Below are positions 1 to 50,471 of a stretch of 50,471 bases of DNA, piece after piece. The DNA is from an uncultured Helicobacteraceae bacterium (GTDB lineage Bacteria > Campylobacterota > Campylobacteria > Campylobacterales > Helicobacteraceae). The notes beneath the pieces are model-generated. The model was not told where the DNA came from, did not search any database, and worked only from the letters and a program-made list of their open reading frames with translations. The translations under genes and the position numbers were made by a program. The stretch covers positions 1 through 50,471 of the forward strand of contig CAMWQM010000014.1 in NCBI GenBank assembly GCA_947176375.1, written 5' to 3'. How positions within the stretch are numbered: the stretch's first letter is position 1; the number at the start of each line of letters is the position of its first letter.

Positions 1-435
1 GGGGGAAGAGGTTTAATTTTAAAATTATTTAAATATAATTCTAAATATTTATGATCAATAACTTAAAATAAAATTTATAATGTATAGATTTTAAGCATCT
101 ACTCTTAAATATTATAATATTAGTGTCTTAAATTGAAAAAAATAAATACAAATTAAAGAATAAAATTATTAATTGATTAAAGATATGGTAGGTTAATTTA
201 CTAGATTTTGATTATAAATAAATACAAAAATCTAGCTAAAAAGTATGATTTAAAAAAATGAAATACAGAAAAAACACAAAATGAAAAATAAATTTTAAAA
301 ATAGCAGTGATAAAATTTATCAAGAATGTTTGTGTATGAAAATTTATAAGTTAAAAATATTTGCTAGTTAATAAACAAATAGATTTATTATAAAGATTAT
401 TTTGATAGATTCTACTTACAATAAAATTCTAGATT
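1..435. other. Gene-free AT-rich stretch at the window edge
   Basis: No open frame with protein-like composition is visible on either strand. The DNA is very A/T rich. The one structure I see is a 9-bp inverted repeat, CTAGATTTT (201-209) with AAAATCTAG (227-235), which might be a remnant terminator. It lies downstream of the minus-strand HIT gene, which ends at 436. Confidence 0.6.
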
Positions 436-921
436 CTATTTCAAATATATTTTGGCTAATTCACACATTCTTTCATAAACTTTATCAAAATCTATACCAT
501 AAGAGCGAGTATTTGCGATAGAAGTTAGAAAATTTGTATCACCACTCCATCTAGGAAGTAAATGTAAATGTAAGTGTAGAGGGATTCCAGCTCCACCTAC
601 TGCCTTAATATTCATACCCATATTAATACCGCTTGCGCCATAATCATATAGTATTTGCATAGAATCTTGTGCTTTAGCAAACATTTCAAGCCAAATGTCT
701 TTAGGCAGTTTTTCGGGAGAATCTGTATGAATATTTGGGATTATTAGGATATGTCCAGGTGTATATGGAAATTTATTCATCACTATAAAAAGATTTTCAT
801 TTCTATAAATCACTTTATTTTGAGTATCCAAAATAGCATCTTTAGCAATAGCACAAAATACACATTCACACTCGCTTTTACTAAAATAAGCTTCCCTCCA
901 AGGAGCGTATAAAATATCCAT
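436..921 (-). CDS. HIT family hydrolase/nucleotidyltransferase
   Basis: A 161-residue HIT-superfamily protein, expected to act on nucleotide phosphoesters such as dinucleoside polyphosphates in the cytoplasm. The signature is HLHLHLL near residue 120, the three-histidine H-x-H-x-H active site. An N-terminal CECVFC segment (residues 18-23) looks like the zinc knuckle found in AP4A-phosphorylase-like members. The opening YAPWREAY also matches that subfamily. AAGG precedes the ATG and a TATAAT-type -10 lies at 967-972 (minus), so it may be transcribed separately from murF although it follows it on the same strand. In H. pylori, as I recall, the same murF-HIT order is followed by prs; here prs is about 24 kb away. 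The physiological substrate cannot be read from sequence. Confidence 0.9.
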   Translation of the reverse strand: MDILYAPWREAYFSKSECECVFCAIAKDAILDTQNKVIYRNENLFIVMNKFPYTPGHILIIPNIHTDSPEKLPKDIWLEMFAKAQDSMQILYDYGASGINMGMNIKAVGGAGIPLHLHLHLLPRWSGDTNFLTSIANTRSYGIDFDKVYERMCELAKIYLK

Positions 922-966
922 ATTTGAGCCTTTAAAAATTATTTTAATCTTATAAATTTAGCACAA

Positions 967-972
967 ATTATA
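967..972 (-). promoter_or_regulatory. -10 box upstream of the HIT gene
   Basis: Read on the minus strand this is TATAAT, about 46 bases upstream of the HIT start and inside the murF-HIT gap. No good -35 is visible, which is usual for Helicobacter sigma-80 promoters. Confidence 0.45.
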
Positions 973-992
973 CTTTAAAATTAAAATGTATA

Positions 993-2456
993 TTAAATAT
1001 AATTTGGTGTATCATTTGCAAATAGCACTAAGTCATTATCTTTACAAAATGATGATAAAATATTCTGCAAATTTACCTTATCTTTTATTACCATTTTTTG
1101 AGTTTTTGTTATATTTTGTGCAAGAATTTTGCTATTTAGCTCGCCTGTAATGATTGCTATATCAAAAACTTCATTTATTAGATTTGCTAATTTGATATTA
1201 TTTTCCTCACTACTTTCAATTAAGCCAGGTGTAACTATAATCTTCTTACCATTTTTATAAAGTGATGAGAGGCGGATAGCTTCGCTCATACCTTTTAGAT
1301 TCCCATTGAAACTATCATCTAGGATAATTTTTCTATTTACTTCTAGCTTTTCTAATCTATGTTCTACTTGCTTAAGATCCCGCACTTTTATTTGAATATC
1401 TTTAATATCCATTCTAAAATTATGATGTGCTAATAAAATTGCAACAGATATATTTGAAATATTAAATCTCCCTAGAATCTTTGTTTGAAAGCTATAAAAT
1501 TCACTATCAATTTTCAAATCAAAGCTTGTTGCCTCTAAATTAGATTCCACATTTTTTATTTCAGTTGGGAATCTTAAAATTTTCGCATTAGAAATATTTA
1601 TATCCTCACTAGGCTCATCATTATCTTTATAAAGAAACACTTCTTTTAAGCGGTTGCTTAAAAATAGCTCATATTTTGTATTTTTGATATTTTCTATTGT
1701 TTTAAAATATTGCAAATGTGCCTCACCTATCTCGCCTATAATTGCATAGTGATGATTGATTAGCTTTGAGATTTTGGCAATATCGCCTATATTTCTTGCT
1801 CCTGCTTCGACTATATAGATTTGTGTATCAGATTCCAAATTATTATTTATATCGCTAATAATTCCATTTATCGTATTTATACTTCTTGGAGTAGCATAAG
1901 TTTTATACTGCTTTGAGAGCAATTCAAAGATAAAATTTTTAATACTAGTTTTACCATAGCTTGCGGTAACTGCAATGATTTTTAAATCTGGCATAGAATC
2001 TAGCTTTTCTTTTGCTAGTTTTTTATACTGCTTTATTACTACAATCTCACTAATATATGAAGTGATAAAGGCAATTATTGCAGCTACAAAGATAAAATAT
2101 TTTGATATATCAATATTGATTACAATGATAAAATTAAGTGCTAAAAATATTGCAAGAATACTAAATAATCTAATAATTCTAGTAGTCCAAACTAGCTTTT
2201 TATCGAGTTTGTAATACCATATTCCTAGTAAAATTAAATGAATAATTAAATAAATATAAAAATAATTTTTTAACACAATGTAGCAAATAATGGGTATTAC
2301 TAAAAATATAATATGCCAATAAGGTTTTGAATGTTTTGTTAGTATCCTGCTTAAACTATAATTATACCACTGCAGATTTTGTAATAAATAAAATACAAGC
2401 GAGAGTATAAAAACCAAATCTATTAGCTGTAAAATTATGTTATTTGTTATTTCCAT
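993..2456 (-). CDS. murF: UDP-N-acetylmuramoyl-tripeptide--D-alanyl-D-alanine ligase
   Basis: MurF adds D-Ala-D-Ala to UDP-MurNAc-tripeptide, the last cytoplasmic step of peptidoglycan precursor synthesis. The protein has a hydrophobic N-terminal region (about residues 5-140, roughly five membrane helices) before the Mur ligase body, an extension typical of epsilonproteobacterial MurF. The P-loop is TASYGKTS at 164-171, followed by the Mur ligase central region with EAGAR and GEIGEAHL. I chose the ATG at 2456 (487 residues) because AGGA lies at good distance upstream. A start at 2483 would add nine residues but has no Shine-Dalgarno. With the chosen start it overlaps the hydrolase stop by 17 bases, implying translational coupling. 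Its partner ddl, which makes D-Ala-D-Ala, lies two genes upstream. Confidence 0.93.
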   Translation of the reverse strand: MEITNNIILQLIDLVFILSLVFYLLQNLQWYNYSLSRILTKHSKPYWHIIFLVIPIICYIVLKNYFYIYLIIHLILLGIWYYKLDKKLVWTTRIIRLFSILAIFLALNFIIVINIDISKYFIFVAAIIAFITSYISEIVVIKQYKKLAKEKLDSMPDLKIIAVTASYGKTSIKNFIFELLSKQYKTYATPRSINTINGIISDINNNLESDTQIYIVEAGARNIGDIAKISKLINHHYAIIGEIGEAHLQYFKTIENIKNTKYELFLSNRLKEVFLYKDNDEPSEDINISNAKILRFPTEIKNVESNLEATSFDLKIDSEFYSFQTKILGRFNISNISVAILLAHHNFRMDIKDIQIKVRDLKQVEHRLEKLEVNRKIILDDSFNGNLKGMSEAIRLSSLYKNGKKIIVTPGLIESSEENNIKLANLINEVFDIAIITGELNSKILAQNITKTQKMVIKDKVNLQNILSSFCKDNDLVLFANDTPNYI

Positions 2457-3165
2457 TAGTAATCCTATCGATAAAATCTGCATTATTTAAGAAAAAGAAA
2501 TGATTGCCTTTTAGCACATATAACTTTGAATCTTTTATTAAGCTTTCGATTGTTTCTGCCATATAAAGTGGTGTTGTCTCGTCATTGTCTCCCCAAAAAA
2601 TAAAAGCTTTGTTACTAAACTTGCTAAATATTTCACTAAAATCCTCGTTAACTACTATTTTTAAAGTCTCATACATATTTTCTGCCAAATTATCTGCATC
2701 TTTTGTGCGGAAGATTTTAGTTTTTATATGAAAGAATTTAGCAATTTTGGCTAGTTTTATTTTTACTTTCACTTTTAGACTCTTTTTTTTGATAATTCCT
2801 GCACTGCTTAATAAAACCAATTTATTTGGATTTAGAAGTGTGGCGATTTTCCCACCAAAGCTATGCCCTATAATGACAGATGGTGTGATATTCAGTGTTT
2901 TTAAAAATGCTTGAGCTATCTTACAATAATCTTTAGAATCTAGCACATAATCATTGCTACTATTGCCAAAGCCGGGCAAATCTAAATACAAATGATTGTA
3001 TTCTCTAAAAGTATTTTTAAAAGCATTTTGCATTAGTTCTTTATTGGCTCCCCAGCCATGCAGAAATAATGCCCATTTATTTTTAGTATTATTTTGTAAA
3101 ATATAGCTAATTTCAAAAGATTTAGATACTAAACTTATATTTTTAAGTGCCAACTCTCTCTCCAA
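2440..3165 (-). CDS. alpha/beta hydrolase
   Basis: A 241-residue alpha/beta-hydrolase fold protein. The oxyanion region HGWG is at 36-39, the nucleophile elbow GHSFGG at 100-105 (Ser102), the acid is probably Asp195 in WGDND and the base His222 in GNHFF. No signal peptide is seen, so it is probably cytoplasmic. It sits between ddl and murF, with nine bases to the ddl stop and an overlap with murF, the same position as the H. pylori gene annotated as a dienoate hydrolase. That name is probably only homology-based; the conserved peptidoglycan context hints at an envelope-related esterase (inference). The frame opens with TTG at 3165. A second TTG at 3153 lies just after GGAGAGAG and could be the real start. 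Confidence 0.88.
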   Translation of the reverse strand: MERELALKNISLVSKSFEISYILQNNTKNKWALFLHGWGANKELMQNAFKNTFREYNHLYLDLPGFGNSSNDYVLDSKDYCKIAQAFLKTLNITPSVIIGHSFGGKIATLLNPNKLVLLSSAGIIKKKSLKVKVKIKLAKIAKFFHIKTKIFRTKDADNLAENMYETLKIVVNEDFSEIFSKFSNKAFIFWGDNDETTPLYMAETIESLIKDSKLYVLKGNHFFFLNNADFIDRITNGNNK

Positions 3166-3173
3166 AACTTTGA

Positions 3174-4361
3174 TTATTTTCCCTTATGTGCTTGAATCTT
3201 AGAAATATATTTATATTGTATTTTGATGTTTTTAACTTTTGGGATATTTGTTGCTAATTTATTTAAAATCGCATTTATATCATCAAATAAATAGTGAGCC
3301 ATTGAGCCTGGAATCGGATTAATCTCATTTAAATATACTTCATTTTCAATCACAAAAAAATCGCAACGAATGAGTGAACCTTCAAAACAATTTAGATAGA
3401 TTTTTTTAAAAGATTCTTTAATTTTATTTTTGAGTTCTTCACTAATATTTGCTTCTTTCTTTTTTACCTTATTTGTGGAAGATTCGTTATGAGATTGCAA
3501 GAATTGAGTGGAATCTTGTGTAAGATTTTTAAATTGATTTTTAATTAAATCTTTAGAATCAGAGGGAGTTTTAGTTTGATTTTTAGAATCTAATTCTAAA
3601 TTTCTTGCTCCAAAATCAAGATATTTTTTCTCAAAATCCAAATATTCACCTTTGTTAACCTCCTCGATGATAGAAAATTTAAATTCATTATCTATTAAAG
3701 CCCCTGCAAGATTGTATTCTTTAATATTTGGGATAAAAGATTCAATAATAATTGTATCATCAAATTCAAGTGCAGAATCTAGCGCATAAGCAATCTCATT
3801 TTCATTTTTTGCGATAGAGATTCCAATAGAGCTTCCAAGTCTAGCTGGTTTGAAAATAAGCGGTAGTTTTGAGGCAAGATGGTTTATTAAATTTGGCTCT
3901 ATTTTAGTAGTATTTTGCAAAGCTTCATAATTTAGTACATTTACGCCTCTATATTTAGCATAAACCTTACCATATTCTTTATTAAAGCTAACTACACAAG
4001 CCTCATTCCTAGGACCAATAAATTTAATATCATAAAAATTAAATATAGAAGCAAGCATTCCATCTTCGCCCATTTTTCCATGCACAAGGTTAATCACAAT
4101 GCCCCGTATCACTTCACTTTTTAAGAAACCTTTTTTTAAAAAACCACTAGGACAAAACTCTATTTTAGAATCCTTTTTATAAGCAAAAGTGCTAAAGTGC
4201 TTTGAAGTCATCTTATTGTTTGGGATTAAATAAAGTGAATTTATAGAATCTAAAAATATAAAATGAGAAATATTTTTTAACTCTTTTTTTAGAGTAATCG
4301 CACTCACTATGCTAACTTCGTGTTCATAAGAATTCCCACCAAATAAAATAATAAATTGCAT
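3174..4361 (-). CDS. ddl: D-alanine--D-alanine ligase
   Basis: Ddl joins two D-alanines with ATP to supply the substrate of MurF. Family landmarks are GGNSYEHEVS near the N-terminus, the ATP-grasp segment KPARLGSSIGIS near 171-182, and NEINPIPGS at about 345-353 with metal-binding Glu/Asn. At 395 residues it is about 45-50 longer than I expect for Helicobacter Ddl. The excess is a low-complexity D/S/K/N/Q-rich insertion at about residues 253-305, after KKYLDFGARN, in the region of the flexible omega-loop. The DNA of this insertion (about 3470-3600) contains four GAWTC motifs. AAAGGGG stands seven bases before the ATG. It is in a minus-strand operon with the hydrolase and murF downstream and glycosyltransferases upstream. 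Confidence 0.95.
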   Translation of the reverse strand: MQFIILFGGNSYEHEVSIVSAITLKKELKNISHFIFLDSINSLYLIPNNKMTSKHFSTFAYKKDSKIEFCPSGFLKKGFLKSEVIRGIVINLVHGKMGEDGMLASIFNFYDIKFIGPRNEACVVSFNKEYGKVYAKYRGVNVLNYEALQNTTKIEPNLINHLASKLPLIFKPARLGSSIGISIAKNENEIAYALDSALEFDDTIIIESFIPNIKEYNLAGALIDNEFKFSIIEEVNKGEYLDFEKKYLDFGARNLELDSKNQTKTPSDSKDLIKNQFKNLTQDSTQFLQSHNESSTNKVKKKEANISEELKNKIKESFKKIYLNCFEGSLIRCDFFVIENEVYLNEINPIPGSMAHYLFDDINAILNKLATNIPKVKNIKIQYKYISKIQAHKGK

Positions 4362-4381
4362 TATTTAACCCCTTTAAAAAA

Positions 4382-6445
4382 TTAAGATTCTAGCACATTA
4401 TTATATAAATTTAAGATTCCCTCAATCATTTTATCTAAAGTAAAATGTTCTAAATATCTATTATAGGCATTTTGGGCGTAGTAGTTATAATTTTGCTCAA
4501 TTTTTGCTACTGCTTGTGCTAGAGCTTTTGGATTTTTTGGTTCTACTACGATACCACTAAATTCATTTTGATTTATAAAATCAACTCCAGATGGCTTAAG
4601 TTTTGTGCAAATTATGGGCTTTTTAAAACTCATTGCTTCAATAAGAACAATCCCATAAGATTCTTGAATAGATGGGAGTGCAAAAATATGGCAATTTGCA
4701 TAATAATTTTTTAATAAACTTCTCTCCATTTGCCCACTTAAGCGAACTTTTTGCTTTAAATTATTTGTTTTTATAAGAGAGAGGTATTCTTTCTTTAATG
4801 CTTCATTTCCGCCTCCACCAATGACAATCATATATTCATCACTTAAATATTTTGCACTTTGTATTAAATATTCAAATCCTTTATTTTTGGCAAATCGTCC
4901 AAGTGAAAAAATGATTTTTTTATCTTTTGGAAATATATTATTTGCAACTTCCTTGCTATTAAAAAAGGCATCTTGGTTAAAGCCTATGGGAATGGCTACG
5001 CATTTATTTTTATATTTTGGCAAAAAACTGGATTCTTCAATGTATTTTGTTGAGGTTACAATGATTTTATCTGCTATATTTAAAAGCTTATTTTGTAGTG
5101 GTAAATAGAGCTTTAGTAGATTTTTTTGCTTGATGATATCTGAATGCCAATGCAAAATGATTTTTTTATTTTTATAATTTGATAATAAAAGTGCAAGATT
5201 TGCCATAGGGTCGGGTAAGTGAATATGAATTATCTCATAATCTTTAATAATTTTTATTAATTTAAAAATCATTTGCGGAGCAATCGAGGTTGAAGCTAGC
5301 CTCCCAAAAGACGCACATCGCATAATTTTTGCACCATTAATCAAATCTTGTTTATATTCTAGCTTTGAGTTTGAGCAGAGCACATCACAAATTATTCCCT
5401 TTTTATTTAAAGAAACTGTAATATCTTCCATTACGCTTTCAATCCCACCAATATCAGGTGGATAAAATTTGCCTAGTTGCAAAATTCTCATTTCTTTTTT
5501 ATTTAGAATCTCTAAAATTTGAGGATATGCTTTTATCACAGCATTAAGCTGCTTATCATTACCAGAAATTAGATTTTCATACCATAGAGATTGTCCATAA
5601 GGCGAGTTTGTCATCGCATTTCCATTTGCCATTGAATTATTTTTAACAACGCCAATTTTACTTCCATTTAGTACCGCCATAGCCCAAAGCCAAATATCAT
5701 CAGCCTTTGGGGATAAAGAGAGGAATTTATCTCTATTTAGCACATTTTTATGCAGTGAATTAGGAGGGTATAAAACGCCACCCACACCCTCTAAAAATAG
5801 GCTAAATTGTGGAAAATTTTGCAAAGAACTATTATTTTTTTTTACTAATTTCCAAGTTGAAAAACTCTCAATCTTAGTGTTAGAATATTTAAGCACTCTT
5901 GCCCTCTGACACCAAATCGTTTTTTTATTGTTTAAATGTGCTTCATATAAATTTTTTAGCAAATTTTGTGGGTAGAACATATCATCATCGATGGTTATTA
6001 TCACTTCATCTTTGTAGTGCTCTAAAATCGGGATAATTTTATTATACTGCCTTAAATCCTCATCACTCCACAGAATCTTAAGCCCAAATTTATTTAAATT
6101 TAAAATTTCTTGCGGTATCTCAAAATTTTCAAACTCTTTTTTACTCAGACATAGCACAATTTCCTTTGGACGCAGATTTTGAATAATAATAGAATATAAT
6201 GTATATTTTAAGATTCCAATTCTTGCAGGAAATGTTGTAAGTGAGACTATAAAATCACCAATATTGCTGTTTTTTACAGCCTCATTATTCTCTAAAGATT
6301 CTAGTTTTATATTTGCTAATTCTCTGCCATCTAGCTCATAATCTCTACCAAGAAGTCGCAAAATCTTATTTTTTAAAGTGGGATTTGTAAAAATTTTATT
6401 AAATATGGATTTTAAAAAAAGCTTTATTTTTAGTTTTAGATTCAT
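4382..6445 (-). CDS. Bifunctional glycosyltransferase: GT-A-like domain fused to GT4 domain
   Basis: A 687-residue protein with two glycosyltransferase domains. Residues about 60-310 form a GT-A-like module with VSLTTFPARI (67-76), a metal-binding DDD motif (153-155, in TIDDDMFY) and KADDIWLW (247-254). From Met319 a GT-B module of the GT4 type begins (ILQLGKFYPPDIGGIE), with SLGRFAKNKG near 515 and the donor-site E-x7-E at Glu595 and Glu603. The two halves are normally separate proteins. The frame is continuous and no Shine-Dalgarno precedes Met319, so this looks like a true fusion. The N-terminus has basic/hydrophobic helices suggesting membrane association. An A9 run on the coding strand (5835-5843) lies within the first domain. 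Position next to a GT2 gene and GDP-fucose synthase suggests surface glycan assembly. Sugar specificity is unknown. Confidence 0.85.
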   Translation of the reverse strand: MNLKLKIKLFLKSIFNKIFTNPTLKNKILRLLGRDYELDGRELANIKLESLENNEAVKNSNIGDFIVSLTTFPARIGILKYTLYSIIIQNLRPKEIVLCLSKKEFENFEIPQEILNLNKFGLKILWSDEDLRQYNKIIPILEHYKDEVIITIDDDMFYPQNLLKNLYEAHLNNKKTIWCQRARVLKYSNTKIESFSTWKLVKKNNSSLQNFPQFSLFLEGVGGVLYPPNSLHKNVLNRDKFLSLSPKADDIWLWAMAVLNGSKIGVVKNNSMANGNAMTNSPYGQSLWYENLISGNDKQLNAVIKAYPQILEILNKKEMRILQLGKFYPPDIGGIESVMEDITVSLNKKGIICDVLCSNSKLEYKQDLINGAKIMRCASFGRLASTSIAPQMIFKLIKIIKDYEIIHIHLPDPMANLALLLSNYKNKKIILHWHSDIIKQKNLLKLYLPLQNKLLNIADKIIVTSTKYIEESSFLPKYKNKCVAIPIGFNQDAFFNSKEVANNIFPKDKKIIFSLGRFAKNKGFEYLIQSAKYLSDEYMIVIGGGGNEALKKEYLSLIKTNNLKQKVRLSGQMERSLLKNYYANCHIFALPSIQESYGIVLIEAMSFKKPIICTKLKPSGVDFINQNEFSGIVVEPKNPKALAQAVAKIEQNYNYYAQNAYNRYLEHFTLDKMIEGILNLYNNVLES

Positions 6446-6457
6446 ATTCTTTAAACC

Positions 6458-7423
6458 TTATAATTTTTTCGTGCCAAAAGTTAGGATAAAAATCATTAAT
6501 TTTACTGCTATTTGCCACCTTGCCATAAATTTAAACGACATAATGCTATATGTAAAATAAGGCGAGATTGTTGTATTTAAATCATTTTTTGTAAGGAATC
6601 TTTTAGAATAGCAAATGAAATAATCTAGCATATTTTGCATATTTTTTTTAGCTTGATGGAAATATTCGTGGCTTGATAAATCTTTGTTTTGTGAAAGGTA
6701 ATCTAGAGCATTTTTTAGATAAGTTCTGTCATCTATTTGCTTTAATAATCTCTCTTTATTTATTGAGCGCATAATTGAGCCATCATTTTGGCAATAAATA
6801 TAGAAGTTTTTTTCCACACCAACACTTTTTTTAGCAAGCAAACAAATTACGAAAAACAAAATGCTATCTTCGCTTGAGATTAAATGCCTATCTATGAAAG
6901 CTAGTTGTTTTATTGCATTTTTTACTAAAGCTGTTTTAAATAGCTTTGCACAGACGATAAACCACGATTTTTTAAAATCTTTTATAATGATTTTATTTGT
7001 GATTTCTTCACCTAGAATCTCCTCTGTGTGAATCTTTGGTAAAGTTGCATTTTTTATAATTGGTTTATTTATAATGCCAAAATTCACCATATCTGCACTT
7101 TTGCTAACTGCTATATTGTATAGAATTTCCAAACTTTCATTTTCTAAATAATCATCGCCATCTAAAAAAATTATATATTCTCCATTTGCAATTTTTATCC
7201 CCTCATTGCGTGATAGAAAAGTGCCTAGATTCTCTTTATTTTTAATTATTTTTATTCGCTCATCTTTGTAGCTTTCTATTATTTTTAGGCTAGAATCTGT
7301 GCTTTTATCATCAATTATTATTATTTCAATATCACTTAAGCTTTGTTTTAGGCAGGATTCTATGCTATTTTTTAGAAAATCTTGCGTATTAAAGACAGGG
7401 AGAATAACTGAAATTTTTGGCAT
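6458..7423 (-). CDS. GT2 family glycosyltransferase
   Basis: A 321-residue inverting family 2 glycosyltransferase. It opens with PKISVILPVFNTQDFL (residues 2-17), followed by EIIIIDDKSTDSS and the donor/metal motif FLDGDDYLE (about 86-94), all diagnostic of the GT-A fold. A conserved ED pair occurs near residue 187 in ISSEDSILF. The C-terminal third is helical and basic without clear membrane helices. It is the first gene of the minus-strand run, 12 bases upstream of the bifunctional glycosyltransferase. A TATAAT -10 lies at 7458-7463, 35 bases upstream. A role in lipopolysaccharide O-chain or other surface glycan synthesis is inferred from neighbours; donor and acceptor cannot be deduced. 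Confidence 0.88.
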   Translation of the reverse strand: MPKISVILPVFNTQDFLKNSIESCLKQSLSDIEIIIIDDKSTDSSLKIIESYKDERIKIIKNKENLGTFLSRNEGIKIANGEYIIFLDGDDYLENESLEILYNIAVSKSADMVNFGIINKPIIKNATLPKIHTEEILGEEITNKIIIKDFKKSWFIVCAKLFKTALVKNAIKQLAFIDRHLISSEDSILFFVICLLAKKSVGVEKNFYIYCQNDGSIMRSINKERLLKQIDDRTYLKNALDYLSQNKDLSSHEYFHQAKKNMQNMLDYFICYSKRFLTKNDLNTTISPYFTYSIMSFKFMARWQIAVKLMIFILTFGTKKL

Positions 7424-7457
7424 TTTGCCTCTTTAGTAAAAATAAAAATAAAACGCA

Positions 7458-7463
7458 ATTATA
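7458..7463 (-). promoter_or_regulatory. -10 box for the glycosyltransferase/ddl/murF run
   Basis: TATAAT on the minus strand, 35 bases before the GT2 start, in the divergent gap facing fcl. It could drive the whole minus-strand run down to murF, since intergenic gaps there are 8-20 bases or overlaps. Confidence 0.5.
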
Positions 7464-7526
7464 GGCAATTAATTTTAATAAAGTGTTAATTTGCTTACTT
7501 AATTTGCAATTTTAAAGCAATAAGCA

Positions 7527-7532
7527 TATAAT
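7527..7532 (+). promoter_or_regulatory. -10 box upstream of fcl
   Basis: TATAAT on the plus strand, 53 bases before the fcl GTG start. The upstream DNA is AT-rich with no recognisable -35. Confidence 0.45.
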
Positions 7533-7585
7533 TTACAAAACTAAAATAATCATTTTTAATAAAAATTTATAAAAAAGGAAAGTTT

Positions 7586-8635
7586 GTGAATTTGGATTCA
7601 AATATTTTTGTGGCAGGACATAATGGATTGGTGGGTAGTGCGATTGTTGGTGAGTTGCAAAGAAATGGATATAAAAATTTAATTCTTAAATCAAAAGATG
7701 AGTTGGATTTGATGGATTTTAGTAAGGTAGAAAGCTTTTTTAAAAATAATAATATTGAATACATTTTTTTGGCTGCCGCTAAAGTTGGTGGAATTATGGC
7801 AAATAACACTTATAGAGCTGATTTTATTTATGAAAATTTAGCAATACAAAATAATATTATCCATAATGCTTTTAGATTCAAGGTTAAAAAACTGCTTTTT
7901 CTCGGCTCAAGCTGTATTTATCCAAAGTTTGCTACCCAACCACTAACAGAATCTTCTTTATTAAATGGAGAATTAGAATATACAAATGAACCATATGCTA
8001 TCGCAAAAATTGCTGGGCTTAAAATGTGTGAATCTTATTCTTTGCAATATGGTTGTAACTTCATTTCTGTAATGCCTACGAATCTTTATGGAAATAATGA
8101 TAATTTTGATTTATTTAACTCCCATGTTTTGCCCGCATTAATTAGAAAAATCTATCTTGCAAAATGCCTTGAAGATGATGATTTGGAATCTATTAAGGCA
8201 GATTTGGGAGAGAATTATAAAGAAATTTTGAGAGATTTTAAGATTTCTAAAAATAGCCTTGAAGTATGGGGTAGCGGGAATGTTAGAAGAGAATTTTTAC
8301 ACTCAAACGATTTGGCTAGGGCTTGTGTGTATATAATGCAAAATATTGATTTTAAGGATTTGGCAAAAGGGGCAAATGGAGGTGAAATCCGCAATACGCA
8401 TATAAATATAGGTAGTGGAAAGGACATAAGCATAAGAGAGTTGGCTTATTTGATTAAGGAGATAGTTGGCTTTAGCGGGGAGATTATATTTGATTTAAGC
8501 AAACCAGATGGAACGCCACAAAAACTGCTAGATATTAAAAAATTACAAAATCTTGGTTTTAGTCCCCAAATTAGCTTAAAAGATGGCATAAAAATGGTAT
8601 TTGAAAATTACAAACTAAAGGCTAAAAATAGCTAG
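7586..8635 (+). CDS. fcl: GDP-L-fucose synthase (GDP-4-keto-6-deoxymannose 3,5-epimerase/reductase)
   Basis: This short-chain dehydrogenase-type enzyme converts GDP-4-keto-6-deoxy-D-mannose to GDP-L-fucose with NADPH. The 349-residue protein shows the N-terminal Rossmann motif GHNGLVGSA (residues about 11-19), [10 protein letters not shown] with the catalytic Ser region, YAIAKIAG with the catalytic Tyr-x3-Lys, and NLYG plus [11 protein letters not shown] near the substrate site. The start is GTG with AAGGAA seven bases upstream. Gmd, which makes its substrate, is not in this window. The gene diverges from two glycosyltransferase genes and is followed by a strong hairpin at 8808-8843. GDP-fucose in Helicobacter feeds fucosylated LPS antigens; that use is inferred here. 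Confidence 0.95.
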
Positions 8636-8807
8636 TTTTAATTTTTATTTCATTGATTTGTTTTATTATATTTAGATTCTTGCTAGTTTTAGTGAAGTTT
8701 AATAAATTTAATTTTTAGAATTTGCTTTCCACTAAAATTAATTTAAAAAGATTAAAGATTTTTAAAAAATGAATATGGTAGTTTTTAACAAAAGCTTTAA
8801 AAAGATT

Positions 8808-8843
8808 TAGAAACTAAAATAGATTCTGCTATTTTAGTTTCTA
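8808..8843. terminator. Perfect 15-bp inverted repeat between convergent fcl and pyrB
   Basis: TAGAAACTAAAATAG (8808-8822) and CTATTTTAGTTTCTA (8829-8843) are perfect complements around a six-base loop, ATTCTG. It sits between the 3' ends of fcl (plus) and pyrB (minus), where a bidirectional terminator is expected. There is no long T-run on either side, so termination strength is uncertain. Confidence 0.65.
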
Positions 8844-8893
8844 TAAGATATTGCAAGATCCATTATAATTTTTAAATTTAAAATTGCTAGATT

Positions 8894-9793
8894 CTATGCC
8901 AAGTTATTTTTCTTTATCAGCCTATTTAAAATAGCCATTCTTATATAAACGCCATTTGAGACTTGAGATAGCACTTTTGAGCGAGAATCTTTTAGCATAT
9001 CATCATCTATGTCAATATTTCTATGCACAGGACCTGGATGAAGCACAATAATATCTCTATTTCCAATTAGCTCTTTTGTAATGCAAAATCGTGAAGCGTA
9101 ATCTTTTAGTGAGCTATAAATTTGGTAGTTATGCCTTTCTGTTTGTGTTCTTAGGCTCATAATCATATTAACTTTATCAATAATTGAGTGGATATTGTCT
9201 GTTTTAATTAGATTCTTACTTTCTTTAAAAAGGCTTTGGAAATGCGGTGGAGCAACCAGAATAACTTTCATCCCAAGTCGTCTAAAAATATCAATTCCGC
9301 TTGTCGCAACCCTAGAATTCACTATATCACCAACTATCGCTATGCTTTTGCCTTTCAAATCGCCAAAGTGAAGTTTCATTGTCATTGTATCAAGCAGGGC
9401 TTGTGTAGGGTGTGCGTGTGCGCCATCGCCACCATTTATAATAGGACAAGAAACGTATTTTGCTAGATAGTTTCCAGCTCCTGCGTGTTTATGGCGGATT
9501 ATTATTGCATTTGGATTCATAGCATTGATGTTTGCGGCAGTATCTGCCATACTCTCGCCTTTTGAAGCGGAGCTTTTAGAAATATCAAGGCGGACGACTT
9601 TAGCTCCAAGCCTTTTTGCTGCGATTTCAAAACTGCTTAATGTTCTAGTAGAGTTTTCAAAAAATATTGTGGTAACGAGTTTGTTTTTTAATGTATTGTG
9701 TGGAATCTTTTTTTTATATTTTATTGCTTCATCTAAAATTTCGTTTATATCATAAATGCTTAAGTCTTTTGTGCTTATTAAATGTTTTATCAT
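8894..9793 (-). CDS. pyrB: Aspartate carbamoyltransferase catalytic subunit
   Basis: PyrB condenses carbamoyl phosphate with aspartate, the committed step of pyrimidine synthesis. The carbamoyl-phosphate loop [12 protein letters not shown], the HPTQALLDT motif and the C-terminal [12 protein letters not shown] are all present. I favour the ATG at 9793 (299 residues), six bases after AAGGA. The ATG at 9799 directly abuts the Shine-Dalgarno and would add only Met-Asp. No regulatory subunit gene pyrI is adjacent, which fits the trimeric unregulated enzymes of this phylum. It diverges from a lipoprotein gene and converges on fcl. Confidence 0.96.
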
Positions 9794-9860
9794 ATCCATT
9801 CCTTAAAGATAAAGATGTTAAAATCATATCAAAAATATTATATTTTTAAGAAGTGTGATT

Positions 9861-10349
9861 TTGAAAATTTTATTTTTTATTTTTATGCTGCTTTTTGGCG
9901 GTTGCAGTATGTATAACAAAAGCTACAAGCCCGATATGATACTTGATAAAAAGGTTCTCTCAAGCCGAAAAGACCAGATTATAATTGATGGTAGAGTAAA
10001 GATTATAGCAATAGCAACCTATTTGAATAATGTAGATTCTAGCCTAGAGGATGATGATAGAGAATATTTTTTTATTGAAATTTTTAGTGAGCTAGATATT
10101 CCATTAATTGATTATATGCATTTTAGTATTAATGATAATGCAAAATTTTTGTGGATTAGAGAATTTCAGCAACAAGATAGTATTGACAAAACAACAAATT
10201 TAAATAATAAGTGGAGCAAAGGTTTTTTGATAGCATTTGAAAGTATTAGCTATCAGAGTAAAAAGAATCTAGAACTAAAAATGGAAGTTGATACACTCGG
10301 AGAAATGGCATTTGATTTTGCTTATGAGGTGTTTGAAATGCAGTTTTAG
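9861..10349 (+). CDS. Small lipoprotein of unknown function
   Basis: A 162-residue predicted lipoprotein. The N-terminus is a signal peptide, Lys followed by ILFFIFMLLFGGC, ending in a lipobox (L-F-G-G-C; modified Cys about residue 15). After it comes a hydrophilic domain with no motif I recognise. I place the start at TTG 9861 (MKILFF), seven bases after AAGAAG; a GTG at 9855 would be only one base from it. It diverges from pyrB. A gene of similar size lies near pyrB in H. pylori as I recall, so it may be a conserved epsilonproteobacterial lipoprotein. Function is not deducible. Confidence 0.75.
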   Translation: MKILFFIFMLLFGGCSMYNKSYKPDMILDKKVLSSRKDQIIIDGRVKIIAIATYLNNVDSSLEDDDREYFFIEIFSELDIPLIDYMHFSINDNAKFLWIREFQQQDSIDKTTNLNNKWSKGFLIAFESISYQSKKNLELKMEVDTLGEMAFDFAYEVFEMQF

Positions 10350-10480
10350 GAGAGTTTGGAAATTAAGTGGTTAGACTAAATGACATTTTTGTAAAAAAAT
10401 ATTAAATAAAACTTAATTAAATTTAATACTTAAATATTGATTCCATAAAATAAATACCAAAATTTTTTAAGGATACAACC

Positions 10481-11551
10481 ACGAATCTATTTAATAAAAA
10501 CTATTTTTCTTATTTAGCTATTAGTCTTTTGGCTCTGTTATGTGGCTATGTGCGATGAGTGTTACTTGGAGATTGATGAAGATTTTGCTTCATTTGATGG
10601 GTACATGGTTTTGAGAATATTAGCAATATATTTTCTTTAAATATTTGCTTTATTGGCTATTTTGGCTTTTATTTCACTTATTGTTACTTATGGGCTAAAG
10701 ATTATTACAAGCTTTCAATCTTTTAAGCAAGAATTTAGCCAGCCACTTACGCGTCCATTTTTTGGCACTTTTGGTATCGCATTATTACCCCCCCCCTTTT
10801 TTTTTGTTTTAGCTAGATTGGGTTTGACTACAAATTTTAGCTTTTTAGTGTAGTGTTTGGGTGCAGTTTATGCTAAGTTTTAGTGTGCATATCGCTGCTT
10901 TTGAATTAGTCATCCATTTGAATTAGCTCATATTGCGCCTGCGTGGATTATACCTGTTGTTGGACTACTTGATATCCCTATAGCACTTGGTGGTAGCATA
11001 GGATTTGAAAACATTGCTTTTGTAAAATATTTTGGTGAAATTATTTCTATATTTTGTGTTGCTGTGGGGCTGTTTTTTTAGTATAGTTTTTAATTCCTTT
11101 AATTTTAGGCAGGATCATATTTTAGTAAACTGCCAGAGAAGCTAATGCCAACACTTGTGATATTTTTAGCACCTTTTGCCGTAGGAATGGGAACACATCT
11201 TGTAATGCGACAATTTGGTGGCGTAGAGTTGGATATTTTTGCCATTAGTTTGTATTTTATAGGATTGTTTTATTTTTTGCATTATTTCCACAAATTGTTT
11301 CAGCAAAACAATGCTGTCCTTTTCGTGTAACTTGGTGGGCGATAAGCTTCCCACTTGGTGCTATGTGCATTTCTGCTTTAAAAATCGCTCTTGTGATTGG
11401 CAATCAAGGGAAACTAGAGCATTTTAGAATATTTTTTGATTTTGTTGGAATCCTCTTAAGCGTATTTATAACCATAGTTTTTGTATGGCTCATTTATCAA
11501 ACAATGAGTGGAATTTTAAGAGATGAATTAAAAAAACCTAGCGTAAAGTAA
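10481..11551 (+). pseudogene. Decayed TehA/SLAC1 (TDT) family transporter
   Basis: Fragments of one membrane transporter are spread over the three plus frames in correct family order: LCAMSVTWRL (from about 10553), an ISLIVTYGLKI segment (10653 on), LTRPFFGTFGIAL, LSFSVHIAAFE, then HPFELAHIAPAWIIPVVG, LPEKLMPTLVIFLAPFAVG (about 11130 on) and PFRVTWWAISFPLGA (about 11318 on) to a stop at 11551. These match the tellurite-resistance/dicarboxylate transporter (TDT) family. At least five frame breaks or stops separate them. AAGGA at 10469-10473 is followed after seven bases by ACG at 10481 in frame with Asn-Leu-Phe-Asn, so the ancestral ATG has probably mutated to ACG. A C9T9 tract (10788-10805) lies inside. 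The gene cannot make a functional transporter. Confidence 0.85.
10788..10805 (+). repeat. C9T9 homopolymer tract inside the transporter pseudogene
   Basis: Nine C (10788-10796) followed directly by nine T (10797-10805). C/G runs of this length in Helicobacter genes usually cause slipped-strand phase variation. The surrounding gene carries several other lesions, so length changes here can no longer restore it. Confidence 0.85.
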
Positions 11552-11912
11552 TTTTTTAAAATTTAGCCTTAAGCTAGATTCTAGTTTTTCAAGTAAATTG
11601 GAATATAAAGCAGATAGATTCCAAATCTTTGGAAGCTACTTTGCAAAACAATATTAATTTAGATTCTAAAGTGGAATATAAAAAAAAGAAAATTCAAAAT
11701 TTAAAATAAAATCAAATAAGTGTAGATTCTAAATATAGTATCTATTTTATAATATTGCTATTCAAATTTAAGCAGCATAAAAATATATTTGCAAATTAGA
11801 ATCTAGGGCTTCTTAAGCTTAAATATTTTTGCCAAAATAATGGCTTAAATAAAATCTAGATTCTGCTTTAATATTTTTATCTAAAAAATATTAAGATTTT
11901 TAAAATTATGGA
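11552..11912. other. Gene-free stretch with six GAWTC motifs
   Basis: No protein-like frame on either strand. GATTC or GAATC occurs at 11577, 11617, 11662, 11725, 11799 and 11859, mostly within AGATTCT/AGAATCT. From base composition I would expect about one in this length. Confidence 0.6.
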
Positions 11913-12294
11913 TTAATCTAAATTTTGTTTGTCTAATAAATCAACATATATTTTACTTCTATTATCTGCATATCTTGCCGTATATGTGAAAATTTTAGGT
12001 AATGTATAAGAGACACCATATTTTGCCAAAATATTCTAATTCTTATTTATTTGAGCTAATTGTTGCTTGACACACTATTTGTTTATTATTTCTTTGTGTT
12101 ATTATAAAATTACTAAGGATTGTATTTGCATTTTTTAATTCTAATTTTGCTTTTATCAAAAAAAGTAAAATAATTATCCAAAATTCGTTTTATAAACATC
12201 TGTTTTACTATTGATTATACTTCCAAATCATAACATTTTGTGCACCATAGCCTATAAAAATAAAATTGGCAATAACGATATTAGTTTTTTTCAT
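11913..12294 (-). pseudogene. Remnant of a small secreted or lipoprotein gene
   Basis: On the minus strand an ATG at 12294 has AAAGGA seven bases upstream and starts a signal-like sequence MKKTNIVIANFIFIGYGAQN, which stops after 28 codons. Coherent peptide segments continue in shifted frames: KAKLELKNANTILSNF, then NNKQIVCQATISSN, then AKYGVSYTLPKIFTYTARYA and IYVDLLDKQNLD to a stop at 11913. This looks like one protein of about 125 residues broken by two or three indels. The FIG-Y-GAQ segment sits where a lipobox Cys would be, so Cys may have become Tyr (inference). I do not recognise the family. Confidence 0.45.
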
Positions 12295-12444
12295 TTTTAT
12301 TCCTTTAGAGTATTATTTTAATAAATATGGCAACTTTAGATTCTAACTATATGAAATAGTATTTTAGTTCTAGATAAATATACTAGTTATATTTGTAATT
12401 TTAAATAAAGAAAAATATTGTATAAATTTAAAAAATAGTATAAA

Positions 12445-12642
12445 ATGATGAAATATACACAGCAAGATAAAGCTAGAATCTTAAAAATAATGACAATGAC
12501 ATTGCAGAGATTGAAATATACTAAGCTAGCTTTTGTCATAATCAAAGCAGGGTTAAATGCGCGTGAGAGGCTAGAGATTGATGAGCTGCATAATAAAGAA
12601 ATAGAACAATTAATAATAGACCCGCAAGAAAAACACAAATAA
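12445..12642 (+). CDS. Short hypothetical protein
   Basis: A 65-residue, highly charged, helical frame containing LNARERLEIDEL and HNKEIEQL. Composition is protein-like, unlike the Cys/Leu/Ser-rich frame opposite it. No convincing Shine-Dalgarno precedes the ATG (two ATGs, 12445 and 12448), though TATAAA-like sequence lies just upstream. It stands alone beside two decayed genes and converges on the U32-family gene. I do not recognise it; it could be a small orphan gene or a fragment of a longer lost one. Confidence 0.45.
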   Translation: MMKYTQQDKARILKIMTMTLQRLKYTKLAFVIIKAGLNARERLEIDELHNKEIEQLIIDPQEKHK

Positions 12643-12682
12643 AGATAATTAAAGGGCAAAGACCAAGAATAAATTTATTTTT

Positions 12683-14086
12683 TTAAGATTCCTCTTTTAG
12701 CTCCTGTCTTAAAAAGCTAAATTTTGGTAGCTTTGTAGGTAGCCTAAAAGCATTGACATTGCCGCTATGTATCTCATTTAATTCATTATTATTTTCTAGT
12801 AGAATCTTTTTAAATTTTATAAAAAATCTTTCACCTTGCTTAAAAATCTCACCAATCTCATTACTAATCTCGCTAATCTCTTCTCTCAAAGGTGCTATTA
12901 TTTCTTTTATCTCACCTAGCCTAATTGTATGTTTGCAGTAAGCAAAGATTCCATCTTCTCTAACTTCTGCATTCACTTGAAAACTACCCTCGCTTAATGC
13001 ACTTTCTCTATTTTGCGTATTTAGTCGCTCATAAGGGCGGTGAATGATGTATCCATCGCTAAAGCCACGATTTTTAAGTGTATTTAGTTCAAAAGCATAA
13101 AGTTCTTTATTTTGAATATTGTTATGGAAATCATCAATTATCATTCTATAAGTTCTAGTTGTAATTGCCGCATAGTATGGCGACTTCGTCCTGCCTTCAA
13201 TTTTTAGTGCATTAATTGCGTTAGATTGCAAAATCGTATCCAAATGAGAGGAGAGATTTAAATCTTTAGCATTAAAAATATGTGTCCCAATGCCTTCTTC
13301 CTCCTCTAGTCTCATCATTACGCCATTGTCTGGATTTCTTACATAAAATTCATAATCAAATCTACAATCATTTGCACAACTACCACGATTTGGCACACGC
13401 CCACTTTGCAAAGATGAAATAAGACATCGCCCAGAGAATGCAAAGCACATACTTCCATGGCAAAATATCTCAATCTCTAGGCTTGGAATCTCTTTTTTAA
13501 TCTCTACTATATCTTTCAGGCTAATTTCTCTTGCAGCAACTATTCTCTTTACTCCCATATCAAAGAAAACCTTTGCATCAAGGACATTTAGCACATTTGC
13601 TTGAGTTGAGAGATGAAGCGGCATATTTGGTGCAATCTCTTTGCATAGTTTTATAACACCTGGTGTTGCGACAATGAAAGCATCTGGCTTAATATCTCGC
13701 ATTTTGGCAATGTGATTTTTTAAAAGCGGAATTTGTGAGTTAAAAGGGAAGCCATTTATTGTTACATAAATCTTTTTGTTTAATTTGTGAGTGTATTCTA
13801 CACCCTCTAAAAAGCTCTCATAGCTAAATTCTTTACCTGAACGATTGCGAAGTGAAAAGTGGCTAACTCCGCCATAAACTGCGTCAGCTCCATAGTTTAG
13901 TGCTATTTTTAGCTTATTTAGATTCCCAGCAGGTGAAAGCAACTCAATTTTTTTGGAATCTTTTAAATCTATAGGAGCATTTTTTTTTGCTTTGGAATCT
14001 GTAATAGAAGTGGAATCTACAAAAGATTTAGATACTAAATTTTCTAAATCCTTGGAATCTATAAATTTTATTTTATTTTCTTTCAT
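12683..14086 (-). CDS. U32 family (YegQ/TrhP-like) protein
   Basis: A peptidase-U32-family protein, named collagenase PrtC in older H. pylori annotation. Related E. coli proteins (TrhP, RlhA) take part in tRNA or rRNA hydroxylation, a more likely role. The core starts at ELLSPAGNLNKLKIAL with GADAVYGG; the signature EIFCHGSMCFAFSGRCL and the following RGSCANDCR supply cysteines likely to hold an iron-sulfur cluster. Ahead of the core is an extension of about 45 residues rich in Asp-Ser-Lys, whose DNA holds four GGAATCT copies. I give ATG 14086 (467 residues). The frame also opens at TTG 14110, overlapping cheZ by 14 bases; neither start has a clear Shine-Dalgarno. It follows cheZ as in H. pylori. 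Confidence 0.88.
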   Translation of the reverse strand: MKENKIKFIDSKDLENLVSKSFVDSTSITDSKAKKNAPIDLKDSKKIELLSPAGNLNKLKIALNYGADAVYGGVSHFSLRNRSGKEFSYESFLEGVEYTHKLNKKIYVTINGFPFNSQIPLLKNHIAKMRDIKPDAFIVATPGVIKLCKEIAPNMPLHLSTQANVLNVLDAKVFFDMGVKRIVAAREISLKDIVEIKKEIPSLEIEIFCHGSMCFAFSGRCLISSLQSGRVPNRGSCANDCRFDYEFYVRNPDNGVMMRLEEEEGIGTHIFNAKDLNLSSHLDTILQSNAINALKIEGRTKSPYYAAITTRTYRMIIDDFHNNIQNKELYAFELNTLKNRGFSDGYIIHRPYERLNTQNRESALSEGSFQVNAEVREDGIFAYCKHTIRLGEIKEIIAPLREEISEISNEIGEIFKQGERFFIKFKKILLENNNELNEIHSGNVNAFRLPTKLPKFSFLRQELKEES

Positions 14087-14096
14087 TAAATATATA

Positions 14097-14840
14097 TTAT
14101 TTTTTGCCAAGGTCGTTTATTAATTGTTCTATATCTTCACTACTTGCAAGGTCTTCTTTGGTATCACCCTCGATATAAGTTGCAGATGAAACCCTTTTGC
14201 TATCATCAATATCTGTATCAAACATAGAGTTTAGATATTTAGCCAAAGTTCGCATAATATTCACCACACGTTCAATTTTCTGTCTATGAATATCTTGATA
14301 TTGCATTATATCCATAGCTTGTAGGATCGAATCTGTGCTTTCATTAGACTTTTCTATAATTATATTTGCTTGTTTTAACATATCATTGCTAGATTGAAGT
14401 GAGCTTTGAAACACAGTAATGTTTGGAAATTGCACAGATAGCTTTTGGAATAAATCTTTTTGGGATTCCAAATATTGCTTTATTTTTTGCATTTCTTTTG
14501 TAACAATTTCCGTATTAGTGCTAATTATTTCGAGCTCATCAAAAACTTGCGTAGCCTTTACCTCCAACCCTTTTGTTACATCATCTAGCTGATCTACTAC
14601 TTTGTGGTCGCTTATAGGTGGTGGTGGAGGCCAGTTGTTATCGGAATCTACTTTGTAATGATTGACATCAAAATTTTTATCATCAACTTTAATATTATTA
14701 ATCCCATCATCACTAAAAGGATTTACATTGTTTGTATTTTGTTTGGATTCTTGTTTTTGATTGTTATTAGTTTCATCTTCATCAATAATCATATTATCAA
14801 AATTACCCAATATAAGTCCATTTAACTCTTCTTGTGTCAT
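14097..14840 (-). CDS. cheZ: Chemotaxis phosphatase CheZ
   Basis: CheZ dephosphorylates the response regulator CheY-P at the flagellar/chemoreceptor machinery. The 247-residue protein has a long helical hairpin (about 85-205). Its catalytic motif is YQDIHRQKIERV, in which Asp183 and Gln187 have the D-x3-Q spacing of the active residues described for the remote H. pylori CheZ. The C-terminus (SEDIEQLINDLGKK) matches the CheY-binding helix that ends CheZ proteins. The linker contains a WPPPPP stretch (70-75). The N-terminus, MTQEELNGLI, resembles the CheY-binding peptide of FliM/FliY. AAGGA lies six bases before the ATG. The neighbour is the U32 gene, the same pairing as in H. pylori. Confidence 0.88.
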   Translation of the reverse strand: MTQEELNGLILGNFDNMIIDEDETNNNQKQESKQNTNNVNPFSDDGINNIKVDDKNFDVNHYKVDSDNNWPPPPPISDHKVVDQLDDVTKGLEVKATQVFDELEIISTNTEIVTKEMQKIKQYLESQKDLFQKLSVQFPNITVFQSSLQSSNDMLKQANIIIEKSNESTDSILQAMDIMQYQDIHRQKIERVVNIMRTLAKYLNSMFDTDIDDSKRVSSATYIEGDTKEDLASSEDIEQLINDLGKK

Positions 14841-14976
14841 ATTTATCCTTAAAAATTTTTGTAAAATTCTATCAAACTTATTGCTAAAAATTACTAATTT
14901 AAAGGTTAATTTTGTAAGATTCTATTCTTAAAAGTCGCTTTTCGTTTAACTTTTTACACATATTAAAGGCAAGATA

Positions 14977-15681
14977 ATGAGTTTTAAAAATGGCAAAATA
15001 GTTATATTTAGCGGTGCTGGGATTAGTGCAGAGAGTGGGATTGCTACATTTAGAGATGGTAATGGATTGTGGGCAAATTATGACCCTGAAGTCGTTTGTA
15101 ATTATACTAATTGGCTTACAAATTATGATTTAGTGCATAAATTTTATAACTTAAGGCGAGAGGAGCTAAAAAAAGTAGAGCCAAATATCGCACATAAATT
15201 GATTAAAAAATTAAGCGATGAGTTTAGCGTTATAAATATTACGCAAAATGTAGATGATTTATTTGAGAGGGCAGGATGTAAGGATGTAATCCATTTACAC
15301 GGGAATCTATTGGAGCTAAAATGTCCCAAATGCAAAGAAATAATAAATATTAATTATGAATCTTATAATTTCATTCCTTGTCGAAAATGTGGCAGTGAGA
15401 AGCTAAAGCCAAATATTGTATTTTTCTATGAAGAAGCACCAAAATATCGAGAAATGTATCAAATTTTTGATAGTTTAAGTAGTGAAGATATTATTCTTGT
15501 GGTTGGCACAAGTGGCGAGGTGGTAAATGTCTGTGGAATTATGAATAAGGGCTATAAGATTCTAAATAATTTAAATAGTTCGCGTATGATTAATGAAAGT
15601 ATATTTGATAGCCTGTATTTAGAATCTAGCTCTAGCGCAATGCCAAAGATATATGATGAGATTAGGAAACTTAAAAGCTAA
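14977..15681 (+). CDS. cobB: NAD-dependent protein deacylase (sirtuin, CobB type)
   Basis: A 234-residue SIR2-family enzyme that removes acyl groups from lysines using NAD. GAGIS (13-17) and FRDGNGLW form the NAD site; TQNVDDLFERAG (89-100) and HLHG with catalytic His108 follow. Zinc cysteines are C116-x2-C119 and C135-x2-C138. Tyr57 and Arg60 (FYNLR) match the Tyr-x2-Arg pair that lets CobB and SIRT5 accept succinyl-lysine, so desuccinylation is plausible. VVGTSGEV is present. The last 40 residues match the usual NAD-binding C-terminus poorly. AAAGG lies upstream of the ATG, and the gene diverges from cheZ. Confidence 0.93.
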   Translation: MSFKNGKIVIFSGAGISAESGIATFRDGNGLWANYDPEVVCNYTNWLTNYDLVHKFYNLRREELKKVEPNIAHKLIKKLSDEFSVINITQNVDDLFERAGCKDVIHLHGNLLELKCPKCKEIININYESYNFIPCRKCGSEKLKPNIVFFYEEAPKYREMYQIFDSLSSEDIILVVGTSGEVVNVCGIMNKGYKILNNLNSSRMINESIFDSLYLESSSSAMPKIYDEIRKLKS

Positions 15682-15732
15682 AGTTTATATAGAAATTTTG
15701 ATTAATAAATTTTGGGGGATTGAAAACCAATA

Positions 15733-16614
15733 ATGCAAAATGTTTTTACACTTCTTTTATTTGTTGCAATGGTTTTTTGGGGACTTTCGTGGCCATTATC
15801 CAAGATTCTATCAGCCACTCATTCTGCATATATCATTGCATTTGGGAGATTTGGTCTTGTTGCTTTGTGTTTGCTACCACTTTTATTTTATTTTAAAATT
15901 AGTCTAAAGATTCCAAAGAAAAATATTCCCATTATGATCATAAATGCTATTTCTAATGCGAGTTATTCATTAGTATTTTTTTATGCTTTGAAGTTAGGAA
16001 ATGCAGGTAGTGCAGGAGTTATTACGACCACGCTTTCTCCTATTATTGCCACATTTTTGGCAGTTATTATTTTTGGCAATAAATTAAGTAAAAGAGAAAT
16101 TTTTGGCTTATTGCTAGGGCTTATGGGCGGATTCTTTTTGCTAAATTTAGTTAGCCTCCAATCTTTACTAAATCCATTTAATTTATTTTTTATTTTTTGT
16201 GCGTTTCTTTGGGCTTGTGTGAGCCTTAGTGCTAGGAAACTTTCAAGCAATACAAACCCCCTTCTTATAAATTTTTATAGCTCTTTTATTAGTGCTTTAA
16301 TGTTTATTCCATTTATTAAGCTAGGTGATTTAGAAATTTTTAGACAGGTAGATTCTCTTTGTTTTTTATTGATTATTGCTATTTTATCGACTGTTTTTGG
16401 AACTACAATTTATTACAAAGGAATTGAAGTTCTAGGTATCATAAAAAGTGGGGCTTTCACATTGCTTGTGCCGTTTTTTGCGTTGATATTGTCTTATTTT
16501 ATATTAGATGAGATTCCTAGTTTTAGTACAATTTTTGGTGGAATCTTAGCAATTAGCGCAATATATTTTATAAGTTTTTATAATAAAAAACATTTTGCTT
16601 TTTTTAAGATTTGA
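15733..16614 (+). CDS. EamA/DMT superfamily transporter
   Basis: A 293-residue integral membrane protein with about ten hydrophobic helices in two five-helix halves, the EamA (drug/metabolite transporter) fold. The first helix contains FWGLSWPLSK, and SLVFFYALKLG and the SAGVITTTLSPII stretch in helices 3-4 are typical. Each half ends with a glycine-rich loop (GLLLGLMGGFFLL; GGILAISAIYF). Substrate cannot be inferred; relatives export amino acids or metabolites. Its 3' end overlaps the convergent PAP2 gene by 11 bases. It follows cobB by about 50 bases, possibly co-transcribed. Confidence 0.88.
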   Translation: MQNVFTLLLFVAMVFWGLSWPLSKILSATHSAYIIAFGRFGLVALCLLPLLFYFKISLKIPKKNIPIMIINAISNASYSLVFFYALKLGNAGSAGVITTTLSPIIATFLAVIIFGNKLSKREIFGLLLGLMGGFFLLNLVSLQSLLNPFNLFFIFCAFLWACVSLSARKLSSNTNPLLINFYSSFISALMFIPFIKLGDLEIFRQVDSLCFLLIIAILSTVFGTTIYYKGIEVLGIIKSGAFTLLVPFFALILSYFILDEIPSFSTIFGGILAISAIYFISFYNKKHFAFFKI

Positions 16615-17131
16615 TAAATTTCCTAAAAATAAATAGTGAGACAAAGAATCCTAATATTGAGCCAGCAAATACTTGTAAAGGCGTGTGATATAAGTTTTCA
16701 ATCCTTGAAATTCCAACTAAAAGCCCAAGCATTAAAAATAAGATTTTCCATTTTAATTTATAAAAATTATAGGCAAAAGCCACTGCTATAAATGCACTCG
16801 TAGCGTGTCCGCTTGGAAATCCATTAAATTTGCCATTTATAGGTCGTTTTGCAAACTCAAAAATATCTTGCATATTAAAGTGGGCTACAATATAGGCTAT
16901 TCCATACTTAAATAAATATGCAATTCCGCACGCAATAACAAAAGCTATCATTAGAATCTTAAATTTTTTATAATCTTGATTGATAAACAAAATTATAAAA
17001 ATAGGCACTGCTAGAAATCTAAAAATATCGCCATAGTATTTAAAATCAAACAAAGCTAAAAATATAGCAGAAATAATCAAAACTACAAAAGCAATATTAT
17101 TTAAAGAGTTGAAGGACTTTGCTAGATTCAT
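16604..17131 (-). CDS. PAP2 family membrane phosphatase
   Basis: A 175-residue type 2 phosphatidic acid phosphatase with about five membrane helices. The three-part active site is seen: KRPINGKF, FPSGHATSAF with the catalytic His, and SRIENLYHTPLQV with the second His. In Helicobacter such proteins include the lipid A phosphatases LpxE and LpxF, but undecaprenyl-pyrophosphate or phospholipid phosphatases have the same motifs, so the substrate is open. A TATAAT -10 lies at 17166-17171, 35 bases upstream. It converges on the EamA transporter. Confidence 0.9.
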   Translation of the reverse strand: MNLAKSFNSLNNIAFVVLIISAIFLALFDFKYYGDIFRFLAVPIFIILFINQDYKKFKILMIAFVIACGIAYLFKYGIAYIVAHFNMQDIFEFAKRPINGKFNGFPSGHATSAFIAVAFAYNFYKLKWKILFLMLGLLVGISRIENLYHTPLQVFAGSILGFFVSLFIFRKFIKS

Positions 17132-17165
17132 TATTTTTGACCCAATATTGTAAAATATGAGTGCA

Positions 17166-17171
17166 ATTATA
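17166..17171 (-). promoter_or_regulatory. -10 box for the PAP2 gene
   Basis: TATAAT on the minus strand, 35 bases before the PAP2 start, within the gap shared with the divergent biotin carboxylase gene. Confidence 0.45.
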
Positions 17172-17243
17172 CTTATTTATAAAGACTAAATCATAAAAAT
17201 TTTAGTAAGATTAAGATTATGGAATTTTTTTAAGGTTGGTAAT

Positions 17244-18665
17244 ATGTTTTCAAAAATATTAATTGCAAATCGTGGTGAGATAGCTGTTAGAATTATTCGT
17301 GCTTGTAATGATTTGCATATAAAAAGCGTGGCAATTTATTCTCGTATTGATAAAGATTCAATGCATGTAAAAATGGCGAGTGAGAGCTATGAGATTAGCC
17401 AAGATGCACTTAAGGCATATTTAGATGGAGATGCGATTATTAATGCTGCGCTAAATTGTGGTGCAGAGGCTATTCACCCTGGATATGGATTTTTAAGTGA
17501 GAATGCAGATTTTGCTAGAAAAGTAAAAAACGCAGGAATTGTTTGGATAGGACCAGATTCTAGTGTAATAGCCAAAATGGGTGATAAAAATGCAGCTAGA
17601 GAATTAATGAAAGCAAATGGAATCCCCATAGTTCCTGGCACCAAACCTCTAAATAATCACAGCATTGAAGAAATAAAAATTATCGCAAATAAAATCGGCT
17701 ATCCTGTAATTCTAAAAGCAAGTAATGGAGGTGGTGGAAGAGGTATTAGGGTTGTTAGAAATGATAATGAGATACAAGAAAATTTTGAGGCGTGTAAGCG
17801 CGAAGCTATGGCATTTTTCAAAAATGATGAAGTATTTATGGAAAAATATATTGAAAACCCAAGGCATATAGAATTTCAAATCATAGGCGATAATTATGGC
17901 AATATTGTGCATTTATTAGAGAGGGATTGCTCGATTCAAAGGCGACATCAAAAATTAGTAGAAATCGCCCCAAGTCCGACTATGAATCTTGATTTAAGAA
18001 GGCGAATGGGGGCTGTTGCAGTGGCAGCTGCAAAAGCTGCAAACTACACAAATGCTGGGACAATAGAGTTTTTAGTAGATGATTTGAATAATTTTTATTT
18101 TATGGAGATGAATACCAGAATCCAAGTTGAACATGGTGTAACTGAAGAAATCACCGGTTTTGATTTAATAGGAAGGCAGATTCGAAGTGCAGCAGGAGAA
18201 ATATTAGATTTAAATCAAAGTGAAGTGCTTCATCAAGGCTATGCGATAGAAGTGAGAATTAACGCCGAAGATGTGGCAAATGATTTCGTTCCAAATCCCG
18301 GAAAAATTACAACATATTATCCAGCACTTGGTCCATTTGTTCGCATTGATAGCGCAGTTTATAAGGATTATACTATTCCTCCAAACTATGATTCTATGAT
18401 TGCAAAATTAATTGTTAGGGCTTCAAGCTATGATTTAGCAGTAAATAAACTTATTCGTGCATTAGAGGAATTCACTATTAGAGGCGTGAAAACTACGATT
18501 CCATTTTTGCTAAATATCGCAAAAGATAGAGATTTTAGAAAAGGAAATTTTGATACTTCATATTTGGAATCCAATATGCAGCGATTAATGCCAAATGAGA
18601 CAATTAACAAAGATGATATAGTTGCAGCGATTGCTACTGCAATAGCTATTAGGGCAGGATATTAG
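17244..18665 (+). CDS. Biotin carboxylase subunit (AccC/PycA type)
   Basis: ATP-dependent carboxylation of the biotin of a carrier protein. ILIANRGEIAVRIIRAC opens the biotin carboxylase domain; the glycine-rich ATP loop NGGGGRGIRVV (about 166-176), EKYIENPRHIEFQI, ERDCSIQRRHQK, and EMNTRIQVEH with the catalytic Arg follow. There is no biotinyl domain, so a separate carrier is needed. Body and tail (YYPALGP, IPPNYDSM, TTIPFLL, then a short Ala/Ile-rich end at residue 473) remind me more of the two-subunit pyruvate carboxylase PycA of Campylobacter than of classical AccC, which has FHAPGG and PPYYDSM. The gene stands alone, with no accB or pycB beside it. It could serve either acetyl-CoA or pyruvate carboxylation. 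AAGG precedes the ATG. Confidence 0.92.
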   Translation: MFSKILIANRGEIAVRIIRACNDLHIKSVAIYSRIDKDSMHVKMASESYEISQDALKAYLDGDAIINAALNCGAEAIHPGYGFLSENADFARKVKNAGIVWIGPDSSVIAKMGDKNAARELMKANGIPIVPGTKPLNNHSIEEIKIIANKIGYPVILKASNGGGGRGIRVVRNDNEIQENFEACKREAMAFFKNDEVFMEKYIENPRHIEFQIIGDNYGNIVHLLERDCSIQRRHQKLVEIAPSPTMNLDLRRRMGAVAVAAAKAANYTNAGTIEFLVDDLNNFYFMEMNTRIQVEHGVTEEITGFDLIGRQIRSAAGEILDLNQSEVLHQGYAIEVRINAEDVANDFVPNPGKITTYYPALGPFVRIDSAVYKDYTIPPNYDSMIAKLIVRASSYDLAVNKLIRALEEFTIRGVKTTIPFLLNIAKDRDFRKGNFDTSYLESNMQRLMPNETINKDDIVAAIATAIAIRAGY

Positions 18666-18697
18666 TAAATTATAATTTTAGTTTAAAAAAAAAGTAG

Positions 18698-18703
18698 TAT
18701 AAT
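18698..18703 (+). promoter_or_regulatory. -10 box of the rpmH operon
   Basis: TATAAT 36 bases upstream of the rpmH ATG, preceded by an A-rich run. It probably drives the whole rpmH-to-mnmE operon. Confidence 0.55.
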
Positions 18704-18739
18704 TAAAGTTTATGTAAATTTTTAATCAAGGAATATCTA

Positions 18740-18874
18740 ATGAAGCGAACATATCAACCACATAATAAGCCAAGAAAAAGCACTCATGGCTTTAGGGCTA
18801 GAATGAAAACAAAAAATGGTCAAAGAGTGATAAAAAATAGACGAGCAAAGGGTAGAAAGAGACTTGCTGTATAA
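18740..18874 (+). CDS. rpmH: 50S ribosomal protein L34
   Basis: A 44-residue, very basic protein: MKRTYQPHN, then [11 protein letters not shown], and the end GRKRLAV. This is a complete L34 of normal length. AAGGAA precedes the ATG. Its last codons overlap the start of rnpA, the classic rpmH-rnpA arrangement. Confidence 0.97.
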
Positions 18875-19235
18875 AAATATACAAACATTAAAAAATAAAA
18901 AAGAATTTGATTTTGTTTATAAAAATTCAGTAAGATTTAGAAGCGAAGTTTGTGATATTTGCATATTAAGGGCAAAGTTGATGGATAATTTTTATACGAG
19001 ATTTAATAAGTCAATAGATTATAATTTAGTCGGATTTATTGTATCTAAAAAAGTTGGTAAGGCAGTGGAACGGAATCTTGTTAAAAGACGTTTTAGGGCA
19101 ATTGTTCAGAAACTGCTTAGCCAAAAGACTAAATTTGTTTTTATAATTATCGCCAAAGAAAAAATTAAGCAGATCCCATTCTATAAGCTAGAAATGGATA
19201 TTAAAAATATATTATCTAAAAGCTGTATAAAATGA
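18864..19235 (+). CDS. rnpA: Ribonuclease P protein component
   Basis: The 123-residue protein cofactor of RNase P, which matures the 5' ends of tRNAs. [20 protein letters not shown] carries the conserved RNR-type motif, here [10 protein letters not shown], with an aromatic FDFVYKNS segment near the N-terminus. The start is TTG inside the last codons of rpmH (overlap 11 bases), and the end overlaps yidD by four bases. Confidence 0.93.
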
Positions 19236-19549
19236 AAATTGATTTTATTTATAGATTCTATAAAAATTATATTTCACCTCTAAATCCGCCAAGTTGCAGA
19301 TTCTATCCAACTTGCTCAACTTATGCTATGCTTTGTTTTAAATATCAAAATCCATTTCTTGCTGCTTTTAAGAGCATAATTAGAATCTTAAAATGCAATC
19401 AGCTTTTTAGCGGTGGGATTGAGTATCCAATAGTTACTATTAATAATATCAAGCCAAAAATAGGAGAAAAAATTGATATAGACTTTTGGCTAGTCCCTGT
19501 TAAAAACAATAAATTTTATATCATTAATAAATTAAAGGAAACAAATTGA
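19232..19549 (+). CDS. yidD: Membrane protein insertion efficiency factor
   Basis: A 105-residue YidD protein with an amphipathic N-terminal helix and the signature PPSCRFYPTCSTYA (residues about 19-32, with two of the family's cysteines), followed by a FKSIIRILKCNQLFSGG segment. It assists YidC-dependent insertion. It overlaps rnpA by four bases (ATGA) and yidC by four. The tail (about 25 residues) extends beyond the core domain. Confidence 0.93.
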   Translation: MKIDFIYRFYKNYISPLNPPSCRFYPTCSTYAMLCFKYQNPFLAAFKSIIRILKCNQLFSGGIEYPIVTINNIKPKIGEKIDIDFWLVPVKNNKFYIINKLKETN

Positions 19550-21171
19550 ATAATAACTCAAATAGTCGAATTTTACTTGCAATAGTCTTATCATTATTGT
19601 TTTTGATACCATATATGTATTTTTTTGCTCCAAAGACAGAGCATAATGATGCAAATGCGACGATAGCAAAAGCTTCTAGCTCTAATATAGCACAAAATCA
19701 AGAATCAGATAAAATAGATTCCATAAATGCACCTAGTAATGTTAATATATCCGATGTGCAGGCGCCAATTAGCACAGATAACTCTAAAATAATAACCAAA
19801 ATAGAATCTAGTAATATCGAAATTAATATTGATAATTTAGGCAGGATTGCTAGTGTATTTTTAAAAGATAAAAAATATTTGCAAGATGGCAAACCACTCT
19901 CTTTGCTAGATTCTAATAATCTTAAGCCTTTAGAAATAAGATTCCAAAATAAAGAGATTAATGAGAAAGCATTTAGGATGCCATACAAAGCGAATATTTC
20001 AGATATTAATTTGGATAATGGAAATACAGAGCTTATTTTAACGCAAGATTTGGGCGAGATTAATGGGATTGGGAATATTACTATCAAAAAGATTCTAACT
20101 TTTTATGATAATTTTAAATATGATATTAGAATAGAGTTAAACAAACCGCTAGAGTATTTTATCTCAAATGGTGCGCGTCCTGTTGCTGATAGCTCTGCTT
20201 ATGTTTTTAAAGGTGTGATAATAAAAAAAGCAGATAATAAATTAGAAAAAATAGAAGAAGGAGACAGTCTAAAGGGTGAGAATCCTATTTTTAATAATGC
20301 AAAATTCGTGGCTAGTGTTGATAGATATTATTCTACATTATTTTTTAATGAAAATGGCTTTGATGTGATAATGGATATTGATAGCAAGGAGAATCTACTT
20401 TCTTATATTGCATTAAATGATAGTGCATCTTTTAGTGGATATATAGGACCAAAAAACTATCAAGAGCTAAAAGATATTTCACCAATTCTTACAGATGTGG
20501 TTGAGTATGGTGTGATTACATTCTTTGCAAAACCTTTGTTTTTGCTATTAGAATGGTTGTTTGATATTTTTAAAAATTGGGGTTGGGCGATTATTGGGCT
20601 TACATTGATTGTTAGAATCGTGCTTTATCCACTAACTTATAAAGGTATGATGTCTATGCAAAAGCTAAAAGATTTAGCTCCAAAGATGAAAGATATTCAA
20701 ACAAAATACAAAGGAGATTCCCAAAAACTTCAGCTTCATATGATGGAGCTTTACAAAAAGCACAAAGTCAATCCTATGGGTGGCTGTTTGCCATTGCTAT
20801 TGCAGATCCCAGTATTTTTTGCAATTTATCGTGTGTTATATAATGCAGTCGAGCTGAAAGATGCGGCGTGGCTGCTTTGGATAAAAGATCTCTCTGCAAT
20901 GGATCCATATTTTATATTACCTATTTTAATGGGAGCTACTATGTATTTACAGCAACGCATTACTCCAGCAACATTTAATGATCCTATGCAAGAAAAAATA
21001 TTTAAATTTCTGCCACTTGTATTTACAATATTTTTGATAACCTTCCCCGCAGGGCTTATTTTATATTGGACTGTGAATAATATTTTTTCAATAATTCAGC
21101 AATTAATTATTAATAAAATAATGGAAAAAAAGAAAATTCACGAAATGGAAGAAAAAAGTGTTAAAAATTAG
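19546..21171 (+). CDS. yidC: Membrane protein insertase YidC
   Basis: YidC inserts and folds inner-membrane proteins. At 541 residues it has the proteobacterial layout: a first membrane helix at about 8-27, a large periplasmic domain (about 60-320) that starts with a low-complexity linker, and the conserved five-helix 60K/Oxa1 core (about 325-535) with NWGWAIIGLTLIVR, KYKGDSQKLQ, NPMGGCLPLLLQIPVFFAIY and a final helix FPAGLILYWTVNN. Start TTG with AAGGAA seven bases upstream, overlapping yidD. The linker DNA holds several GAWTC motifs. Confidence 0.96.
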   Translation: MNNNSNSRILLAIVLSLLFLIPYMYFFAPKTEHNDANATIAKASSSNIAQNQESDKIDSINAPSNVNISDVQAPISTDNSKIITKIESSNIEINIDNLGRIASVFLKDKKYLQDGKPLSLLDSNNLKPLEIRFQNKEINEKAFRMPYKANISDINLDNGNTELILTQDLGEINGIGNITIKKILTFYDNFKYDIRIELNKPLEYFISNGARPVADSSAYVFKGVIIKKADNKLEKIEEGDSLKGENPIFNNAKFVASVDRYYSTLFFNENGFDVIMDIDSKENLLSYIALNDSASFSGYIGPKNYQELKDISPILTDVVEYGVITFFAKPLFLLLEWLFDIFKNWGWAIIGLTLIVRIVLYPLTYKGMMSMQKLKDLAPKMKDIQTKYKGDSQKLQLHMMELYKKHKVNPMGGCLPLLLQIPVFFAIYRVLYNAVELKDAAWLLWIKDLSAMDPYFILPILMGATMYLQQRITPATFNDPMQEKIFKFLPLVFTIFLITFPAGLILYWTVNNIFSIIQQLIINKIMEKKKIHEMEEKSVKN

Positions 21172-21838
21172 TGCGCCAAATATTGAACAAGCATTACTTA
21201 AAGCTTCGGTGGAGTTAAATTGTTCTTGTGTTGATTTAGAATATGAAGTTGTGCAATATCCTAGCAATGGAATCTTTGGTATAGGCAAAAAAGAAGCCAA
21301 AATCATAGCTTCTCTAAAATCAAATCTTTCTAAACAACCTACTACAAGTCAAAGCAAAAAATATTGTTTCGATGAAATTTTAGAAAAAATTAGCAGTGAA
21401 ATTAATGAGCTGTTTTCTTTGCTTCCATTTGAGCTTGATAAAATAGAAGTTAAGAAATATGATTCAAATACAATTTTACTACATTTTAAAGGTAAAGATT
21501 CTGCCCTATTAATTGGTGAAAAAGGATATAGATATAAGGCTATTTCATATTTACTTTTTAATTGGATAAATTCAAAATATGGGCTAAACACTAGGCTTGA
21601 GATTGAGAGTTTTCTTGCTAGTCAGGAAAATATGATAGCAAATTATTTAGAGCCAATAATTACTAACATAAAACAATCAAATAAAACTTTTATCACAAAG
21701 CCGCTTGATGGAATCCTAGTGTATATTGCATTAAAAAAGTTAAGAAGCCAATTCCCAGATAGAATGATTACAATTAAAACAAATGGGCATAATGAAAATT
21801 GTATCATAATCACGCAATATAATGAGAGCGCTAACTGA
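21158..21838 (+). CDS. jag: Jag/KhpB family RNA-binding protein
   Basis: A 226-residue protein with a Jag N-terminal domain (residues about 1-50, including SNGIFGIGKKEA), a KH-type region (about 85-150, LIGEKGYRYKAISYL) and a C-terminal R3H-like part (about 150-220, TKPLDGILVYIALKKLRS). Its homologues bind RNA and sit next to yidC in many bacteria. The start is GTG within the end of yidC (overlap 14 bases) and the 3' end overlaps mnmE by 17 bases, so translation is probably coupled. Confidence 0.88.
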   Translation: MLKISAPNIEQALLKASVELNCSCVDLEYEVVQYPSNGIFGIGKKEAKIIASLKSNLSKQPTTSQSKKYCFDEILEKISSEINELFSLLPFELDKIEVKKYDSNTILLHFKGKDSALLIGEKGYRYKAISYLLFNWINSKYGLNTRLEIESFLASQENMIANYLEPIITNIKQSNKTFITKPLDGILVYIALKKLRSQFPDRMITIKTNGHNENCIIITQYNESAN

Positions 21839-23165
21839 TACTATCGTAGCTATTTCAACTCCTATTGGTGTTAGTGCTATTAGCATAGTTAGGCTTTGTG
21901 GTTATGATTCGCTAAATATTGCAAAAAGACTACTAAAAGTATCAACCTTAAAGCCTCGTTATGCGTATTTAAAATATATTTATGATTCTAATAATAATGT
22001 GATTGATAGAGGAATTGTCATTTATTTTAAGGCTCCAAATAGTTTTAATGGCGAGGATATTATTGAATTTCAAATTCACGGCGGAATACTAGTATCAAAG
22101 GCTATAGTAAATGAGTGTTTAAACTATGGAGCTAGACTTGCAAATGCAGGTGAGTTTAGCAAAATTGCCCTGTTGAATGGAAAGTTAAATTTAGCAGAAA
22201 TAGAAAATATAGCCAAATTAATAAGTGCTCAAAGTTTGCAAGCCTTGCAAATTATCGCTAGAAATTTGAAGGGCGGTTTAGCTAATTTTATAAATGATTT
22301 AAGACTAAATTTGCTTGAGATTTTATCTAGTATTGAAGCTTTAATTGACTATGCAGAGGAGGACTTACCTAGTAACCTTGAAGAATCTATACAAAAAAAG
22401 TTACTTTTAGCCATAGATAAACTAGATTCTATTTATCAACATTCTTTAAGTTTGCAAAATGTGATAGATGGACACAAGCTAGCAATAATTGGTAAACCAA
22501 ATGTAGGTAAAAGTTCAATTCTTAATAAACTTCTGCTAAAAGATAGAGCTATCGTTTCAGATATTGCAGGCACTACAAGGGATGTAATTGAAGATAGCAT
22601 TACAATTAATAATCAAATTATAAAGATTGTAGATACAGCTGGAATCCACAATACCAATGAACAAATAGAAAAAATAGGTATAGAAAAAAGTCTAGAAGCT
22701 TTAAGCGAATCTAGTATTATTTTGGCTGTATTTGATGGAAGTAGAGATTTTGATGATGATGAGATTGTAGATTTATTGCTTCAAAATATGGATAAAATTA
22801 TTATCGTAGCGATAAATAAAAGCGATAAATTGCAGATTCTAAATACAGATAAATTAAGCAATTTTGAGTGTGTTTCCGTCTCTATCCTTGATAATAGTGT
22901 CTTTAAAATAAGAGATATTATCGCAGAAAAAATTACAATCAATGCTCTAAATAATGAAAGCATAGTTTTAAGCACAAAAAGACAGCTTGAATGTATAGAA
23001 TCTTGTATAGGTGCGCTAAAAGAAGCTAAAGATAAATTAAGCGATTTTGAGATTTTTGGCTTTCATATAAATGAGGCTTTGAGGGCGCTTGATTTGCTCT
23101 CAAAACCTTTTAGCAATGAAGAAATATTAGATAAAATGTTTTCTACTTTTTGCCTTGGAAAGTAG
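21822..23165 (+). CDS. mnmE: tRNA modification GTPase MnmE
   Basis: MnmE with MnmG modifies U34 of certain tRNAs (cmnm5U). The 447-residue protein has the N-terminal folate-binding domain (about 1-115, with FNGEDIIEFQIHGG), a helical domain, and an inserted G domain with GKPNVGKSS, the G2/G3 stretch AGTTRDV and DTAGIH, and NKSD. It ends in the family's obligatory CLGK with the conserved Cys. Full length. It overlaps jag by 17 bases and is the last gene of the operon. Confidence 0.97.
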   Translation: MRALTDTIVAISTPIGVSAISIVRLCGYDSLNIAKRLLKVSTLKPRYAYLKYIYDSNNNVIDRGIVIYFKAPNSFNGEDIIEFQIHGGILVSKAIVNECLNYGARLANAGEFSKIALLNGKLNLAEIENIAKLISAQSLQALQIIARNLKGGLANFINDLRLNLLEILSSIEALIDYAEEDLPSNLEESIQKKLLLAIDKLDSIYQHSLSLQNVIDGHKLAIIGKPNVGKSSILNKLLLKDRAIVSDIAGTTRDVIEDSITINNQIIKIVDTAGIHNTNEQIEKIGIEKSLEALSESSIILAVFDGSRDFDDDEIVDLLLQNMDKIIIVAINKSDKLQILNTDKLSNFECVSVSILDNSVFKIRDIIAEKITINALNNESIVLSTKRQLECIESCIGALKEAKDKLSDFEIFGFHINEALRALDLLSKPFSNEEILDKMFSTFCLGK

Positions 23166-23213
23166 TTTTTAAAGAATTAATTGTCTAAAAAATATGACTA
23201 ATTTGTTTTGAGT

Positions 23214-23219
23214 ATAATT
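23214..23219 (+). promoter_or_regulatory. -10 box in the mnmE-lysE gap
   Basis: TATAAT about 100 bases before the LysE-type gene, leaving a long AT-rich leader. I see no riboswitch-like structure in that leader. Confidence 0.4.
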
Positions 23220-23320
23220 TTGATATTTTTTAAAAGATAAATTTAAAATAAAAGCAAATAATCTGTGTTAAACATTATAAAACTATTGATTTAGGAAAAT
23301 CAAAATGGAGTAAAAAATTA

Positions 23321-23950
23321 GTGGAATATTTATTAAAAGGCTTTTTGATTGCATTTTCACTTTTTGCAGCCATTGGGGCGCAAAATATATTTGTTATTAA
23401 ACAAGGAATTATTAAAAATCATATTTTTTGGGTTTGTTTTACCTGTATAATGTGTGATATTATCTTTGTTAGTATTGGAATCTTTGGCGTGGCGCAAGTT
23501 TTATCAAACAATAAAATTATTTCGATAATGCTTGGAATTTTTGGGGCTATTTTTATTAGCTATTATGCGCTAAATTCGCTAAAATCTGCAATTAATGCAA
23601 AAGAAAGCCTAAATATTGTGCAAAATAGCAAGAAAAATTCATTAAAAAAGACAATCACCCAAACCCTCTTAATCACATTGTTAAATCCTCATGTATATTT
23701 AGATACGATAATCATACTAGGGGCTATCGCCCTACCACTAGATTTAGGTGAGAAAATTGCTTTTGAGATTGGCATAATATTTGCGTCTTGCTCTTGGTTT
23801 TTGTGTATAGGATATGCGTCAAACAAAGCTCATATGTTGTTTAAAAATCCAAAAACTTGGGCTATTTTTAATGCGATAAGTTCTTTGATTATGTTTTATA
23901 TTGCTTTTGAATTAGCTTTATTTAGCTTAAAAGCTTTATTTCAACTCTAA
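23321..23950 (+). CDS. LysE/ArgO family amino-acid exporter
   Basis: A 209-residue membrane protein of the LysE family with about six helices. The signature SLFAAIGAQNIFVIKQG (residues about 14-30) is characteristic of LysE/ArgO exporters of basic amino acids, and LLNPHVYLDTI in the middle is the conserved Asn-Pro segment. The start is GTG 23321, about eleven bases after GGAG. A nine-base ATG-GAG-TAA mini-frame lies just before it. A 12-bp hairpin follows the gene. Confidence 0.9.
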   Translation: MEYLLKGFLIAFSLFAAIGAQNIFVIKQGIIKNHIFWVCFTCIMCDIIFVSIGIFGVAQVLSNNKIISIMLGIFGAIFISYYALNSLKSAINAKESLNIVQNSKKNSLKKTITQTLLITLLNPHVYLDTIIILGAIALPLDLGEKIAFEIGIIFASCSWFLCIGYASNKAHMLFKNPKTWAIFNAISSLIMFYIAFELALFSLKALFQL

Positions 23951-23956
23951 ATTTGG

Positions 23957-24008
23957 AATCTAGTTTAATAATAAAATAGAGCTACAAATAGCATTTAAAC
24001 TAGATTTT
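23957..24008 (+). terminator. Hairpin after the LysE-type gene
   Basis: AATCTAGTTTAA (23957-23968) pairs perfectly with TTAAACTAGATT (23995-24006) over a 26-base loop, starting seven bases after the stop codon and ending in a short T-run. A plausible but AT-rich terminator. Confidence 0.5.
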
Positions 24009-24069
24009 GCCTTTGTGTAATTTTTAAATAATTTATTAATTTAAATAAAAATAGCATTTCTAAAAAATA

Positions 24070-24078
24070 TGCTATAAT
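24070..24078 (+). promoter_or_regulatory. Extended -10 of tRNA-Leu
   Basis: TGCTATAAT, an extended -10, lies 31 bases before the mature tRNA 5' end. The -10 overlaps the right arm of a 7-bp inverted repeat, ATAGCAT (24051-24057) with ATGCTAT (24069-24075). Confidence 0.6.
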
Positions 24079-24108
24079 CACAAACTTCTTTATAAAATTC
24101 TTTAAAAA

Positions 24109-24195
24109 GCCGTGGTGGTGAAACTGGTAGACGCGCTAGACTCAAAATCTAGTAGGGGCAACCCTGTGTCGGTTCGAGTCCGACCCTCGGCACCA
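24109..24195 (+). tRNA. tRNA-Leu (anticodon CAA)
   Basis: An 87-base class II tRNA with encoded CCA. The anticodon stem CTAGA/TCTAG encloses loop CTCAAAA, giving CAA, which reads UUG leucine. The variable arm is the long AGGGGCAACCCT type, and the T-arm is GTCGG-TTCGAGT-CCGAC. The acceptor GCCGTGG faces CCTCGGC, leaving one U-U mismatch at pair 5-68. Confidence 0.96.
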
Positions 24196-24640
24196 CAAAG
24201 ATTCTAAATTATACAATCACTTTCAATATTTCTTGTGATATTTTTTGTTTGTTAGATTTTTAAATATTTTAGTTTAAATCAATAATTCCAAATGTTTAGA
24301 ATCTAAAATAGATTACCTCTTTATTCAATAATTTTTAGATTCCATTTTAGACTTTAAGATTCTGCAAATAAGATTCCATAAGTAAAATTTCACAAAATAT
24401 GGCAATACATTTTTAAATCACACCAATGTTGGAATTTACTTTTTAGCAACCAAAAAGCTGTAATTGGGATTCTCAGCATTAGAATCTATAATTCAAAATA
24501 TTTTCAAATAAGCATTTTTAGACTATGATTAATTTATTTGTATATTTTCTTAAATATTTTTTAATCAATGTTACTAAATTAATCAACTTTATTTTATAAT
24601 TTCGCATTCACAACTTAATAAAATATATAAAAGGTGGTAA
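24196..24640. other. Gene-free stretch between tRNA-Leu and prs
   Basis: No protein-like frame and no RNA gene that I recognise. The stretch contains about seven GAWTC motifs in 445 bases. Its right end carries the prs promoter region. Confidence 0.6.
24595..24600 (+). promoter_or_regulatory. -10 box of prs
   Basis: TATAAT 40 bases upstream of the prs ATG, with an AT-rich upstream region and no clear -35. Confidence 0.5.
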
Positions 24641-25570
24641 ATGAGAGGCTTTAAAATATTTACAGGCACAGCAAATCCTAGTTTCACAAAAGAGTTAGCA
24701 AAATATTTAGATGTAGTTATTTCAAAGGCAAGTGTAAATCGTTTTAGCGATGGAGAAATAAATGTTCAAATAAGCGAAAGTGTTAGGGGGAAAGATATTT
24801 ATATTATTCAACCAGTTTGTGCTCCTACTAATGATAATTTAATGGAGCTTTTAATTATGGTTGATGCTTTTAGGCGAAGTTCTGCTTCTAATATAAATGC
24901 AATTATTCCATACTTTGGCTACGCAAGACAGGATAGAAAAGCGGCTCCACGAGTGCCGATTACTGCAAAATTGGTGGCAAATCTTATGCAAACAGCAGGG
25001 ATTAATAGAGTTATTACTATGGATTTGCACGCAGGGCAGATTCAAGGCTTTTTTGATATTCCTGTGGATAATTTATATGGTTCAATCGTATTTTACGATT
25101 ATATAAAATCTAAAAATTTGCCAGATCCTATCATTGCTTCTCCAGATATTGGCGGCGTAGCTCGTGCTAGGCAGTTTGCCTCTAAACTTAATTATGGGCT
25201 AATTATTGTTGATAAAAAACGAGAGAGGGCAAATGAAAGTGAAGTGATGAATATTATCGGTGATGTGAAAAATAAAAGTGTAATTTTAATAGATGATATT
25301 ATAGATACCGCAGGGACAATCTGCAAAGCTGCTGAAGTGTTAAAGAAAAATGGTGCAATTAGTGTTATAGCACTAGGAACTCATGCAGTTTTTAGCGGTA
25401 AGGCGATTGAGCGGATAGAAAATAGCGTGATTGATGAGATAGTTGTAACAAACTCAATTCCTTTTGAAAATAGATCAAGTAAAATCAAAGTTTTAAGCGT
25501 AGCCCCGCTATTTGCAGAGGTTATTAGACGAATCTATCATAATGAGAGCGTAAATTCCCTCTTTTTATAA
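24641..25570 (+). CDS. prs: Ribose-phosphate pyrophosphokinase
   Basis: Makes PRPP from ribose 5-phosphate and ATP, feeding nucleotide, histidine and tryptophan synthesis. The 309-residue protein is full length: FTGTANPSF at the N-terminus, the flexible-loop region GYARQDRK, DLHAGQIQGFF, and the PRPP-binding DDIIDTAGTI (about 219-228). AAGGTGG lies before the ATG. In H. pylori, as I recall, prs is beside the HIT/murF genes; here it is a single gene flanked by a gene-free stretch and rpsU. Confidence 0.97.
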   Translation: MRGFKIFTGTANPSFTKELAKYLDVVISKASVNRFSDGEINVQISESVRGKDIYIIQPVCAPTNDNLMELLIMVDAFRRSSASNINAIIPYFGYARQDRKAAPRVPITAKLVANLMQTAGINRVITMDLHAGQIQGFFDIPVDNLYGSIVFYDYIKSKNLPDPIIASPDIGGVARARQFASKLNYGLIIVDKKRERANESEVMNIIGDVKNKSVILIDDIIDTAGTICKAAEVLKKNGAISVIALGTHAVFSGKAIERIENSVIDEIVVTNSIPFENRSSKIKVLSVAPLFAEVIRRIYHNESVNSLFL

Positions 25571-25856
25571 TTTTTCTATTGTGAGAGTTTAATAATTTTA
25601 GAAATTAATTTACAGACTGATAATATTTAATTTGAGATTCTAAATCTAGATTCAAATATTTTTTATAAATAATTTATATTCTTCATTGCTTTGATATTTT
25701 ATTATGGTTAAAAATATAAAATAATATAAGTTCTATTTATTTAATTTTAAGGATAGAGGCAAATATTCTTATTAAATATCTAAATTTATCTTATATTTTA
25801 GTTTTTTTTGTTAGTATTTTAGCTTTTAATTTAAAAAGAGAGGTGGTGATGCTATA

Positions 25857-26069
25857 ATGCCTGGTATTAAAATACGAGAAAATGAAAGCTTTGATGAGGC
25901 TTACAGAAGATTTAAAAAACAAGCTGATAGAAATTTGGTTGTTACTGAAAGCAGAGCTAGGAGATTTTTTGAATCTAAAACTGAAAAACGCAAAAAGCAA
26001 AAAATTAATGCTAAAAAGAAAATGTTAAAAAGATTGTATGTTTTAAGAAGATATGAATCTAAACTATAA
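25857..26069 (+). CDS. rpsU: 30S ribosomal protein S21
   Basis: A 70-residue basic S21: [20 protein letters not shown] with a [12 protein letters not shown] tail. AGGTGG lies upstream; an ATG-CTA-TAA mini-frame overlaps the spacer. It begins the rpsU-fabG-acpP-fabF-accA block conserved in Helicobacter. Confidence 0.95.
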
Positions 26070-26086
26070 AATTTGGAGTCTATAGA

Positions 26087-26830
26087 ATGAAGTTTAGTGG
26101 AACAAATGTTTTAATCACAGGTGCGAGCAAAGGTATTGGTGCTGATGTAGCTAGAATCTTAGCTGATTATAAGTTAAAAGTTTGGATTAATTATAGAAGC
26201 AATCAAGATTTAGCCATATCTTTAAAAGAAGAGATAGAAGACAAAGGTGGCAATGCAGCTATAATCGCATTTGATGTGAGTAAAGAAAATGAGATTCTTG
26301 AGGCTTTGAAAGTCATAATTGATTGTGATGGAAAGCTAGATTATCTTGTCAATAATGCTGGAATTACAAATGACAAACTAGCACTTAGAATGAAGAATGA
26401 TGATTTTATGAGTGTAATTAATGCAAATCTTCTTTCGACTTTTATGTGTTGCAGGGAAGCATTGAAGGTTATGTCTAAAAATCGATTTGGAAGCGTTGTA
26501 AATATCTCTTCAATAATTGGAGAGAGAGGTAATGCTGGACAAAGTAATTATGCTGCTTCAAAAGGTGGGATTATATCTATGAGCAAATCTTTTGCCCTTG
26601 AAGGCGCAAGTAGAAATGTAAGATTTAATGCTATTACTCCAGGATTTGTTGATACTGCGATGACAGCAGGATTAAAAGAGGATATAAAAGAATCTTATTT
26701 AAAAAACATTCCACTAGGAAGATTTGCTAGCGGAAGTGAGATTGCAAATGTTGTGGCATTTTTGTTAAGCGATAGCGCAAGCTATATTACAGGTGAGGTT
26801 ATTAGGGTAAATGGTGGCTTATATATGTAA
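26087..26830 (+). CDS. fabG: 3-oxoacyl-[acyl-carrier-protein] reductase
   Basis: The NADPH-dependent beta-ketoacyl-ACP reductase of type II fatty acid synthesis. The 247-residue short-chain dehydrogenase has the nucleotide motif TGASKGIG (about 11-18), NNAG, the catalytic Ser in VVNISSIIG, and Tyr-x3-Lys in NYAASKGG. C-terminal TGEVIRVNGGLYM is typical of FabG. It lies 17 bases after rpsU and is followed by acpP, its substrate carrier. Confidence 0.96.
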   Translation: MKFSGTNVLITGASKGIGADVARILADYKLKVWINYRSNQDLAISLKEEIEDKGGNAAIIAFDVSKENEILEALKVIIDCDGKLDYLVNNAGITNDKLALRMKNDDFMSVINANLLSTFMCCREALKVMSKNRFGSVVNISSIIGERGNAGQSNYAASKGGIISMSKSFALEGASRNVRFNAITPGFVDTAMTAGLKEDIKESYLKNIPLGRFASGSEIANVVAFLLSDSASYITGEVIRVNGGLYM

Positions 26831-26855
26831 GTTATTAAATAATTTATATTATTTT

Positions 26856-26864
26856 TGCTACAAT
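26856..26864 (+). promoter_or_regulatory. Extended -10 upstream of acpP
   Basis: TGCTACAAT, an extended -10, 40 bases before the acpP ATG in the fabG-acpP gap. It suggests that acpP has its own strong promoter, as expected for an abundant protein. Confidence 0.5.
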
Positions 26865-26904
26865 TATTATTTTATAAAATTTAAATCTAAACAAGGAGTT
26901 GTTA

Positions 26905-27138
26905 ATGGCAGTATTTGATGATGTAAAAGCGGTTATAGTAGAGCAGTTGAGTGTAAATGGTGATGAGGTAAAGTTAGAATCTAGATTCGTAGATGATTTA
27001 GGTGCTGATTCACTTGATGTCGTAGAATTAGTTATGGCATTAGAAGAGAAATTTGGTGTTGAAATACCAGATGAGGAAGCTGAAAAAATTACAAATGTTA
27101 AAGATGTGGTTGATTATATAGAAAAAAATAAAAAATAA
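26905..27138 (+). CDS. acpP: Acyl carrier protein
   Basis: A 77-residue acidic acyl carrier protein. The phosphopantetheine-bearing serine is in [18 protein letters not shown] (motif DSLD, about residue 36). The start is ATG 26905, six bases after AAGGAG; the frame is open a little further upstream to a TTG at 26899, which lies too close to the Shine-Dalgarno. It carries the growing chain for FabG and FabF on either side. Confidence 0.97.
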
Positions 27139-27170
27139 TTTATTCTAATCTCAATCTTTAAGGAGATATT

Positions 27171-28397
27171 ATGCAAAGAGTTGTTGTTACTGGTTTAGGT
27201 ATGGTTAATTCTCTAGGACTAAATAAAGATAGTTCTTTTAAGGCTATCGTTGAGGGAGGGTGTGGTATAAAAAATATTACTTTATTTGATACTACTGATA
27301 TGCCTGTTAAAATAGCTGGAGAAATAACTGATTTTGACCCTGCTAATGTAATGGATGCTAGAGAAATTAAAAAAGCAGATAGATTTATACAACTCGCTTT
27401 GCAGTCTTCAAAAGAAGCTATGGAAGATTCCGGATTATTAGAGAGCAAAGATATTGATTTTGATAGATTTGGCACGAGCTCTGGTTCCGGTATAGGTGGG
27501 CTTATAAATATTGAAAAAAATTCCATAGCTTGTTTTGAAAAAGGAGCAAGACGCATTAATCCTTTCTTTATTCCTTCTGCTTTGGTGAATATGCTTGGAG
27601 GTTTTATATCTATTGAATATGGATTAAAGGGACCTACTCTTGCAAGTGTAACAGCTTGTGCTGCTGGCACTCATGCTATTATTGAGGCGTATAAAACGAT
27701 AGTTTTAGGTGGTGCAGATAGAATGCTTGTAATAGGTGCTGAATCTGCAATTTGCCCTGTTGGGATTGGTGGATTTGCTTCTATGAAAGCATTAAGCACT
27801 AGAAATGATGACCCAAAAACCGCTTCACGACCATTTGATAAAGATAGAGATGGTTTTGTTATGGGTGAGGGTGCAGCTAGTTTAGTGTTAGAATCTTATG
27901 ATTTGGCTAAAAAACGGGGAGCCAATATATATGCTGAACTTATAGGATATGGCGAGAGTGGTGATGCTAATCATATTACAACTCCAGCTCCAAATGGAGA
28001 GGGTGCATTTCGTGCTATGAAAGCAGCTATTTCTATGGCAAATACAAAAATCGATTATCTAAATGCTCATGGCACTAGCACCAAATATAATGACTTATAT
28101 GAGAGTATAGCAATTAAAAATGTTTTTGGTGGAAAAGATAATGTCCCACCTATTAGCTCTACGAAAGGACAGATAGGGCATTGCCTTGGTGCTGCTGGTG
28201 CATTAGAAGCAGTTATTTCTATACTTGCTATGAAACACTCTGTTCTTCCGCCAACAATTAATCAATTTACAAAAGATATTGAATGTGATTTAGATTATAT
28301 ACCAAACAGTGCAAGGGATGCTAAAGTTGATTGTGTAATGAGCAATTCTTTTGGCTTTGGTGGCACAAATGGTGTGGTAATTTTTAAGAAAGTATAA
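27171..28397 (+). CDS. fabF: 3-oxoacyl-[acyl-carrier-protein] synthase II
   Basis: The condensing enzyme that elongates acyl-ACP with malonyl-ACP. The 408-residue thiolase-fold protein has the catalytic Cys in [11 protein letters not shown] (about 161-171), the first His in [11 protein letters not shown] (about 302), Lys in SSTKGQIGH, and the second His in [15 protein letters not shown] precedes the ATG. It follows acpP by 32 bases and precedes accA by two. Confidence 0.97.
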
Positions 28398-28399
28398 AA

Positions 28400-29329
28400 A
28401 TGCTTACATATTTAGATTTTGAGCAAAAATTAAAAAATATTCAAGATGATATAGAATCTGCAGTTGTTAGAGGAGATATTCACGCACAGCAGATTTTAAG
28501 TAAAGAGTTGGAAACTGAAGTTGGAGTTGTGTATAGTAATTTAAGTGATTATCAAAAGTTGCAATTAGCAAGACACCCAGATAGACCATATTCTATGGAT
28601 TATATTGAATTAATTTTGAGTGATTCTTATGAAATTCATGGGGATAGACATTTTAGAGATGATTTAGCAATAGTTTGTTTTATTGGTAAGATTAGAGGGC
28701 AAACTACTATGGTTATTGCTGAAGAGAAGGGCAGGGGAACTAAAAATAAAATTGCTAGAAACTTTGGTATGCCAAATCCAGAGGGTTATCGTAAGGCTCT
28801 AAGGGTAGCAAAAATTGCAGAAAAGTTTAATATTCCTATATTAATGCTTGTTGATACAGCAGGTGCATATCCGGGAATTGGGGCAGAAGAGAGAGGACAA
28901 AGTGAAGCTATAGCTAGAAATTTATTGGAATTTAGTTCGCTTAAAGTGCCAACTATTGCTATTGTTATTGGTGAGGGTGGAAGTGGAGGAGCGCTTGCTA
29001 TAAGTGTTGCTGATAGATTAGCTATGATGGAATATTCCGTATTTAGTGTAATATCTCCTGAAGGCTGTTCTGCAATCTTATGGAATGATTCAATGAAAGT
29101 TGAGAATGCTACGAAATCATTAAAAATTATTCCAGAATATTTACATCAATCAAAGTTAATTGATTCAATTATAAAAGAGCCATTAGTAGGAGCTCATAGG
29201 GATAAAGTTGGTGCAGCAAATGCTATTGCAGAGTATTATTTGAAATCTCTAAAAGAAATACAAAATAATAAGAATTTCATTGAAGATAGATACGAAAAAA
29301 TCATATCTTATGGTGTTTTTAGAGAATAA
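28400..29329 (+). CDS. accA: Acetyl-CoA carboxylase carboxyltransferase subunit alpha
   Basis: Transfers the carboxyl group from biotin to acetyl-CoA to make malonyl-CoA, with AccD. The 309-residue protein has the N-terminal FEQKL region, [11 protein letters not shown] (about 78-88), the crotonase-like [27 protein letters not shown], and [15 protein letters not shown] (oxyanion loop). It closes the fatty acid block, two bases after fabF, so translation is coupled. accD and accB are not in the window. Confidence 0.97.
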
Positions 29330-29505
29330 AAACTGATAACTTTGTTACTCATAAAAAATAATAAATTGTTCTTATTAAAAATCTTGTTAGATAAGTTATT
29401 ATTTTTGTATTTAATTTTTCAAGATATTTAAATATAAAATTTAGTAATAAATTGACAAATATTAGCAATAAATATAAAAAATAAAATAGTTTTTTTAAAG
29501 GAATA

Positions 29506-29535
29506 TTGACACTTAAGATAATATTTTGATAAAAT
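29506..29535 (+). promoter_or_regulatory. Promoter of the tRNA-tuf cluster
   Basis: TTGACA (29506-29511), an 18-base spacer and TAAAAT (29530-29535), ending 16 bases before tRNA-Thr. It is the best two-box promoter in the window, as expected for stable RNA and EF-Tu. A second TTGACA lies upstream at 29452-29457 with a poorer -10. Confidence 0.75.
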
Positions 29536-29551
29536 ACTATCTTTTAATTTT

Positions 29552-29627
29552 GCTGGTTTAGCTCAGTTGGTAGAGCAGCTGCCTTGTAAGCAGCAGGCCG
29601 GGGGTTCAAGTCCCTTAACCAGCTCCA
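29552..29627 (+). tRNA. tRNA-Thr (anticodon TGT)
   Basis: A 76-base tRNA with encoded CCA. Acceptor GCTGGTT/AACCAGC; anticodon stem GCTGC/GCAGC around loop CTTGTAA gives TGT (threonine ACA). First of the four tRNAs before tuf. Confidence 0.97.
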
Positions 29628-29672
29628 TACACTTAATATTTTTTCAGTGTTTTACCAGTTTTAATGTTTTTG

Positions 29673-29758
<86 letters not shown>

Positions 29759-29769
29759 TAAAAAGTGAT

Positions 29770-29846
29770 GCGGGAATAGCTCAGTTGGCTAGAGCATCAG
29801 CCTTCCAAGCTGAGGGTCGCGGGTTCGAGTCCCGTTTCCCGCTCCA
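29770..29846 (+). tRNA. tRNA-Gly (anticodon TCC)
   Basis: A 77-base tRNA with CCA. Acceptor GCGGGAA/TTCCCGC; anticodon stem TCAGC/GCTGA around CTTCCAA gives TCC (glycine GGA). Confidence 0.97.
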
Positions 29847-29925
29847 AAAAGATTATAGTTTAGTAATCTGGGAGCTGATTATACAAATGCTTTCACTATT
29901 ATTTTTATAATCTAATTATTTTTTT

Positions 29926-30000
29926 GCCCATATAGCTCAGTGGCAGAGCACTTCCTTGGTAAGGAAGAGGTCGGCGGTTCAATCCCGCTTGTGGGCTCCA
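29926..30000 (+). tRNA. tRNA-Thr (anticodon GGT)
   Basis: A 75-base tRNA with CCA. Anticodon stem CTTCC/GGAAG around TTGGTAA gives GGT (threonine ACC/ACU). It ends 30 bases before tuf. The order Thr-Tyr-Gly-Thr-tuf is the same as at E. coli tufB. Confidence 0.97.
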
Positions 30001-30030
30001 GTTTTTTATTTTAAATTAAGGAGAAATACT

Positions 30031-31230
30031 ATGGCAAAAGAAAAATTTGTCAAAAATAAACCACATGTTAATGTTGGAACAATCGGGCATGTCGATCATG
30101 GTAAGACTACTCTAAGTGCAGCTATTTCTGCTGTTTTGTCTCTAAAAGGTCTTGCTGAGTTAAAAGATTATGATAATATTGATAATGCACCAGAAGAGAA
30201 AGAAAGAGGTATTACAATTGCTACTTCTCATATTGAGTATGAAACAGAGAATAGACATTATGCTCACGTGGATTGTCCTGGACACGCGGACTATGTAAAA
30301 AATATGATTACAGGTGCTGCTCAAATGGATGGAGCGATTCTAGTTGTATCAGCAGCAGATGGTCCTATGCCACAAACTAGAGAGCATATACTGCTATCTC
30401 GTCAAGTTGGTGTGCCTTATATTGTTGTATTCTTAAATAAACAAGATATGGTTGATGATGCAGATTTATTGGAGCTAGTAGAGATGGAAGTTAGAGAGCT
30501 TTTAAACAAATATGAGTTCCCTGGAGATGATACTCCTATAGTTGCTGGTTCTGCACTTAAAGCATTAGAAGAGGCTAAAACAGGTAGTGTTGGTGAATGG
30601 GGAGAAAAAATTTTAAAACTTATGGCAGAAGTTGATAAATACATTCCTACTCCAGAGAGAGATACTGATAAAACTTTCTTAATGCCTGTTGAAGATGTAT
30701 TCTCAATTGCAGGTAGAGGAACTGTTGTAACAGGAAGAATTGAAAGGGGTGTTGTTAAAGTAGGCGATGAAATTGAAATCGTTGGTATTAGAGACACTCA
30801 AAAAACAACAGTTACTGGTGTTGAAATGTTTAGAAAAGAGTTAGATAAAGGTGAAGCAGGTGATAATGTTGGTGTGCTTTTAAGAGGAACAAAGAAAGAA
30901 GAAGTAGAAAGAGGAATGGTCCTTTGTAAACCAGGCTCAATTACTCCTCATACAAATTTTGAAGGTGAAGTTTATGTTCTTTCAAAAGATGAAGGTGGAA
31001 GACATACACCATTTTTTAATGGTTATAGACCACAATTCTATGTTAGAACAACAGATGTTACAGGTTCTATTAAACTACCAGAAGGTGTAGAGATGGTAAT
31101 GCCAGGTGATAATATTAAAATCACAGTTGAGTTAATCAATCCTATTGCTCTTGAAGAAGGAACAAGATTCGCTATTCGTGAAGGTGGTAGAACAGTTGGT
31201 GCAGGTGTTGTAACTAAGATTATCAAATAA
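30031..31230 (+). CDS. tuf: Elongation factor Tu
   Basis: The GTPase that delivers aminoacyl-tRNA to the ribosome. The 399-residue protein has [29 protein letters not shown] and NKQDMVDD in domain 1, and the conserved [13 protein letters not shown] of domain 2. The start is the ATG at 30031 after AAGGAGA; the frame upstream to 29956 lies within tRNA-Thr and is not coding. It is probably co-transcribed with the four tRNAs upstream. Confidence 0.98.
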
Positions 31231-31240
31231 GGTTGAACTT

Positions 31241-31399
31241 ATGAAGGTAAAAGTAGGTCTTAAATGTTCTGAATGTGGTGATATAAATTATAGTACCACA
31301 AAGAATGCTAAAACAAATACAGAAAAACTGGAGCTCAAGAAGTTTTGCCCTAGATTGAATAAACATACTATTCATAAAGAGGTTAAATTAAAGAGTTAA
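31241..31399 (+). CDS. rpmG: 50S ribosomal protein L33
   Basis: A 52-residue L33: [17 protein letters not shown], then [17 protein letters not shown] and [13 protein letters not shown]. The first zinc pair CSEC is present, but the second has only one cysteine (FCPRLNK), so zinc binding may be incomplete. I recall the same change in H. pylori. It lies ten bases after tuf. Confidence 0.95.
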
Positions 31400-31436
31400 T
31401 TATTATTTTAGAGGCTTTAAAAAGTCTCTAAAATAT

Positions 31437-31512
31437 AGGTCAGTAGCTCCAATGGTAGAGCATCGGTCTCCAAAACCGACTGTTGGGGGTTCGAGTCCCT
31501 CCTGGCCTGCCA
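31437..31512 (+). tRNA. tRNA-Trp (anticodon CCA)
   Basis: A 76-base tRNA with CCA, between rpmG and secE. Acceptor AGGTCAG/CTGGCCT with one G-U pair; anticodon stem TCGGT/ACCGA around CTCCAAA gives CCA (tryptophan). Confidence 0.97.
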
Positions 31513-31588
31513 AGAATTTGTATTTTGTTTAATTATAAAATTTTTAGTAGGCACAACTATATGTTTTGTGTAAATTTATGGAGTTTGA

Positions 31589-31768
31589 ATGAAAAAAATA
31601 ATTTCATTTTACAGGTCAGCAAAAGAAGAATATGATAAAGTTATCTTTCCAACAAAAGAGCAAATGCGAAGTGCTGCTATATCAGTTCTTATTGTTGTAA
31701 CAGTTATAGCTTTGTTTTTAGCATTAGTTGATATTATACTTGGTGCTATTGTTTCTAGTATTTTATAA
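31589..31768 (+). CDS. secE: Preprotein translocase subunit SecE
   Basis: A 59-residue single-span SecE, the small essential partner of SecY. An amphipathic N-terminal part (SFYRSAKEEYDKVIFPTKEQ) with the typical Pro-Thr is followed by one membrane helix (about 30-55). GGAG lies upstream of the ATG. It is followed by nusG in the usual secE-nusG-rplK order. Confidence 0.95.
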   Translation: MKKIISFYRSAKEEYDKVIFPTKEQMRSAAISVLIVVTVIALFLALVDIILGAIVSSIL

Positions 31769-31777
31769 GGTTTCATT

Positions 31778-32308
31778 ATGGCATTAGAATGGTATGCGAT
31801 ACAGACATATTCTGGAAGTGAAAAATCAGTTAAATTAGCAATAGAAAATTTACTAAAGGATTTGAATCTGTTAGATAAAATGGAACAGATAGTTGTGCCC
31901 ACGGAAGATATAGTAGAATATAAAAATAACAAAAGAAAAATAACAGAGAGAAGTCTTTATCCAGGTTATGTTTTTATAAAAATAGATTTGGATACAAAAC
32001 TCTGGCATATGATACAATCATTGCCACGAGTAGGCAGATTCATAGGTGAATCTAAAAAGCCTACTGCACTTAGTAAAAAAGACATTGATGTTATTTTAGA
32101 AAAAGTTAATAATCGTGCAGCACCTAAGCCGAAAGTTTCTTTTCAGCCAGGTGAATTTGTGCGAATTATTGATGGGGCATTTTTAAATTTTACTGCTACA
32201 GTTGAGGAATATGATATGGAGCACAGAAAATTGAAACTAAATATTTCAATTTTTGGTAGAAATACACCTATTGAGATTTCAGATTCTCAAGTAGAAAAAA
32301 TAGTTTAG
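31778..32308 (+). CDS. nusG: Transcription termination/antitermination factor NusG
   Basis: A 176-residue RNA-polymerase-binding factor linking transcription to Rho and ribosomes. The NGN domain (about 1-110) has [11 protein letters not shown] and [11 protein letters not shown]; the C-terminal KOW domain starts near residue 123 with [14 protein letters not shown]. Full length, nine bases after secE, ten before rplK. Confidence 0.96.
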
Positions 32309-32318
32309 GAGAAGAAAA

Positions 32319-32744
32319 ATGGCAAAAAAAACAGTAGGCGAGTTGAAACTTCAAATTCCAGCAGGAAAGGCTAATCCTTCTCCGCCGGTAGGTCCAGCAC
32401 TTGGTCAAAGAGGTATTAATATAATGGAGTTTTGTAAAGCTTTTAATGAAAAAACAAAAGATATGGGTGATTTTAATATACCTGTTATTATCACAATTTA
32501 TCAGGATAAAAGTTTTAGCTTTATTACTAAGAAACCACCGGTTACAGACTTGATAAAAAAAGAAGCTAATATCAAAAAAGGCTCAGACAATCCTTTAAAA
32601 AATAGGATCGGAAAGATTACTAATAAGCAGTTAGAATCCATTGCTTCATTAAAAATGGAAGATTTAAATGCAAATACACTAGAGGCGGCTAAAAAGATAG
32701 TATCAGGCAGTGCTAGAAGTATGGGTATAGAAATAGTTGATTAA
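32319..32744 (+). CDS. rplK: 50S ribosomal protein L11
   Basis: The 141-residue L11, part of the GTPase-associated centre. N-terminal [20 protein letters not shown] contains the prolines that face thiostrepton; the C-terminal rRNA-binding domain ends [20 protein letters not shown] precedes the ATG. Confidence 0.97.
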
Positions 32745-32756
32745 TTGGGAGTTGTT

Positions 32757-33458
32757 ATGAAAAAAGTTGCAAAAAGATTACAAAACCTTCAATCAAAAGT
32801 AGATAAAGGTAAGATATATGATTTAGAGAGTGCTACAAATCTAATCAAATCTTTAGCTTCCGCTAAATTTGATGAAACAGTTGAGATTGCACTTAGGCTT
32901 GGAGTTGATCCAAGACACGCAGACCAAATGATTAGAGGTGCTGTTGTATTGCCACATGGAACAGGCAAGAAAGTTAAGGTTGCTGTCTTTGCCAAAGGTA
33001 TCAAAGCAGATGAAGCAAAAAATGCTGGTGCTGATATAGTAGGTGATGAAGATCTGGTTTCTTCTATTAAAGAGGGAAATTTAGACTTTGATATGGTTAT
33101 TGCAACACCAGATATGATGGCTATGGTTGGTAAGGTTGGTAAGATTCTAGGACCAAAAGGTTTAATGCCGAATCCAAAAACAGGAACCGTTACTCTTGAT
33201 GTAGCTAAAGCAGTTAGTAATGCAAAGAGTGGTCAAGTAAATTTTAGAGTTGATAAAAAAGGCAATATCCACGCTCCTTTAGGTAAAGCTAGTTTTGAAG
33301 CAAATAAAATAAAAGATAATCTTTTAGAGCTTATAAAAACTATTAATAAGCTAAAACCAGCAAGTGCAAAGGGTAGATATATCAAAAAAGGTTCCATATC
33401 ACTTACTATGAGTCCTGCCATTGAGATAGATTCGCAAGAATTAATGGATATAAAATAA
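32757..33458 (+). CDS. rplA: 50S ribosomal protein L1
   Basis: The 233-residue L1 of the L1 stalk. [14 protein letters not shown], and [17 protein letters not shown] further on, are L1 signatures. The start is ATG 32757, after GGGAG; the frame is open back to a TTG at 32745 directly after the rplK stop, which would add Met-Gly-Val-Val and lacks support. Confidence 0.96.
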
Positions 33459-33474
33459 TTACAATTTTTATCTT

Positions 33475-33542
33475 AGACTGAAGACTACAAGGGAGTTTTC
33501 TCTTAATATCTTTGATTATAAAGTCCTTGTATAGGTTAGTCT
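33475..33542 (+). promoter_or_regulatory. Ribosomal protein L10 leader (autoregulatory)
   Basis: The 97-base rplA-rplJ gap folds into a long stem: AGACT (33475-33479) with AGTCT, and TACAAGG with CCTTGTA inside, separated by an internal loop of GAAGAC opposite TAGGTT. This position and shape match the L10 leader by which L10(L7/L12)4 represses its own translation. The element ends next to the rplJ Shine-Dalgarno AAAGGAGG. Confidence 0.65.
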
Positions 33543-33555
33543 GAAAGGAGGAAAT

Positions 33556-34035
33556 ATGACAAAGCAAGATAAGGCGAAACTTATTGAGCATCTTAGTTCT
33601 AGCTTTTTGGATACAAATATTATAGTTTGTGATTATAAAGGACTGAGTGTTAGGGATTTAGAAACTCTAAGAAAGAGTATTTTAGAATCTAATGCAAAAG
33701 TTCAAGTTATAAAAAATAAACTTGCAAATATTGCATTGAAAAATGCTAAAGTAGATGGAATCTCATTAAAAGATACAAATATCTTTCTATGGGGAAAAGA
33801 TCAAATATCTTTATCAAAAAGTGTGCAGAAATTTGCTGATGCAAATAAAGATAAGTTTATAGTAAAAGTTGGATTCTTTGATGGCAAAGTTGTAGATTCT
33901 AAACATATTGAATCTATCTCAAAGCTACCAAGCAAAGAAGAGTTAATCGGAATGTTATTATCTGTATGGTCTGCACCTGCAAGATATTTTGTAACAGGAC
34001 TTGATAATCTTAGGAAACAAAAAGAAGCTAGCTAA
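33556..34035 (+). CDS. rplJ: 50S ribosomal protein L10
   Basis: The 159-residue L10, which anchors L7/L12 dimers to the ribosome. The N-terminal [12 protein letters not shown] region, [14 protein letters not shown], and KVIKNKLA-type segment ([11 protein letters not shown]) are typical, and the C-terminal helix binds L7/L12. AAAGGAGG precedes the ATG, directly downstream of the leader structure. Confidence 0.96.
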
Positions 34036-34059
34036 AAAATAAAAATTAAGGAGTAAAAA

Positions 34060-34437
34060 ATGGCTATTTCAAAAGAAGATGTTTTAGAATATATCTCTAA
34101 TCTTTCAGTGTTAGAGTTATCAGAGTTAGTAAAAGAGTTTGAAGAGAAATTCGGTGTGAGTGCTGCACCAACCGTTGTTGCTGGAGCAGGAGTAGCTGCT
34201 GGAGCAGGAGTAGCTGCTGAAGAAAAAACAGAATTTAGCGTTATTATCACAGATAGTGGAGATAAAAAAATTAATGTAATTAAAGTTGTTAGAGAATTAA
34301 CAGGACTTGGATTAAAAGAGGCAAAAGATGCTACTGAACAAACTCCCCATACTTTAAAAGAAGGCGTTAGTAAAGAAGATGCTGAAGCTATGAAGAAGAA
34401 GCTTGAAGAAGCTGGAGCAAAAGTAGAGATTAAATAA
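34060..34437 (+). CDS. rplL: 50S ribosomal protein L7/L12
   Basis: The 125-residue stalk protein. An N-terminal dimerisation domain (1-33), an Ala/Gly-rich hinge (about 36-53) and the C-terminal domain with [20 protein letters not shown]. The hinge holds an exact 18-bp tandem duplication (34180-34215), encoding AGAGVA twice. AAGGAG precedes the ATG. Confidence 0.97.
34180..34215 (+). repeat. Exact 18-bp tandem duplication in the rplL hinge
   Basis: GCTGGAGCAGGAGTAGCT occurs twice in a row (34180-34197 and 34198-34215), in frame within the flexible hinge of L7/L12. The identical copies suggest a recent duplication or an unstable repeat. Confidence 0.9.
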
Positions 34438-34453
34438 ATCTCTTTAAAATTAA

Positions 34454-34493
34454 AATATGATGTAATCCTTAAAGGTTTGCATCATATTCTTTT
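34454..34493 (+). terminator. Hairpin with T-run between rplL and rpoBC (attenuator)
   Basis: AATATGATGTAA (34454-34465) pairs with TTGCATCATATT (34477-34488) over twelve pairs including one G-U, with an 11-base loop, followed by CTTTT. It begins 17 bases after the rplL stop. As at the E. coli rplL-rpoB junction, it would let only part of the transcription pass into RNA polymerase genes. Confidence 0.65.
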
Positions 34494-34535
34494 AAAATAT
34501 TCTAACCGCTATTTTTATTTTCAAAGGATAGCGTT

Positions 34536-34541
34536 TATAAT
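34536..34541 (+). promoter_or_regulatory. -10 box upstream of rpoBC
   Basis: TATAAT 27 bases before the rpoBC ATG, just after a second inverted repeat (CGCTAT 34507-34512 with ATAGCG 34528-34533). It could supply independent transcription downstream of the attenuator. Confidence 0.5.
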
Positions 34542-34565
34542 ATAAATAAACTACTAAAAGGTTGA

Positions 34566-43220
<8,655 letters not shown>

Positions 43221-43227
43221 ATTATAA

Positions 43228-43285
43228 AAAAGTGCTTATTGTTTAAGATGATTCAAAGATTATTTTTTATACAATGAGTGCTTTT
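43228..43285 (+). other. Imperfect inverted repeat between rpoBC and rpsL
   Basis: AAAAGTGCTTATTG (43228-43241) can pair with CAATGAGTGCTTTT (43272-43285) over 14 positions when three G-U pairs are allowed. The 30-base loop holds a TATACA-like -10. It could be a weak terminator, a processing site or a promoter region for rpsL; the sequence does not decide. Confidence 0.35.
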
Positions 43286-43307
43286 AAATTTTTGATAAGG
43301 AAATATT

Positions 43308-43694
43308 GTGCCAACTATAAATCAATTAATACGAAATGAAAGAAAGAAGATTATTAAAAAATCTAAATCTCCAGCTTTGATGGAATGTCCTCAGAGACGA
43401 GGAGTTTGCACTCGTGTGTATACTACTTCACCAAAGAAGCCTAACTCAGCTTTAAGAAAGGTAGCAAAAGTAAAATTAACAAGCAAAGTTGAGGTTATTA
43501 GTTATATTCCTGGTGAGGGACATAATCTACAAGAACACTCAATCGTACTAGTTAGGGGTGGAAGAGTAAAAGATTTACCGGGTGTTAAATATCATATTAT
43601 TCGTGGTGCATTAGATACTGCAGGCGTAGCAAAAAGAAGTGTATCACGAAGTAAATATGGGGCTAAAAAAGCAAAAGCAGAATCAAAAAAATAG
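43308..43694 (+). CDS. rpsL: 30S ribosomal protein S12
   Basis: The 128-residue S12 of the decoding centre. [20 protein letters not shown] and [22 protein letters not shown] are conserved. Lys43 and Lys88, the positions changed in streptomycin resistance, are both lysine here. Start GTG after AAGGAAA. It leads the rpsL-rpsG-fusA group. Confidence 0.97.
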
Positions 43695-43702
43695 TTTTTT
43701 AA

Positions 43703-44179
<477 letters not shown>

Positions 44180-44191
44180 GGAGAAAAAAGA

Positions 44192-46270
44192 ATGGCAAGA
44201 AAAACACCTTTGAATATGTTAAGAAATATAGGTATTGCTGCACATATTGATGCAGGCAAGACAACTACATCTGAGAGAATTTTATTTTATACTGGTGTTA
44301 GCCATAAAATTGGTGAAGTGCATGATGGTGCCGCTACAATGGATTGGATGGAGCAAGAAAAAGAAAGAGGAATAACAATTACTTCTGCTGCTACTACTTG
44401 TTTTTGGAAAAATTATCAAATAAACTTAATTGATACTCCTGGACACGTTGATTTTACTATTGAAGTTGAAAGGTCAATGAGGGTATTAGATGGAGCTATT
44501 GCTGTATTTTGCTCTGTTGGTGGAGTGCAGCCTCAAAGTGAAACCGTTTGGAGACAAGCAAATAAATATGGCGTTCCAAGACTTGTATTTGTAAATAAAA
44601 TGGATAGAATCGGAGCTAATTTTTATAGTGTAGAGAGCCAAATAAAAGATAGGTTAAAGTCGAATCCTATCCCGATAGCTTTACCTATTGGAGCTGAAGA
44701 TAATTTTAAAGGTATAGTTGATTTGGTTGAAATGAAAAGCTATATTTGGAATGATGAGACAATGGGTGCAAAATTTGATATAGAAGAAATCCCAGAAGAT
44801 ATGAAAGAAATCACTGCTAAATATAGAGAAAAAATGGTAGAAGCAGCTGCTGAGCAAGACGAATCTCTAATGGAAAAATATCTAAATGGGGAAGAATTAA
44901 GTAAAGAAGAGATTAAGAAAGGTTTAAAAATAGGCTGTTTAAATATGTCTATAATTCCTATGTTATGTGGCTCTTCATTTAAAAATAAAGGTGTTCAAAC
45001 TCTGCTTGATTCTGTAATTGACTATCTCCCATCGCCAACAGAAGTTGCAGATATTAAAGGAATTGATGCAAAAAGTGATAGTGAGATTCAAGTTAAGTCT
45101 GGTGATGATGGTGAATTTGCTGGACTCGCATTTAAGATTATGACTGATCCATTTGTAGGACAATTAACTTTCGTTAGGGTTTATAGAGGTTCTATTGAAA
45201 GTGGTAGTTATGTGTATAACTCTACGAAAGGGCAAAAAGAGAGGGTTGGAAGACTTCTTAAAATGCATTCAAATAAGAGAGAGGATATTAAAGAGGTTTA
45301 TTCTGGTGAAATTTGCGCATTTGTAGGCTTGAAAGATACGCTAACAGGTGATACACTTTGTTCTGAAAAAGAACCAGTAATCTTGGAGAGAATGGAATTC
45401 CCAGAGCCTGTTATTTCTATTGCAGTTGAGCCTAAAACTAAAGCTGACCAAGAAAAAATGTCTCTAGCTCTAGCAAAATTAGCAGAAGAAGATCCTAGTT
45501 TTAGAGTAAAAACTGATGAAGAAACCGGACAGACAATCATCTCTGGTATGGGTGAACTTCACTTAGAAATTATTGTAGATAGAATGAAAAGAGAGTTTAA
45601 AGTTGAAGCAGAAGTTGGACAGCCACAAGTTGCCTTTAGAGAGACTATTAGAAAAGCCGTTGAAAAAGAGCATAAATATGCCAAACAATCTGGTGGTAGA
45701 GGGCAGTATGGACATGTATTCATTAAGTTAGAGCCAATGGAGCCAGGAAGTGGATATAAATTTATCAATGAAATTAGCGGTGGTGTTATACCAAAAGAGT
45801 ATATTCCAGCAGTTGATAAGGGAGTCCAAGAAGCTATGCAAAATGGTGTTTTAGCAGGTTATCCGGTAGTTGATTTTCAAGTAACTTTATATGATGGAAG
45901 TTATCATGATGTGGATTCATCTGAAATGGCATTTAAAATAGCTGGTTCTATGGCATTTAAAGAGGCTTGTAGAATTGCTAATTCTGTATTGCTAGAGCCA
46001 ATAGCAAAGGTTGAAGTAGAAGTGCCAGAGGAATATATGGGCGATGTGATAGGCGATTTAAATAGACGAAGAGGACAGATTAATTCAATGGATGATAGAA
46101 TGGGTATTAAAATAGTTAATGCTTTTGTTCCATTAGCAGAGATGTTTGGATACTCGACTGATTTGCGTTCTGCTACACAAGGTAGAGGGACTTATTCTAT
46201 GGAATTCGACCATTATGGTGAAGTTCCTTCAAATATTGCAAAAACTATTATAGAAAAGCGACAATCTTAA
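44192..46270 (+). CDS. fusA: Elongation factor G
   Basis: The translocation GTPase, 692 residues and full length. [38 protein letters not shown] and NKMDR form the G domain; domain IV contains GGRGQYGHV and domain V the NSMDDRMG-type segment. It lies 12 bases after rpsG with AAGGAG. It is the last gene of the ribosomal run. Confidence 0.98.
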
Positions 46271-46276
46271 ATAATA

Positions 46277-47038
46277 ATGAAATTAATATCTTGGAATGTC
46301 AATGGGCTTCGTGCCTGTATGAATAAAGGATTCCAAGATTTTTTTGATAGTGAGAATGCAGATGTGTTTTGTATTCAAGAAACAAAAATGCAGCCGAATC
46401 AGGCAAATTTTAACTTTCCATATTATTTTAATTTTTGGAATAGTGCTATTAAGAAAGGCTATTCTGGCACACTCATTTTAACAAAGCAAAAACCACTTAA
46501 TGTATCCTATGGCATAGGTATAGAAAGACATGATAATGAAGGGCGTGTAATAGCCTTAGAGTTTGAAAAATTTATATTAGTAAATGTCTATACTCCAAAC
46601 TCTCAGAGAGAATTAACTAGGCTGGATTATAGAATGGAGTGGGAGGATGATTTTAGAGAATTTTTAGCTTCCTTGAAAAAGACTTATTCTAAAAGTGTGA
46701 TTGTATGTGGTGATTTAAATGTAGCACATAAAGAGATAGATTTAAAAAATCCAAAGCAAAATATCAAAAATGCAGGCTTTACAAAAGAGGAGCGAGAAAA
46801 GTTTAGCACACTTTTGGATTCTGGTTTTATAGATAGCTTTAGATTGTTCTATCCTACCAAAGAAGAAGCTTATACTTGGTGGTCTTATATGGCTAATTCT
46901 AGGGCTAGGAATATTGGTTGGCGGATTGACTATTTTTTATTATCTAGCGAATTTAGTCCTCATTTAAAGAGTGCTACAATTTATAGTGATATTTATGGAA
47001 GTGACCATTGCCCTGTTGGCATAGAATTAGCTTTATAA
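46277..47038 (+). CDS. xth: Exodeoxyribonuclease III / AP endonuclease
   Basis: A 253-residue DNA repair enzyme that cleaves 5' of abasic sites and trims 3' ends. SWNVNGLRAC at the N-terminus, the metal-binding Glu in CIQETKMQ, GDLNVAHKEIDL, WRIDYFLLS and the catalytic GSDHCPVGIEL mark the ExoA/ExoIII family. It starts six bases after fusA with no separate promoter visible, and its stop overlaps the polA start by one base, so base-excision repair genes are coupled here. Confidence 0.95.
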   Translation: MKLISWNVNGLRACMNKGFQDFFDSENADVFCIQETKMQPNQANFNFPYYFNFWNSAIKKGYSGTLILTKQKPLNVSYGIGIERHDNEGRVIALEFEKFILVNVYTPNSQRELTRLDYRMEWEDDFREFLASLKKTYSKSVIVCGDLNVAHKEIDLKNPKQNIKNAGFTKEEREKFSTLLDSGFIDSFRLFYPTKEEAYTWWSYMANSRARNIGWRIDYFLLSSEFSPHLKSATIYSDIYGSDHCPVGIELAL

Positions 47039-49734
47039 TGAAAACATTATCTATTATTGATACTTTTGGTTATTTTTTTAGAAGTTTTTATGCTATGCCA
47101 AAGCTTAAAAGCAAAGATGGTTTCCCAACAGGCGTTCTGCTTGGCTTTACAAATTTAGTAAATCAGCTTTATAATGATTCTTCATCCCATCTTATTTTTG
47201 CGCTAGAAGGGCAGGGTGAGAGCATTAGAAAACAAATATATGCAAACTATAAAGCAAATAGAAAAGAAACTGATAAAGAGTTAGTTATGCAAATTGAAAT
47301 GGCAATAGAGTGGATTAAAAAGATGAATCTAACTTCCATTTCAATAGATGGTTATGAGGCTGATGATGCGATTGCTTCACTAAGTGCGCTTGTAAAATCA
47401 AAAGATGTATTAGTAAGGATTGTTAGCGCAGATAAGGATTTATACCAGCTTATTGATTCAAACACTTTTATCTATGACCCAATGAAAAAAAAGGAGATTA
47501 GAGAGGAAGAGTGTTTTGAAAAATTTGGTGTATATCCAAAGCAATTTATTGATTTTCAAAGTTTAGTTGGAGATTCTAGTGATAATATTCCAGGGATTAA
47601 AGGTGTTGGTGAGAAGAGCGCACAAGCTTTGATAGCAAAGTTTGGCACACTTGAAAATATTTTTAATAACAAAGCAAGTGATTTTCCAAATACTATTGGA
47701 ATAAAACTAATCACAAAGATTTTAGAAAACAAACAAAGTGCGTATATGAGCAGAGAGCTAGTTACCTTAAGAGATAATTTATTAGATTCTTTCGATTTGG
47801 ATTCCGCTTTGAAGCCACAGGAAAATCCACTTTTTTTAATAGCAGATGAGTTAGAAAAACTAAATATTAATATTCTCTCAAAGGTTAGCTCTAATTTTAA
47901 TTCTAATATTTCTAACTCTACTAACAAAGATTCCACCTATTTAAATATAGATGATTTGGAATCTAAATATTATATCAAACGATTTATTTCAAAAGAAATA
48001 TTAGATGCAAAAGAATTGTTTGAGATTATAGATAAGATTCCGCCCTCTAGCACTATTGCATTTGATACAGAAACGGATTCTCTAAGTGCTAGCGCAAATA
48101 TCGTTGGCTTTTCATTTTGCACTAATTGTGATGTGGGTTATTATGTGCCATTAAATCATAATTATTTAGGGGTTGAAAATCAAATTTCTATGCAGAATGC
48201 AAAAGTCGCATTACAAAAGCTTTTATCTCACCATATAATAGGGCATAATCTTAAATTTGATATGAAAGTGCTTTCACATAATTTTAATTTAGAGATTATA
48301 AATTATTCTGATACTATAATTCTAGCATGGTTGCTAGATAGCTCTCAAGCTCTGAATTTGGATTTTCAATCAAGTAAGAATTTTGCCTATCAAACAATTA
48401 AATTTGAAGATATAGTAAAAAAGGGTGATAATTTTGCTGGTGTTAGCATAAAAATAGCTACTAAATATGCGGTTGAAGATGTGATTTGCACTCTGTATTT
48501 ATATAATTTGTTAATAAAAAAATTAGATAAAAGATTGCTAGAAATTGCAAGGGAAGTTGAATTCCCTTTTATTAAAGTGTTAATTGATATGGAATCTAGC
48601 GGCATAGGAATAGATAGAGGATTTTTTACAAACCTTGGCAAAGAAATGGAATCTGGCTTAAAAAAATTAAGCAAAGAGATTTTTTCTCTAGCAAACTGCG
48701 AGTTTAATATAAATTCTACTAAACAATTAAGCATAATTTTGTTTGAAACTTTAAAATTAAAAAAGGGTAGAGCATTAAAAAGTTCCTCATTTAGCACAGA
48801 TGAAAAGACCTTATTAGCTTTGAAGGATTCCCACCCGATTATTCCGCTACTGCTTGAATATAGAGAATTAAATAAGCTTTTGACAACCTACATAGTGCCA
48901 TTTTTAAATATCAATAAAGATAGCAGAATCTATACCTCATTTTTGCAAACAGGCACTAGCACAGGTCGTTTAAGCTCAAAATCACCAAATTTGCAAAATA
49001 TTCCTGTAAAAACTGATATTGGACGGAAGATTCGAGCTGGATTTGTAGCGAAGGAGGGATATAGTTTCCTTTCGGCAGATTATTCGCAGATAGAATTAAG
49101 GCTTTTGGCACATTTTTCAAAGGATTGCTCATTAGTGGAATCTTTTAGAAACGATAAAGATATACACTTGCAAACTGCTATTAAAATCTTTGGTGAAGAG
49201 AGCGCAAAAGAGAAGCGAAATATTGCTAAAAGCATTAATTTTGGATTGATTTATGGAATGGGCGCAAGAAAGTTATCCCAAACTCTAAATATTTCGCAAA
49301 CTGAAGCAAAAAGTTATATTGAGAGCTATTTTTCTAGCTTTCCAACTGTTAGAGAATTTTTAAGCAAAAAAGAAAGTGAAATTTTAGAGCTAGGATATGC
49401 CACCACTTTGCTAGGGCGGAGGAGAATTTTTGATTTTGATAATATTAAAGAATATGAAAAATTAGCATATTTAAGAGAAGGTGTTAATTCTATTTTTCAA
49501 GGCAGTGTTGCTGATTTGATAAAACTCTCAATGCTTGAGTGTAAAAAGAGGTTTGAAACTAGAGATGTTAAACTGCTACTTCAGGTTCATGATGAACTTA
49601 TTTTTGAAATAAAAGATAGCAAGATTTCTGCTGCAAGTAGTGAGATTTTAGAAATTATGGAAAATATTTATAAACTAGAAATTCCATTAAAATGTGGTAT
49701 AAGCATAGGCAAATCTTGGGCAGAATTAAAGTAA
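47038..49734 (+). CDS. polA: DNA polymerase I
   Basis: An 898-residue Pol I for primer removal and repair synthesis. It has the N-terminal 5' nuclease (about 1-270, with VSADKDLYQL and SDNIPGIKGVGEKSA), a 3'-5' exonuclease domain with all three motifs (FDTET, Asp343/Glu345; HNLKFD, Asp408; YAVED, Tyr477/Asp481), and the family A polymerase with DYSQIEL (Asp681), KSINFGLIYGMG in the O-helix and QVHDELIFE (Asp852). The linker around residues 240-320 is low complexity and rich in GAWTC at DNA level. The start is ATG 47038, overlapping the xth stop by one base; frame upstream of it lies inside xth. Confidence 0.97.
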   Translation: MKTLSIIDTFGYFFRSFYAMPKLKSKDGFPTGVLLGFTNLVNQLYNDSSSHLIFALEGQGESIRKQIYANYKANRKETDKELVMQIEMAIEWIKKMNLTSISIDGYEADDAIASLSALVKSKDVLVRIVSADKDLYQLIDSNTFIYDPMKKKEIREEECFEKFGVYPKQFIDFQSLVGDSSDNIPGIKGVGEKSAQALIAKFGTLENIFNNKASDFPNTIGIKLITKILENKQSAYMSRELVTLRDNLLDSFDLDSALKPQENPLFLIADELEKLNINILSKVSSNFNSNISNSTNKDSTYLNIDDLESKYYIKRFISKEILDAKELFEIIDKIPPSSTIAFDTETDSLSASANIVGFSFCTNCDVGYYVPLNHNYLGVENQISMQNAKVALQKLLSHHIIGHNLKFDMKVLSHNFNLEIINYSDTIILAWLLDSSQALNLDFQSSKNFAYQTIKFEDIVKKGDNFAGVSIKIATKYAVEDVICTLYLYNLLIKKLDKRLLEIAREVEFPFIKVLIDMESSGIGIDRGFFTNLGKEMESGLKKLSKEIFSLANCEFNINSTKQLSIILFETLKLKKGRALKSSSFSTDEKTLLALKDSHPIIPLLLEYRELNKLLTTYIVPFLNINKDSRIYTSFLQTGTSTGRLSSKSPNLQNIPVKTDIGRKIRAGFVAKEGYSFLSADYSQIELRLLAHFSKDCSLVESFRNDKDIHLQTAIKIFGEESAKEKRNIAKSINFGLIYGMGARKLSQTLNISQTEAKSYIESYFSSFPTVREFLSKKESEILELGYATTLLGRRRIFDFDNIKEYEKLAYLREGVNSIFQGSVADLIKLSMLECKKRFETRDVKLLLQVHDELIFEIKDSKISAASSEILEIMENIYKLEIPLKCGISIGKSWAELK

Positions 49735-50099
49735 GAGATTTAATTTTTAGTTTAAAAAATATAAATTTATACACCTCTAAAGCTTTAAATTGGATTCTAA
49801 TAATTTTTTATTATTTAATTTTAGAAGCAGATTTTAAAATATTGATGTTATTTTTATATTTAATAAATTATTAGATATTTACTTTTTAGAGCAAGAAGCT
49901 ATTTAATTGCTAAATATAAAATTTTTTAGCTTGATTAATTTAGAAACCTAAAAATTGAAGCAGAAACTCAAATATTTTAAAATACAAAAATATCTCTATA
50001 TTTTTTAATTTATTTGGCAATAAATTTTTTGCAATAATAGAATTTTTAAAATGATTGATAGTTTGTTTGATGTTTGGAATGATTTTTTTCTAAAATTTA
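49735..50099. other. Gene-free stretch after polA
   Basis: AT-rich DNA with no protein-like frame on either strand and no RNA gene I recognise. It separates polA from the minus-strand gene at the right edge. Confidence 0.6.
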
Positions 50100-50118
50100 G
50101 GAGAGGATTGTCCTCTCC
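50100..50118 (-). terminator. GC-rich terminator hairpin for the right-edge gene
   Basis: GGAGAGGA (50100-50107) pairs perfectly with TCCTCTCC (50111-50118) over a three-base loop. It lies 28 bases beyond the stop of the minus-strand gene and, on that strand, is followed by TAAATTTT. It is the strongest hairpin in the window and could also stop transcription arriving from polA. Confidence 0.75.
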
Positions 50119-50146
50119 TTTAAGACTAGTTAAAGAAATATTTATC

Positions 50147-50471
50147 TTAAAACTTAACAGCCCCAGTAGTTGCTAGTGGGATAATTCTATTTGAACCGCT
50201 AGGATAGCTAGTTTTTAATTGTGTGCAAAATACTCCACCAGTCCCAGTTGGATTGCTGCCACTTTGAAGATTATTTGGATCAAATATCAAATTACCATTA
50301 GTTATGTCTATGTATAATGCTGTTCCACAACTACCAGTTCTATTTCCACCACCAGATTTATTTGCTACATTGCCAAGAGGGGAAATACCTGGATTATTAC
50401 TATTTCCATTTAAATTTTGTACTGCCCATCTACCTCTATCTAATCCACCTGTGTCAATTATCCATTCACCC
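50147..50471 (-). CDS. C-terminal part of an unidentified, possibly pilin-like protein
   Basis: The last 107 residues of a gene entering from the right edge, ending ATTGAVKF at a TAA (50147-50149). It is rich in Gly, Asn, Ser and Thr with few charges: EWIIDTGGLDRGRWAVQN near the start, two cysteines (SCGTALYI and GVFCTQLK) that could form a disulphide, and NGNLIFDPNN between them. This composition suits an exported protein, and the Trp/Gly pattern with a late Cys pair recalls C-terminal domains of type IV pilins or pseudopilins. I cannot confirm that because the N-terminus is outside the window. A strong terminator follows, so this is the end of its operon. Confidence 0.7.
   Translation of the reverse strand, partial: GEWIIDTGGLDRGRWAVQNLNGNSNNPGISPLGNVANKSGGGNRTGSCGTALYIDITNGNLIFDPNNLQSGSNPTGTGGVFCTQLKTSYPSGSNRIIPLATTGAVKF

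Follow-up and report, generated by a model that had tools for sequence, protein, structure and literature searches.

A gene of an uncultured Helicobacteraceae bacterium joins a GT-A glycosyltransferase module to a GT4 module in one uninterrupted frame, while three relatives of the same genus encode the two halves as two overlapping genes. We consider it likely that two translationally coupled genes became fused specifically in this lineage and that the product is a bifunctional enzyme catalyzing two steps of surface-glycan synthesis. The gene lies in the window, that is, the whole stretch of DNA that was analyzed (50,471 nt), which is an entire contig (C14) of a draft genome of 1.80 Mb with a stated completeness of 99.99%. 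The original prediction had located the gene correctly without stating its strand, which is minus, and had described two complete glycosyltransferase modules of different folds in a single frame. The 687-aa open frame, the Pfam matches, the alignment, the models and the identity of each half to its relatives all bear that description out.

Two catalytic modules in one polypeptide

The four motifs by which the modules had been recognized are intact and were located at residues 151-158 (TIDDDMFY), 247-256 (KADDIWLWAM), 514-523 (SLGRFAKNKG) and 595-603 (E-x7-E). The coordinates of the gene, its modules and its neighbors are collected in Table 1.

Table 1. Coordinates in the window of the fused gene, its parts and the neighboring genes.
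Feature	Position	Strand	Evidence or remark
Fused glycosyltransferase gene, GT-A module then GT4 module	4382..6445	-	687 aa, one uninterrupted frame, ATG to stop
N-terminal GT-A module, residues 1-318	5492..6445	-	Alignment, model, structural matches
TIDDDMFY, putative metal/nucleotide-sugar site of the GT-A module	5972..5995	-	Alignment and motif position
Junction EILNKKE/MRIL	5480..5512	-	12-nt spacer from the end of ILEIL to ATG, A6 run, no clear Shine-Dalgarno site
C-terminal GT4 module (GT-B fold), residues 319-687, stop included	4382..5491	-	Pfam, structural matches, gene start in relatives
ESYGIVLIE, E-x7-E motif of the GT4 module	4637..4663	-	Motif position
GT2 family glycosyltransferase gene, upstream in the same gene row	6458..7423	-	Pfam
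D-alanine--D-alanine ligase gene (ddl), next downstream	3174..4361	-	NCBIfam 319 bits, cut-off 310
EstV-family lipase gene, downstream		-	NCBIfam 324 bits, cut-off 300
murF, downstream		-	Pfam Mur ligase domain; NCBIfam murF 150 bits, below cut-off of 289
GDP-L-fucose synthase gene (fcl)	7586..8635	+	NCBIfam 440 bits, below cut-off of 500, by far the best match

The GT-A half of the window protein (P0002) was aligned with 24 of the 30 GT-A loci (alignment A2); left out were L032, which has a stop codon in the stretch used, and L025, L038, L041, L043 and L045, which are near-duplicates by eye. D153-D155, D249, D250 and W252-M256 are invariant in all 25 sequences. The Pfam model Glycos_transf_2 scored 22.8 bits on this half, just below its cut-off of 23.3; some of its GT-A relatives pass the cut-off narrowly (for example L020 with 23.9 and L073 with 24.2 bits). 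The A2 profile matched KfiA at an E value of 3.5e-7 over about 110 of its 275 positions, compared with only 0.03 when the single fusion sequence was used instead; heparosan synthase reached only 0.32 with the profile.

Modeled alone, the GT-A half gave a pLDDT of 90.3 and a pTM of 0.90. Its top listed structural match is heparosan synthase 2 (Z 18.6, 237 residues aligned, rmsd 3.4), and the listed matches comprise heparosan synthase (Z 17.7-18.6), EXTL2 (15.9-16.4), KfiA (16.4) and exostosins (15.0-15.7), followed by the cellulose synthase BcsA (14.9) and hyaluronan synthase (14.6), the margin being clear for the first rows only. The half thus has the GT-A fold common to the KfiA- and EXTL2-like alpha-HexNAc transferases, which rank above the other GT-A enzymes listed. 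With heparosan synthase 2, EXTL2 and KfiA leading the listed matches, alpha-HexNAc transfer is the most likely activity of the GT-A half, as judged from the fold of the model. We take the KfiA class to be GT45-like and the EXTL2 class to be GT64-like in CAZy numbering.

The C-terminal half is a GT4 enzyme as predicted from its Pfam domains, its E-x7-E motif and its GT-B fold matches. Glycos_transf_1 matched residues 501-661 at 6e-35 (120.7 bits, cut-off 26.4) and Glyco_transf_4 matched residues 332-471 at 8e-13, above its cut-off. The E-x7-E motif is a hallmark of GT4. Foldseek matches to BshA, PimA, MshA and PglA, obtained with a model whose N-lobe is of low confidence, place this half in the GT-B fold. 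In the AlphaFold model of the whole fusion (mean pLDDT 75, pTM 0.51) the N-lobe of the GT4 module is poor because few GT4 rows were supplied.

Heparosan synthase 2 of Pasteurella multocida, which we take to hold two glycosyltransferase sites in one protein, is a partial counterpart of the fusion. The matched domain (PDB 8viw and 8vh7, whose titles name a GlcNAc-T site) is C-terminal in that enzyme, whereas the related module of the fusion is N-terminal and its partner is a GT4 enzyme of GT-B fold. KfiA of E. coli K5 (PDB 5z8b) and EXTL2 (1on8) share the GT-A fold and the DDD region with the GT-A half, but their chains (204-262 residues) were matched as single domains, unlike the two-module fusion.

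The split state in relatives and the distribution of the fusion

Our genus sample consisted of five genomes, the window genome included, and besides the latter the locus is present in Helicobacter sp. 16-1353 (G001), G002 and the MAG BRZ_QM bin61 (G004). In these three, GT-A and GT4 are two genes with a 4-nt overlap, reading TTGA in G001 (L016), ATGA in G002 (L006) and GTGA in G004 (L017), and the two-gene layout around residue 318 is therefore the state of the relatives, while the window sequence reads as one frame. Met319 aligns with the start codon of their separate GT4 gene and reads ATG in the fusion; the sharp boundary proposed at this residue is thus exactly where the GT4 gene of the three relatives begins. 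The single-domain homologues for which a search had been suggested exist as separate neighboring genes in the same three genomes, which supports the fusion claim and makes the origin of the fusion clearer. The sole match in the fifth genome (G003, 56% complete) was a weak GT4 one in the genus search, with no GT4-half match at E 1e-40 and no GT-A-half match at E 1e-10.

The order GT2, GT-A, GT4, ddl is identical in the three relatives, with the GT2 gene directly upstream of the GT-A gene in each of them. Lipase, murF and HIT genes follow ddl in 16-1353 and BRZ_QM bin61, and the stretch examined in G002 ends in ddl. These two relatives thus carry the counterparts of both halves in the order of the fusion and differ from it in having two genes, the 4-nt overlap and a ribosome-binding site. 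Counted from the conserved ILEIL codons to the GT4 start, the spacer measures 12 nt in the window, against 23 in G002 and 29 in G004; the GT-A protein of G001 has a long low-complexity tail in place of the short spacer, as well as a low-complexity insert, unlike the fusion. Shine-Dalgarno energies ahead of the GT4 start are -0.5 kcal/mol for the fusion and -10.7, -10.1 and -3.8 for G001, G002 and G004, respectively.

The GT-A half is 62-64% and the GT4 half 68% identical to the separate proteins of the relatives. Flanking genes show similar values: 55-61% for GT2 and, against two relatives only, 61-63% for ddl, 59-68% for the lipase and 62-66% for murF. Since both halves keep 62-68% identity to separate proteins, the fused frame is not due to chance, and since they are conserved like their neighbors, neither half looks relaxed or decayed. 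Horizontal import of a ready-made fusion is disfavored, as gene order and neighbors match those of the relatives and the conservation of both halves equals that of the genes around them.

A second GT-A + GT4 fusion was not found in 121 genomes of the family or in 398 genomes sampled evenly from the order, for most of which, among those listed, only two candidates were scored. Matches at E 1e-25 occurred in 22 of the 398 order genomes, the window genome alone covering residues 1-687. Within the family, the GT4 half was matched in 22 genomes at E 1e-40 and the GT-A half in 42 at E 1e-10; 20 of the 22 genomes with a GT4 half also have a GT-A match, but the two adjoin only in the window genome, G001, G002 and G004, the nearest pair elsewhere being ~5 kb apart (G092). 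BLAST with the GT4 half among the collected loci recovered no further fusion of this kind, and no GT4 partner appeared in the long GT-A frames (450 aa or more) that were scanned with Pfam (L018, L019, L020, L022, L040, L042, L043, L073, L080, L112, L113 and L114) or judged by eye from their sequence (L075, L079 and L082). A literature search listed no paper on this fusion or its locus.

Related GT-A modules are joined to other partners: GT2 in H. aurati (L019), H. muridarum (L022) and two Gastranaerophilales MAGs, GT8 in a Verrucomicrobia MAG, and, in Methanosphaera, a repeat-rich stretch that resembles a coiled coil. A 1173-aa frame of G092 (contig C44; L112, 1446-4964, minus strand) has a GT-A relative at residues 358-634 between two GT2 stretches, and this protein apparently holds three glycosyltransferase modules. 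Like the window fusion, the proteins of L019, L022 and L112 join a related GT-A module to glycosyltransferases, but the partner is GT2 rather than GT4 and identity to the window GT-A half is 33-37%. Among members from family genomes, L073 and L080 bear a C-terminal methyltransferase-like domain (Pfam matches mostly below cut-offs), and L079 and L082 bear one by eye. The GT-A module is therefore prone to fusion, and a further case comes as less of a surprise. The genus itself offers another event, since Wzy_C-like and GT4 relatives that are separate, adjacent frames in G002 (contig C4; L010/L108) form one ~947-aa frame in G001 (contig C30, about 22145-25867; L012/L109).

Fusion or sequence error at the junction

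A one-base sequencing or assembly error in the A6 run of the junction could hide a true genome with two overlapping genes, an explanation that we judge unlikely. A one-base change in the length of this run would indeed give the overlapping layout of the relatives; moreover, all three relatives keep two genes, the fusion is present in one genome only and that genome is a draft assembly of 37 contigs. Against an error, the frames of 35 other genes of the contig (a set chosen from the window frames, several with unconfirmed starts) are intact although they contain 143 A/T runs of at least 6, so that run-length errors look rare on this contig. Nor would a one-base error explain a spacer 11-17 nt shorter than in two relatives together with the missing Shine-Dalgarno site, both of which fit a real fusion. 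The lost site is only suggestive as evidence, as weak starts are not rare: of the other window starts that were scored (n = 27), 4 have a weaker site than -0.5 kcal/mol, and the GT-A start of G002 also stands at -0.5. At four-base overlaps in the window plus 107 kb of its own genome (n = 12), the energy is -3 or lower in 8 and above -1 kcal/mol in 2. The single broken gene seen on the contig (10540-11550) carries several lesions, in-frame stops among them, and looks more like decay than read error.

This broken gene, on the plus strand, is the remains of a SLAC1-type membrane protein gene with several stops and changes of frame. It has a C9T8 run close to 10790, and one of its pieces matches a Pfam family below cut-off.

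Programmed frameshifting at the A run was considered, as A runs can be slippery, but we do not adopt it as the principal explanation: in the window genome the zero frame already yields the fused protein, and no frameshift is needed. Phase variation at the junction is not supported either, the run being only A6 and short compared with the C9T8 run elsewhere in the window. We regard it as very improbable that the GT4 module is also made alone by internal initiation at Met319, with both forms in the cell. While Met319 is an ATG at precisely the position of the relatives' GT4 start, it is preceded by no clear Shine-Dalgarno site (-0.5 kcal/mol), and in the fused gene there is no terminating ribosome at this site that could re-initiate.

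Gene neighborhood and proposed function

The neighbors agree with the original prediction, which had named a GT2 gene alongside, ddl and murF in the same row (both downstream) and a GDP-L-fucose synthase gene on the opposite strand. A Gmd above its family cut-off is encoded on another contig of the window genome (G000:C15) and, together with the Fcl relative in the window, makes it probable from sequence matches that this genome is able to make GDP-fucose. A GT4 relative adjoins a gmd-looking gene (by eye) in three genomes of another genus (L065-L067), a weak hint that the GT4 enzyme may use a GDP-sugar donor. The window genome encodes an STT3/PglB-like protein; no match to Wzy_C (O-antigen ligase) was found in it, compared with one or two in each of G001, G002 and G004. 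Lipopolysaccharide and a lipid-linked oligosaccharide are both candidates for the glycan built by the three glycosyltransferases.

Some further features of the region were observed. Between fcl and the GT2 gene, G001 (L016, 2132-4847) and G004 (L017, 2303-5016) hold several genes, two of which look by eye like those of a response regulator and a histidine kinase; the corresponding interval of the window (7424-7585) is without these genes. Low-complexity D/S/K-rich insertions occur in the window ddl (3174-4361, minus strand) and in the GT-A protein of Helicobacter sp. 16-1353 (L016, 5980-7299) and were not seen in the other relatives compared. Elsewhere in the window, rpoB and rpoC form one 2883-aa frame (34569-43220, plus strand), and a joined rpoB-rpoC frame is a Helicobacter trait. 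Together with the nearest named relatives, Helicobacter sp. 16-1353 and an uncultured Helicobacteraceae MAG, this frame assigns the window genome to Helicobacter, broadly defined.

Under the explanation that we prefer, the ancestor would have had the arrangement kept in the three relatives, with GT-A and GT4 genes overlapping by 4 nt and presumably translated as a coupled pair. A small change in spacer length would then have removed the frame difference, and the stop and the ribosome-binding site of GT4 would have gone. One ribosome would now make one 687-aa protein in which two active sites are joined by about four residues (NKKE). The GT-A module, which resembles KfiA, EXTL2 and the GlcNAc-T of heparosan synthase, would add an alpha-linked HexNAc, as its fold and neighbors suggest; the GT4 module would add another sugar, and the GT2 neighbor may be a third enzyme acting on the same surface glycan. 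In this scheme we infer the coupling, the activities, the sugars, the order of addition and any gain from fusion. That the fused protein adds two sugars in sequence, as originally proposed, is plausible by analogy, given the intact motifs and the known two-module glycosyltransferases. There is only a small chance that it works on its own as a two-sugar polymerase or as a disaccharide-adding enzyme, which would make it an analogue of heparosan synthase composed of a KfiA-like GT-A and a GT4 module and recently arisen from coupled genes.

Precedents exist for the union of such modules. The O-antigen polymerases WbdA, WbbM and WbbB hold several glycosyltransferase modules per polypeptide for one glycan, like the fusion, although they are other enzymes that belong to ABC-transporter pathways and some have a coiled-coil ruler (PMC11231755). 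The same source describes polymerase modules that are found in one or several polypeptides and that can interact when they are on separate ones (PMC11231755). When two genes overlap by four nucleotides their translation is coupled, and partners in complexes are overrepresented among such pairs (PMC10666635). Because of these precedents, the fusion of such a gene pair is an expected kind of event. They also favor a variant that is compatible with our preferred explanation and to which we give an even chance, namely that the fusion is real but a neutral accident of little effect, the two enzymes having already been side by side as coupled products; the Wzy_C-like + GT4 fusion within the genus likewise suggests that such events recur.

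In all likelihood, therefore, two genes fused recently in a fairly ordinary event, and no new enzyme class is revealed; glycosyltransferases with several modules are a familiar type. If real, the fusion is a clean natural example of an overlapping gene pair turned into a single bifunctional protein, for which the three sister species with split genes provide controls, and it hints that the GT-A and GT4 enzymes act on the same glycan. Should the fused protein indeed be a two-sugar enzyme, its fused and split forms would be directly comparable between sister species.
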